Shown: piece by piece, positions 1-64,000 of the stretch | How the letters are laid out: the number at the start of each line of letters is the position of its first letter | Position numbering within the stretch: the first letter of the stretch is position 1 | Made by a program: the position numbers and the translations under genes | The notes under the pieces: generated by a model | The model's database searches: none | What the model was told of the DNA's origin: nothing | What the model saw: the letters and a program-made list of their open reading frames with translations, nothing else | From: Nymphaea colorata | Taxonomy: Eukaryota > Streptophyta > Magnoliopsida > Nymphaeales > Nymphaeaceae | Assembly: GCF_008831285.2 (NCBI RefSeq) | Contig: NC_045149.1 | Coordinates: 22,698,535 to 22,762,534, forward strand | DNA: 64,000 nt | Direction: 5' to 3'

Positions 1-2875
1 GATATCCTACGAAAACGCTATTTTACTAAATCACGAGGTTTCGTACAAGAATCGGGAAACTTTATTATGTAAAAAAAAGTATTGCACTTTTTAGTATAAC
101 ATTTTTTATCCACAAGTTCTATCGTTTTAAAGGAATTTTACATAGCCCCTAAAACTCTAATATTAATACTTTTTTTTTTGTATAAATCCTCTTCTGAGCT
201 AAATTCTGATCAATTTGAGATTTAGTTTTCTAATTTCTTCTAATAGTTGTGATTAGATATTCTTAGACAAAGTATTTTCAATTTTGCCCTCAACAAATGT
301 TTGTTTGACACCTTGATCTGTAAAAAAAAATAAAAAAAAATAAACTTTGAAAGGGCAAATGAGGTCAATTTTCAATCAAATTTTGCATACACCACAAATT
401 ACTATTCAATTAATTACTGATTTTCCAAACTCCACACAGATGCTTTGTCTACATTAACAAGAACCCTACCACTTAAAAAGGGCACGTCTTTCATAACTCA
501 TGTCAATAAAATATAGAAAATCTCTTATTTAAAAAAAAAATATGACTAACGTTTAATATAAAAAGAAAATGGTACAAGGTCAAATTGACCACGTTGAAAA
601 CATTGATAAGGTTTGAACCAAGAAAAGTCTAAAAGCAAATTTAAAAAAAAAAAAAAAATCAATGAGTATTTGCCTCTTATCAACCCACGTCAGCTCGTGA
701 ACAAATCAAGAAACTTTTTATTGGACTTGGTTTTGGAATAAGCCTCTTTCTGTTTTCTTTCTCTTGCTTTTGGGGTTCGGAACTCGACTTAGCTTTATCA
801 ATTAATAAAGCCTAAATTTAACTTTTTGTGAGTCAGTGTGGACAATTGCCAACACAAACACTTATATGGGTTTCCACACAGAATAAGCTCAGTTTGTTCA
901 GTTAAGAGCCGCCTGAGCTCAAACTAAGTCTTGAGTCGAGTCGAGCTTAGCCGAGTCGAGACCCAACATCAGTTTTTGGTTTAAACGTCGCATTTTTCAT
1001 ATGAAAATGAAATTTTAACTAAATATAAACATAAATAAAAATAAAAATAAAATGTCGTTAAGAAAAAAAAAAAAGTATTTGACTGGTTCAACATAGAGGA
1101 GAATGAGTGACTGACACAATGGAAAGCATTTGATTACATATAAAAAAGATAAAAGAAGCTCCAAAGCCTCCTTTTTCTCAGGAAAGGGTGGTGGGGGCAT
1201 TTCGGTCAAAGTCTCTTCCTTCACAGTTAGCCGGGTCGCAGCGTCACAGCTGACGTATGGATAAGCCCTTGCACTATCAATTTCTTCTTCCTCCTCTATT
1301 CCCATTCTCCCGCACTAATTGCTCTTATTTGCCCTTATAATTACAGAGACGCCACTGGATAAACTCCTACGTCATTAAAAATTTAAAATGCTATAGATAT
1401 ATTGCTTAATTTTTATTATTATTCATGGTAAATTTTGTGCACCTTGCATTTTTATTTTAAATTCTGTGTATCACTATTTTCACCTATATTTAGTTTCATT
1501 TATATAATTATTACGCAAACTTATAGGCTTCCACTTCCTAGCAACCTAGTTATTCTTCCTATGAAATTTGCGTTAAACAGAGGGGTAATCTAATCTTGAT
1601 TATGATGAAAATGAGCATCGTTTTTGTGTAGTCCAAATGATAGTTGGTAAGCTTGTGTTCACGGACAACTAAGTCATTGGTAAGGATGAAACCAGACATT
1701 TTTTATTTATAGCTTCATAATTTTAACAAAGGTTAAAATATAAATTTTTAAATTTTTTATATAAGATAAATTAGTTTTTTAAAAATTTATATGTTATATA
1801 CCCCTTTGACTTTGCTTCTTGACTCATCGACTCGATCGAGTATTCAAATAAACATAATGTAAATTACTGCAGGTGAATCGAGCCAAACCTTGATTTCGTG
1901 GTGATTTTAGAGTCAGCCCAGCCCACGAGTTTGCAAACTATGATCCAAATGTAATTGAGCCACGTATTTATATTCTCACAAGTAAAATGATTGATTAATG
2001 AGAGGGGTGGTTGTAAGGATATTGTGAAGACCACAAGAGGGCATTTTAGTAAAAGTGAAACGATTGATCTGCTAGCGTGGAGGGGAGGTGGCTTCTTAGC
2101 TGGCGGACGCGGCGAACGTGAACGGGGAAGGTTGCTTTCTAGACTAGACTGAATAGTTTGGAGATATTTTCTTACCACGTACTGTATATTCTACCATATA
2201 CCCGGAAAAGACCCTACACGTCTTAGAAAACGCATTTCAGCCCAATAATGTCTCCCGTTCCATGTAAAGTCCTCAATTTTACTCAATTAGTGTTTTTATT
2301 TAATAGTTGAGCAGCTTATATGTTAGTCCCTTAGTAACAACTGTAGGATATCAAGTATGGTCACAAATAATGTCTTAGAGTTTTAAGTTTTTTTTGGGTA
2401 TAATACGGTAAGCTTGAAAAAAAAAAAGTAAATTTTTGAAAATTTTAGAAAACTAAAAATGACGAACAAAATAAAATAAGTTAGAAACTAGTAACACAAA
2501 CATCAAAAGATAAGTAAATTTGCAACAAATGAAAAATAAAAAATGAAAATATAACTGTTTGGCATTAAAAAACAAAAAAATAAACAAAATGAAAAAAAAG
2601 TGAAAAAAATGAGAAGAAAACGTGCTAAAAATGCGTTTAAAACATGTTTTTTTTTTGTTTTTAATGTTTTATTAAACGGCTAGTTAATTTATGGTGTTTT
2701 TTTTTTAAATACATTTTTTGCGACTATTATCAACATAAAAATATTCAAATTTCTGTGAGTTGGTGTAAGCAGTTCCGATGCAAACATGCAGAGAAATGAG
2801 TCTCCTAAATCCCTGAAGCAAAATATAAACTAAAAAAGATTATCAGACTTTCCAAAATATTGTCAACGACCTGCA

Positions 2876-2953
2876 TCGAAAGATTAATGTAATGTGTCAG
2901 ACTTCAAAAATGATTCGAAAGATTAATGTAATGTGTCAGACTTCAAAAATGAT
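2876..2953. repeat. 39-bp perfect tandem duplication
   Basis: Two adjacent copies of a 39-bp unit (2876-2914 and 2915-2953), beginning TCGAAAGATTAATG, appear identical. There is no coding context. Lack of divergence suggests a recent slippage or repair event. Confidence 0.9.
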
Positions 2954-4542
2954 AAAAATGCTTTTGATGATAAACTAGAAGACTTCTCTCTTAAAATTTA
3001 AAATGGAACATGAACAATGATAAACAATAAGACATTTATTTCCCTTTACCACTTTTTGAAATTGGTATCCTTTTCAAGTGAACGATAGGTTAATAACTCG
3101 CCACTCAAATAAAAGTATCTGAAAGCTCTTGATTCCTCATAGTAACAGAAAACACATTTTTTATCGAAAAAAACAAATAAATTAAATGGCCATTTAAAAC
3201 TTAAAAAAATATTTTTTAAAAAAAATTGCATTTTTTACTATTTTTCACTTTTTTATTTATTTTTTCAATTTTTTAATGTCAAATAGTTTTTTTTATTTAT
3301 TGCAAATCTACTTTTGTGTTATTAGTTTCTCATTTTTTTATTTTCCTTTTATTTTTAGTTTTTTTTTTAATTTTTAAAATTTTATCATATTTTTCTTGTT
3401 TTTTCTTATTTTTTTTATGCTCTCTATAATACTTGATAAAGACCTCGACGTTTAAAACTATGAGACATTATGACTATCCTATTAACATCAACAATGGCAG
3501 TGATGTACCTTTTAACTTAGATAACTCGACGTCAAATGACTTCTTTAAGAAGCTTAATTTTGATTCAAAGTATGATATAAAAAGTATTGTCAGCCTTACA
3601 TCATAATAAATTTCATTTTTGCCTTTTATATTATATATATATATATATTTCTTTATTTTAAAGCTAAATTTAAGATTCTTTTTTGGTGTCCAGATTTTTT
3701 TTGTTGTCACCAAAAGGCAAAAAGAAAAAATTTGGGTCCGAATATGAAACTTTGGAGCCAATAGGTGGAAACAATTGTGGGGTTGGAGTAACCAAAAAGG
3801 TGACTTCCTTGACCCTTCCTTCCCCAGAAGAACCGGAAGAAAGAAAAGGCGGGGAGGCGTTTTGGTTGGCGATGAGTTTGTAGCCAAGATCAACACGTCA
3901 ATTCTGCTTCACCTTTGCCGCCCTCTCTCTCTGTCTCTTGTCCTCAACAAGCCCATACTGATAAGCAGTGGAAGCTTCCTCGTAGTAGAATTTGTGGTTG
4001 AGGGACATTAATATAAGAGAGTCTTAGATTTGAAGGGTACCAATATATATTAAACTAAGATAAACCAACCAGCATATAAATAACATAAATTATGTAGGCC
4101 TGTGTGGGCAACTGCCCACACTTAGCCAGCCCCGTCAATGATTCAACCTCATATATAATATGAAGCAGTGCTGGAATCGGCCAGTTCAAATGGTGGGACT
4201 CACATACATATGAGTTCAAGCATCTGTTTACCGATTCACAAACAAATTCAGCCGAATCGATGAATCCGCGTCTCTGCAGAGCCGGCAGCGCCGCCGATTA
4301 CGAGTGTCGCTTCTTGCATCCGCCATTAGCCACAGCGGTTTCCGTTGCCCGAGACGCCAAGATCGTTCTCGTTTTGGCCTTTGAGAGAGGACCAAGTTGC
4401 AGAGGCGGCGACCAAGGAAGAAGAAGGAAAGAAGAAGAAGGAAAGAAGGGGAGGATGAGCAGGGACGGGAAGAACCATCTTTACTGACGTTTCTTTTTCA
4501 CCACTAAAGGGTCCTTCAATCAAGGTCGTCCTCACCATCTTT

Positions 4543-4860
4543 GAATTCACATCCGAATCTAAAGATGGTCTTAGCCCACATCTAATTTTTCGGATGCCAA
4601 TGGGTCCAACTCGATGTGACCTTAACCCATATCTAATTTTTCGGATGTTCACATATTTGGATTTGAATGAGCATGAAAAAAAGTGATATCCGAATCCAAA
4701 ATCCAATGTCACAGTCAAAATCCGATACGAATCTGTTATTTGAATTCACATCCGAGTCTAAATCAAAATCCGAATTTTAAATGGAATCCAGTTGACTTTC
4801 CAAATCTAAATCCAATCTGCCCTCATTTCTTAAATCTGAATCCAATCTGATGGATATTAA
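4543..4860. repeat. Cluster of ATCCGAATC-type motifs
   Basis: Roughly nine copies or variants of ATCCGAAT and its complement ATTCGGAT are packed into about 300 bp. The phrase GAATTCACATCCGA occurs at both 4543 and 4742. Such arrays are typical of the subterminal parts of non-autonomous DNA transposons. I could not identify clean terminal inverted repeats or a target duplication, so the element is not delimited. A patch at 28.73-29.2 kb has similar ATCCAAATTC phrases and may be related. Confidence 0.35.
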
Positions 4861-6915
4861 AATTTTCTCTATATCTGAATTTTTCAAATTGAATATCCAA
4901 TCAAAATCAAATATATGGACATCGCCACTCGTGGAAGGTGGCGATGGCTGAAGAAATTCCAGAACTCCACATATTCATTCCAAACACATGTTCTACATAA
5001 GCAGAATGCACTGCGTTTGATTCAGTCAAACACTTCATCTAAGGCCTTCACCGTGTTTGGATTGCTTGGGGCCGAGACTGTTAACTACGGGTTGACCATA
5101 ATTTTTTTCAGTTGAAGGTTTTAAGCCACGACTAAGAAAGTGACACAATGTAATTGCTTGGTGTTGCTAAATTATATGGATATATATGAAAGAACTATGC
5201 ATCGTCATCAGTCAAACATTATATTCTACATAATTTTGTGGACTTATTGTCTTACGTTTTGGCTTAAACAATATATGTTCCAAGTTTCATACCACACACT
5301 CTCCACGTTTCTTAATTTTATATTGAATTTCCCAGAAAAGAGTATATTATAGAAACCTTAGAAAAGCGTCTCACCATTCAGTTAATATGCAATAAATGAC
5401 ACTGACAGTTTTTACAGACTAGACTTGTGCTCATTTTGCGTATGAACAGAATCCTGATCGCAATGTTTAAGTATACTGTCATGGAACAGTACGTTTTGTG
5501 CTCATATTTTCAATTTTTAAGCGGATTCAACAGCAAGTTCTCGATTAGATTACAGTTTTTTTGTTTGACTACTCTTAATTTCTTATTTAGGGGCGTTCGG
5601 AAGCAGCCTGATTGAAAGTTTCTCACAGTTTGGTAGCTCAGAAATAGAGACATCGCAATTTCCACCACTCTCAAACCATTAGGATCTAAAATTGTGTTCA
5701 CATTTTGGGAAGCGGAGCTAGGATTTTATCTTTAGGAAGGCTGACCGATCTTGCAACCACTAAAGAAATTAAATTTTTTCAAAATTTAGAAGAGGCTCCA
5801 TCTACAAATGGACAATATACCCAACCTCCCTTGAATTATGTCTTGTAATCCCCTAAGGATGTTTGATACCGTAGAACACGGCGTTTCGTGGATTGGAGTG
5901 ATGACACTTCACAGATTCAGAAATGGTGGAATCAAGTGTTTGGTCTTCCCTACCCAGCTTGGTAGAGATGACACTCCCCAAAACGATTTCGTTTTGCAAT
6001 TTCAAGAACGAAAATCAAACAACCTCCTATGGAAGAATGTATAGGCTGTGGTTGTGACTTATAGAACCGAAAAATATCCTAGAGGCACTGTAACTGTAAT
6101 CATATGAACCATGAGAAAAAACAAAAAAAAGGTAAATGCAGATTGATAAGTGGTCAGTTTTTATTTTGAATCCCCAGACATCAACTATGCTACAGAAAAA
6201 AAAAAAAAACTCTTTTCTAGATAATATCCCCCATATCTTTCTCCCAAAACTTGGTTTTGACACGAATGGCCAGTCAAATTCTTTGGCAGGGGTACAGCGT
6301 TACTCATTCACTTCAGAAGTGCACCTTGGTCGTGATTTATGCAAGATGCCTATTCTGTTGTTTTTTTGCCGCTTGTGGAACATATCATGATGATGGATCA
6401 CTTGATCACCAACACCTTTCCTTTTTGCTACTGAACCTATTGTTCTTGGAAGGGGAAACTTGGATCTGCATTGCAGGAGGCCGTCATTCAGGGTTTGTTA
6501 ACTAGGAACTATTTCATGAAGGCGACATGGAAAAGAAAAATTGGAGCCGACCACAATAAAAAGGAAAGGAACATTGGAAGGATCCAAATCAGAGTTGGAT
6601 CCAAAGGAGAGCCACAGACAGAGGGAGAGAAAGAATCAACGTTGCGAAAAGGCGTATAGCATGATGATTGAGCCACGCACTGCAGATACTAAGTCAGAAT
6701 AGCAAGAATTAGAGAACACATAAAAAGCATAAATATCTTAAGAATACCCAAGTTCCAACTGACATTTCAAATAACCTGATCCTACCAATGCAACCTACCA
6801 ACGTTCATAGAGAATGAAAAAAAACACTTTGTTCCACGGAAAAATAGAAGAAAAATCTAGGGGTCTGCAGTAAACAAGAGACAAAATTGCTTGCTACAGG
6901 AAATATGCTTGACAT

Positions 6916-9164
6916 TTATGCCTCGTCGGTCACAATGGTTCCCTTCTCGCTCACATAGATACCATCAAGGAACTTTCTTATATCCTTGTTCTTCACATGG
7001 CATTTCTGTCAAACATAGCAAAAAAAAATTGACGTTGTTAAGAAACCGATTGCTGTTACATCAGCTCGATATTGCAATACCAAACAGAATGAGACCTTGG
7101 ACACTTATACCACAGAAACGGGTCAGAGGAAGCACACATACCTGATTTATCAATGCAGCAGATCGGGACACAAGCTCAACATCGTTCCCGTCCAATATCA
7201 GCTCATCCTTAACTTTCTCTGAACGAAGAACAGTCACGCCGTGTAACATGTCCACCTTCCTCACCTGACGAGTACAATTGTAAAGTATAAAAAAGAAACT
7301 AAAAAAGGTTGCATACAGCAAATGGATCAAATATTTTTGTGAATTAGGCAGTAATTCAAAGGAAATTCAGTTTTCCATGTTGAAGGTGAGAACAGCATAA
7401 GAAACGACCAGAAAAAGACCAGGATCAGCTTAAAAAAAAAGTGACGACAGACTGAAAATAACAGGTGCATCCGTGTATGTATCATTCCGAAAGCTGCCAT
7501 ATTTTACCACTGCACAAAGATTACAAATAAGTGAATTATCATATGTCAGGAACAATTTCTTTTATAATGTGCCCTGCAGAATTTTGCATTGGAGCAGCAG
7601 TAAATTTTCCCTGCTAGCCATTGAGAAGTCCAAGACAGAATTTATGGGTTATGTGAATCCTGGTGCATTGAGACGTCATTGACTTACAAAAAAACAATAG
7701 AAGCCCCATAAAATTCTACCCATCAAAGTTGCCAGAAACTACAAAATTGCAAGAAAACCTAGTATTCGAGAAAAACAATGAAGGACAGATGCATTCAAGC
7801 TCAATCAGCAGTTAAGAAGTTGGGAAATCCATACCCCCCCCCCCCCCCCCGGGGGCCTCTCAAACACGCACCGACACACAAAGCATGAGAACGAGTTAGG
7901 ATATCGGCTGCCCAAAACCCCTTTTTCACAGCCATTCATGCAGTAGGGGATTCTTTTGCAAAGTGATTCATTAAGAAACTACAGAGAAGTAGCGCAGTGG
8001 CTTGGGAATTGGTTATCATGGAAACAAAATGAACTCATGGCCACCAACTCGGCACATGCCTAAGCATGCATAGCACCTATAAATGTATTGGCCATGTGTT
8101 TTACACGAAGAGGAGTACAATTAAGTCCTATGTTAAAAATGAAGAACTGGTTAACAACCAAAACAATACACAAACTCATTTTCAAATCAAAATTTCAAGG
8201 AAGGAAATTCTGGAAATGAGAAAGGCTATTCTCCTCAACAAACTCATTAACGTACAAGCAACCCTTCACACAATTCATCCACCTAACAAACATTTTCTCA
8301 CAGAACTTCGAGTTCGCACTCCCATTTAACAGAGTACTTAGGACATTGGAGATCTCCTCACATTCTGCCTTCCAGAAAAAGTGCCAACTCTCAAGGCTCA
8401 AACTTATGATTCATGCCAATACCGTGGGACATGCTTCAGTCATATATTTGATGAACATATTCTATGAAATTTCGTCCTGTTTTCCACCACTAAATATTTT
8501 GAAGATACAGTGGGATGGATAATGCTTTCAAACCAATATTTCTTGCAATCCAAATAACCAGCCACCCTCGCAAATGAAATAAAACAATAGGAGTGCCTTT
8601 ACAATGATGATCAATGTGTGCAAATCAAACATCATCAAAATATAAAACAATAAAAAAAAAATAGACACATCAAGGAAAGCAGTATCTCATCATATCAAAG
8701 CACGGCCAGAGGGAAAAAACATCGGATCACGAAAATTTGCAAAAATGAAACACCACAAAAGCAACCGATATCATTTTTTCTTTCTTGGCAGCGCATCTTA
8801 CCCGCTTCTCGCCCAAAAAGTTTCTGATCTCGATGGACGTGTTCGAGTTGGTGATGCTGGCGTTGATGGGGAAGTGAGCATAGACGAATCGCATCTTGTA
8901 CCGGTAGCCCTTGGTGACGCCGGTGATGAGATTCTGGATGTGGCTAATGGCGGTGCGGATGGCGGCCATCGTGCGCCTCGACCCAAACCACGCGTCCACC
9001 TTCAGCTTGCGACCTCCCTCGGTGAGCTGGAAGTCGAGGCTCAGGTGCTTGAAGTCCCGGGTGAGGGTGCCCCTCGGCCCCTCCACCTTCACGAACTTCG
9101 CCTTCACCGTCACCGTCACCTCCTCCGGGATGTCCATCGTCTGAGAGGCCAATATGGTCTTCAT
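6916..9164 (-). CDS. RPL9: 60S ribosomal protein L9 (uL6), three exons
   Basis: This gene encodes a structural protein of the cytosolic large ribosomal subunit (uL6 family). Coding exons are 9164-8802 (121 codons), 7264-7142 (41) and 7005-6916 (29 plus TAA). All junctions are phase 0 with GT-AG ends, and the protein is 191 aa against about 190-194 in plants. Exon 1 starts [15 protein letters not shown], the usual plant L9 start. It contains [37 protein letters not shown] and [11 protein letters not shown]. Exon 2 reads [10 protein letters not shown] and [20 protein letters not shown]. Exon 3 reads [20 protein letters not shown]. The short [13 protein letters not shown] loop lacks the insertion I know from Arabidopsis. 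Intron 1 is about 1.5 kb and intron 2 about 136 bp. No key segment is missing, so I take the gene as functional. It is divergent from the bromodomain gene, with a 1.7-kb spacer between. Confidence 0.97.
7834..7855. repeat. C17-G5 homopolymer junction in RPL9 intron 1
   Basis: Seventeen consecutive C residues are followed directly by five G residues in otherwise AT-rich intron DNA. The G run could pair with the end of the C run. Such a tract is hard to sequence, so its length is uncertain. Confidence 0.85.
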
Positions 9165-9264
9165 CTTTGCCCGGCCTTCCGCAGAAACCGACTTGCAGAT
9201 GCGACGGCCGACGAAGTAGTAGGAACAAACGAAAGACAGACTCGGGGTGGAAGCACCGGCCCTT

Positions 9265-9273
9265 AAACCCTAA
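9265..9273 (-). promoter_or_regulatory. Telo-box upstream of RPL9
   Basis: AAACCCTAA lies about 100 bp upstream of the RPL9 start codon. Telo-boxes are common in promoters of plant ribosomal-protein and other translation genes, where they act with site II (TGGGCY-type) motifs. A GGGCC core on the gene strand lies immediately next to it (about 9258-9263). The position and the gene class make this a credible promoter element. Confidence 0.65.
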
Positions 9274-10880
9274 TCACGCTGCCCTTTTTCTCAAAGATAA
9301 AATTACAAATTACCCCTTTATAATTTGCAAATAACAGGAACCTACCCCAATTAACAAAGAGCCCCTCAACTTTCTTACAGAATTCACAAAACGCCGGATA
9401 TTAACGAAAACGTTCGTATCAGCTGCTGGTTTTGTGTTTATTTGACACTTTTCTTTGTTTCTTGAGTCTCAATAACAAGTTAAAGAGCGGAGTCAAAAAA
9501 AACAAAAAAAAACCAAAAAACACTCATTATAAAAATCCTAAACATAATAAAATGAATAAACGGCACAATACAAATAATTAATGAGCACAAGGTATTTGAA
9601 TAAATGAATTATTTGAAATTATCAATATGAAAATAATCAGAATTAATGAGATTGTGTAGACAAATGCCTACACATGTTCATACGTGCGCTTTGGAGGATC
9701 CTCCAACCTCTGTGAAAGTCTAAGCGCTGGACAATGAAAAAAAAAAAATAGCATTCAAAAATTTATTGACAAAATCATATTTTTGTGCAAAACAACAAGG
9801 AACAGGCGATGGCTAATTTTCATTTGACTAGTCTAAAAAGCAAGAGTGGAGTAATTACTTTTTAAGTCAAATTAAAGTTTTTAAATTTTGACATAGACCA
9901 AAATATTATTTCTTAATATTTTTATATAGGACAAATAATTTTTTCTAAAACTTACATGTAATTAAAAAAAAAATTGAGGGAAAGACTGGCTCATGCGGAC
10001 CCCCCTTGCCTCAACCCCTGGTTTAGACCGATTTGACAGGCACCAAGCTCGTCTGAACTTGGTTCAGTAAGCTAATGGGTAAACACAAACTAACTTAGTG
10101 ACACTGGCAACTCATGTATGGCTTTGTTTGGATGAAAGTTGATCCAAGTTGATAATAACTTTGAGGAGCCAAAAAATTTACTAGTTATACAATTTTAAAT
10201 TTTTAAGAGGCACTTGCATGCAAATGAAAAAATTAACATGATGTTGCACTGTGAAAATAAACATTTTTTGTGAACCTCCGTATAATTTGACCCACCATAC
10301 CTACAACTGCCTTAAACATAGACATGCTTACACCCACTTTTAGAGATATACAATACATAACAAATTGAGGGCAGTCTAGACTCACTGTAGAATTAAGTGT
10401 GTGCTTATAGTTAGTTTTGATTCAAAACTCACCAAAATGGTCAACTTTATATATATATATATAGTGTGCTTATAGTTAGTTTTGATTCAAAACTCACAAA
10501 ATGGTATATATATATATATATATATATATAAGCGCGTGTTTGAAGGGGTGAATTGTAACACTATACTCTATGTAAAACTCTATGTAAAATTTAGTTTCAT
10601 TTAAAAATTTTGATGAACCTTCAAAAGGTTTGTAAGAGAGCTGTTAAGATCCCCTAAATTAAATCGAGCATGAGAGTGGGCCGAGTTTGTCAGACTATGA
10701 AAGGGTGTTTGTAATAGGAAGGCTGAGCTATTTGGAACACTTTGTTTCATGGATGTATGTTTTAATTAAAGCGTTCAAAGAACGCAGCAGTGTTACCAAA
10801 CGCCATGTAGTCAAAAGGGAGCAGTACTTTCATAGACGTGTTCGCGTTGCCAAACGGGGGACAAAATGGCGCTCAGAACA
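9274..10880. other. Divergent intergenic region between RPL9 and the bromodomain gene
   Basis: No coding signal is visible. The region is AT-rich and separates two divergently oriented genes, so it should hold both promoters. A unit of about 35 bp beginning GTGTGCTTATAGTTAG occurs twice (10398-10432 and 10463-10496). Each copy is followed by a (TA)n run, a local duplication mediated by dinucleotide repeats. Confidence 0.6.
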
Positions 10881-10899
10881 AAGTGTTCCATTCTTCCCC

Positions 10900-11121
10900 C
10901 AAAACACTAGACCTACGGTCCACGGAGCACAGGCTCCATCTCGCGCGTCGCTCGCTCAAGCTTCTCCGTCACGCAGATTTCGCATCTCGTCCTTGCTCGC
11001 AAGGATCGTCGACGCAGTTCGGCAATCTCTCTTTCTCTGTGTTGCTGTCGGATTGTCTCTCTCTTTGTTTATTGCTGCCGGAGAAGGAAGGGCCGAGGGC
11101 GTCGCCCTTCTATAGGAGGAG
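10900..11121 (+). other. Probable non-coding first exon of the bromodomain gene
   Basis: A GC- and CT-rich block resembling a plant 5' leader ends in AGGAG followed by a GTAATG donor at 11122. A matching acceptor (TTAGGCAG) ends at 12153, 29 bp before the start codon. This implies a 5' UTR intron of about 1.0 kb. The left edge is a guess from base composition. An mRNA or full-length cDNA alignment would settle it. Confidence 0.45.
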
Positions 11122-12182
11122 GTAATGCAGCGGGTTGTCTCACTCTGTCTCTATGAGCATTTGTTGTTGCCGTAGAACCCTTTTCCGGCAAGTTAAGGGT
11201 TGTGATCGCACCCTGTAATCTCTCTCCCTTTCTCTCTGTCTATCTTGTTGAGTGTGTGTCGCTGCTAAAGAAGCCTTCTCCGGCAAGTTAGGGGTTGCAG
11301 CCCCTAATCCCTTTTCTATGCGTGTATGTGCCGGCGTTTGCTTGTTATTTTCTGTATAATTAATGTTGCGTACCAATTGTTTGTGAAAGTGTCTCGAATT
11401 CGATTATTCTGTTCAAGCAAAGTTGGTCATCTCCTTCAACAGCGTTTTTGATTGCTCGGGTTGCTTTAGTTCAAAGAAGAAAAAAGACATAACTGGTAAC
11501 TGGAAGCTTGTCTATTGCTTAATTTTTTTGCTTTATTTGCTATAGATGGTTGGATTTTATTTGTTGTAGACTGCACTCGTCTATTATTGAAGAGATTTAT
11601 AGATAATTGAAGAGAAAACTAATGAACAAGTATTTCTCAATGAATAAAACAGGTGAGCAATGGAAATTGCAAATACGGTACAGAAGATAATTACAACGGT
11701 CTCATATATGGGCATCTTTTGAAGATAATGTGTCAGAAAAACCTTTATCTTAAGATGGCATGTAACTTCTCCCCTCTTGCCGTCAATAAGATGCACGAAC
11801 AACTTTAGTGATTGTGAATTGAGAAGCCTTCTAAAGTTACATTGTGATGTTAGGTGATCAAACCACTGAGTGCAGTTCAAAGACCTGGGCATATCTCGTG
11901 AAAATTGACAAAGGACCAAATCTCGTAAAATGCAAACTTTTGCCGTTGCCATCTAAAAGTGAAATCTACTGTAGATTAGCATTTTTAGTATGGAAATAGA
12001 ACCTCCAAAAATTTCCTGTTCAAATATGGGACCCAAATGCACCATGAGTTTGTTTATTCGGAGATTATTTACTGTGGACATGTTAATATATTTATTTCCA
12101 GCTATATTTGATTCTTAGTTTTATTGTTCCTAAAACATGGCTCTGTTAGGCAGGTTTAGGGTAGAAAGGGCTTACTTCATTC

Positions 12183-15104
12183 ATGGACAAATCAATTCAG
12201 CTTGATGCTTCTGCCGCTAATGCTACGGAAGAAAAATTCTTAGTGATGGAAAAAGCAAATGATGAACGACAGATCACTAGTGAAGACGAGAAGGTTAAGC
12301 AGCAGGTGGAACAAATGGCTGTGAAGGTTGATGAGGTAATTTGTTGTTACCGTCAACATGTTTCACTCCTTTTCGTTTTTGATACTGCTCTTAATTTGTC
12401 TTTACTAGAGCTGGATGAAAGATTGTGAATTTATCATGTTATGGATATCTCCAATTAAATTCCGAGTTCTTTATGATGTCTTGGGTTCTGGCTTTATTTT
12501 CAGGCTCAGATTCTCAAGACTTGGACCTTATTGTGATTGTGGGACATGTTAGTTGTGTAGCGAAAGGGTATTGTCTATGCCTTCAATCTTAAGGTGGCAT
12601 GTAGTGAGTGTAGTTCAACAATGCCACTGTTTCAAGTATCTTCTGGAAATAAAAACTTGACTCAGAGAGGCAGCAGGTTTAGATGTTAATGAGCCTATTA
12701 TATTCCTGTGTCATATCTTTGCAGGTGCTTTGACACCTTTGAAGGTACAAAAATGTGGTCATAGGTGGTTTATGATTTGATTTTTTGAGCTTTTTCACAC
12801 AAGCCTGGTTGATTATGTGACTTGAGTCTAGAGCTTGATAACTATTTTATCTGAAATCTATGTGCTGTGGTGAAGGGATATCATTTACGTACATGTGCAT
12901 ACAACTACCTGCTAGATCCCAGGAAGGAAAACTGGAAAATTAGCAATCAAATGATTTAGTAGAAATAGTTATCTGAAAACTGTGGTGATCCACTATATTC
13001 ATGACTGACTAAGCTACTTAAGCAAACAGGACCTGTGCATTTTCATACAATAGGTCATAGTTGCAAATACATGATAGTACTACCAATTTCATTGTCGTCC
13101 CTAAAGTTTTTTCGTTCAATAATGGTCCCACTTTTTTCATATGAAAGTGATCATGAGCTCATTTGCTTGGTCCTTCCCAGTAAGTGCTCACGTCTATGTG
13201 GGAACAGAACTTGGAAAATACGTTTCTAGAACAACTAGCAAATATGTTGACATTCCTAGGAAAGTGGTGAACCCATCTTGACATGGTTGCCAGACATGGC
13301 AAAATCATATTTTATACTTTTTGGTCTATTTTGGTACTCTTTTTTTAGCAATTTATATTTTATGAATATAAATAATGAATATATGTGTTTTTGGCTTAAA
13401 TTCTTGTTATATATCTACATATATATACATGTATGTCTCTATGTACGTATTATGCACACATATACATAGAGGGCCGTGTCCCCACACTCAATCTTTTTGA
13501 AAATTCTCCACGCCGATGTCCGAGCTGCACACATGCCCATGTTACATAAATGAAACTTGTACAGTAGACAATGAACCATGCATGATCAATTATTGTGCAA
13601 AACAAGAGTTGAAAAAATGAAACGTATAGAATCATTTCCTTATATTTTGTGGGTTGTACTCCCTGCGGGAGGACAGCCAAGTAGTTTGGTTCTGCTAATG
13701 AATTAACATTATTAATCCAATTTTTTCAGTTTAATTAGCATAATATATTTATCTGAAATCATAAAGATAGCTTATCTTATTATATCTACTCATAGATAAA
13801 CCATTACCAAAACACATTTGAGGATCAATTGTTGAGTATGATCAATGGTTACCTTAAACACGAGATCAATATTTTCAGATTTTATTAATGGATGTTTGGA
13901 AACATTGACACTTGTGAGGTGGAAAGAACCACATCTTATTTCGAAAGAACTATGTAACCGTATACTAGTTTAGAATTTCCTGATACTAAAGCCAATCAAA
14001 AGCTTCCTGTTGCTATAATTTTATTTTCTGCTCTTGTAATCTGTTTTCATTGTTACGTGATTCTTATAGTGCTTATACAAGTAGGCATCAATTCAGAATA
14101 AGTGGTTGTACCTACCTTGACCTATTAAATTGTCATATAATAAGCACATGAATAACTATAAGCAATGTGCTATCTTGTTGTAAAAAAAACAATGAACATG
14201 TTCCTTGCTGACCCCATTGATTAACAGGAAACTATAAAATGTCAATTGAATCATCTTACATACTTGATTAACATCATTTTTAGACAAAAAGGTTAAAGCC
14301 TGGAGGGTACACTTGTTTAACATCGTAGAGGTGCTACAGTAAGTTCGTAACTGCTGGTACATGTATTACTATCTGACTAGAAATTTATTGATTGTTATAT
14401 ATATATATGTATATAAAATTTTGAGTTAAAGAGCATGCAGTAGAAACTGGATAATTGCTTAGAAATCAGTGGGATAACTGGAATGTGCTGTTTAATAACT
14501 TCACTATATTATTATTGATATGCAGCTAGAACAGAGAATAAATAAAGTGGCTCAGTTCTATTCATCTATCAGCAAAAAGAAATCAAATAACACCAAAGGC
14601 AACTCTGTAAAGGACAGAGAGAGGGATAAAGTGACTGCAAACCTGAAAAGACAAGAAGCAGCTCAACGAGAGATTGCATCTGAGAAGCGAATGCAAGAAC
14701 TCATTCGACAGTTTGGTACAATATTGCGCCAGGTACCATTTTACTCTATTGCTCAAAGATGATTAGTAGTCATAAAAAATGGTTCTGTTCCACTAGATCT
14801 GCTGATGTTCCATTATGTAGCCTAAATGACCTCCTTTAATCTCTGTTGGCTTCTTTTCTGACACATGGGTGTGGGTATGGGTGCAGAAATAGGGGTGAAG
14901 TAATTTCAGAATGTTTGTGCGCACGGTCTCTATATATATATATATATATACATACACAGAGAGAGAGAGAGAGTTATCAAGAAACACTCATGAATTACAA
15001 AATTTCTTTTATTGCATTTAGTATTATTAATCAATAAAAAATTACAATAGTTATTACAATATATCAAATAAAAAAACCACAATTACATATATATATATAT
15101 ATAT

Positions 15105-15138
<34 letters not shown>

Positions 15139-18100
15139 ATCAAGAAACACTCATGAATTACAAAATTTCTTTTATTGCATTTAGTATTATTAATCAATAA
15201 AAAATTACAATAGTTATTACAATATATCAAATAAAAAAAACCACAATTACATTGTTCACATTTCACAATTGCAAACACTTTTCATGACAATAAAGTGAAA
15301 CAACAAATAAGTGTGCTAGGAAAGAATCTTTATACCACTACTCTTTAAATGACTAGGAGGAAAAAAAATTACATTTATGGATTAGTAAGGCATACCAAAA
15401 TGGCCTTAAAGAGTAAAATTATTTTCACTTTCTGGTAAACTTGGCTAATGTTGATTGGGTCTAAATTTGGACCAGAATAGGTATATGTACTTTGACAGTT
15501 TGAGCTTTGACTGAATATGGCACTTCTTTGGCCATGTTCGTAGACACATCTGTGGCCAATTGTGTTAGCACAGCTGCAGCAGCCAATCAAAATAACATGT
15601 GATTTAACTTCTTTTGTGGGCCTGAACTTTAATGCACTCAAGTGGTGGTTCACTAGATTTACTTATGTATAAGCTTCATTTGTATTTGGAGGTGTATTAA
15701 TACTTTAAGCAAAATATATTTCTTTTTTGTCTTGTCAGATTATGCAACACAAGTGGGCCTGGCCTTTCATGGAGCCCGTGGATGTTGAGGGCCTTGGCCT
15801 ACATGATTACTATAAGGTAACTTTGCTTTTTGTGGATAATCTGCTTCGTACTTCTATTCATTTTCATTGCATTTTGACTCCTAGAGGTGGTGCTTATCAG
15901 AATGCTGCTTTAAGATAATGATTTGGCTGATAAGCATATATCAATCCGTACTAGTACTCTAGTAGTAACACACTATGTATATGAAGAGTTGAGAGTAGTC
16001 ATATATCTAAGGCTTTTAAAAACCTTGAGAGGTTTATGTATTTGTATGCTATACTACCAATTCTCGTCTTTTTGTAGCCCTTTTTGGTAAGAGCTGATGT
16101 CAGTTAAAGGATGGGTTGAGATCTGTCTCATTAGACAATAAATTTTAGGTTGTAGTTGGTATTAAAGCTAGGCAGGTTCAGCACTTAGACATGGGGTCTA
16201 GCAAGTGAGTATGCATGTTCCTTAAGAGGAGTAGATTTTCACACCCCATGTGTGTAGAAGGACTTGTGAATAACCCTAAATTGAAGATTTTGAGAAATGT
16301 TGATGAGGCTAAACCTAGTTCCCAGTTTTATTTTGTAAGCATTTTCAAGTGCATACCAAAGCGAACCTTGACACAGATTGGATTCACCATATTGGGTTTG
16401 GGTCAATTTTGGGGGAAGCAGTTTTAGTTGGCAGCAAAGCCAAGTTCAATATCGAACTTGAGGTTCAACAGCAACAAAGTGTATTCGTTAAGAGGAGTGT
16501 GTATTCATCAAGAGGAATGTGTGAGTTAAGAGGAGTAATAAGTGATTGTTGTAACATTCCATGTATCTTGTGAATACTCTTATGCCAAAACGTTATTTTT
16601 GCATCTAACTGTGGACCATACAATTGATTTGTCTTAGTATTCTCGGACAAACCAAAATCGGGATGAGGTCAGCAGTGCAGTCAGTTTTGGACTAAGTTAT
16701 TACCATTGATATTAGAGCTAGGTTCCATACTCAAAAATGGGGTTCAACGTGTGGGGATACTGTTAATTGTAATATATTAATTTTCTTTTCTTGTATTTCT
16801 TTTTTCTTTTGTTGTAATTTATTCCTTTCTTTTTATGTTTTTCCGGTTCAGCTGAATGTTTCAGCTGAATCCCTAGCTGCTGGACTATTCAACGACTAGA
16901 GTTCTATCCATTGGAGACTCCAATAACTCCTTGTTTCTGTATATATTGCCTTTTAGTCTTCCTTTTTGTAAGTCTTTTGAGAGCTGATTTCCTGAGTTGA
17001 ATGACATTATTGATGATCTTGAAGATATAGATTTATATCTATTCTTGTTCTTCTTGTGTGCAAGATTATCTGTGTGACGTGGAAGATATGGCTTTGAATC
17101 TATATCTGGATTTCTTACAGATACATGTTCTCTAGAAAAATGCTGCATTCACGGAACATGGTATTCTATGCATCACATGATGAAGTCCACACCCCATGAG
17201 AACACTATAATAGAACATGATATTCCTTGCTAAGTGCCACATTCTGAAAAGTGAATTTGGAGTTCCACCATTTTGGCAGAACACCAAGGAACAGATGCCC
17301 CTATCTTAAAACCTTTTGCATAATTCAAACTAAGGATGGAGTACCGTCTATGGCATGCAGCAGGTGGCATCTTGGAATCCCGTTCTTGGCATTCCTGGGT
17401 TGGGAATCAAACATACTCTAAAGGGAGTGCATTGTTACATCTCATGTGCGCCGGAAGGACTTGAGAAAGTCCTATGTCAAAATCTTCAAAAGATATTCAG
17501 GAGCATATTCTGTACTAGCAATTGTCCTGTATATAGATTTATTAAGGTGCAAATTGGAGCTGGATACAAAGTTGGGCTTGGATCTGTCATACTGTGGGGT
17601 AGTTTTGGCCAGTTCATTAGAGTTGGTATCGGCAGGTTTCAATCCCTAGGATGTGCGAGTTGTGGCCCCACATTTAATGTTCAATCACATTGACAACTAA
17701 GTATACCTTTCTATATGGAATCCATGGAACCAAAAAAGATACGACTGCGAACCATGTTACTGTTGTCAAATAAATTTTATATTTTTTTTGTCGCAAATCA
17801 TATTGTTCACATCATAGAGTGCACATACCCTCAATACCGGGGTTGTACATAGCTGGCTTCTTGCCTACCAATGGGTCTTGGGTCAAAACGCTGTTCTAGC
17901 TGGATTATCTAAATCCCACTACCAAGCAGGTAGCAGGCTGAAAAGCTTGCATACATCCTGGCAAAGGTTTAACAATCAGGTGCAAATCATAACACAGATT
18001 ATGTTGAGGATATGGGTGGTTTAACTTAATAAAAGAACCAGCATGCTGAGTGCTGATAATACAGTACTACCCATGAAACCATATTTGCAAAAAATTCATG

Positions 18101-21100
18101 ACTTGAAAGTAATTAAAGCATGCTAAAGATATATCTAACACAATGCAACTTAAAATCATGGGAACAACAAATCATTCTGAGGATGTTCAAACTAGGAAGA
18201 AAATAAGTCAAGGTGTGAGCGGTGTACCTTGATGTCAAAACTCAAAAAGTTTTATAGTCAACCCTCAACCCAACGACAAGGAGGAAGTAGTGAGGAACAG
18301 GGTGGTGATGCTAGAGTATGGGGACCATGAGTCCTCACATGATCTCTCAAAGCATCAGAGAGAGTCCATTAATGTAGGGATACAAGTCCCAACATGACTG
18401 CTTAGGCCTTAGAGGATGTTTGTTTTGCTGTCTGTTGTCTGTCAAATGGCACATCCCATGTATGATAAAATATAGCAAATAATGAAGGGGCAGAACACTG
18501 TGAAATGGACACTTCATGCTTGATGCAAACATTGCACCTTTTGGGCCTGCATTTGTTCTTCCTGTATCTGTGATGCTAAAGCTGGGTGGCCTGTTCCTCG
18601 GAAGTCAAACATGCTCTTAAGAGAATCAGAAGCTCATATGCTTGGTATGATACATTTTGAGGTAGAGCCACTCCAGCCTATCTGGGTGCCTTCCTAAATA
18701 GTTCGAGCTTCCGAGGTGGATATCCTCTCAAAATATGTAGAATCAATGCCTCTTTCCTCTTCTGTTTCTGGGACGTGGTTATCATATATCATGACAAGGT
18801 GGGCAAAATCCTATTTATATTCTTTGCATCATAGAGACTGTCCTGACTAATTTACAGGCATTTTCTCAAATGTAATTCTGTCCAAATGGCCAAAGAACAC
18901 CAAATAACATGGATGGATACGTGATTGGGCCCAGTATCTGTGCAGACTTTTCTTATTGGCTTTTGTGGTAACCACCACTATTTTTTCCAGCCACTTGCTT
19001 TTTTACAGGACATTAAAGAGAACATTGATCTAGTGGATCTGCAAATAATTGTTTGTCCAATTGATATTGAAGTTGATCAAGTTTTTGGTTAAGTAATATA
19101 TGCTTTAGACTCAGTCTTTTGTAACTAGGTACATTTTTTGAAGTTTTTTTTCAGTAAGCACATTTTTATTTACCCAAATGGTGCTCCCTAGATGTACTCT
19201 TATCAAGGTTACTTACACTTGAAAACTGAATCACGAAAGTTGGAGCTCTCCTCCACTGACTTTCTTTACTTGATCTTTAAATGAAGTAGAGGCTGTCCGG
19301 TCAATGAAATGAGCCCTAAGGGAAAGTATGCGTTGTGGAAGACGGAAGGTCATCTTTAATTATCGCTGATATGGGAAACTAAGAGATAAGAAAAACTTTT
19401 GTACATGAAGGAACATTATTACACCTGCATATATTGTGCTTTTTTGTGTAAGCATTCCAATCTGTAACAAAACTCTCTGAGAATGCTGCTCTATTTCTTG
19501 TTTATATTCTTCTGTTTTACTCAAAAGAATTACTGATAGTTAATTTGGTATTTCATTAGGTAATTGAAAAACCAATGGATTTCAGTACAATTAAAAATCT
19601 CATGGAAGCAAAGGACAGTTCTGGCTATAAGAATGTCCGTGATATATATGCTGATGTGAGATTGGTTTTCAACAACGCGATGAAGTATAATGTAGAGACA
19701 GATGATGTGCATGTAATGGCAAAGACCTTACTAGGAAAATTTGAGGAGAAGTGGCTGCAGTTATTGCCCAAGGTTATTGAAGAGGTAAATTTGTACTTGG
19801 TATCACTCTAAATTTTCCCAATTGCCTTGAATTTGAAGTACGTCCCTGAAACTTTATGCAAACACTTTTCTTCCCTGTTGGCTTGCATGCACGGTATTTA
19901 CCTGAGGTTGTCATCCCTGCATTTTGTTTAAATCCAAACATGTGAGTATCTTGGTGACTGCATCTACCGTTGCTGGTCTTGTTCTGTTATTCACAAATTT
20001 CCAGGAAAGAAGAAGAAAGAAAGAGGAAGAAGAGGCCAAGATGAACTTGCAGGCTGCTGAGGAAGCAACTGTTGCAAAGTTGGCGGCAGATCTAAACAAT
20101 GAGGTGCGTATATTTTTGACAAACTTACTGGAATACTTCTGTAAATATTGAAGCATGAAGTTGTGGATATGCCAACGAACATGTATCCTGTGTCACACCT
20201 TTGATATCTTGCACAAAATTGCAAGTCAAAAGCCCAAAAGGTAAAATGGTAAATGGTCTGATATATTCCAAAAGTTGCTGTATTTTAATTGTTTGAGTTT
20301 GAACTTTTGATAAAATGCCATGGGCATAGCAAAATAGTAAAAGGCAGTGTATTTACCCGGGATTCCTGACATTGATGAAAATTTGCAAATGCAATAGATT
20401 TGGCATTGGATCTGATGGGCATGTATTTTTTCATGGTTTTCTGCCAAAAAAAAAAAAAAAAAAAACCTGTTCAAATGGAGTGCAAGAATGCATTAAGTGC
20501 CCAAATTACCATAGTTTGATTGAAGGAAGCAATTTCTTGCAGCTTCATGGTGGGATGTGATGGTCCAAGTTGTTCTAGGCGATATTTTACTAGAGTTGGC
20601 AAACATTAAGGTTAATTTGTAACTTAGTGTGTACCATATATCCTCCCAAAATATCTTTGCAAATCAATGAAAATGAAGAACTGTGTTAGATATCTATCTG
20701 ATGGAATCCTTTATAATTTCCGTACTTTTTTCTATTTTTTGAAGTTATGGATATCTTGACCTTCTCCCCAATTTATCATATGATTTTTTAAATGTCAAAA
20801 AGGAAATTTTGAAAATGAGAAATAAACTTTTATTCGTCCAACATACAGCCTGGTTGATTGGAAAAACTTGTGGTTTGATTTTGTGGATTGTCTGACTAAA
20901 CAATCTTGGTATGAGTGGTGAGATAAGTTTCATGTCTGAAAATATCAATTTTGATTTTCCATGGACCACCCAAAGGGTTTGTCATTTGCTAACCTATCAA
21001 TTGTGCATTGTCAGCTGGATGAGCTCAATTTGCATCTGGATGATCTTAGGGAAAGGGTGGTGCTTAACTGCAGGTTTGCTTCTCCAACATTTTCTCCAGC

Positions 21101-21807
21101 TATAATGAAATATGCCTGTATTATCGATGTAAACCCCATGTGGGTTTGATGTTGCTTGATGCAAAAGATTAATCATATGCTCATACTATTAAAATTTTCA
21201 TGGACATTCATCTCATTATGAACTTTGACTAGTCTACAGAGTGATGTCGACAGAAGAGAAGAGACAACTCGGTGCAAACTTCATCCGGTTATCTCCTGAA
21301 GATCTTACGAAGGCGCTAGAAATTATTGCTCAGAAAAATCCAAGCTTCCTGTCTACAGCTGAAGAAGTGGACCTGGATATAGATGCTCAGGTTAGGCTGC
21401 CATTTATTTACTTTTTGAATTACCCCACTTCTAACGAATTTTAAACTTTCCTAGTTTCATATTTCTGATCATCATCTTGAAGGATGATAGACATCCTTTC
21501 CATGATAAAAGCGGGATAAGCAGGATATTGAATTGTGGAGCACAATACAATATCTGTGCTTGTGAGCCACTTTTCCGAACTGGGATAGTACCCAAATCGT
21601 CAACCCAGGCTTCGTAACTTGTGTTTGTTTTGCTGCTTGTAGAGTCCATCCACATTGTGGCGGCTGAAATTTTTTGTGAAAGAAGCATTGGATGTTCAAG
21701 CAAGAGGCTCTGTGAACAAGGACAATGCGAACCCCAAGCGCAAAAGAGAGGTGAATGATGCCGTCAACAAGAATGCAAAAAAACGAAGCAAGAAGATAAC
21801 ATCATAA
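12183..21807 (+). CDS. GTE6: GTE6/GTE1-type bromodomain-NET transcription regulator, eight coding exons
   Basis: This is a nuclear BET-family protein that reads acetylated histone tails. The Arabidopsis relatives are GTE6 (leaf development) and GTE1/IMB1 (germination). Exons are 12183-12335, 14526-14732, 15739-15816, 19560-19784, 20005-20103, 21015-21073, 21240-21390 and 21643-21807. They join in phase to 378 aa, against about 370-386 in the family. Residues about 108-205 form the bromodomain: QHKWAWPF carries the WPF shelf (128-130), followed by GLGLHDYYK, VIEKPMDFSTIKN and MKYN, with the acetyl-lysine-binding Asn near 190. Residues 222-254 are a charged helix. Residues about 276-343 are the NET domain (RLSPEDLTKALEII, TLWRLKFFVKEAL). 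The tail is a basic, probable nuclear-localisation segment (PKRKRE, KKRSKK). MDFSTIKN and TLWRLKFFVK favour GTE6 over GTE1. The 3.7-kb intron 3 splits the bromodomain just before VIEKP. Confidence 0.95.
14931..15252. repeat. Tandem duplication of about 160 bp in GTE6 intron 2
   Basis: Two adjacent copies (about 14931-15087 and 15088-15252) each begin with a (TA)n tract. Each continues through an (AG)n tract, then GTTATCAAGAAACACTCATG, and ends CCACAATTACAT. The copies differ mainly in microsatellite length and one A-run. The (TA)n at both borders is the likely substrate for unequal exchange. It lies wholly within the intron and does not affect the reading frame. Confidence 0.9.
16148..17140 (+). 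mobile_element. Possible LTR-retrotransposon debris in GTE6 intron 3
   Basis: Two phrases, TGGTATTAAAGCTAGG (about 16156) and TGATATTAGAGCTAGG (about 16705), resemble the TGGTATCAGAGC primer-binding site of plant elements primed by initiator tRNA-Met. The second is followed by an LTR-like AT-rich stretch starting near 16759. No gag or pol sequence remains and no LTR pair is visible, so this is a weak call. The rest of the 3.7-kb intron shows nothing I can name. Confidence 0.25.
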
Positions 21808-24800
21808 CAGCTTTCTAATGTCTGAAATCAGATTGCAGTTGGTACAATTTAGATGACAGAGAGTACAGGAAAGAGCAGAAACCACTAAGCCAAAGTAGAA
21901 GCTGCAAGATAATATTATTCGGTACAAGCTGCGGACGTGATAAATACGAGGATAATGAGTTGCCGGCAAAAGCAGCCAATTTCGGTGAGAACCCCACCCA
22001 CGAAGCGCTCCTCTCTCCCCTTTCCCTCCCGCTGGCCCTTCCTGTTTCCCTCTCCCACTGCTCTCCCTTCACCTCCCTTCCCCCTTTTCCGCGGGGTCCG
22101 GTCTCCTCCAGTCTCCTTGTATTTCTTTTTACAGCTTCGTTATAGCTGTTGGGAGTTGTTACCTTTTGACAGTGAACAAAAAAAAGTTGGCAAAGGAAAA
22201 TTCATGTTTCTGCTTTCTCTTCTCCCATCTCGTCGTCCATTTGAATTTCTAGCTATTTTTTATTTTCATTTAACCTTGACTATGGAGCAATATTCTGAAA
22301 GAATCACGAGGCATGGGCAGTAGAAAAAAAAAACTGCAGGTGTTGGGGATTGGGGATTTGCATACATGTGAAAGGGGCAGTGTGAGCAATGTTGTAAAAG
22401 GCGAGAAAGCGAGGTGAGGTGTTGAGCCTCTTATGAGGCGAGGCGAGGCGAGGCGAGGCGAGACGTTAATTGAAGCGTAAGCTTCACGGACAAATTTATG
22501 AATTATATAATATTTATAAGAATAACAACAAAACTGAAAAAATGACTACAATTTAAGTATCTCAATAAATAATAATACATAATATATGGAAAAACAATGC
22601 CATAACATACATAGTACAAAGACTACTTGCGTAATTGGCTCATAGCACCTGTTCTAAATAGATAAATGTCATAAAATTATTATTGAAAATAAATAACCAA
22701 AATTAAGTAAAACAAAATTCAGATGATAATATCAACTAAGAGAATAAGTAAATAACATGTATTGCTGAACATTAATATAAGCAGATTGAAATACATATAT
22801 GTAGAAAAATTAAAAAAAGTAACAAGTACACAAATCCATATATATATATATATATATTCTTGATTTTTTTTCTAACTTAAAAAAAAACCTTCAATCCCGT
22901 AATTGGAACAAACAGTGTGTTTAATGACGGTGTTCGATGCAATGATTTAAACTTTGAACAAAGATCTAGTCTGCGGTGGATTTCGCCGACGGACACACAC
23001 TGTATATATAACGAGAATGCACTGCCACCACCGAAGGGGACGCGCCATCACCTTCGTCGTTGGCCACCCAGAATGCTTGGGAGAGGAGGCGACTGCGGTT
23101 ACGAGGCTCCTTGTGAACCCAAAAACACAAAAAAAAATCAATTGAGAACCTATGGAAAAGATCAACTTCTGCCGGCTATTAAAGAGGCATTGTTATGTTT
23201 CTTCGGCAGAAATCGGCTGGATTCCAGCCCGTTTTCTACTTCATCTCACTGCCATTTTCAAAATCACTGCCATTTTCAAAAGTTTGCACCGGACGAGAGA
23301 TTAGATCAAATCAGCAGAAATCGTTCGTGTTTCTCTCTATACTCTAACTTGACTAATCATGAACATGTTACAACCAGCTAGAGGCAGCAAAAACCCAATA
23401 TTTATTAAAAATCCACCACGATCCCAAGGGGAATCGGGCCCGCAATGCCTGTTTTCAGGCGTAAACTGCAGAAAATGGGTTTGAAGACTCTGAACAGTGC
23501 TTGTTCAGAACAGTTTTCCGACGTCTTCGGGCTGCCGATGTGTGCAGATTTCTATGGCGCTAATCAAGCTGATACGGCCACCAAATCGATTAGACACCAA
23601 GCTGAAGTGAACGACCTAGTTAAAAATAAACTGTCCTTGAGGCATACGCCTCAAGCACTGAACGTGCCACAGCTTGAGGCGTACGCCTCTACCATATGAG
23701 GCGCCGTGCGCCTCAAACACCTGCCTCAAGGCGAACGCCTTGAGTCGCCTTTATTTTGTAACATTGGCAGTGAGTGTTGAAGAGAAGCGGGAAGGAAAGG
23801 CCAGCTGAAAGGGAGAGAGAGGGGAAAGGGGAGAGAGAGAGGCCCAATGACACTAGTAAGTTATATGCATTTTTTAAGCATGATTTAACAAGCGCTCTAT
23901 AATCAATATAGTTGGCTAAGGGTTGGACATATGAAGGTATAGTCAAGAACTTACTACTAATGGCGCGTTTCGGTTGGTATAATCAGGCGGGAGTTACCTA
24001 GCTAATCTTTCAGAACAGCCAAAAGAAAAAAAATGGTACACGTCGCTTTCGAATTTGTGTTACCGCAGACAGAACAAACAAACCTACTTACTTTCAAGCC
24101 AAGCCCGAATTTGCTGGTGAAACAAATTAAATCCGCGATGACCCATGAGGCCGCCAGGTTTAGGTCTGAAATGACAAGCCTGAACTTAACCCTTGTTGTA
24201 AGCCATGGGAATAAAGATGAGCGCGGAAAGGGGTTGTGCATATGTGTAGCAAGTATATAAATTCAACTTTGGACATCTTTCCTGCAGATGTAAATCTAAT
24301 AGAAACCAACTTCCGCTTTGAACGTCCTTCCTGTAGGTGTAAACTCAACAAAAACCTGTCTAGACGGCCCTGCATCTAGCATCACCGGAAAGCCATTTTT
24401 ATGTAAACATAATGGGAAAAATACATTTTATAGTACATTTCTCTATGTATGAATTTCCAACATGACCACAGAAAACCATGCAACAGCCAAAGAGCTTTGA
24501 GTTCCTCATCAACCATCTTTCCTGCACATGCAAAATCCAGTAGAAAACTTTAGCCTTTAGGGTACATTGTATACACGTCTAGTAGAAGACAGTACAAACC
24601 ATTTTATGAAAAAAGGCAGAGGGCACAAGCCCGCATGTAAGACACAGTTGGCAGTTCAGACAGACAAAAAAAGGACCTTTATGGTCATCATTGACAATAA
24701 TATTACATAAATCTTCTATTCTGAACAAAGACCTGATGTTTAAGATCAGGTTAAGTCACATAACTCAGGGCTTAATTCCCCATTCTTTTCCACATGCATT

Positions 24801-25088
24801 TGACGAGATGACATATGTTCCTTGTTAAGTGCATCTTACTGAATTCATTCTCATAGTAGCGTGGGAGTAAATGTTTAAGCCAATGAGGAAGTTTGGACTT
24901 GCTGGCAGCAGGTAGTCAGTCAGGTGAAGCAAACCTGGAATTACAGTGCGTTAAGGGCCTAAACTCCATTGTTACAAGGTGAGTCCACATACTGGAGCCA
25001 AGAGTAAAGGCAGCCAGCAACGTGTAAGTTTTAGCTATCTGATTCTTCAAGAAGACTAAAACATATAATACAAGGAGATGGAGTAAAC
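21808..25088. other. Intergenic region between GTE6 and MED31 (convergent genes)
   Basis: This stretch separates the 3' ends of two converging genes. It contains one delimited non-autonomous DNA transposon (22387-23766, listed separately). A pyrimidine-rich block at about 22000-22130 looks like an untranslated leader but has no supported ORF after it. From 23.8 to 25.0 kb I see nothing coding. The 3' UTRs of both genes should lie here. Confidence 0.6.
22387..23766. mobile_element. Non-autonomous hAT-like element with GAGGCG subterminal array
   Basis: The left end reads CAATGTTGTAAAAGGCG. The complement of the right end reads CAATGTTACAAAATAAAGGCG, giving imperfect terminal inverted repeats. 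Both subterminal regions are dense in GAGGCG/CGCCTC: the left has (GAGGC)n-type runs at 22435-22463, and the right has GAGGCGTACGCCTC-type palindromes at 23638-23750. The flanks read GCAGTGTGAG (left) and GCAGTGAG (right). These match as an 8-bp target duplication only if a TG was gained on the left. The interior is AT-rich and then holds a 154-codon ORF (22917-23381) without recognisable domains. No transposase is present. The hAT assignment is inferred from this and the two better-delimited relatives at 43963 and 54028. Confidence 0.65.
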
Positions 25089-27672
25089 CTACTTTCTTTT
25101 TCTTCTGTCTGCTCCAGCGTTTCTCATGTCTACCTTCATCAGAGTTGGTCCAGAAGCAGCAGTCATCTGCATGGGTGAAAGTGCAGATGGTACTACAGCA
25201 GAAGCAGGCACCGGAGCAGGTGCTGGAGGTAGGGCTGGTGCAGGCGGTGGGGCAGCAGGTTCGGGAAGAGACCGAGGTAATATGTGTTTCAACCGATTGT
25301 TTCTGTAGTTCTTCCATAAATAAAACTGCTGCCGATGAGCCAATTCCTGTGAAGCTCAAAAAGCTTATTTGTCAGAATTGAACATGGAATAAGACAGGCT
25401 AACTAAAGACAGAAGGCATTACTAAACAAGAGGAATCCAAGTCATTAATGATGATATGTTGCATATGACAAAACAAACCTTGTTCTTTTATCAGTGACTG
25501 CAGAGCCAACAAAATCTAGATAGGCTAGAAAAACATAACTTGACAGGAAAGAGGACACTATCACTGCAGATAAATACTTGCAATATATGATGAGATATTG
25601 GTCAAAGCAATTGCAGAATGGATACATATCTCCATATGCATGAGATCTGAGGTTGGAAAAATGGCTTTTGGCATTAGATTTCTCTGAACTGAAGGAATTC
25701 CAGACCAAGCAAGAACAAATAAAACTTAAGTGGACTGTCAGGACTGTTCCTTATTCTTCATGCTATCAATGAAGAATAACTCTACTTTGGAAACAATTTG
25801 TGCCCAGGATGTAGACATGTAAGACATCGGTTCTTAAAGCATACATAGACCTTGCTAACAATGTATTTCCGTTCTAATAGTGCACACACACACACACATA
25901 TAATGTGAACTTTCCTCCATTACAACCTTACTGAATTTCAAGAACTTTTTATGAATTAAATAATCACTTATTTGTATGTAAAGAACAAAAATACTTGGTC
26001 TGCATTTCTTAACAGGCTAAACAAATTAAGGATGACAGAATATTGAGATCAACTCATAAAATTCACACTCTTACTGGGGTTAACACTTTACAGATTCAAG
26101 TGAACTAGTAGTTAAGAGCAATAACTTTGTTGCCTGGATGGGCCATTGCAGTACGGAAGTTTGCATTCTGCAGAAGCTCGAGGAAAAACAAACAATGAGG
26201 ATACCTGCAAAGAGAAGAAAGATTTAGCGTACAGGAGCTGAAATAATTGAACGAATTGAAAGATGAAACTATATTTTTTTACCACAAAAAAAAAAGACTG
26301 TTACAGACAACAAAAGCAAGAGGCATACAAATATAAACGAAGCCTTAATGCAGCCATCAAGCTGATGCAAACTCATCTTAAAAGAAAAAGAAAGTCTCAG
26401 ATCTTGATAGATTTTAATCAACTTACATAATAAATTTAACATACTCAGGCCGCTGCCAGTACTGGAGGTACTTGAGGTAACCAATAAAAGCTTCATCATC
26501 AAGGTAGCGGTTCTGAGCTAAATCTGCACCAGTAGTATTGAAGACTTGTTAGGTTAGAACTTAGAACTTTTCTGGAATGGCATCAGATCCTTGTTTGGTG
26601 GCAGAAACCAAAATGGATCTCGAATTTTTGGCATGCATAAATCTACGTTTTCAAACTTTTGAGAATGTATCTAGTAGGTGAACAGCAATGAGCACGGCAA
26701 GCTATCATAGGACAAGCATTACGGCGTTACCTGTCCCATTTTGCTTCACTTTAGCACGCAATTTACCTAGTATTCCTAATAGGCAGGCGTTTGAGGGTTG
26801 AGACAGAGAATACGCGCAGACCTTATCAGACACTCATAAGTTGAACTCTTGCAATTCAACTCAACCATCCATGAATAAACCCAACATTCAAGACAAAATG
26901 TGGAGAGCATCAGCTTTGACATATAATGACGAAATATGATGCATATAAAGTTGATGGATTTCCTCACTCATATGTTTCACAGTATTGACTTTTCACCACT
27001 TTATTGATTTTCCTTCGGTTGAACTAAACAAGCATCGAACAGAAAAGCCGTCAACCGTCTAAATTCCTTTAAAGGAATGATGAGATTCCAAGCACATTAT
27101 CTCTAGCCACCTCACCTCAGGAGCAAAAGTACCGTTCTTGTTTTGTGGAAAAGCTTACAGTGGATGTAGGTTGGATTAGCCAGGCATTGAACAAATTCAA
27201 GCTCGAGAAGGAAACGTTGACGCCCATCATCAGGATCCTTATATGGGTTCTTCGGCCTGGCAAGAAACAAGCAAAATTAAAGTACGAGGAGAAAGAAGCA
27301 CAATTCCCACCACGTCAGAAAAAAACAACGGAAGTTCGAATCTCATTATAACAGCATAAACCCCAAGGGGAGTCGCACATGATCCACAATGTTTAACCAG
27401 TCATTCCTCAACGATCGGAATCATGTGCTCCCGTCAATCTTGTCACTTGATCATGCATCGGGAACATAACAAATCAGACAAGCGATACAGGGTCTGATAA
27501 GAACCCAAATCTGAGAAACCTCAGGAAAGTTTCAATGAGGGGGAAAAAGGCGAAAAATCAATGATCCAAGCACGGAAAAACAGCAACCTCACGGCAACAA
27601 CAAAGCAAATTGGAAAAATGAAACTTACGAGGGTTCCGCGGGATTGGCACCACCATCTTTATTGGAATCCAT
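25089..27672 (-). CDS. MED31: Mediator complex subunit 31 (MED31/SOH1), five exons
   Basis: MED31 is a conserved middle-module subunit of the Mediator coactivator of RNA polymerase II. Exons are 27672-27629, 27256-27159, 26523-26427, 26204-26126 and 25346-25089, all GT-AG, joining to 191 aa (plant MED31 is about 196). The SOH1 core spans residues about 16-118: YKDPDDGRQRFLLELEFVQC, LANPTYIHYLAQNRY, DEAFIGYLKYLQYWQRPEYV, YPHCLFFLELLQN and HRQQFYLWKNYRNNRLKHIL. The tail (about 122-175) is Pro/Ala-rich and the end is basic (DRRKRK). I start at the ATG reading MDSNKDGGANPAEP. The stop TAG overlaps a good donor sequence, GTAGGT, at 25092. A further 3' exon extending the tail is therefore possible, and known plant proteins end slightly later (KKG-type). 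An AACCCTA box lies at 27776 upstream of the start. Confidence 0.95.
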
Positions 27673-29244
27673 AGAAACCCTCAGTCAAGCTCTACAAATG
27701 TAGAAGAAAAAAAAATCATAGAAAAGGAAAATGTTTTCGGTGATGCTCTTCGACTTGGTTCAGCTACCAGACTCCAACCCTAGCCCTTGAGTAGTCCTCC
27801 GACGCGGGAAAAGTGGCAGATGGAGAGAGACTCTCTCAACATACATTTATATCGTTCTTGCTTATTTGAAAGGCGACCCTACGCGAAAATAAAAACGTAA
27901 CAATATTAATGACTAACGGCGTAAATATTATTCAAAAAATCCCTCAAGCGCATCCTAAAAGAAATCAAACGCTACTTTTACTAACAAATCTTATTTATAA
28001 TATTTCTAGTACATAGTTTGGCAATTAAGCTTAATATGGTCATTAAAATTACTAGATTAGATTAATAGATTATGAGCGCCGTGTAAATTTGAGGCACTTA
28101 TGAGTACTGATCTCAGCTTCTGGAGGTCAAAAAGATTATCAAATTAAACAGAAACCACCCAACAGAAAAATTACAACTTTTATGTCACGTTTTAAAAATT
28201 GTCTTCTATATGTTCATTGATGAGTTATAAAATTATATATTTTTTCATTTTACGGTGCAATGTTGCTAATGTGATGATATTAAGGGAGTAGTAAGCCTCA
28301 AGGCGTTGAAGTGTAAGCTACAGAATCTAAACCGTAAAATTTATAATATTCATAAAATATGATATCTATTTTCACTAGCATATGATCAAAAGTTCATATT
28401 GAACCTTCAAAATGACATGGTAAAGCCGACTGCTAAGGAAAATACATATAATATAGCTTTTAAACATGATAAGCACATTTGCATGCAGATTTTTTTTATG
28501 AAAAATTACTCTTTAATGTAGCTTTAATCCGTTGATATCATTTACAAAGTAATAAAAAGATAATAATTTGATTCATTATGAGATTTTATCAACTCAACTA
28601 TTAAAAGCAAACGTAAATCCTACTCTTTTGAAAAAACCCCAAAAATGACATCTGAGTACTTTTTTTTCTTAGTTTCGATAAGTACCTTGATTGATCACAA
28701 GTTGGAAATAGATACAATATACAAAAAATGTCAGTGTATTCAACCGTGGGGCGCATGCACCAGCAAATATGATGTTTTAGATCTTAGATTCGTAATCCAA
28801 AACAGACATCCAAATTCAAATATCTTGACCGATAAAACCTTGCCATCAGACAAAATCTATGTGGGATTTCAATTCGGATCATGGGTACAGCCATTTCAAG
28901 TCAGATACATATGGATTAATTAGATTCAGCTGTTGTTTTTAACATTCAAATTTGGATATGGCATGGCGTTTGACGAATGCAAATTCAAACCTGAATTGAA
29001 TCTGAGTACACGATTATTGGATTTAACCGGATTTGGTAGAATGTACACAGGACCCCACGATATCCAAGTGAATGAATTAGGATTTAGGCCGAAGGAGGAG
29101 GCGAAGGAAGATGACGATCTGGCAACGATGCCAACGTCATGGAGGCTACGTCTTGTGGCCAAGGGAGTAAGAAGAATCAGGTGGTTTTCTCCTTCCAACT
29201 GCTAATGGACAAATAACAATCAAACTTTACCAACTCCATCATCG

Positions 29245-29336
<92 letters not shown>

Positions 29337-30306
29337 GAGAGAGAGTAGGTACCCTGACCTATAAGGAATCATTTTGATAGTTGATTTTCTTAAGATGAGA
29401 GAAAATTGAGTAGAAAAAGGAGATACGATATTTTTTCTTATTTAGCATGAATTAGCCACTTTTTCTCTTAGCATTCCATTTTGTAAAGACCAAATGCCAA
29501 AATGGATATGATAATTTAGCCATCTAACATTAATTAACAGATTTTTTTTCTTAAATTTTCTCTCACCTTCCATCTTAGAAAAATCAATGACTAACAAAAT
29601 TCCTCATGGGTTAAGGGTCATGTACATATAAATAAATATCTGATATGGTGGAAAACTTGGTACTTACATGACCTTTTAAGTGCATAACCCCAGAAGAACC
29701 ATCTTGGTCGTTAATCTTTTTAAAATACAAAACTGAAAGAAAAATAAAAAAAAAGGAAATATAATTTTCTTAGGTTTTAAATGTGGTCTTTTAATCATCT
29801 AAAATTTAAGCGCGCTTACAATACTGAAATTTTGATAGTAAAAGAATTAATATTGTTACGCATGAAAGTAACTCGAAAGAAAACATATGGTGTTTGATAG
29901 TAATCGTAAACATGTTAGCTGAACCATCTGAATCGCTTGCTGGCCATTGCGCTCACCGACCAAAAAGCTACCGGTGATATCATCGTTGTCCACTTAATTA
30001 TGGCCGATGATCACTAGAATGGACGGTGCGGATGTCCAGGCCTTTGTCGTCGAGTTTTGACGGTTAATATTTTGAACGATCATACTGTCCTTTTTCTTTT
30101 TGTTCGAAAGCAGTTGTCCCCTCAATTATATGCCTTGCTTCGACCTTTTGATCTCATCGAAGCCAACAATGAGTTGCAGTGGCTGCATTCTGTTGATCGG
30201 TCATTAGGTGAAAAGGAAAGAAACGATTCGAATCATTTTGAACAGTTGGGTGTTCGATCAACAGAAAGCCACCAAATTCAAGCCGCTGCTGGTAGCGGTT
30301 ATATAG
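27673..30306. other. Intergenic region upstream of MED31 and of the unknown gene
   Basis: This is the divergent spacer between MED31 and the unrecognised plus-strand gene. No ORF in it has a convincing product. The 28.73-29.2 kb patch carries repeated ATCCAAATTC/GATTTGG phrases and a more GC-rich core, suggesting a non-autonomous transposon with uncertain ends. A long (AT)n array follows at 29249. An ORF at 30057-30326 (89 codons) precedes the gene and may be leader sequence. Confidence 0.5.
29249..29332. repeat. (AT)n microsatellite, about 42 units
   Basis: An uninterrupted TA dinucleotide run of about 84 bp is followed by a short (GA)n run. It is self-complementary and could extrude as a cruciform. 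Its length is likely polymorphic. Confidence 0.95.
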
Positions 30307-32638
30307 ATGAAATCGCCAGTCTGTAGTTGCCTGTCCAAGATGCTTCAGAGGCTTGCAAAAAGCGAAGAACAAGGAAAGAAGGTATTCACTATCTGTTTCT
30401 GTATCTTTCTGTCTCTCCCACTCTGCATATTGGTTAACGCTTTACTGCTTGAAATTTCAGGGTGCATGTTACAGGGAGCCGTCCGTGCTGGTGACTCTCT
30501 ATGTAGTTAAGCCCTGGGGATCGCATAACGCAGACGCTTGCAGGCCGACTGGACGGAGACGGCGCCACCGGCATCGTCAAGGGATCAGGGTTCAAACTGC
30601 AGGCACTGCTGCTGGTGGTGGTGGTGGTGATGGCGGTGGCGGATACAACAGAAGGCAAGAGCTCCTCCGCTACTGCCGGCATCTGAGGACGTCTGCTGCC
30701 AGCCAACCATTATCACCACCACCTCCGCATCAATCTCAGAGGTCTCCCCCACGATTGCACCTTCCTAATGAGCCGCAGCGGCATGATCAGGTCGTTACAT
30801 CCTGACAGTTTTGCTTCTGCTCTTCTTTTGCATTCCTGTTTTCATGATTATTGAATTCCATTCAGGAATTGATTTCCTCGGAAAGGGTTTCATATTCCCG
30901 TGCATTCTAATTACGTGGAAAGTTATTGTTTCCTCTTCATATATGAATTCTTATTGAGTTGCAGTATTACTTACATTTCAGAAGTTTAGGTTCATTTCTT
31001 CGATTATAAATAAAAATAGAATTTCCTTTTTAAGGTATAAAGGAGGTGACAGGAAAATTTTCAGTGATCATCAGAGTACGCGGTTCCTTTCCAGAAAAAC
31101 CGCGAGGATTTATGAACTTAGTCATGTTTTATAAGATCTTGATTTCCTCACACAGTTTATGCGGGATTAAACATCAGTATCTCCTTTTCAATTTTTTCTG
31201 TGATCTTTTGGAGAATACGCCGTCCAATTTCGTGAATATTTCTAAACCCATCTCCCCATTTCCCACAGCCAACATGCTTATATTTTAATAACATTAGTTG
31301 GGAACAACGACTCCTGCCTTGTGAGTTCAGTTTATCATAAAAATAAAGTTTGTTTCATCTCATTCGCTATTTTATCTAAGTTGTTAGGTCTTCCTGCAGC
31401 AACTTCCATGAGTTTGTTATCTAAATTAAAACTCCAGAACTGTTCCAATCTTTTAGAAAATGTGCCAACGTGGTTTAACTGCCTATTCGCGATGGACCAA
31501 CTCAAATCTTTGCACTTTGCATGTCGATAACATCTTCTAAAAGGAAAATCCTGAAAAGTTTCCAACTCACTAAAAAGGATTGCCAAGAGAGTTTGCGATC
31601 AACTGAAATTAATTTATACACATTCATGATATTTGGTTGGTGTTCTTGAGCTTGGAGTTATTTACCTGTAAAAATAAAAAAATTACAGAAAAACGTACCC
31701 AAGTCATTGTAGGTATTTAAATATTTTGTCCATTCAAACAGCCTTCACCCATTCAGTGGATGGGTGCGGTGCAGCTGAATAATTAATTTTGTTTGCTCAT
31801 TAATGAAGCGACCCTTTCTCAACCAAGGAAGCCTTTTGGCCCATAGAATTGTTGGTGCCTTTCAATTTGGACATGAGCGGTGTCCCTCGAAACAAGGGAA
31901 AGTCTTGCTTTCATTCGTCCCTAAATTAGAGGCACATGGGGCATGTGCCTGTTGTGAGGCGTGCCCTGCTCGGTCCACCAAAAAATGTGCATATGTAAAA
32001 TGAAAAATAATGGCATATTTTTGAAATTGTTAAAAAAATGTTGTTTTGAGTTAATTTATTTATTTATTTTGTTTTTTATTTAAATAAAAGCATTTTAGTC
32101 ACTAATAGTGCTAATGCACGAAATACGGCGTACATGACCAGCTTTGGATAAGGAAATCCGGTTTATGTGATATGAGCTGTTTGGATTTTTTTTTTGAGTT
32201 TAAGATGGAATGTCATGTCCTGTACAAAGTTGGTTCTGCAATTTAATGCCAGCCCTATTCTAGCTATGCATCAGGGGTTTCGGCAAGGTCAGTCTTCGCT
32301 TGGTCAGCTTTTTATTGCTTTTTACTTAGGCAAGAGTCAACAACTTACTAGAAAAGTTCTTTTACTCTTTTTTTTTTTAAATTTTTTTATTTTGTAGCAT
32401 TTCCTTGTTGTATTTGGTTTACTGCTCTTGTTCGTTGCAACAATAGATTGATTCTAGTTGATGGTAGAACTTGATATTGTTTATAAACAAAACCTATATA
32501 TGATTTTTAAAAGAATTCGTGACAAACGGGTCATCTTAACATGAGTTTATTGGGTTTGCCTTTTATGCATGATTGCAGGGGAAGAGGCGCCTTAGAAAGA
32601 TGCTCACCTCTCTAAAGAAGATGAATATTGTTCATTGA
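30307..32638 (+). CDS. Probable three-exon gene, unknown Arg-rich protein of 154 aa
   Basis: I do not recognise this protein. Exons 30307-30381 (25 codons), 30461-30790 (110) and 32579-32638 (19 plus TGA) join in phase 0 with donors GTATTC and GTCGTT and acceptors TTTCAG and TTGCAG. In the last exon only this phase stays open. Visible features, in order, are a short N-terminal helix-like segment (KMLQRLAKSEEQGKK), an Arg/His-rich stretch (RRRRHRHR), and a poly-Gly run of about ten residues. These are followed by a helix-like NRRQELLRYCRHLRTSA, a Pro/Ser-rich linker (PLSPPPPHQSQRSPP), and a basic end (GKRRLRKMLTSLKK). The composition suggests a nucleic-acid or nuclear protein, but that is a guess. 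Intron 2 is about 1.8 kb. The start is the first ATG in the open frame, and an upstream exon cannot be excluded. The stop codon lies inside the first unit of a 42-bp triplication. Confidence 0.45.
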
Positions 32639-32739
32639 AGCACCTGTTCGTGGTTAAAGAAGATGAATATTGTTCATTGAAGCACCTGTTCGTGGTTAAA
32701 GAAGATGAATATTGTTCATTGAAGCACCTGTTCGTGGTT
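32614..32739 (+). repeat. Perfect 42-bp tandem triplication over a stop codon
   Basis: Three identical 42-bp units (32614-32655, 32656-32697, 32698-32739) begin AAAGAAGATGAATATTG and end TTCGTGGTT. The first unit contains the last codons and TGA of the unknown gene, so units two and three fall in its 3' UTR. The unit is a multiple of three, but the frame that stays open through all three is closed by stops just upstream. Confidence 0.95.
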
Positions 32740-35162
32740 CTTCTTAAATGATCCTCCGCAGATAAAACTCAACCATGTCGCACGACAGAAGACATGACAT
32801 CCATGGATTGGACTACATTTGGTGATATGCTTGCGGCCGTGAAACTGAGAAGTGAGAGCGAGTAATTTCCTATATGTATATCATGTGCATGGAATCAAAG
32901 ACTATTAGAAATATGAAGCATAAGCTAAGAGATTATAGCCGTGCTTATGGTTCAACAACCAGCAGTTGGTTTATCAGTTCAGGCTTTAAGAAGTCTTAAC
33001 TGTACAAATGTTCCATCTCGTATAAAATTCATTCGTGGGTAAACTGAAGGTGGTGTACAAAGTCGTGTTCCTTAAATAATCAGATTCGCTTCCATCCATC
33101 TGGAAGCATTTCGCTGGTGTGATTGATCTTCTCAACCTATGTAATCTTTTACAGTTTGTGAAAGGTTATGTGCTTCCTTTTAGAAACGAACAAGATCCTG
33201 TTGGACCACGTATATTGTCAATCAACGTGTAGGAAGAACCAGGTTCTGATTTTAGTTTCAACACAACGTAGATTTAGCAAGATATATAGATCACATCTAC
33301 AGTCTCCAGATTTAGCGCATTCAACAATATTTGGCCTAAAAAACTTCTGCAAAAGTGACTGTGTATTTTCACCATTTAAAAGATCAGTTCATCAGCTGAA
33401 TACTCTATGGCTGCAGTTTGATTGCTGCATTTCGGATTACTAATTGCCCGTTTATCCACTGTAAGAGGGGATGAATGGGATTACTTGGGCGCCCAACTCC
33501 CATAATGATTAATGTCTTGCCAATTGACTCTCAGTACCTCTGTATATTGGGAAAGCAAATTGCACAAAGGCTTCTAACTCTGCAAATTGAGCCAATTCTA
33601 ATTTTAATTTGTGGGTTTCTAGTTTCATCTTTCATTTGAGCTGTGGGATGTGTCATTATGGATGGATTCCAGCAATGAATAAATCTGTGGATAAAAAGAG
33701 GGACACTCTCACCAGATGCTGCCTGTCACCCTCTAGGACTAATCCCCCAAAAGTGCAAGTGCTTGTGGCTTCCCTTGCCTGCAACATGAGACTAAGAGCT
33801 ATGGTGCCATTGCTGTTAATAGTGAAAACAGACGGTTTGACAACCACATCCATTCAAAAATTCATTCCACCTTGCCTGTCGAAGGCTTGTCACAGTGTTA
33901 ATTGTGAGCCTTTTCAAGTACATCAAGGCTTTCAAACCCTCTTGGACACAAAAGTTATGATTTGTGTGACTATAACTCCGTGCAGATTCTCTTAGAGAGC
34001 GTTCTGCAAGAACAATGTGTTCCTAGAGCACTTGTTCCAAAAATACCATATCAAACATTTGATGATTGGACCTACAGGCAACAACCATGATCACGACACT
34101 TTTCTTGGTACAAAATAGTCTTTTGGAACATATTTTCTAAAAAGCCTATGCTTTTTCTTATTAACCACCTTTGGCAGTGGCTGAGAAGGTATTATAGGAA
34201 ATAAGAGGGATATTATGGTTCCAGAATAGTTTTTGATGTTAGAAGCATTACTGTTGCTAAAACATGCATCACAAATGAAGTTGTTCAAGCAACTTCATCC
34301 AGAAATCACATTTCATGATGAAATAATTTTTTTGGGAACTATTTTCTCAACAAAAGAGGTAGAATATTCGTCAAATTATCTGTCTTTATTTTTTTTTTGA
34401 GGGGGTAAGGGTAGGCGGTGTGTTTTGGGTGTAATGGTCAATCCACCTTAAACAGAACAATCTCCCAAACAGCCCACAGGTGTCTAACTCCACAAGTTTC
34501 AAAATTATTAACGGTCAAAACAAAGTTTCGATCTGAATATAAGGGAGGAAAATTTAGCCCATATGACAGGTCAGTTTTTCGGATCCTTTTCTTGTTAGAA
34601 AGCAAGTAGATGAATGCCTGAGATGTCTATCTCCACCATACACTCCCCACTGAAACATGGTAAAATGGTGCCTCATTGCACCCTCCATTAAACAATGTGA
34701 CGCCCTTGCGCTCTGTCCATCGGAAGGATGAATGGCTTTATGCTGGAGAATCCCCTATTTATTTATCATATACAACTAGTTCAACACTAATTATGGTACA
34801 TAAGACAGAATCCTTTGTGCGTGCATTTGATTGATACGTGGAAGCAATTTCCTGAGAACCGAGTACTTTACCAATAAAAATCCAACCTGCCACAGACGAA
34901 CGAACAAAACCCGGCAGTGATATCTAAGAACCACAAGGATTTTCAACAGATTTCAGGTAAAGAATGGGCAACACCAGTTACACCACTGCACAAAACACTT
35001 TTGCCACTGACAAGGACAATCATCCGTCTTATTAAGTCAGACACCGTAGATCTTCCGATCAAGTATAATAAAGAATTACAGAACAATGAACTCACACAAT
35101 TTTAGGTTCTCACAGTGGCTTATAATTACCAAATAAATGTCATTAACGACACAGGCCAGCAG
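32740..35162. other. Intergenic region before the TARBP1-like gene
   Basis: I see no supported coding exon on either strand. The sequence is AT-rich without a delimited transposon. It should contain the 3' UTRs of the unknown plus-strand gene and of the minus-strand methyltransferase gene, which converge here. Confidence 0.55.
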
Positions 35163-38100
35163 CTATTTTGATCTTTCCTGCCGGGTATACTCCCATATGG
35201 CAATAGCACCACTAACATGAACGTTGAGAGATCTGACAACCCCCAGCTGCGGGATCTCCACGCACGCATCCAGAATGTGTATGATATCCACAGGGATACC
35301 CTCCTTTTCACGTCCAAGCACCAAAACCTGGGAAAAGGGTTCAGGCGTAGTAAACATTGTAAGTGGGTACAGGCTAAGGCAATAAGAATCCCCGGAAAGC
35401 CTTGAACTAAAGCCCGATTACTTATAGCTTGTTAAGATATTACCGTTTTCCTTGGGAAGGAGTATTGATCGAGTGGCACACTATTTGCTGTCTGCTCCAA
35501 ACCCACTAGGCAGAATCCATCTCTCTTTTTCTTCTCCAGAAAAGGTTTTATGCTGCATACTGGAACCTCAAGGACTGGAACCCACTTCTCAGCTGTCACA
35601 CTAAAGATAGACCACTTGTCTAAGCAATACGAGCAAATATGTGCTAAGGAGGCTAAGCAATACGAGCAAATATGTGCTAAGGAGGGAACTCTCACAACAC
35701 AAAGGTGATATATATGGTGATATACTAAAAAAGACATGGAGAGTACACTAGGAACAGAGAATAGAAGTCTGCAATGAGAATCGACAAAATAGAAAGGTAC
35801 ATAATGTAGACAGATAACTTTTGGCTCAAAAAGAAACTTTTGATCTGGAGGAATGAATGCAGGTAGAATGTACTTTCAGTGCTAAATCAATAAATCAATG
35901 CTTCACCTGATTAACTGAAACTGTTTGTCTTGCATAACACTTTTGTCTGCAATAGCCAAGGCAGCAGCCTTAAACACCTAACAGATCATTATTGCACGTA
36001 AGAAGCTAGAACTTGGATAAATTATGCATCTAATTGCAGGAAGCAAGTAGGAAATTGCAATGAGAAGTCAAGCTAACAAAGTAACTCCAAACGACATTTG
36101 CAAATTGCAGCCATGGTGATTATGCAGGAGCATAATATACCTCACATGTTCGTGCTAAACCAGCAAGATTTGGTATACGATCAAGCAATGAAGCAATGAC
36201 TATAAGTTCTTGCCGACCATCTTTTAGCAAATCAGTGTTTCTGCCCAGTAGCATCATCGTGTACAGATGATCTTCCTCTTCAATTTCTACATACACAAGA
36301 GAATATTCATCTTTATTGGAAGATGTAATAAATAAAAGCAATCCGATACCCATATGACATGAAAATTATCACCTTCTAGTCCACCACTTTATGTTCAGTT
36401 GGTTACTCCAGCATAGCATACAACATGATAAAATTGTTGCCAGGTTCTAATTCTAAAAGGTCATGTTACCATTTTCAAACAGTAAAACAAATGGAACTCA
36501 CAAGCACCGATATCTCCATGAAGAAGAGGTGTTTTTGAGTAGGAATAAGAAAAGGAAAGTAAAAGAGTTCTTTTTTGATAGGAGTAAGAATAGTAAAATA
36601 CAGCCATCATTTTTAGGGAAAAGGAAGAATGCATTTATTCTCAGACCAAGTAAGTTTGGAAAAGTCGTCAAAGTAGAAACCTGCAAGTGAGTTTGGACCA
36701 ATCATTTTTTCCAGAGTAGCCTTCTTCTGGAAATTGAAAGTTTTATCTTTAGGATGCCCAGGAGCTGATAGCATCTGATCAGATTGCTGAACTGCAAGAT
36801 CCTCATTCTTTAGGGTCATCTCATCATTTGCCATAGACATCCTAAGATCGCCCCTTGCATCCTGAGAGTTATTCATAGATGAGACAGGAAATATCCTAAA
36901 GCAAGAAAAGAGAAAAAATGTACTTACATTTAGAAAATCATTCACTTGATCCATGAGAGATGTTGGCACGCATTCAAATTCAATGTCCTTGGAATAACAA
37001 AGTTTCAGAAGACATACAATTCCATTCATAAGAAAAATAAAAAAAAAAGGTAGTATGAGCACTAAAACTTACTTCATCTTTCGAAGTAAATATGCCTTCA
37101 GGAGTTGCTGCAAGATTTGGATCAAAAGCATCAAGAAATCCTTGCATCGAAGACCTTAATCTGAAAGCCGAACATTATAGTTTATCAGGATAGGACACAA
37201 TATATCTCAGATATTGGATGCAGCTAGCCCAATTGATTTTCCTTAATCTTTTATACCAAAAGGTACAGTTCTCACATACACGATCGCTATATTAGAGCTG
37301 GACAACAGCTTAGTTAAGCCCAAGTTTGTCAGAATTTCTAGAAAAAGCGCAGAACAAGTCCAGTGAGGGGCAAAATAGGGATGCAGACATGCTGAGTATG
37401 AGACAAGTCAAGAAAGGAGTTCGAGCTGAGCTAGAGTTTGCTGCTCAAACACAGGTTGACTGAGCAGCACAAGTCTTGAGCTAGACCTGCTCTTGGCTTG
37501 GCTAACCTGAAACGAGCTGATTCCTTTTTTTTTTCCTTCTTCAAAGATGTACAAAAAGACACTATGGAGTATCCAAATTGTGACACCTTTAATAAAATAA
37601 CATAGAATCAATCATTACTGTGAAAAGTGACTATAACAGTCACAAAGAATACATATAATACCAAAAAGGCACTAAGGCCAAGTGAAGAAGAGTAATACTC
37701 ATTCAATAAACAATATAAAGGCTGTAAAACACAGCTTCTGCTTTACAAAGACTGTTACAAGGATATTTATAAGAGAGAATAAGAAGAGATGAGCTAAACT
37801 AGCCGTTGGGCTAGTTCCAACAGCTCTTAATAGAGCTGTTGGAACTGCCAACGGCTAGTTTGGCAGAAATAATAAAAAAATAAAAAAATAAAAAATAAAA
37901 AATAAAGAGAAAAGAAAGAAATAAACTAAATCCTAAACTAATTCCTAACTAATCCTAAACTAGCTCTTAACTAAGATAATACCTAATTAAGAGATAACAA
38001 CAATAAGAAATCATATTTCTTAACACCCCCCCTTAAACTTACGGTGCTATCACCGAAAGTTTATCTAAAAGAAAGTTGAATCTGGGAGAACATAGAGGCT

Positions 38101-41100
38101 TTGTGAAGAAATCAGCCAGCTGGAACTCGGAGGAGACATATGGAAGTTTGATAGTCTTCTTCAAAAATTCTTCACGAACATAGTGACAGTCCATTTCTAT
38201 ATGCTTTGTTCGTTCATGGAATGTTTGATTCTTGGCAATGTAGATAGAACTCTTGTTGTCGCAGCATAAATCAGTGGGTTCTTCTATCTTTATTCCCATA
38301 TCAAGGAGCATTTGGCGAAGCCAGACAATTTCCATAGTTGTAGAAGCCATGGCTCGATATTCAGCTTCAGTAGAGGATAGTGAGACTTTCTGTTGCTTTT
38401 TGCATTTCCATGAGATGAGTGATTCGCCTAGAAAAACACAAAATCCAGTAGTTGAGTGTCTATCATTAGGATCTCCTCCCCAATCAGCATCAGTATAAGC
38501 AATCAAGTTCAAGGAGGAAGAGGAAGACATAAATACTCCCTTGTTTATTGTTCCCTTAATATATCTGATGATACGAAGAACAGCTCCCATATGAACGGTT
38601 GATGGAGCATGTTGAAATTGACTCACAGTATGAACTGCATGAGCAATGTCAGGCCGAGTGATGCTAAGGTACATCAAGGATCCCACAAGTTGTCGGTAAG
38701 GAGTGGGATTGGCAAGTGGAACTCCATCATCAATCTTCATCTTGCTTCCTACTGCTTCAGGAGTTTCTGTGACCTTATCATCTGTTATGCCTGATTTAGC
38801 AATGATCTCTGCAGCAAACTTAGTTTGTGACAAAAAATATCCTCTAGTAGAGTATGCAACCTCAATACCCAAGAAGTACGTTAGAAAACCTAAATCTTTC
38901 ATTTCAAAAGTTTCTTATAGTAATTTCTTACATTCTTTAATACCTTCCTTATCACTACCTGTAATGATCATATCATCAACATACAGTAGAAGAATTATGA
39001 TACCTGCAGTAGTATACTTAACAAACAAGGCAGTGTCAGTTAAGCAAGAATGAAACCCATAATCAGAAATAACAGAATTAAAACGGTCAAACCAAGCTTT
39101 AGGAGCTTGTTTGAGGCCATAAAGAGCCTTCTTAAGTCTAAGAACTTTCCTTTGAGGAACAGACAACCCTGGTGGTACTTCCATATAAACCTCTTCCATA
39201 AGATCCCCATTTAAAAAGGCATTTTTAACATCCATTTGATAGATATTCCAGTTTTTAGCAGATGCTAAAGCAATAAGGGTCCTAACAGTAGTCATTCTAG
39301 CTACAGGGGCAAATGTTTCCTCATAGTCAATACCATATTCTTGAGTGTAACCTTTGGCAACAAGCCTTGCTTTATACCTTTCTAGGGATCCATCACTTTT
39401 AGTTTTCACCTTGTATACCCACTTGCATCCAATAGTCTTTTTCCCTATAGGTAAATCTTGTATTTCCCAAGTTTGGGCTTTTCTCAAGGCATCCAATTCT
39501 TCTAACATGGCATTCTTCCACTCAATATATTTGGATGCTTCATTAAAAGTAGAAGGTTCAAAGTGAGAGTGAATGGCATTAATTCTAGCTCTATGAGATG
39601 GAGTAAAAGTTTCATAAGACACAAACCTATTGGGTTGTCTTACATTTCTAGTGGATCTCCTAAGGTTTTCTCCACTTTGAGTTGGTTGGAGATCAATGGT
39701 CTCATGATGTTCTTCTTCACCAACTTCTTGTTGCCGGTTTCTTCTATGATAAGTGATTATATCCTTGGCCATTCTACTATCATTACCACCAGTGTTGCTA
39801 TCATCACCATCATGCATTTCATCATCACATTGAGAAAGGAACTTAAATAAAAAGGAATAATCATTATTGTGTTGTGACTCCCCACAATTTTTAAAACCAT
39901 TTTCATCTTCACAAAACCTTACATTCCTTGAGACAATGATCTTGTCTTTAATTGAGTCATAACATTTGTAGCCTTTTTGGGTTTCAGAATAACCAATAAA
40001 AGCACATTCAATAACTTTTGAACTTAGCTTATCAGCCTTGTCATTAAGAACAAAACATTTGCATCCAAAAATACGAAGTCTATTGAAATCGGGTTCATAC
40101 TTGAATAATTTTTCAAACGGAGTGGTATTATGTAAAACTTTTGAAGGCATTCTGTTTATAAGATAAACAGAGGCAAGTGCGGTTTCAGCCCAAAAGTTTT
40201 TAGGCACATTTTTGGAAATAAGAAGGGTTCTTGTTGTTTCAATTATGTGCCTATGTTTTCTTTCTGAAAGTCCATTTTGTTGAGGTGTTCTTGGACAAGA
40301 TTTTTGGTGGACTATCCCATAGTTTTTCAAATATCTTTCGAACTCATTTGAAATGTATTCACCTCCGGAATCAGTCCTTAAAATTTTTAATTTAGCATTG
40401 AATTGTGTTTGTACTAACATGTGAAAATTTTTGAATATCTCAAAAACTTCGGATTTATATTTTAGGAAATATATCCAACAATACCTAGTGAAGTCATCAA
40501 CAAAGATCACATAATATGATAGCCCTCCTTTTGACATGATAGGAGAGGGTCCCCATACATCGGAATGAACAAGCTCAAAAGGCAAAGAAGAGAAGAAGTT
40601 CCTTTCTCCAAAAGATAAAGATTTCATTTTTCCATGTATACAATCATTACATTTAAAATTTTCAATACAAATATTCTTGGTAGGGTTCATCATAGACAAT
40701 TTTCTAACATTTGGATGACCTAATCTTTGGTGCCAAACATTGATGTCCACATTTTCAACATAGTGACAAAACTTTTCTTTGGGGATGCATAAATTGTCCA
40801 TGTAGTAAAGGTCCCCTTTTCTAAAACCTTCCCCAATCAATCTCCCGGTTTGGTGATCCTGCACCAAACATTTATTTGATGAGAAAACAACATCAAATCC
40901 AAGATCTGAGATTTGTGACACAGAAAGTAAGTTAAGATTAAGTTTAGGAACATAACTAACTTTTGGAACAAAAAATTTTTGTTTTCCAAATTCTTTTTCA
41001 AAATTCCCAATCCCTTTAACACTTAAAGAAGTTCCATCGGCGGTAACAACATTTGATTCTTTTCTTGTTCTTTCAAATTTGGTCAAAGATGATATATTTG

Positions 41101-44100
41101 GTGTCATATGAAAAGATGCACCAGAATCTAAAAGCCAAGAAAACATACCAGGAGTGTTGGAGATGGATGCCGTTGTTGCTAGTGCTCCGGAATTTGACTC
41201 CTTGATCATGGGTTGAAGGGCTGTCATGATTTGATTCAACGTTGTGGATATAGATGATAGATCACATCCTTCATTTGTGACATTTGCGGCCTTTCTTTGA
41301 TCAAATTGTCTAATGTTGTAATGTCCACCTTGAGGAAATGAAATTCCCCGGTTGTGTTGCCCTCCTTGTGGATATGAAGTTCCTCCTTTGAGAAAATTTC
41401 CTCCAAGATTCCGCGATTGTCCTTCATTGTTGTTCAACTTTGGGCAACTAGGTCTTATGTGACCCGGTTCATGACAAAAGTGGCAAATAACTTTATATTC
41501 TCCTCTAATTTGATTCTTAAAGTGAGGAGGTCTAAAAGACTTGATGTTGTTTCCAGGTCTAGAGGCGGCTAAGGCTCTTTCTTCTTCTTGTTTTGAGACA
41601 AGAACACTATCTTTATCCATTTCTTTGGATAATTTCATTCTAGTTTCCTCTCCACTTAGCTTTGTAAGAAGTTCATGAATGAGTGGAGGAGAGGATGAAG
41701 AAAGAAGGGCTGACCTTATTTGTTCAAATTCGGGCCGTAGCCCTTGAAGGAATTGAAAAAACCGAAATTCATCTATTTCATTTCTTCTAATCTCATGGCA
41801 TTTGCAGTCCAACCCTAGTTCGGGACTTAGTTGATCTAACTCATTCCATACACTAGAGATTTCCATGAAAAATTCTCTAACATTTTTCTCTCCTTGCTTG
41901 ATACTTTGGGCCTTTTGAATCAAAAGATACTTTCGGGCCATATCTTTTTGGGTGAACATTCCCTTAAGATATTCCCAAACTTCACTAGCCTTTTCATAAT
42001 ACATAAGATTTTGGGCAATTCTAGGTTCAATACTTCCATAAATCCATTCTTTAATCCTAGAATTTTTAGCTTCCCAATCGTCTAATTTTTTGTAATATTC
42101 ATTCATAGCATTTTGTCTTTCCACTCCATCTAGTTGTTTTTCAATCCCATTTTCTATTTTGGTCAACTTGAGAGTGGGAGGGATAGACGTACCTCTTATG
42201 AAGCCCCATAAATATTTTCCTTTGATATGCATTTCCAAACATTTTGCCCATAGTGTATAATTGGTTCCGTCAAGCTTGTATGGAGCATAATAGCTTCCTC
42301 CTTCAATTGAAACTTTGGAGTCTTCCATGAGAGCAATACTTGAAACAATAATCTCCAAGGAAGTCAAGAAAAAACTCTTCTAGAAATTTCACCAAACAGT
42401 TGGTGAGCAACCGCAGCAAAAAGGCCTTCAAGAAATTATATCCTCCAGCAAAGAATCTCTTCAATCAAACCAGCAACATAAAATCTCAGCAGCAGCCTTT
42501 AACAAGCTTTGAGAATCAGCCCAATGGCTCTGATACCATGTGAAAAGTGACTATAACAGTCACAAAGAATACATATAATACCAAAAAGGCACTAAGGCCA
42601 AGTGAAGAAGAGTAATACTCATTCAATAAACAATATAAAGGCTGTAAAACACAGCTTCTGCTTTACAAAGACTGAGCAGCACAAGTCTTGAGCTAGACCT
42701 GCTCTTGGCTTGGCTAACCTGAAACGAGCTGATTCCTTTTTTTTTTCCTTCTTCAAAGATGTACAAAAAGACACTATGGAGTATCCAAATTGTGACACCT
42801 TTAATAAAATAACATAGAATCAATCATTACATCAAGCATTACTTTGCAAAATATGTACAGAAAAAAAATTGTATACGTAATTTTTAATGCAAAAAAACTT
42901 GTACTTCCCATAACTGTGAGAAAACCTGATCTCTGCTTAGTTAATATACAAGAGAGAGAGAGAGAGAGAGAGAGACGCAACACACAGAAACATGCAAGCC
43001 AAACACATCAAAGTTCCAAAAAGAGTCAAACCTGCACCCACAATCATAAATTAGTGGCACAATCTAGGATTGTATTCCCTCTAGTACCCTCCAAGATCTC
43101 CACCTCATCTATTGGTTCTCATGCACCATGGCTAGGATATACACAGCTTCGTTGGACACGAACCCCAGCTCAGTGCATATGTAGGCACAAGTTCCCAATT
43201 CTTCTAGTTCTCTCACATATAAGGAATAGCAATAGCATGATGAACAGATTCACTGCTACAAAGTTGGGTAAGGGTGGAAACTGGAAAGGCAACGTGTATG
43301 AGGACTCGGGTGCATGATCAAACTGCAAGATGGCTAGCTAATGGGTGTTGCCTCGAGTACCTAGCCCATGCACATACATTTGCCACAGCCGTAGCCTAGA
43401 CAGGGATCAAGGAACAACCAAATTAAATAGTGTTTGACTTGGTCAAGTAGCCCTACCAAGTGGAATAGCAAAGGGGACCACCATTGAAAGACCTGTCTAA
43501 GCCTTGGCCACACAGAATTGCCACTTGCATGGCCTTGGCATTAGGCCAAAAGGATCAGACCATGGACCAAGACAATGCCATCATTGACTTTCAAAGATCT
43601 CACCTCTTTGTAAATCACGTTCCCAATAAGGTTGGGCATCGGGCCAGGTACCGACCGGTACCTGGTACCCGGCCTAAAAAAACCAGGTCAGCTCGAGTTG
43701 GCCCGACGGGGCCTGATATATTTTTTAATATTAATTTTATTTTAATGATATATATTTTATTGTTAAAAATATAATTTACATTAGTAAAATTTTATTTTAT
43801 ACTTTTAAAAATATTTTTTTATTTTAACTGGCCGGGCTCAAGTTTCGAGCTGTGGGCTGGCCCGATGCCCAGCCGCCACCAATCCCATGAGAATCTTGTG
43901 GATCAGCTGTCATTGGAGGCAATAATGTTTGAGAGTGACAACATTCTCGTCACACTAACAACCAATGTTATCTGTATCGTACGATACGGAAATCATACGA
44001 TACAGACGCGTATCGTACGATACGTATCGTCCGTATCAACAAAATCGATACAATACATGTTATACGCACGATACGCGTGCCTATCGCCCGTATCGTACGA

Positions 44101-47100
44101 TACGGGCGATACACCCCCGTATCGTACGATACGGGGTAAATGAAAAAGGGGCCCGACGGCCCCCTTTTTGCGTCTTTTTTTAAAACCTACGCTCCTCTCT
44201 CTCTCTTCTATTGTTTCTAAACACTGCAAGAGACGTGGGAGGGAGAGATTTTCTCCATTTGCATCAAGATTTGCCGGTGAAGAAGCTTTATTTCTTGTTG
44301 TGGGGAGTCTCGGGACGGTGGGAAGCTTGGAGAAAGAGGGTTTTTTGATTTCTAACACCAAGAAGGTAAGGAATAACTCACTTTTGCCATCGAATTCTCT
44401 TCAACTGCTTATTATGTTATTTTGAATGTTTGATTTCTTATTTTGGAATGTGTTGTTTATAGTTCATACTTCATAGTTCATACTTCATAATCATATACAT
44501 GAATGATGAATGTTCCTTTAAATACATTTTTCTTGATTTTTTCTGATTTTTACTTGTTTTTTCGGATTTGTTTTGGAATATTTATGATTTTTTGGAATTT
44601 TTTAAGATTTTTTTATTATTTTTAAAAAAATAAAAAATTAATTTTGCGATACGTTACGATACATTTACGATACGGCGTATAGGTCGGCCCGACCGATACA
44701 CGATACGCTACGCTAGTGACAACATTGCTAACAACAACTCGCCAAGGCTATGCGATCACTACAACCAAAACACAAGCAAGGGTTGTGGATTGAGAAGGCT
44801 TGGCCCATCTCTACACAAGAGATAAGAGGGGTTAGAGGGAGAGGAAGTTAAGGATGGTGTTGAGAACTTAGCAATGACTCAGGAGGAAGTGATGGCTGAG
44901 GCTTGATGGCTCCCTACTATTGCATTTGGTAGTGGAAAGCATGGGTGGAGGATTGGAGACATGTTGGACCAATGGATGGATGACTGCTGGCCCAAGTTCA
45001 TTGAGGATTGTTCTGGCTGTCCTTGAGAAGCAGCTGTTGTTGGCTTTGCGACTGGCAACAGTCGACCATTGGGTCCTAGTGTTGAATGCCAAAATCGAAG
45101 GATAGAATGCCTAGCGTCCACCTACCTCTACTTTCATTGAATGGGGTCAGAGGAAGCTGATGGGTGCTGGGTTCTTACTCATACTAAACAAAGGAGCCCC
45201 TCCAAGAAGATTGAATTTGAATTCAAGTAATGACAAAATGGATGGGCTTTCCTTGACAGAATGGATTGGTCGAGCTAGTCACATTGGTAAGTCATTGGTA
45301 ATGAAATTCCCCAGAGCGGTGAAGCTGGCAACTGGAAGAATCACCCATGATTTGATCCGTGTTATTTATTCATCCACCTTGCATCCATGAATGGTCAAAT
45401 GACTCAAACCTATTTGGAATTTTCATGTCAATCCACTGCAGTACTCCAAAAGTCTGAATGTAAACTCAACATATGTGAGCCCATTCAGCACCAGGAAAGT
45501 TTGTTATGCTCCAGGAAGCATATAGTATTCAGCTTAGAAAACTGAAATATGCTGATTCAAGCTGCAGAAAAGGACAAATCTCCCCCATTCAGTGAATAGC
45601 CCAATCCTTGCACTTTTTTAGGCTACAGGATTCACGAATATATGGTTGTCACTCGTTAGTCTATACCTCTATCAGCTTTAGAATGGTAACATATATGTCA
45701 TCATAGACATAGTACAAGATTAAACACACTAAGGACAGGAATCAATATAATTATCAGTTTCCTGCTTTCAGCTAGGCTTTCAAAAAAATTTGCAATCATT
45801 CTACAATTGAAAGCATATAGCAAAACTCCAACCAATTACATTTAGAACAACAGAAGATTCTAAATGCACTAACTAAAAGTTACAAAAAGGAATCTTGTAT
45901 TCAAAACAACAACCACAAATAACGCTTCAAATATATAAAGACAACTAATTTCAGGAACAGACAACAGCATGAAGTGTCATGTCCCTATGTTTGTACTGGC
46001 TAAAGGATTCAATGAATGCCTCCTTCCATTTTATGTACATGAAAAAGTCAGTGGAGCATTTTCAATGACATGTAACAAGCAAGAAAAAACCATGTGCCAT
46101 TGTGGAGGAAATTGAAATTTGAAAGTCATCGAAAGCAGGCAAGATTAAAAAATTCGGCTCTCGAGGATAACCACATGAGATAGATGAATTGCAAGCTACC
46201 TTCTGCAGTCAGCATTTTCATGCAAGTAAATTTTAATGGCATTCAAACATCTTCTCTCCAAAGATACTACTTCAGAGACAGTGGTATCACAGGCAGGCAA
46301 CAGTTTGTCAAGGACACGGTACACTAAAATCTGCAGAAGGAATGAATATAAGTGAAACTGTAGATGATCGGAAAAAGGAACAGTGTTGCAGAGATTTTAA
46401 AAGAAGCAGAACCTGAGTGAAACCACGGAGACTATGGTGATGAGCTGTTAAAAATGTGATTACTGGTGGAAGCAACTGATACAAGCAACTCAACTGATCA
46501 CTTGATTCAGAAGTATGAAGGATCAAATTTGCTGCAATAAAAACATAGGAAGAGAGGGCCTGCAATCCAAAAATGAAGGATTTAGTACCTTACAAATGGA
46601 AATGTCTCAAGAAGTATTTATATGGTGGCAGTGGAACTACCTGAGGCTTCATGCTTTGATCCAGAAGAATGGGAATTAGCTGCTCCTTGATCTGCCAAAT
46701 AGAAATTAAAGACAGAAAACTCCAAGTCAGCTCCCCTCAAAAAAGAATAAAGAAAAGACACTTTTCTAACTAATGGAATTAAACAGTAGAAGAATAGAAA
46801 GGTGTGCACTCAAAAAGTAATCAATTTTACAACCTCGTTTTCTATTAATGTTAGGAGGTAAGATAGAAAGTTATCAGTTGCAAATTGTTAGACTGCATTA
46901 GCAGAATCATCCTTCATATGATCAGCAATAATGAGGAGGCAACGTATTCATGTCAGAAAACTATTAAATTAACATATAGACAATAATATCACAAAGCCTC
47001 TTGTGTCTAACAGCAAATACAAGCACCATAAGGCCATGCTTATGGATTAGCAAGTTCACAAGATAAGAGTATAAAAGTTCTATAGACATTTCAATTATTT

Positions 47101-50100
47101 AGTACACTAGAATTTGAACAACTACTTGGAATCCAGAATTTTTAGGCAAGCATGAGCATGCGTGAGACCAGATAGGCAAAAACTTGTTTTCATTTAAAAA
47201 ATAACTATGGCTACAAATTAGATTGCTATGTTTTGAATTTGGATTCGGTAATGAGGAAATATCAAGGTCTTATCTTCTTCTGTTTGGCAAGAAATATCAA
47301 TTTGTTCTTCAGCTTAACATTGCAGAGTGTCTTACTGAATTTTAACAAATACAATGTTTAGCCAGATAACTAAAAACTACTGACGGCATTTGGGTCCAAT
47401 AGGTGGAGCAGTGGAAAATGCAGGAAGAGAGGGAAAAGATGCATATTTCATGAGAAAAAAGAGCAAGTAATCACTCACCTTTGTTGGAAACTTTAAGTAT
47501 ATCTTGATTGCAAAATTTTCTAGATATTGACGGACAGCTGGCAAATTGTTCCTCTGCAGTCCAAGAAGAGGCTCATGCTTTTGAAAGGGGTAGGAGAAAA
47601 AAGGACAGACATAAAACACAACAATATAGTAGCAACAACTGCACTTTGTTTTCCACAAAATAAAACTCATACTAGAAGGATGATAATGTGTTAATGTTTC
47701 TTACATATAGGCATGTGTGCAATGTAGAAGTTACTTGCTGAACAACATCAGCATCAACAAACTGAGATAATATACATATCATCTGCCATACACGGATTTT
47801 ACGCCTATGGACCTACATGATCAAAATCAAGTAGTCAAACCAACCATCACAGCATAGAAAAGAACGAGCATCTTAACCAGAAAACTAAGCAGATATGCTT
47901 ACGCTGCTATATTTTTTATACAACTCCTTTGCAAGATCTTTATCATTAACCTGTGTTGATCAATGTAAAACTCGTTTGGTTAAGAAAACAAAATGTGCAA
48001 GAAACTTATCGGCACCATTAAGTCAGGAAGAGACTCATAAACCACTGTGAACCAAAAAAAAAAAACACTTTTTCAAGTGAAAATAGCTGAACTGTGAAAC
48101 AAAATTTGGAAGCAAGATATGACATATGGGCGCAGGTGTGAATCCCAAAACAGTTGGAAAGCACTTTGAGAAAGCTTGGCTTAGGACATAGACATGGCCA
48201 CAATTACACACAAACTTCATTTAGGTGTCTATGTATAGAATCTATAGATCCTTTCCCAAACTTCTAATTTTAATATTCTTGAATGTGGAAGTTTACAGTT
48301 TTATCTAACATATGCTTTATATATACCATATCCACCACGCAGGTTTCATTCCTTTCAAATAGATTCAGGCCCATGGTTTGAGTTTATCATCTCAGGATGA
48401 TGTCTTGATGTCCCATCATTATTAGACCTTAGTTTGGTTACTTCCAGTAAAAGCACTGTGAATGGCCAAATCTCATAACAATGAGACAAGTCTTGTCATC
48501 TAGTTTTGCATTTCTCAAAAATGAAAGTGACTTTTACAAACTATATTTTCAGCCAGTTCTAAAAGCTCCTTCAAGAGCACTATCAAAAACCCTTGTCTAG
48601 TCCTTCCTCTAATAAAAAATTGAGCTCACATGCTTACAAATGTCTAATATCCTATGGCACATCCATCGAGGCAATGAAAGTCGCATAAGTAAATGAACCA
48701 GTCTCTCTCAAAACATTGAACTTACACGAACTAACCTTTCAAAAAAACCCTGTGCAAATATTTGTCTAAAATAGTTGATATTCTAAATATGAATATCTAC
48801 AATATTATTCTCGACAGATAAAAAATGATTAAATTGGGAAATACACCATGGTTAAAAAAAGACAACAGAAAATTTTGGAACTTTAGTCCTATTAGGCTAT
48901 TACCATGTTGGTTATTACTACAAATCATTAGATCTTCAAATGCTTCGATGACCAATTTCTTTCTTTTAATAGTATTTTTGTTCAGTTTTTATTTTCTTTT
49001 TAGAAGCTTCCTAGCTTTCCCCTGTAACTTTTTACAAGAAAGCATGCCTATTCTTATATCCACTGCTCATTCTTAAATGAGGATATTCACTACGTTTTAT
49101 TAGAAAAGTATACCATACATGAAAGTTTGCTTACTGAGAACTTAGAAGTGTTTCTTCATCAAATTGCCCGTACTAATTCAATCTACTCAATGCTTCAATT
49201 TTGGATGAACTGATCTGATTATGGACGAAGTAAGTGCAGATGTTCTATATCTAATAACCCACCTCAAGCCATCAAAGACACAAACTTTAAGCAAGTTTAG
49301 CATTATAGACAAATTTAAAAAAAAGCTATAAATAAAAAAAAAGTTATAAATAGTATTAACAGTAACAAAAATAATCATCATTAGGTCACATCCATGTCGG
49401 TTACCTAATAGCTCATGGATAAACAGTGCAGTTCCTTCAATCATTGTCATGCCTGAATTCCATATTGCAGGGTCCTTTGCAAGTGGACTTTATAGTGGGT
49501 TGGACATGGATAACTCAATCAGTATTTACTTCATGCACTGCAGGACAACTAAATACCATGCTTTTGGAAGGTTCCTTATCATTGAAAAGGACAAATAAAA
49601 TAGATTAAAATAAGGTGCTGTCTTGACCAATCTAGATAGATGAAACCTTAGCTATTCCTGTTTCTCTACCCTTAGGCCTTACCTATATAATGATATTTTG
49701 AGTTGGTCCAATCTGCATAACCTCAAAAGGTGACTTTTTCCCCCTCTTGTTACCATTAAGGGATTTTAGTAGCATTTTTTTCACCCCATCCAATTGGTCC
49801 TGGACCAAGTGATAACAAAAGGCGGGACTGGGAATGATAGCAGAATATATTTTAGTTCAATATCTCCATTCAATTCCTTGACAGTAGAGTATTATCTGCA
49901 AGAAGTTATGCAGAAATACTTTTAAGACCTCAAAATTGCAAGCAAACCATTAATGTCCAGGTTGAGACTGCATGTACACCACAAATTAGCAGTAATTATC
50001 TTTATTTCATAGAGAATTAGCTAAAGAAACCTATGGTGAACTAAAGTAACAATAAGATATTTTGTATACCGCTGCATCCAGAAGTTGCAGAAGAAACATT

Positions 50101-52689
50101 TTTCCACAACGGATAACTATCTCTTTATTTGCTCCTTCACCTTCAGATTCTTCTGCCAAATTTGCAAGCTTATAAAAAAGAACTGCTACAGATACACGAG
50201 CATACATCTCTGTATTGACAAATGACTGCATATGCCAAAGAATCAGGTGAGAATCAGTCAGGGACTGAGGATCTTAGAGTCACAGGTACATATCTTAACA
50301 AAAGTATCCTTATCAACATTTGAAGTTCCGTTGAACAAAAAATTGCCTCTAAAACCCGTGGGACATACAGGTAGATGGTTACACGTTATGACCATCAATC
50401 AGGACACTCTTCAGTTTATGCCAAATACAAGCTGTAGCTAGGAAACCGAGCGACCATGACTCATCTCCTTTGGGCAGGACTTATAATTTGATTTCCATAA
50501 CCCTAAGTGCAGGTAAATAAGAGAACATATCAGATTATAATAATCTGATGAGACAGGTTAATAGTTTGTGAGGATCAATTCAGGACTGCAAACGAGTAAA
50601 TTTCTTCAACTGCCAAGGTATTGATAACTTCACATTGAAAAGCAAAATGAATGGCATGCACATGGAATATAGGCAGAAGAAATAAACGAGCTATAACATT
50701 TCAATGGCCAATCGCCATTCACTTAGAGAACAAAACCATCACATGATAGGAATGGATTTATACAGAACGACATATTCAAATGTGAAGGGAATTTCAAGAT
50801 GCAAATAATGTGGACTAGGGCAAAACCCTTGACACGGTCATAATGGTGAGTTAGTCAAAAAGTTGAAAAAAGATCTGGAATTAATATAGACTCCAGTCTC
50901 CACTTTCCACAGAAGCAAGATTGGTGGAAACACAAGAAAGGATGGAAACAAACACAAACATAGGATAGGTAGCATGAAACTTTGTCCTATGCTTAGACGC
51001 AATACGTGCACAGTATAACATTCATTAAAAGTGAAGATGTAATTTTTTCTGAAATCCTTGAGGGATAAATAAAAATAAGATGCATCGCAAAAGCAAACCA
51101 AGGTGGACAGTTGAAGGGACCACAGCAGTATCCAGAAGTGCATAATGCAATTTACACATGTACATATATGTAATTGTGTATGTTTTTATGCACTTATTCT
51201 AAGCAGGTCTTTTGGTCAACTTGAGTTGACCAGTTTGGACTTTGGACTAGCCGCTGGCCCACCTTTTTAAAGGCACACCTGGGCACTGGTGGTAACCTGA
51301 ATGCATACTGAAGCACCTAGGTGGTCAAAGATAAAGAAAAGAGCTTTAAATTTTAAAAGTTTAGATGCAGTAAGGTGGAGGTCTTTAAAGCCCTCACCTT
51401 GCCCCTTCTCTATTTTTTTTCTTCTTCCAATTTTTCATCTTTTTCACACTTTTATCTATTGAATAAGACTCCCTAGGTGATGCCCAGGTGCTGCCTAAGC
51501 CTTTCTTTGGGCCCTGCCACCTAGGCCCATCCAGACCTTTTAACAACATAGCTGGGACAGCCCGCCGAATACATTTCTAACTGTTGGACTAGCAAATGAC
51601 TAGCTCATTCCAGGATTCCTCTTGTATGTACAGGTATTCCTTCAAGGGTCAAGATAAAATATCACTCCGAAGTTGGTCAAATACCTAAAAGGACTGGTTG
51701 GTAAACCCAAGGGAGTCCAAGTCAGACTCCAAAGGAAAGAACGATGAAAAATGTAGAAGCATAACAAGTAAGTTGTCAAAAGCAATAAAAGCCACTCAGA
51801 ACAGAAAAAATTAAGTTAAGCATGCAGAAAAGACCATGCGTAGCAAAAAGGTATTAACTGAAAAAGAGAAACAGTGCACAGACTGACAAAAGTGAAAATA
51901 TTATTTAGGATTTCTTTTGACATGGGAATGAATTGAATACAAAATTCACTGTTATGCTGAACAAAAAATTAGATGATGCATAGTGGTGAACAGAAGAACA
52001 TGCTGAAAACCATAAAAAAAAGAGGTAGTATGTGCTTTATCTGAAACATGTGAACAAAAAAAATATCTTAGGTACTGATAAAGTTTATATAGAGTTGGGC
52101 ATAAAAATGTGCAAAAACCACACACAGTAGAAAGAATAGTTTAACAATTTTTCTTAAAAAAACAAAAACGAAGAAACTGAAACAGGGTACAAAAACTGTT
52201 GAGTGTTGAAGCCGGCCGCATAGTGTAGAGCATAAAAGGATATAAAAAAAACCATGTAAAGGAGGGAAAAGAATAATTTAAACCAAAAAAAGCAATGAAA
52301 TATGTGTTTCATCAGACACAAGAGTGGAGGCATGGTACACTTAAACTCCTCGCTTCTAACCATACTGAAAAAAAGCAAAACATTTTCGGATAAAAAAAAT
52401 AATCAGCCACCTCTTAACATGGTTCGACTTAAGAAAAATGTGAAAACCTAAGCCACATAGATTCTTAAAAAAGGGTGGGTGGGGCTACAACATGCAACCA
52501 AGGTCAATGCGCAGTAGGAGATGCTCTCTACACCCACGCTTTTTGCTCCTTTCCCTCTCTTTATCTCGTTTTTATCTCTCGCGCTCCCCTTTTCTTCCTT
52601 TTCTTTCCCTTTTCCTTTTCCCTCTCTCTTTTTCTTTCCTTCTCTCATCTCCTCCTCTCTCCCTCTCTTTCTTTCCTTCGTCCTATTGT

Positions 52690-52735
<46 letters not shown>

Positions 52736-52777
52736 ATTTCCTCCTCTCTCCTTCTCTTTCTTTCCTTCGTCCTATTG

Positions 52778-52848
<71 letters not shown>

Positions 52849-55800
52849 TTCAGTCTTAAAAAAATGACTACTAAAACTTTAAGAATGGATTGAAATGACC
52901 TTAGAATGATTCAGCAATAATACATACACACATACATGCATACATATATACATATGAATAATATAAACCCAAAAAAGGTCAATCTTACTTCTGTCAGTTC
53001 AGGATCAGGCCCCCGGGCTAGCAACAAATATTCTCTTCTTGCATCATCATTTTCAGTGATACTGGCTTCAAAGTCCTCATCAAATGCCACTGTGTTCAGT
53101 ACACAAACATCACTAATAGCATATGCGATAAGAAAAAGCTACTCAGATTCCTATATTTCACGAATCTAAATGGGATCAGATGATAATTAAAAGATACAAG
53201 TTCTAATTAGAAAAAAGAATCTTAAAGTAACAACCACTCATTCAAGTCAGCCAATACACAAGATGGAAAGCCACCAAGTTGTTGAATAACAAGAAAAGTG
53301 CTCTAAGGCACACAAGACTCGCTGACACTATTATCTATTTGAGTCCATAAAATGCATAAATAAGCATAAGATACCACTGGGCTTCAAATCCTTTTTATGC
53401 AACAAGGGGAGAGGTAGCTAGCTTGGCTACCTCTGCTTGTGAACCCAAAGAAAGTAAAAAGAATAGAGACTGAGAATTACAAAAGTGAAAAGAAAGAGAA
53501 AGAAGATACACTAGAACACACACACAGATATAGCCACACAAATGCAATTTTTATAGATGGCAATGGGGCAGATAATGAGCGGAAGAAACTCAATTTTCAG
53601 GTTATCTGTCATGAAATTGGCCTCACTACACAAGAACACAAAAAAGTAGTGTTACAGTAGCCAATAGCTACCATTTGTATCATGTACTGGGTCTTGCATG
53701 AATCTCTTCCAGCTAAACATTTGCTCACAAATGCCAAATTTATGGTTCTTACATGGGTCAGAATCAAGTGACAAAGCAAGCTAAACTTAAAGAGTTTCAA
53801 GATGAAAACATAGATATCCCTTTGGGAGATTAAAACTAACGCTGCAGCCAGCTGCATAATGAACCACACTTTTAGGGATTAAAATGATTTAGAAGAGAGA
53901 TTTCAATTTTAACCAAAACCATAATTGACTTGCATTTATAGTGCGGAGAAGGTATAGTGGTATAAATTGGTACATTTGGTCAAAGTTCAGGGAATTCTTG
54001 AAATTGCACAACTATTGTGATTGGAACCAACATTTAAAAACTCACCCAGTCAACCCAGTGACTTGGGTGACTCGGCTCGGCTCTCCCCCTTAACGAGTCA
54101 ACCCACTAGGTTGACTCATTTTACTTCATTTTTCAATATTTTATTGCTGTTTATGGTTGATACATGTTAAGCTATAAGTTTAGTTTGCTACTTTATTAAA
54201 GGTACAAGTTCAGTTTGTTAAAGTCAAGCAACATTAACTAAATTGATTGAGTTTTCTTAATGTTTTTGCATTCGACATGCTAAATTGCAATAAATTATGG
54301 CAGATGAACTTAGTTGTGACTTCACTTTATGTTAGTTTAACTGTTTCTGAATCATATAAGTGAAATTAAGTCATTTTACAAACTTTTTATGTTTAAAAGA
54401 CAAGTTATATATATATATATATATTTAAAGAAAAAAGGTTAACATAACCCAGTCCAAGTGACCGAGTTGACCCACCAAGTCACGAGTCAAGAACAGCCAA
54501 GTCGAGTCCCGAGTCACTGGGTTTTAAAACATTGATTGGAACAAGAATGGAGCCTAACCCAACCCTGTGCTTTTTCCACTTGGAATCCAACTCCCTCTAC
54601 CTGCCTTCAGCAGATCCACAACTCAAGGTTTCAAATCACATCAGGAGATTACACTTTGAGATCCAAGTGTAACAAGCCTGAGTCTCAGACTTGCTCAAAA
54701 CCCTAGCTTAAACATTGCCTGAAGGAGAATATCAATTCCCATATCAACAAAAGTAGATAAAACAGACTTGAACCATAGACCTTTTTGGTGAAACAGAACA
54801 AACTAATCATTATCTATATGACTCACTGATTCAGAAGCCCATCAGGTGTCCTACCTTTAAATAAGATATTGGATAGAAATCAGTCTAATGCCATCACCTA
54901 AAAGTTCAACAAAGCAATCAAAATGAAAAGTGAAAACATTGGTGCTACAAATAGGCTATGATAAAACTGCCAACCTCTGAAGTGGGGAAAAGTTAATGCT
55001 TTTTTATGCATCTGAACAAAGAAAGGAAAAGTTAATGCTTTTTTATGCATCTGAATGAAGAAAGGAAAAGTTAATGCTTTTTATGCACCTGAAAAGGAGA
55101 AACTTAATGCATTTTTTTTTTCACAATAAGAAAGGAAAAAGAAAAAAACCAAGGACTCATACCAGAACCATAAAGCGTTAAAAGTTTCAACTCTCTCATA
55201 TAATACATGATAGCTTGAGGATACAAAAACCATAATCCAGTTAAATGCAAAGCAGCAAGACGGATGGTTCGAGGACTCTTTGCACCATCACTGAGAATTC
55301 TTTCCACAAGCTGCAAGCAAAGAGAGAATCAACAACAGGTTCAGTACAGAAGCAAAAAGATATGATGTAAAAGGTATAACAAGCATTTACAGCATAAAGA
55401 GGCAGGGTAAGGGCTAAATGAGAGAACCCTCACCAACTCAAGCTCAAATTATACAGATTGGAGTTAGTCAGAGACAATCCCAAGCTCATCATAGACAAAG
55501 AACAGACAGACAAGCACAAGTTAGTTAATGTTGTACGTGTGCATATTTGTCTAATTTATTTACAACACGGATATTACATGCAATATACTTTTATAGGATA
55601 TAATTTCCATTGTTTATTAGTTGAAAAATGTATGTATTTAACAATTTGAATTTAAGCACAAAAAGTAAAAGTCAGAAGAGAAGATACAAATACCAGTTCC
55701 AGATTATTCAACTCATTTTACACTTGAACATGGAATCCATATCATATAGGTTCTTTTCAGAGTGGAAATACTGGTGTCACCCTCAAGATAAATCAAGGGT

Positions 55801-56673
55801 GCAGATGTGTCATCAAAATAAATAAAGTACATAGATGGCATTTTCTTAACATCAAAAGCAAACTAAAATAAAATAGTACATAGACGAGAAAACAAAACAT
55901 AAAAAATTAATGAGCACATGTTTCGGTACCAAAAATATTTTCAAAATATCGAAAAAAAGCCAAAAAATAAGTGAAATTAAAAAAGAGAACTCATCACAAT
56001 ATTTTGAACATGTTATCAAAATGAAGAGATATTTTCACAAGGTTTCTGCAAAATATTTAAAAAATCATTTTTTAATATAGTTTATATTTTTTGGGTCCTT
56101 CCAACATTTTGATAACTATTTTGAATTTTTATGGACATTTTTGAAAGCAAATTAGTAGAACACCCCTAGTTTCTATGTCACACAAATACTGACTTGGGTG
56201 ATATACCTGTGCCCACATGTCCAACACACAGGAGTGGCCCTGGACATGGCATTGACAATGACAGGTGCAGTCGACACATCCAAGGGTGAGCCCATCATGC
56301 TTTGAATTGAGTGAACTTTGACCATGTTCAAAACTTTCTAGCTTTTAGATTTCTTTTTTTTATGTGTATGCATAGACAGGGCAGGAAAGGTATAAACAAT
56401 GTGAAACATTATGATTTGTGATTTGTTCTGTATTTTGTATTCCCAATAAAAACAAGAAACAACCACCTTTGAGTGATGTCAATCATTAATATACATAAAC
56501 TAGACTTGATCTCTAACGGCAATATAGTTATCATTTAAAATTTCATGTCTTTGGAGTTGTAGCTACAGAACTTAGAAGCCTTCTAAGCTATGTCACATGG
56601 GTACAGATACAGATGCCAGTATGGGGCTGGTAAGGATATGGGTGCAGAGTACCCACATGGCCATACATATATG

Positions 56674-56758
<85 letters not shown>

Positions 56759-58830
56759 AGATTTTAAGCAAAACACATTTATTCATTGTTTACATTTATA
56801 AAATACATATTATTGCAAAATGTTCCCCTACGAGCACGAGCATCATGCCACATCAACATGGATACTTCTACCTTTCAGAAGTGTTTGTGTTACATAGTTT
56901 CTAAGATTTAGCTACTTTAAACCTTACAATTTGAAATTCAAGGACCAAGCATGGAAGTACCTAAGTCTAAACGGCTATAGTGTCTCAAAATCAAGTAACA
57001 TGTTTAACTTTAAAGTTTAAACCCTTTCAAATGAAGGTTCCAGAATATTTGGCAGCCCAAATGCTAGCAGAAAATGTTCTGCTACATCCACCAACAGGAT
57101 TGCACCTGGCAGTGTTACACCCCTTTATGCCATCAAGTTTGCTTGAGCTCTTTATGCACGTACAGATATTTATGCAAATAAATGTGGCTGACCATGGGTT
57201 GGATAGAATAAACCGACAAGCCAGTCTGTGGTTGTAACTTCAACATCATATATAGATCATGCATAAGTATCTAACACAACAGAGTTCAGCATAAGGTATC
57301 AACTATGCCACTAAAGGGACAGTCTTACATATTAACCCCACTCTTAATATCAAGTTATTATCAAGTATAGAGAGGAAACAAAATTATCAAAGCCATCTAT
57401 TTTTCTATGAAAGAGCATTAGCTGGATTGTTTGAAAAACCAAGAAAAACCCCCGAAGGAATACATGACCAGCAAACATTTAAGAAAAACTATATAGCTAA
57501 TTGACTAAGGCAGCACAGCTTTGCAATCTGCTTACATTTAAATATAAAGGTAAAAACAATAATCTCAAGCAATATATGGAGTTCTATCCTTTCATGAAGA
57601 CCAGGATGCTAATTATCTATCCACACAAACAAGTATGCAATGGCAATTACATAAGGGACTAACCCACTTCAAAGGACCGGGACTGCAGTCAACAGTCTCA
57701 TGCATTGCCTGGTGACCAAATACAGATGGATGCAAGATAGAAGATAGGAGTGCGGCAATGGGTGCAAGTCTTCTTTTATTGCAATTGGCATGTGAAGTCC
57801 AAGCAGACTTCACTAGTTTCCACATCATCTGCACAAATTGGAAAAAAAAAAAGATGTCACAGGAAGCGACAGTGATCATCCATCACATGAAGGTACACAT
57901 AGAGCAGAACACCTTGTACCACACACACTACTTCGAATTGTTTATTATTGGTATTTGTTGGCAGTTCATGTTTTACACATTTCATGCTTCGTAGCATGTA
58001 GACCAGTTGATCATGCAGTTCATGTTTGTTAACAATCTAAGGTATCACCATTTAAAAAACTCCTAAGTAGCCACAGTTGATTCCACAACCTTGAGAACTA
58101 GTAGTCACTTCTGCTTCAAATGTCCAGATTCTTTCCCATGATTCTCCAAAACTGTATCTGCCATTTTGATGCCCAAAAACATCTTGCCAACCTAATCCAA
58201 AGAATATTCATAGTTGCGATGAATTTTTAGAGATTATTGAAGCTAGCATGGGTCCTATAATTCTTGAAAGGAAAATTTAACTTGTGATAAAGATGATATG
58301 GCATCATACCACTTATGAAGTAGACGACATGAACAACAAATGCATGAATATGAAGACTCCCTAGCTTTCACTCAGCAACTGCACATAGTTCTACTTTGGG
58401 AATTAGGATAAATCCTGAAAAGATGTCTTCAATGAACAAATATAAAGTTACAAAGAAGGTCTTGACTAATTTTTTGCAGTATAACAAACATTGTAGCTAT
58501 TTCACGACACCATTACATCTAATCCTACATTTAGTTTAAAACAAGTTCATTATCTGGAAAAATTTTCCAGCAGGACAAACTTAAAATAGAGATAATGGAT
58601 GAAACAGAAGGAAAAAAAACTTGCTGACTTGAAGTCTGCATTACTTGACTGAGATCATGCTAGACCTCCAAAGGGGGGAAACTGCTTAATTATGATGTCC
58701 ATGTTAAAACTTTTTAGAGAATCATGTTATTTACATACACACACACACACATATACATATCTGTTGTACATGTTTTCTAATACAAATTTGTGTGTTTACA
58801 TGCACAGTAATGTATAATATATGTATAATA

Positions 58831-58864
<34 letters not shown>

Positions 58865-61331
58865 ATACGATTTTATGTATCTTTTGACATTATTTCATTT
58901 ATCTGTATTTGCTTTTTTTAGTGTATGTTTGTTTTTTATTCTTTGAGCTATTATCTGGTCAAAGTTAGCCTTTGACCAGGCTGCATCTTTTTCCTTCCAT
59001 AAATACTTCTCTTCTCCCTTGTATATTCATTCATACGAAATACCCAAGTGATATTCAATAATATTTTATATTTTTCTACTCTTATGCCTTAATGCACATT
59101 TATTCTTGCATGAGGACACTCTTGGCTTTTGTAAGCCTTTTGTGTTAAGAGTGATATTTGGTGACATCTTCCAAGTTCTTGTGACTTATTTTGTGAGATT
59201 GAAGGAGATTTTTACGTGGTATCAGAACAGAGGTTCAATTTCTTGAAACTTTTCTTGAAATGTCTTATTGACTCTCCATGGAAGTTCATGCCCTTTATGA
59301 ATTATCAAATCCTTGTTCTTCTTCAAAGTTGTTAAGTGTAAATTTTCTCAAATGGCTGATCTCAAACAAGGAAATGATATTCATGCCAACAAGTCCAATT
59401 TTATTCCAACATACAAACTTGACAAGCACTTGGAGAGTCGGAGACACATCAAGGGGCAAGGGTTATGGGGAATCACAAGACGTACCAATAGTCAACCCAT
59501 TCTAAAACTTGTTAAAGTCAATAATAGTATTGAAAAAGCTCTTAAAGGAAATGAGTGAGCAAAAGTATCAAAAGGTTATAGATAAGTAGGAGATGAAAAA
59601 TGATAAGGTTGCATCTTGATGCTTAGTATGACTGTGCCTAAGATGGCCTCAAATTTAGTTCCCATGAAAAGGCAATAGAAGCATGGAACTATCTCACAGA
59701 CATGGCAAGAAAAAACTGTTTTGCTAATGTGTTTGCCAGAGGTAGTTCAGTTCAGTATTCATGTGTCGCTAATCGCTAAGAACTATACACCACAAACCAT
59801 ACCTATTTCATATGGGAGTTCAGCACTTCATTTCCCAATTTTACCAACCCAAGTCCATGCAACAAACAAGTGTCCCCAAGAGAGAGAGAGAGAGAGACTG
59901 TAAAAAATGACTTCAAATGATAACCAATAATCTCCTACACCAGCACCAACTCGATTTACATGAAGGAGAGAAGTTAATGAAGGACTCACCTCTGTATCCA
60001 AACCTATGCGTGATAAATTCAATAAAGGTGCTCCTGCTGAAGATTGCAACTCCATTACCAATTTAATTGATCTCAGCATAGGAAGGAAAGAACTTTCACT
60101 TGCATTTTCAAGGCTGCGGAATACATCCAGTAAATCAAACAGATATTTCATTCCAGAAACATCTCTATATGCTTACACCAAATGAGAAATTATCATGCAA
60201 ATGGGGAAGAAATTTCTGCTTACCATTCATGTGAAACAGACATAAACTCTTTTAAATACAAAGAAATACAAAGTTTTCTAATTAAGATCATAGTCATAGA
60301 TATCACGATATTCTCAAAAATATCGTGATATTAACGAAAAAAAATTAAAAAAAAACATGAAAAAGATGTGATATTTTGAAACCATGAAAATGATTTTATC
60401 ACATGTTTTTTTGTCTTTTTATGTATTTTATTTGCAAGCCAAAGTAAGGGAACTTAAACCACGAAAAGACACCCATATGTTTTTTTTTTCGATATTTTTC
60501 TCCATTTTATGCAAAGTGAAAGGCACGCAATATTTAACTTTTCTTTTAAAAATTATGTTTCGTTATTTCATTTCTTCTTCTTTTAAGTATTAGTTTATCC
60601 ATGTTCATTTAAGAGCAAAAATCTGTTGTCATTTCTATTGTGACAAAAACATTATCCTAGATAATTTTTATTTCTTATTAGTTTTGTTGGAGTGTAGAGC
60701 TTGATGCATACTTGTTCGGAAGGTTGGGGTCCGGGAGCAATAACCTGATTTTTTATACGGGCATTTATGTAATTCTTTCACTTTGAGAGTTTTGCCCTAA
60801 TCTCCTGTTTATGAAGGCGTTGTTTTAGCTTGCACTCTGTATTCTTCTGTGATAGTGAAAAACTGCTTTCTGTGGTGGCTGTGGATGTAGGAGAAGGTTG
60901 TCTCCAAACCACGTAAATCTTTGTGTCTTCTTTCTATTTCTCTTCTTCTGTTTTCCTCTTCTCTTGGTGAGTTAAGAGAGTATGAGAGAGTCACGTTCCT
61001 AAGAAGTTCCTCATTTTATTTTTACCAAAGTTTAAGATTTTTTCCATTTTTAGAAAAAAACATCCATATTCTCCTGAGGTTTTCCCCCAAAAAAAAAACA
61101 AAAACAAAACAAAACAAGTCTAGTTGAATAAACAAAGAAAAGCAAACCCCGTCATGAGGATCAATATCAAATAAAGAACTAGAACACATTAAGATTGCCT
61201 TGACTGACCTACCTATCAACGACATCAACAAGAACTCGATTAAGAGTTTCATTTGATATGCAGGGTTCCTTGTGCTCTCCACTATTAACTATGCAGTAGG
61301 GGATGAGTAGCAATGAATCCAGGCTGCACCA
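35163..61331 (-). CDS. TRM3: TARBP1/Trm3-like SpoU 2'-O-ribose methyltransferase, C-terminal 746 aa (5' part beyond window)
   Basis: The TARBP1/Trm3 family methylates the ribose of G18 in tRNA using S-adenosylmethionine. Plant members are about 1,800 aa with a long helical-repeat N-terminus. Nineteen exons in transcript order: 61331-61213, 60113-59990, 57828-57664, 55310-55163, 53089-52989, 50225-50070, 47950-47903, 47812-47705, 47553-47479, 46691-46641, 46559-46413, 46330-46200, 37160-37073, 36987-36928, 36861-36681, 36286-36141, 35977-35907, 35600-35444, 35327-35163. They total 2,241 nt, with every junction in phase and no internal stop. The SpoU domain is the last four exons: motif 1 [10 protein letters not shown], motif 2 [12 protein letters not shown] and motif 3 [18 protein letters not shown]. 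The knot-forming Asn, Arg, Gly-Glu and Ser-Leu-Asn residues are present. Upstream exons (for example [14 protein letters not shown]) match the helical region. Intron 12 (9.0 kb) holds a copia element. The first listed exon may instead begin at 61323. Confidence 0.92.
35620..35685. repeat. 33-bp perfect tandem duplication near a TRM3-like splice acceptor
   Basis: Two identical 33-bp units (35620-35652 and 35653-35685), beginning CTAAGCAATACGAGCAAATA, lie 20 bp upstream (gene sense) of the exon starting at 35600. They sit where the branch point and polypyrimidine tract would be expected, so branch-site sequence may be duplicated. Confidence 0.9.
37619..38025 (-). repeat. Complete 3' LTR (407 bp) of the copia element
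   Basis: In element sense the LTR starts TGTTAAGAAATATG, right after the polypurine tract, and ends ACTTTTCACA. It contains a long hairpin (37799-37858) and A-rich runs. The host flank on its outer side is ATCATTAC. Confidence 0.93.
37799..37858. repeat. 60-nt hairpin inside the LTR
   Basis: The outer arms CTAGCCGTTGG/CCAACGGCTAG and the inner arms AGTTCCAACAGCTCT/AGAGCTGTTGGAACT pair around a 4-nt TAAT loop, with a small bulge between them. The inner 15-bp stem is perfect. It lies in the part of the LTR that the 5' copy has lost. Confidence 0.92.
38026..38034 (-). other. Polypurine tract of the copia element
   Basis: In element sense the sequence is AAGGGGGGG, directly before the 3' LTR and four bases after the pol stop codon. 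This is the expected primer site for plus-strand DNA synthesis. Confidence 0.85.
38039..42367 (-). pseudogene. Copia gag-pol polyprotein with one in-frame stop
   Basis: A single frame of 1,442 codons is interrupted only by TAA at 38917-38915, in the reverse-transcriptase region just after the YVDD segment. Domains in order from the N-terminus: a Gag region ([19 protein letters not shown]), a CCHC zinc knuckle ([14 protein letters not shown]), an aspartic protease ([12 protein letters not shown]), and an integrase. The integrase has an HHCC zinc finger ([16 protein letters not shown]) and a DDE core (HSDVWGP, TDSGGEY, ending in [10 protein letters not shown]). Next come the reverse transcriptase ([30 protein letters not shown]) and RNase H ([19 protein letters not shown]). 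The stop splits the chain into about 1,150 and 291 codons, leaving the RT C-terminus and RNase H without translation. No other damage is visible, so the mutation is recent or could be a sequencing error. Confidence 0.93.
42525..42538 (-). other. Primer-binding site for initiator tRNA-Met
   Basis: In element sense the sequence is TGGTATCAGAGCCA, immediately downstream of the 5' LTR end. It is complementary to the 3' end of plant initiator tRNA-Met, the usual Copia primer, and fixes the LTR boundary at 42539. Confidence 0.93.
42539..42674 (-). repeat. Truncated 5' LTR (136 bp)
   Basis: This matches the inner 136 bp of the 3' LTR (37619-37754) without a visible difference, then stops at CTTTACAAAGACTG. 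The remaining 271 bp, including the TG start, are replaced by host sequence. Confidence 0.93.
42671..42830. repeat. Second copy of the 160-bp host flank of the copia insertion
   Basis: This segment appears identical to 37459-37618, the host DNA just left of the 3' LTR, including the T10 run. The shared ACTG at its start (42671-42674) belongs equally to the LTR and to the host, so the join has 4-bp microhomology. The copy ends at ATCATTAC, exactly where the LTR begins on the left. It then continues into ATCAAGCATT, apparently the uninterrupted host sequence of an empty site. Confidence 0.93.
43630..43874. mobile_element. Short inverted-repeat element (245 bp), MITE-like
   Basis: GGTTGGGCATCGGGCCAG at the left end and the complement of the right end, GGCTGGGCATCGGGCCAG, match at 17 of 18 positions. 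The interior has GGTACC/CCGG-rich palindromes at the left and an AT-rich middle. It has no coding capacity. I could not find a convincing target duplication, so the class is undetermined. It lies in intron 12 of the TRM3-like gene. Confidence 0.6.
43963..44727. mobile_element. Non-autonomous hAT-like element with CGATACG subterminal array and leader-like interior
   Basis: The ends read CAATGTTATC (left) and, complemented, CAATGTTGTC (right). An exact 8-bp target duplication CTAACAAC flanks it (43955-43962 and 44728-44735). The left subterminal region contains about ten copies of GTATCGTACGATAC-type palindromes (43974-44135), and the right end carries CGATACG/GCGATACG variants (44645-44710). 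The interior (about 44165-44365) is CT-rich, then a short open stretch ending in AAGAAG followed by GTAAGG. It resembles a captured 5' leader and first exon with its splice donor. No transposase is present. It sits in intron 12 of the TRM3-like gene. Confidence 0.8.
44736..46199. other. Remainder of TRM3-like intron 12, nothing recognised
   Basis: No exon of the gene is needed between 46200 and 37160, because the phases on the two sides match. Short ORFs at 44868-45390 have no recognisable domain. I see no repeat ends or RNA gene here. Confidence 0.5.
51270..51555. mobile_element. Probable degenerate relative of the CAATGTT elements, with CCTAGG motifs
   Basis: The right end, complemented, reads TATGTTGTTAAAAGGTCTGG, close to the CAATGTTGTAAAAGG end at 22387. 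The left side starts near TTTTTAAAGGCACACC, with the outermost bases eroded. Between them are several CACCTAGG/CCTAGGTG and CACCTGGGC/GCCCAGGTG motifs in inverted arrangement. I see no intact target duplication. It is intronic in the TRM3-like gene. Confidence 0.4.
52690..52847. repeat. Compound (CT)n/(AT)n microsatellite with an internal duplication
   Basis: Two (CT)n arrays (about 52694-52732 and 52780-52812) follow nearly identical CT-rich lead-ins containing CTTCGTCCTATTGTCCCTC. The second runs into an (AT)n array to 52846. The whole is a local tandem duplication of about 85 bp within an intron. Confidence 0.9.
54028..54534. mobile_element. Non-autonomous hAT-like element with GAGTC/GACTC subterminal array
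   Basis: The ends read CAACATTTAAAAACTC (left) and, complemented, CAATGTTTTAAAACCC (right). An exact 8-bp target duplication ATTGGAAC flanks it (54020-54027 and 54535-54542). Both ends carry repeated GACTC/GAGTC and AACCCAGTGAC motifs, and the middle is AT-rich. At 507 bp it has no coding capacity. It is intronic in the TRM3-like gene. The shared ends link it to the elements at 22387 and 43963. Confidence 0.8.
54984..55112. repeat. Tandem array of a unit of about 41 bp, three to four copies
   Basis: The phrase GGAAAAGTTAATGCTTTTTT followed by ATGCATCTGAA recurs at 54984, 55024 and 55065. A weaker copy starts near 55096. It ends about 50 bp downstream (gene sense) of the exon at 55310-55163. 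Confidence 0.85.
56676..56755. repeat. (CA)n-(TA)n compound microsatellite
   Basis: About 17 CA units are followed by CATACATA and about 18 TA units. It is intronic and has no coding role; the ORFs across it are repeat artefacts. Confidence 0.95.
58919..59575 (+). mobile_element. Fragment of a copia-type retrotransposon (primer-binding site plus decayed gag)
   Basis: TGGTATCAGAACAGAGG at 59217 resembles the copia primer-binding site. The upstream 300 bp look like an LTR end. A short frame from 59353 starts [16 protein letters not shown] and soon decays. No pol, second LTR or target duplication is visible. The orientation is opposite to the host gene. Confidence 0.4.
60300..60331. repeat. Perfect 13-bp inverted repeat with 6-nt loop
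   Basis: ATATCACGATATT and AATATCGTGATAT flank CTCAAA. It lies in an intron about 190 bp upstream (gene sense) of the exon at 60113. It could be one end of a decayed transposon or a hairpin in the pre-mRNA. No partner end was found. Confidence 0.8.
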
Positions 61332-63164
61332 CTACACACAAGAAAAAGAAAGCATTATTATACCCTACATTAAAGTTGTAAAATTCTTCCATAGGAAGAC
61401 TACCAGCCACTACCAAATTGTACGCAAACTTGATCACTAAATACAAAAAATAGTATGATTATTAACAAACTTCAAAGGTTGATGGTGGGCATAGTGATGG
61501 AGATTGTCATTAGATCAAGAGATGCCTTCAATAATATAAGGCTTGCATAAATCTTGCTATTGTACCATTGTTTCTCACTACTAGTTTTTTCGGCTCACCT
61601 AGTGATGTGGACCTGCCTAGCACAACACCTATCCCCCTTGGCTCTGCCACGCTAGGCTGGCCAGTTGCATAAAATCCAATTACATATTTCAAAATGTTGG
61701 ATCAGGTCTAAGGTCATTCCAAGCTCGAGGAATTCACCTGCTCTAAACCATTTTTCATGAAGGATCACGATATATGTCATTTTGTTCACAAATATCAAAA
61801 GGAAATATCTCATGTCTTGGTCAATATGGAACATTCTTGTTTAGTTAAAGGAAAAATGTTACGCTCAAAAGAGAACAGACCTTGGCTATGCGGTTCATGC
61901 ATATAGGGCACTGCGTGACTTCAAAAGGGAGCCATAACAATATGTTAAACGTCACATGTATGGGTCAAAAGCAACATGTATTTTCAGCTCATCTTGTGCC
62001 CATCTTGGAGAAGGCCCATGCTAACATGCATGGCATGTGCATAAAGGTGAACCAATGCCCCACTCCTTTATACATATGAAGAAATGAAAAACAAAGTCGA
62101 ACGTGGTGGGCTGGAAAAGTCCACAACTGTGGGCTGTAGAAGAAATGACAAGAAAGTCCTCATTGAAGCCTCATATTCCTAAAACAAAAAGAGAATTTTC
62201 CATTTATGTATTGGACTCAAGAAAATGGTGGAAAAGTTCACTATGGTGGGCTGGTGTGAAGGACAAGGAAGCCCTTGGGGAAGACTCGTATTCACAAGGC
62301 AAAAGAGGAACTTCCATGATACATACAAGGCTGAAAGTAAGAACAAGAAAAATCAATAATTGTAGGCCCAAAGGAAAAGATTAGAAGGCCCTCTTACATT
62401 CATCAGACACAGTCACACAAGAAGACTTTAAGTGCTCATTTTGCAATTGCATCGGGCAACAAATGAAAAGAAATAAACAACAAAGAGAAGAGAACAAAAA
62501 GCAATGGATTAAACAAATTGCAGTCTTCATGTATCATGCGCATGAAAAGAAGGATGAAATGGTTTGAGAAGAAAAACTTAGCTCTTCCTCCAATTATACA
62601 CCCCCTTCAAGAGGGATATGCACACATGAAGGAAGGATAAACAGTTCCTATTTCAAATGCACAAAACGAGGAGAGCCTACTCAAATAAGGAACAACCATA
62701 TCCGCAACAAAATTGTGACAACCTTGAAGCAAGTTCAAATTTCAAAATCTGGCCAAAAAAGATCTCGAGGAACCTAAAGATAAATCATTTTGGATTTCAT
62801 TGGTTTTGCAATGTTGTTATGGATGATGAGTGAATTTTGTTCTTGAAAGCATCGAGTCTTCTTCTCTCTTATGTGTTTGTCGTGCCAATTCCTTGGGCAA
62901 AGAGGATAATCCAGCCTCCTCATTCCAGGTTGGTGGCATCCTTCCCAAATCCCAAGCTCTCCTCCATCAATGTTTCTCTTAGGCTCCTTGGGAAGATCCA
63001 CAGCCTAGTTCATTGCATCAGTAAGGGCCTTTTGCATGAAATGGAGCAACATCTTCATATAATGAAGCTCTCCACCGGGTCTAGCAAGGACGTCTCATTT
63101 GTAAATTGTGTTCGAGCTTTAGCACTTTACACAAGGTCCAAGTGTAACAGCGCTCACTAATGTC
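61332..63164. other. 5'-most intron sequence of the TRM3-like gene in this window
   Basis: No exon is supported here. Two related phrases around GTGGGCTG with GAAAAGTCCAC/GAAAAGTTCAC at 62105 and 62230 suggest an old local duplication. ORFs at 62103-62384 and 62837-63160 have no recognisable domains. Confidence 0.45.
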
Positions 63165-63172
63165 GTTCAAAG

Positions 63173-63479
63173 CATTGCCACAAATATCGCTCTCGGGAAA
63201 ATATTGGCAAAGTTTTTATCAAGTACTTTTTGCTGAAGTTGTTTTTCCCAAGAAAAATGTTGGCAAATTGTAAAAAAATAATCAATCCTAGAACAAAAAT
63301 AAATGAGAAACTAATAAAAAAGAAAATAAATAAATAAATAAATCACAAAAAATTTGCAAGATATTCTTGTTGAGATTTCAAAAGCTTGCTAGATTTTCCA
63401 GACGTTTTCATTTTACTAGTTTTTTTTTTTTTGTAAATATCATGACATTTTTGAAAATCTCGCCATATCTGTGGCAATA
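63173..63479. mobile_element. 307-bp hAT-like MITE with exact 8-bp target duplication
   Basis: The ends read CATTGCCACAAATATCG (left) and, complemented, TATTGCCACAGATATGG (right). GTTCAAAG is duplicated exactly on both sides (63165-63172 and 63480-63487). The inside is AT-rich and non-coding. The ends differ from the CAATGTT group, so this is a separate family. Confidence 0.82.
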
Positions 63480-63491
63480 GTTCAAAGATAC

Positions 63492-63555
63492 CTAACCAGA
63501 CAATTTGTTGCCAAATATTGATTCAAAGCAGGTAGATCGCACAATTGATTTGGTA
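63492..63555 (-). CDS. Candidate further upstream exon of the TRM3-like gene (uncertain)
   Basis: The stretch reads NQLCDLPALNQYLATNCLV and ends with AG before a GTATC donor. If it is spliced to the alternative acceptor at 61323 it joins in phase into [13 protein letters not shown] start at 63555 needs a poor acceptor (GTAAG) without a pyrimidine tract. An in-frame TAA lies just upstream, so the exon is either unusual, broken by neighbouring repeats, or not real. The frame 5' of it (63563-63841) looks like repeat DNA. Confidence 0.3.
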
Positions 63556-64000
63556 CTTACTGTTACTGGTGCTTCCCTTTGACGATTGGGTCATCATGTT
63601 GGCCCTTATTCGAGGCTTGGTGATCTTGGCTAGCAAGCACTAGTCGGTTCGCATCACCTAGGTCACACAAAATCCTGTCTGAAGGTCCACTACCTAAGCC
63701 CCACCTAGCACTTCTGACTACAGCTTGCAAGCCACCTGGTCCACATGGCTCGGTCCTCCTCACTAGCCATTTTGTTGTATGCTTTGATCCATCTGATCCC
63801 CACTCATGACACCACCTCATGTCAATGATTTCAGGCTTCAATTCTCACTAGCAACCTAACTATTGGCTGGCTTACAGCCAAAGTCTGCCAACTTAGCCCC
63901 TAGATAGAAAGTACAAACACCAAGTCACCCTGCCCAATAGTTACAGATGAAATGCACCTAGGCAATCATAAGTCATAACATACGCTCCCAAGTTTTAGTT

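Follow-up and report, generated by a model that had tools for sequence, protein, structure and literature searches.

A Copia retrotransposon flanked by a 161-bp host duplication, probably a one-ended integration finished by host repair

The window, a stretch of 64,000 nucleotides (C12:22698535-22762534), carries a Ty1/Copia LTR retrotransposon with a Copia-type gag, in which integrase lies upstream of reverse transcriptase (Pfam order Retrotran_gag_2 and gag_pre-integrs, followed by rve at 596-695 and RVT_2 at 965-1149) and an in-frame stop in the reverse transcriptase region separates two open reading frames. The element lies on the minus strand, since the primer-binding site adjoins the right LTR and the polypurine run adjoins the left LTR; the clipped right LTR, beside the primer-binding site, is therefore the 5' LTR, and its outer 271 nt are missing. 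The features of the element and its borders are as follows:

37458-37618, plus strand: left host copy, ending in the 5 bp ATTAC directly next to the complete LTR end
37619-42674, minus strand: Copia element, recognized by its LTRs, primer-binding site, polypurine run and Pfam domains
37619-38025, minus strand: complete 3' LTR of 407 bp, TGTGAA...TTAACA, with an end ascribed to insertion by integrase
38026-38032, minus strand: polypurine run, GGGGGGG in the element sense, adjoining the 3' LTR
38039-42367, minus strand: gag-pol region with two open reading frames, 38915-42367 and 38039-38902
42527-42538, minus strand: primer-binding site TGGTATCAGAGC, which we take to be of the plant initiator methionine tRNA type, adjoining the right LTR
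42539-42674, minus strand: truncated 5' LTR, retaining LTR positions 272-407 in the element sense
42670-42674, plus strand: microhomology GACTG, 5 bp, common to LTR and host, the same bases as 37458-37462
42670-42830, plus strand: right host copy, continuous with the original flank ATCAAGC

The two borders of the element differ in kind. At the normal end an intact LTR terminus stands directly on host DNA (ATTAC/TGTGAA at 37618/37619), and at the aberrant end an LTR cut to 136 of its 407 nt, identical throughout to the first 136 nt of the left LTR, meets host DNA through GACTG. String comparison finds the host segment at 37458-37618 again at 42670-42830 as a direct repeat with 100% identity, and beyond this second copy the sequence reads ATTAC and then ATCAAGCATTAC, in the order expected of an uninserted site. 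The original prediction had already described an exact host repeat fused to a truncated LTR and running into the flank as an empty site would, and all of this stands; its repeat of 160 bp is in fact one of 161 bp, with correspondingly different coordinates, because the shared microhomology is the 5-bp GACTG and not the 4-bp ACTG that it proposed. When joints between the window LTR and about 1 kb of host flank were tried, 0.9% had a flush microhomology of at least 5 bp, so a chance origin of the GACTG overlap is unlikely. The event is recent, as had also been suggested, because the 161 bp of host repeat and the 136 bp of LTR together contain no differences; if a billion sites gain 13 to 2 substitutions per year, this gives an age ceiling of about 0.4-2.5 million years.

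The duplication is local to this locus, because searches of the assembly (408 Mb, 783 contigs) with either flank matched nothing but the locus and its second copy. The 919-bp left flank, in a search that skips simple repeats, matched its own locus and, over the 161 bp nearest the element, the right host copy, and the 770-bp right flank matched itself alone; neither flank turned up again elsewhere in the 408 Mb, nor did any contig holding the empty site. A host repeat at the insertion site was considered as a source of the duplication and rejected, as the flanks have no other copies apart from the duplication itself. The window contains no N, an Rfam search of it gave no matches, and a Pfam search of ten open frames outside the element found no domain near the insertion and only one in all, a ribosomal protein L6 domain about 28 kb away (window 8730-9269, minus strand; E 6.3e-15). 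Elsewhere in the window a 42-bp unit is repeated perfectly three times in tandem (32613-32739), and there is a 146-bp direct repeat with 163-bp spacing, 98% identity and TA-rich microsatellite (14931-15239).

We surveyed the family by an LTR search of the assembly, in which the best 40 of 211 candidates were scored, and by a pattern spanning the primer site and the LTR start with at most three mismatches, which gave 42 sites; both outer ends could be read in 26 of these, the window copy included. Target duplications of 5 bp flank 22 of the 26, of which two are AAAAA and thus weak, one of them at C4:14.17M, where two LTRs about 10 kb apart were read as a single element interrupted by a nested insertion. 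The window copy has no such duplication and carries 161 bp instead, which bears out the earlier view that simple target duplication does not account for it. Long exact host duplications occur in two of the 26, the window copy and an element at C11:7833309-7838636, and two more are otherwise abnormal. At C2:30.16M both LTR ends are reached, one of them starting TATG and not TGTG, and the flanks do not match (GGTCG and TGAAT); its 5'-most 60 nt are not duplicated within 1.5 kb, and the assembly contains this left flank a single time. At C9:3896063 the 3' LTR lacks LTR positions 1-135, and a host duplication was not found between 655 bp to the left and 4.8 kb to the right. The cut in this 3' LTR, at position 136, falls at the same LTR position as the cut in the window 5' LTR, on the other side. 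At two of the 16 sites not read at both ends (C7:9.67M and C10:13.25M), the expected LTR start was absent from the short stretch that was read.

Junctions between primer site and LTR were examined at 30 of the 42 sites. Twenty-three have full-length LTRs, two have LTRs that reach the end with internal deletions and four have diverged LTRs that match in part; the window copy alone stops abruptly within an otherwise matching LTR, and the idea that the family has a recurring form whose 5' LTR is shortened was rejected on this ground. Much of the family is young, because in 12 of the 16 LTR pairs compared, each aligned over about 400 bp, there is no more than one substitution (and in ten of the 12 no more than two gap positions); the other four pairs differ by 2 to 7 substitutions.

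The C11 element is a mirror image of the window copy, with the damage at the U5 end where the window copy has it at the U3 end; in both, the truncation lies within an LTR. Its 5' LTR end is complete (TTAACA/TATCC), and its 3' LTR starts 13-15 nt late with a 2-bp overlap, TA, with host DNA. The same 349-bp host stretch lies on both sides without a difference (348 bp in the BLAST alignment). Among the best 40 of 63 candidates scored for a 1173-bp flank query, the exact duplicate occurs at two places only, and other matches reach at most 94% identity. Since about 20% of the joints between the window LTR and its flank reach a 2-bp overlap, the overlap in C11 may be due to chance. The two LTRs of C11 are identical over 401 aligned nt, and there is therefore no visible lag between its insertion and its duplication.

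Similar structures are described for retroviruses whose integration has been disturbed. In the account given in PMC5041404, aberrant HIV and ASLV proviruses mostly have one normal end and another that is often truncated, usually with short homology at that joint, and duplication of host DNA is the commonest outcome, usually far exceeding 5 bp and reaching hundreds or even thousands of bp. In the model put forward there, the viral 3' end that stays unjoined, and that has often been trimmed, starts DNA synthesis from a short stretch of homology in host DNA close by; host polymerase copies that DNA, and homologous recombination closes the joint, giving a host deletion when it acts on one side of the integrase-made joint and a duplication when it acts on the other (PMC5041404). 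The window copy shares with the HIV-1 and ASLV/RSV cases an integrase-type end, a truncated end, short homology and a long host duplication; it differs in being a plant Copia element in a genome, with no known provocation, whereas the retroviral cases in that account were induced by drugs, by mutant integrase or by mutated DNA ends. With ordinary plant Ty1/Copia insertions it shares the family, LTR termini, primer-binding site, polypurine run and order of pol domains, but it lacks both their 5-bp duplication and 271 nt of its 5' LTR. Human non-classical HERV-K insertions, as reported in PMC3625200, resemble it in their truncated provirus ends and microhomology, which is present at both ends in three of four loci; unlike the window copy, with its one normal end and duplication, they are truncated at both ends and accompanied by host deletions.

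We propose that the window copy probably arose by an aberrant, one-ended integration in which the other end was attached by host repair. Integrase would have joined the U5 end of the Copia cDNA (left in the window) to the host at ATTAC, as it normally does, and the U3 end (right in the window) would have stayed unjoined, being incomplete, trimmed or simply not used. The free 3' strand of the U3 end, ...AAAGACTG, may then have paired with the host GACTG that lies some 160 bp left of the insertion site, from which a host polymerase would have copied 161 bp and run into the original right flank, with recombination or end joining closing the gap. Such a sequence of events would account for one perfect and one clipped LTR end, for the 5 bp of microhomology at the latter, and for 161 bp of duplicated host DNA where the family normally has 5 bp. 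We infer the enzymes and the order of events from the observed anatomy, and the mechanism is carried over from retroviruses because a plant or Copia precedent was not found: abstracts of the open-licence literature yielded no report of one-ended integration by a plant LTR element, and passages of PMC5260121 and PMC12312487 have no bearing on it. We file the window copy as a putative natural plant Copia case of a process known from perturbed retroviruses.

The same end sequence could instead have arisen in two steps, by a normal insertion followed by a microhomology-mediated exchange or template switch involving a sister chromatid or an allele without the insertion. The right host copy does continue into an uninserted flank, the junction does carry 5 bp of microhomology, and the steps are not dated by any sequence difference. 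This route nevertheless requires two events and an empty partner, and the exchange would have had to use 5 bp, or 2 bp in C11, although long allelic homology was available. Breakpoints would then be expected anywhere in the 5-kb element and are seen 271 nt from an end in the window copy and 13-15 nt from one in C11, both within an LTR, which the exchange does not by itself account for; this argument is partly biased because the survey began from intact primer-site/LTR junctions and near-complete LTRs. Neither copy shows a visible lag between insertion and duplication, and we regard a two-step origin as unlikely. The join between filled and empty alleles that the original prediction called for is not needed, as one-ended integration produces such a structure in one event, and C11 repeats it as a mirror image. 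Nor is a heterozygous insertion implied, as it had been taken to be; the absence of a second flank copy neither proves nor excludes heterozygosity.

Capture of cDNA at a double-strand break with a stagger of about 160 bp, its overhangs filled and its ends joined with no integrase at either, would also produce a long duplication and microhomology, and in a single step. An exact LTR terminus nonetheless stands at one end in both cases (TGTGAA here, TTAACA in C11), which would rarely happen twice without integrase, and we consider this origin very unlikely. Large plant assemblies can contain errors that join two haplotypes or incorporate a chimeric read, and the joint is known here from the assembly alone; a jump between haplotypes, the other explanation advanced originally, would have had to pass through an overlap of only 5 bp in sequence free of N, with no second copy of either flank found, and to occur twice, given the mirror structure on C11, another chromosome-sized contig. 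An artefact of this kind is highly improbable. We favour one-ended integration, whose anatomy recurs in mirror image, independently, in another member of the family. Against it, not all odd ends in the family fit, as C2:30.16M and C9:3896063 are abnormal with no duplication detected.

The frequency of such copies also bears on this reading. Unperturbed HIV gave no aberrant integrations among 99 and among 85 in the account cited above (PMC5041404). With these two cell types pooled, two of 26 against 0 of 184 gives a Fisher p of 0.015, a figure biased because the window copy was selected for being aberrant; with that copy excluded, one of 25 against 0 of 184 gives p = 0.12. One-ended integration must accordingly assume either that this Copia element misfires more often than unperturbed HIV or that ascertainment inflates the rate. 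It is conceivable, if rather unlikely, that one-ended integration completed by the host is a regular minor route of this family, at a rate (2 of 26) in the range of drug-perturbed and not of normal HIV, and that the window copy had a defective cDNA end. The break at 272 lies near the expected transcript start, and the copy may carry such an end if minus-strand synthesis ran to the 5' end of the RNA and the second strand transfer was not completed; the cut at the same LTR position in C9:3896063, on the other side, would fit this. The break is not a clear U3/R boundary, given a predicted TATA box at element position 255, from which the usual plant spacing between TATA box and start would place the transcript start nearer 285.

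Where a long duplication lies beside an LTR retrotransposon, it is easily mistaken for a fault of assembly or a chimera of alleles. The window copy and its mirror image on C11 suggest that such duplications can arise naturally, through integration completed at one end by host repair. Copies of this kind would escape annotation rules that require both LTRs to be full length and the target duplication to be short, and they offer a means of counting integrase failures in natural genomes.

Two further features of the family emerged from the survey. An LTR start of TATG in place of TGTG occurs in the elements at C1:8967477 and C2:30161044, of which the first keeps a 5-bp duplication, CTATG, and the second has none. 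The elements at C5:27170077 and C3:10434463, whose LTRs are 97.5% and 99.5% identical to the window LTR, have near-identical flanks beyond the 5' LTR, with four differences in 1111 bp; the first of them has no 3' end in the stretch read, and their likeness reflects either a segmental duplication or an ectopic exchange between elements.
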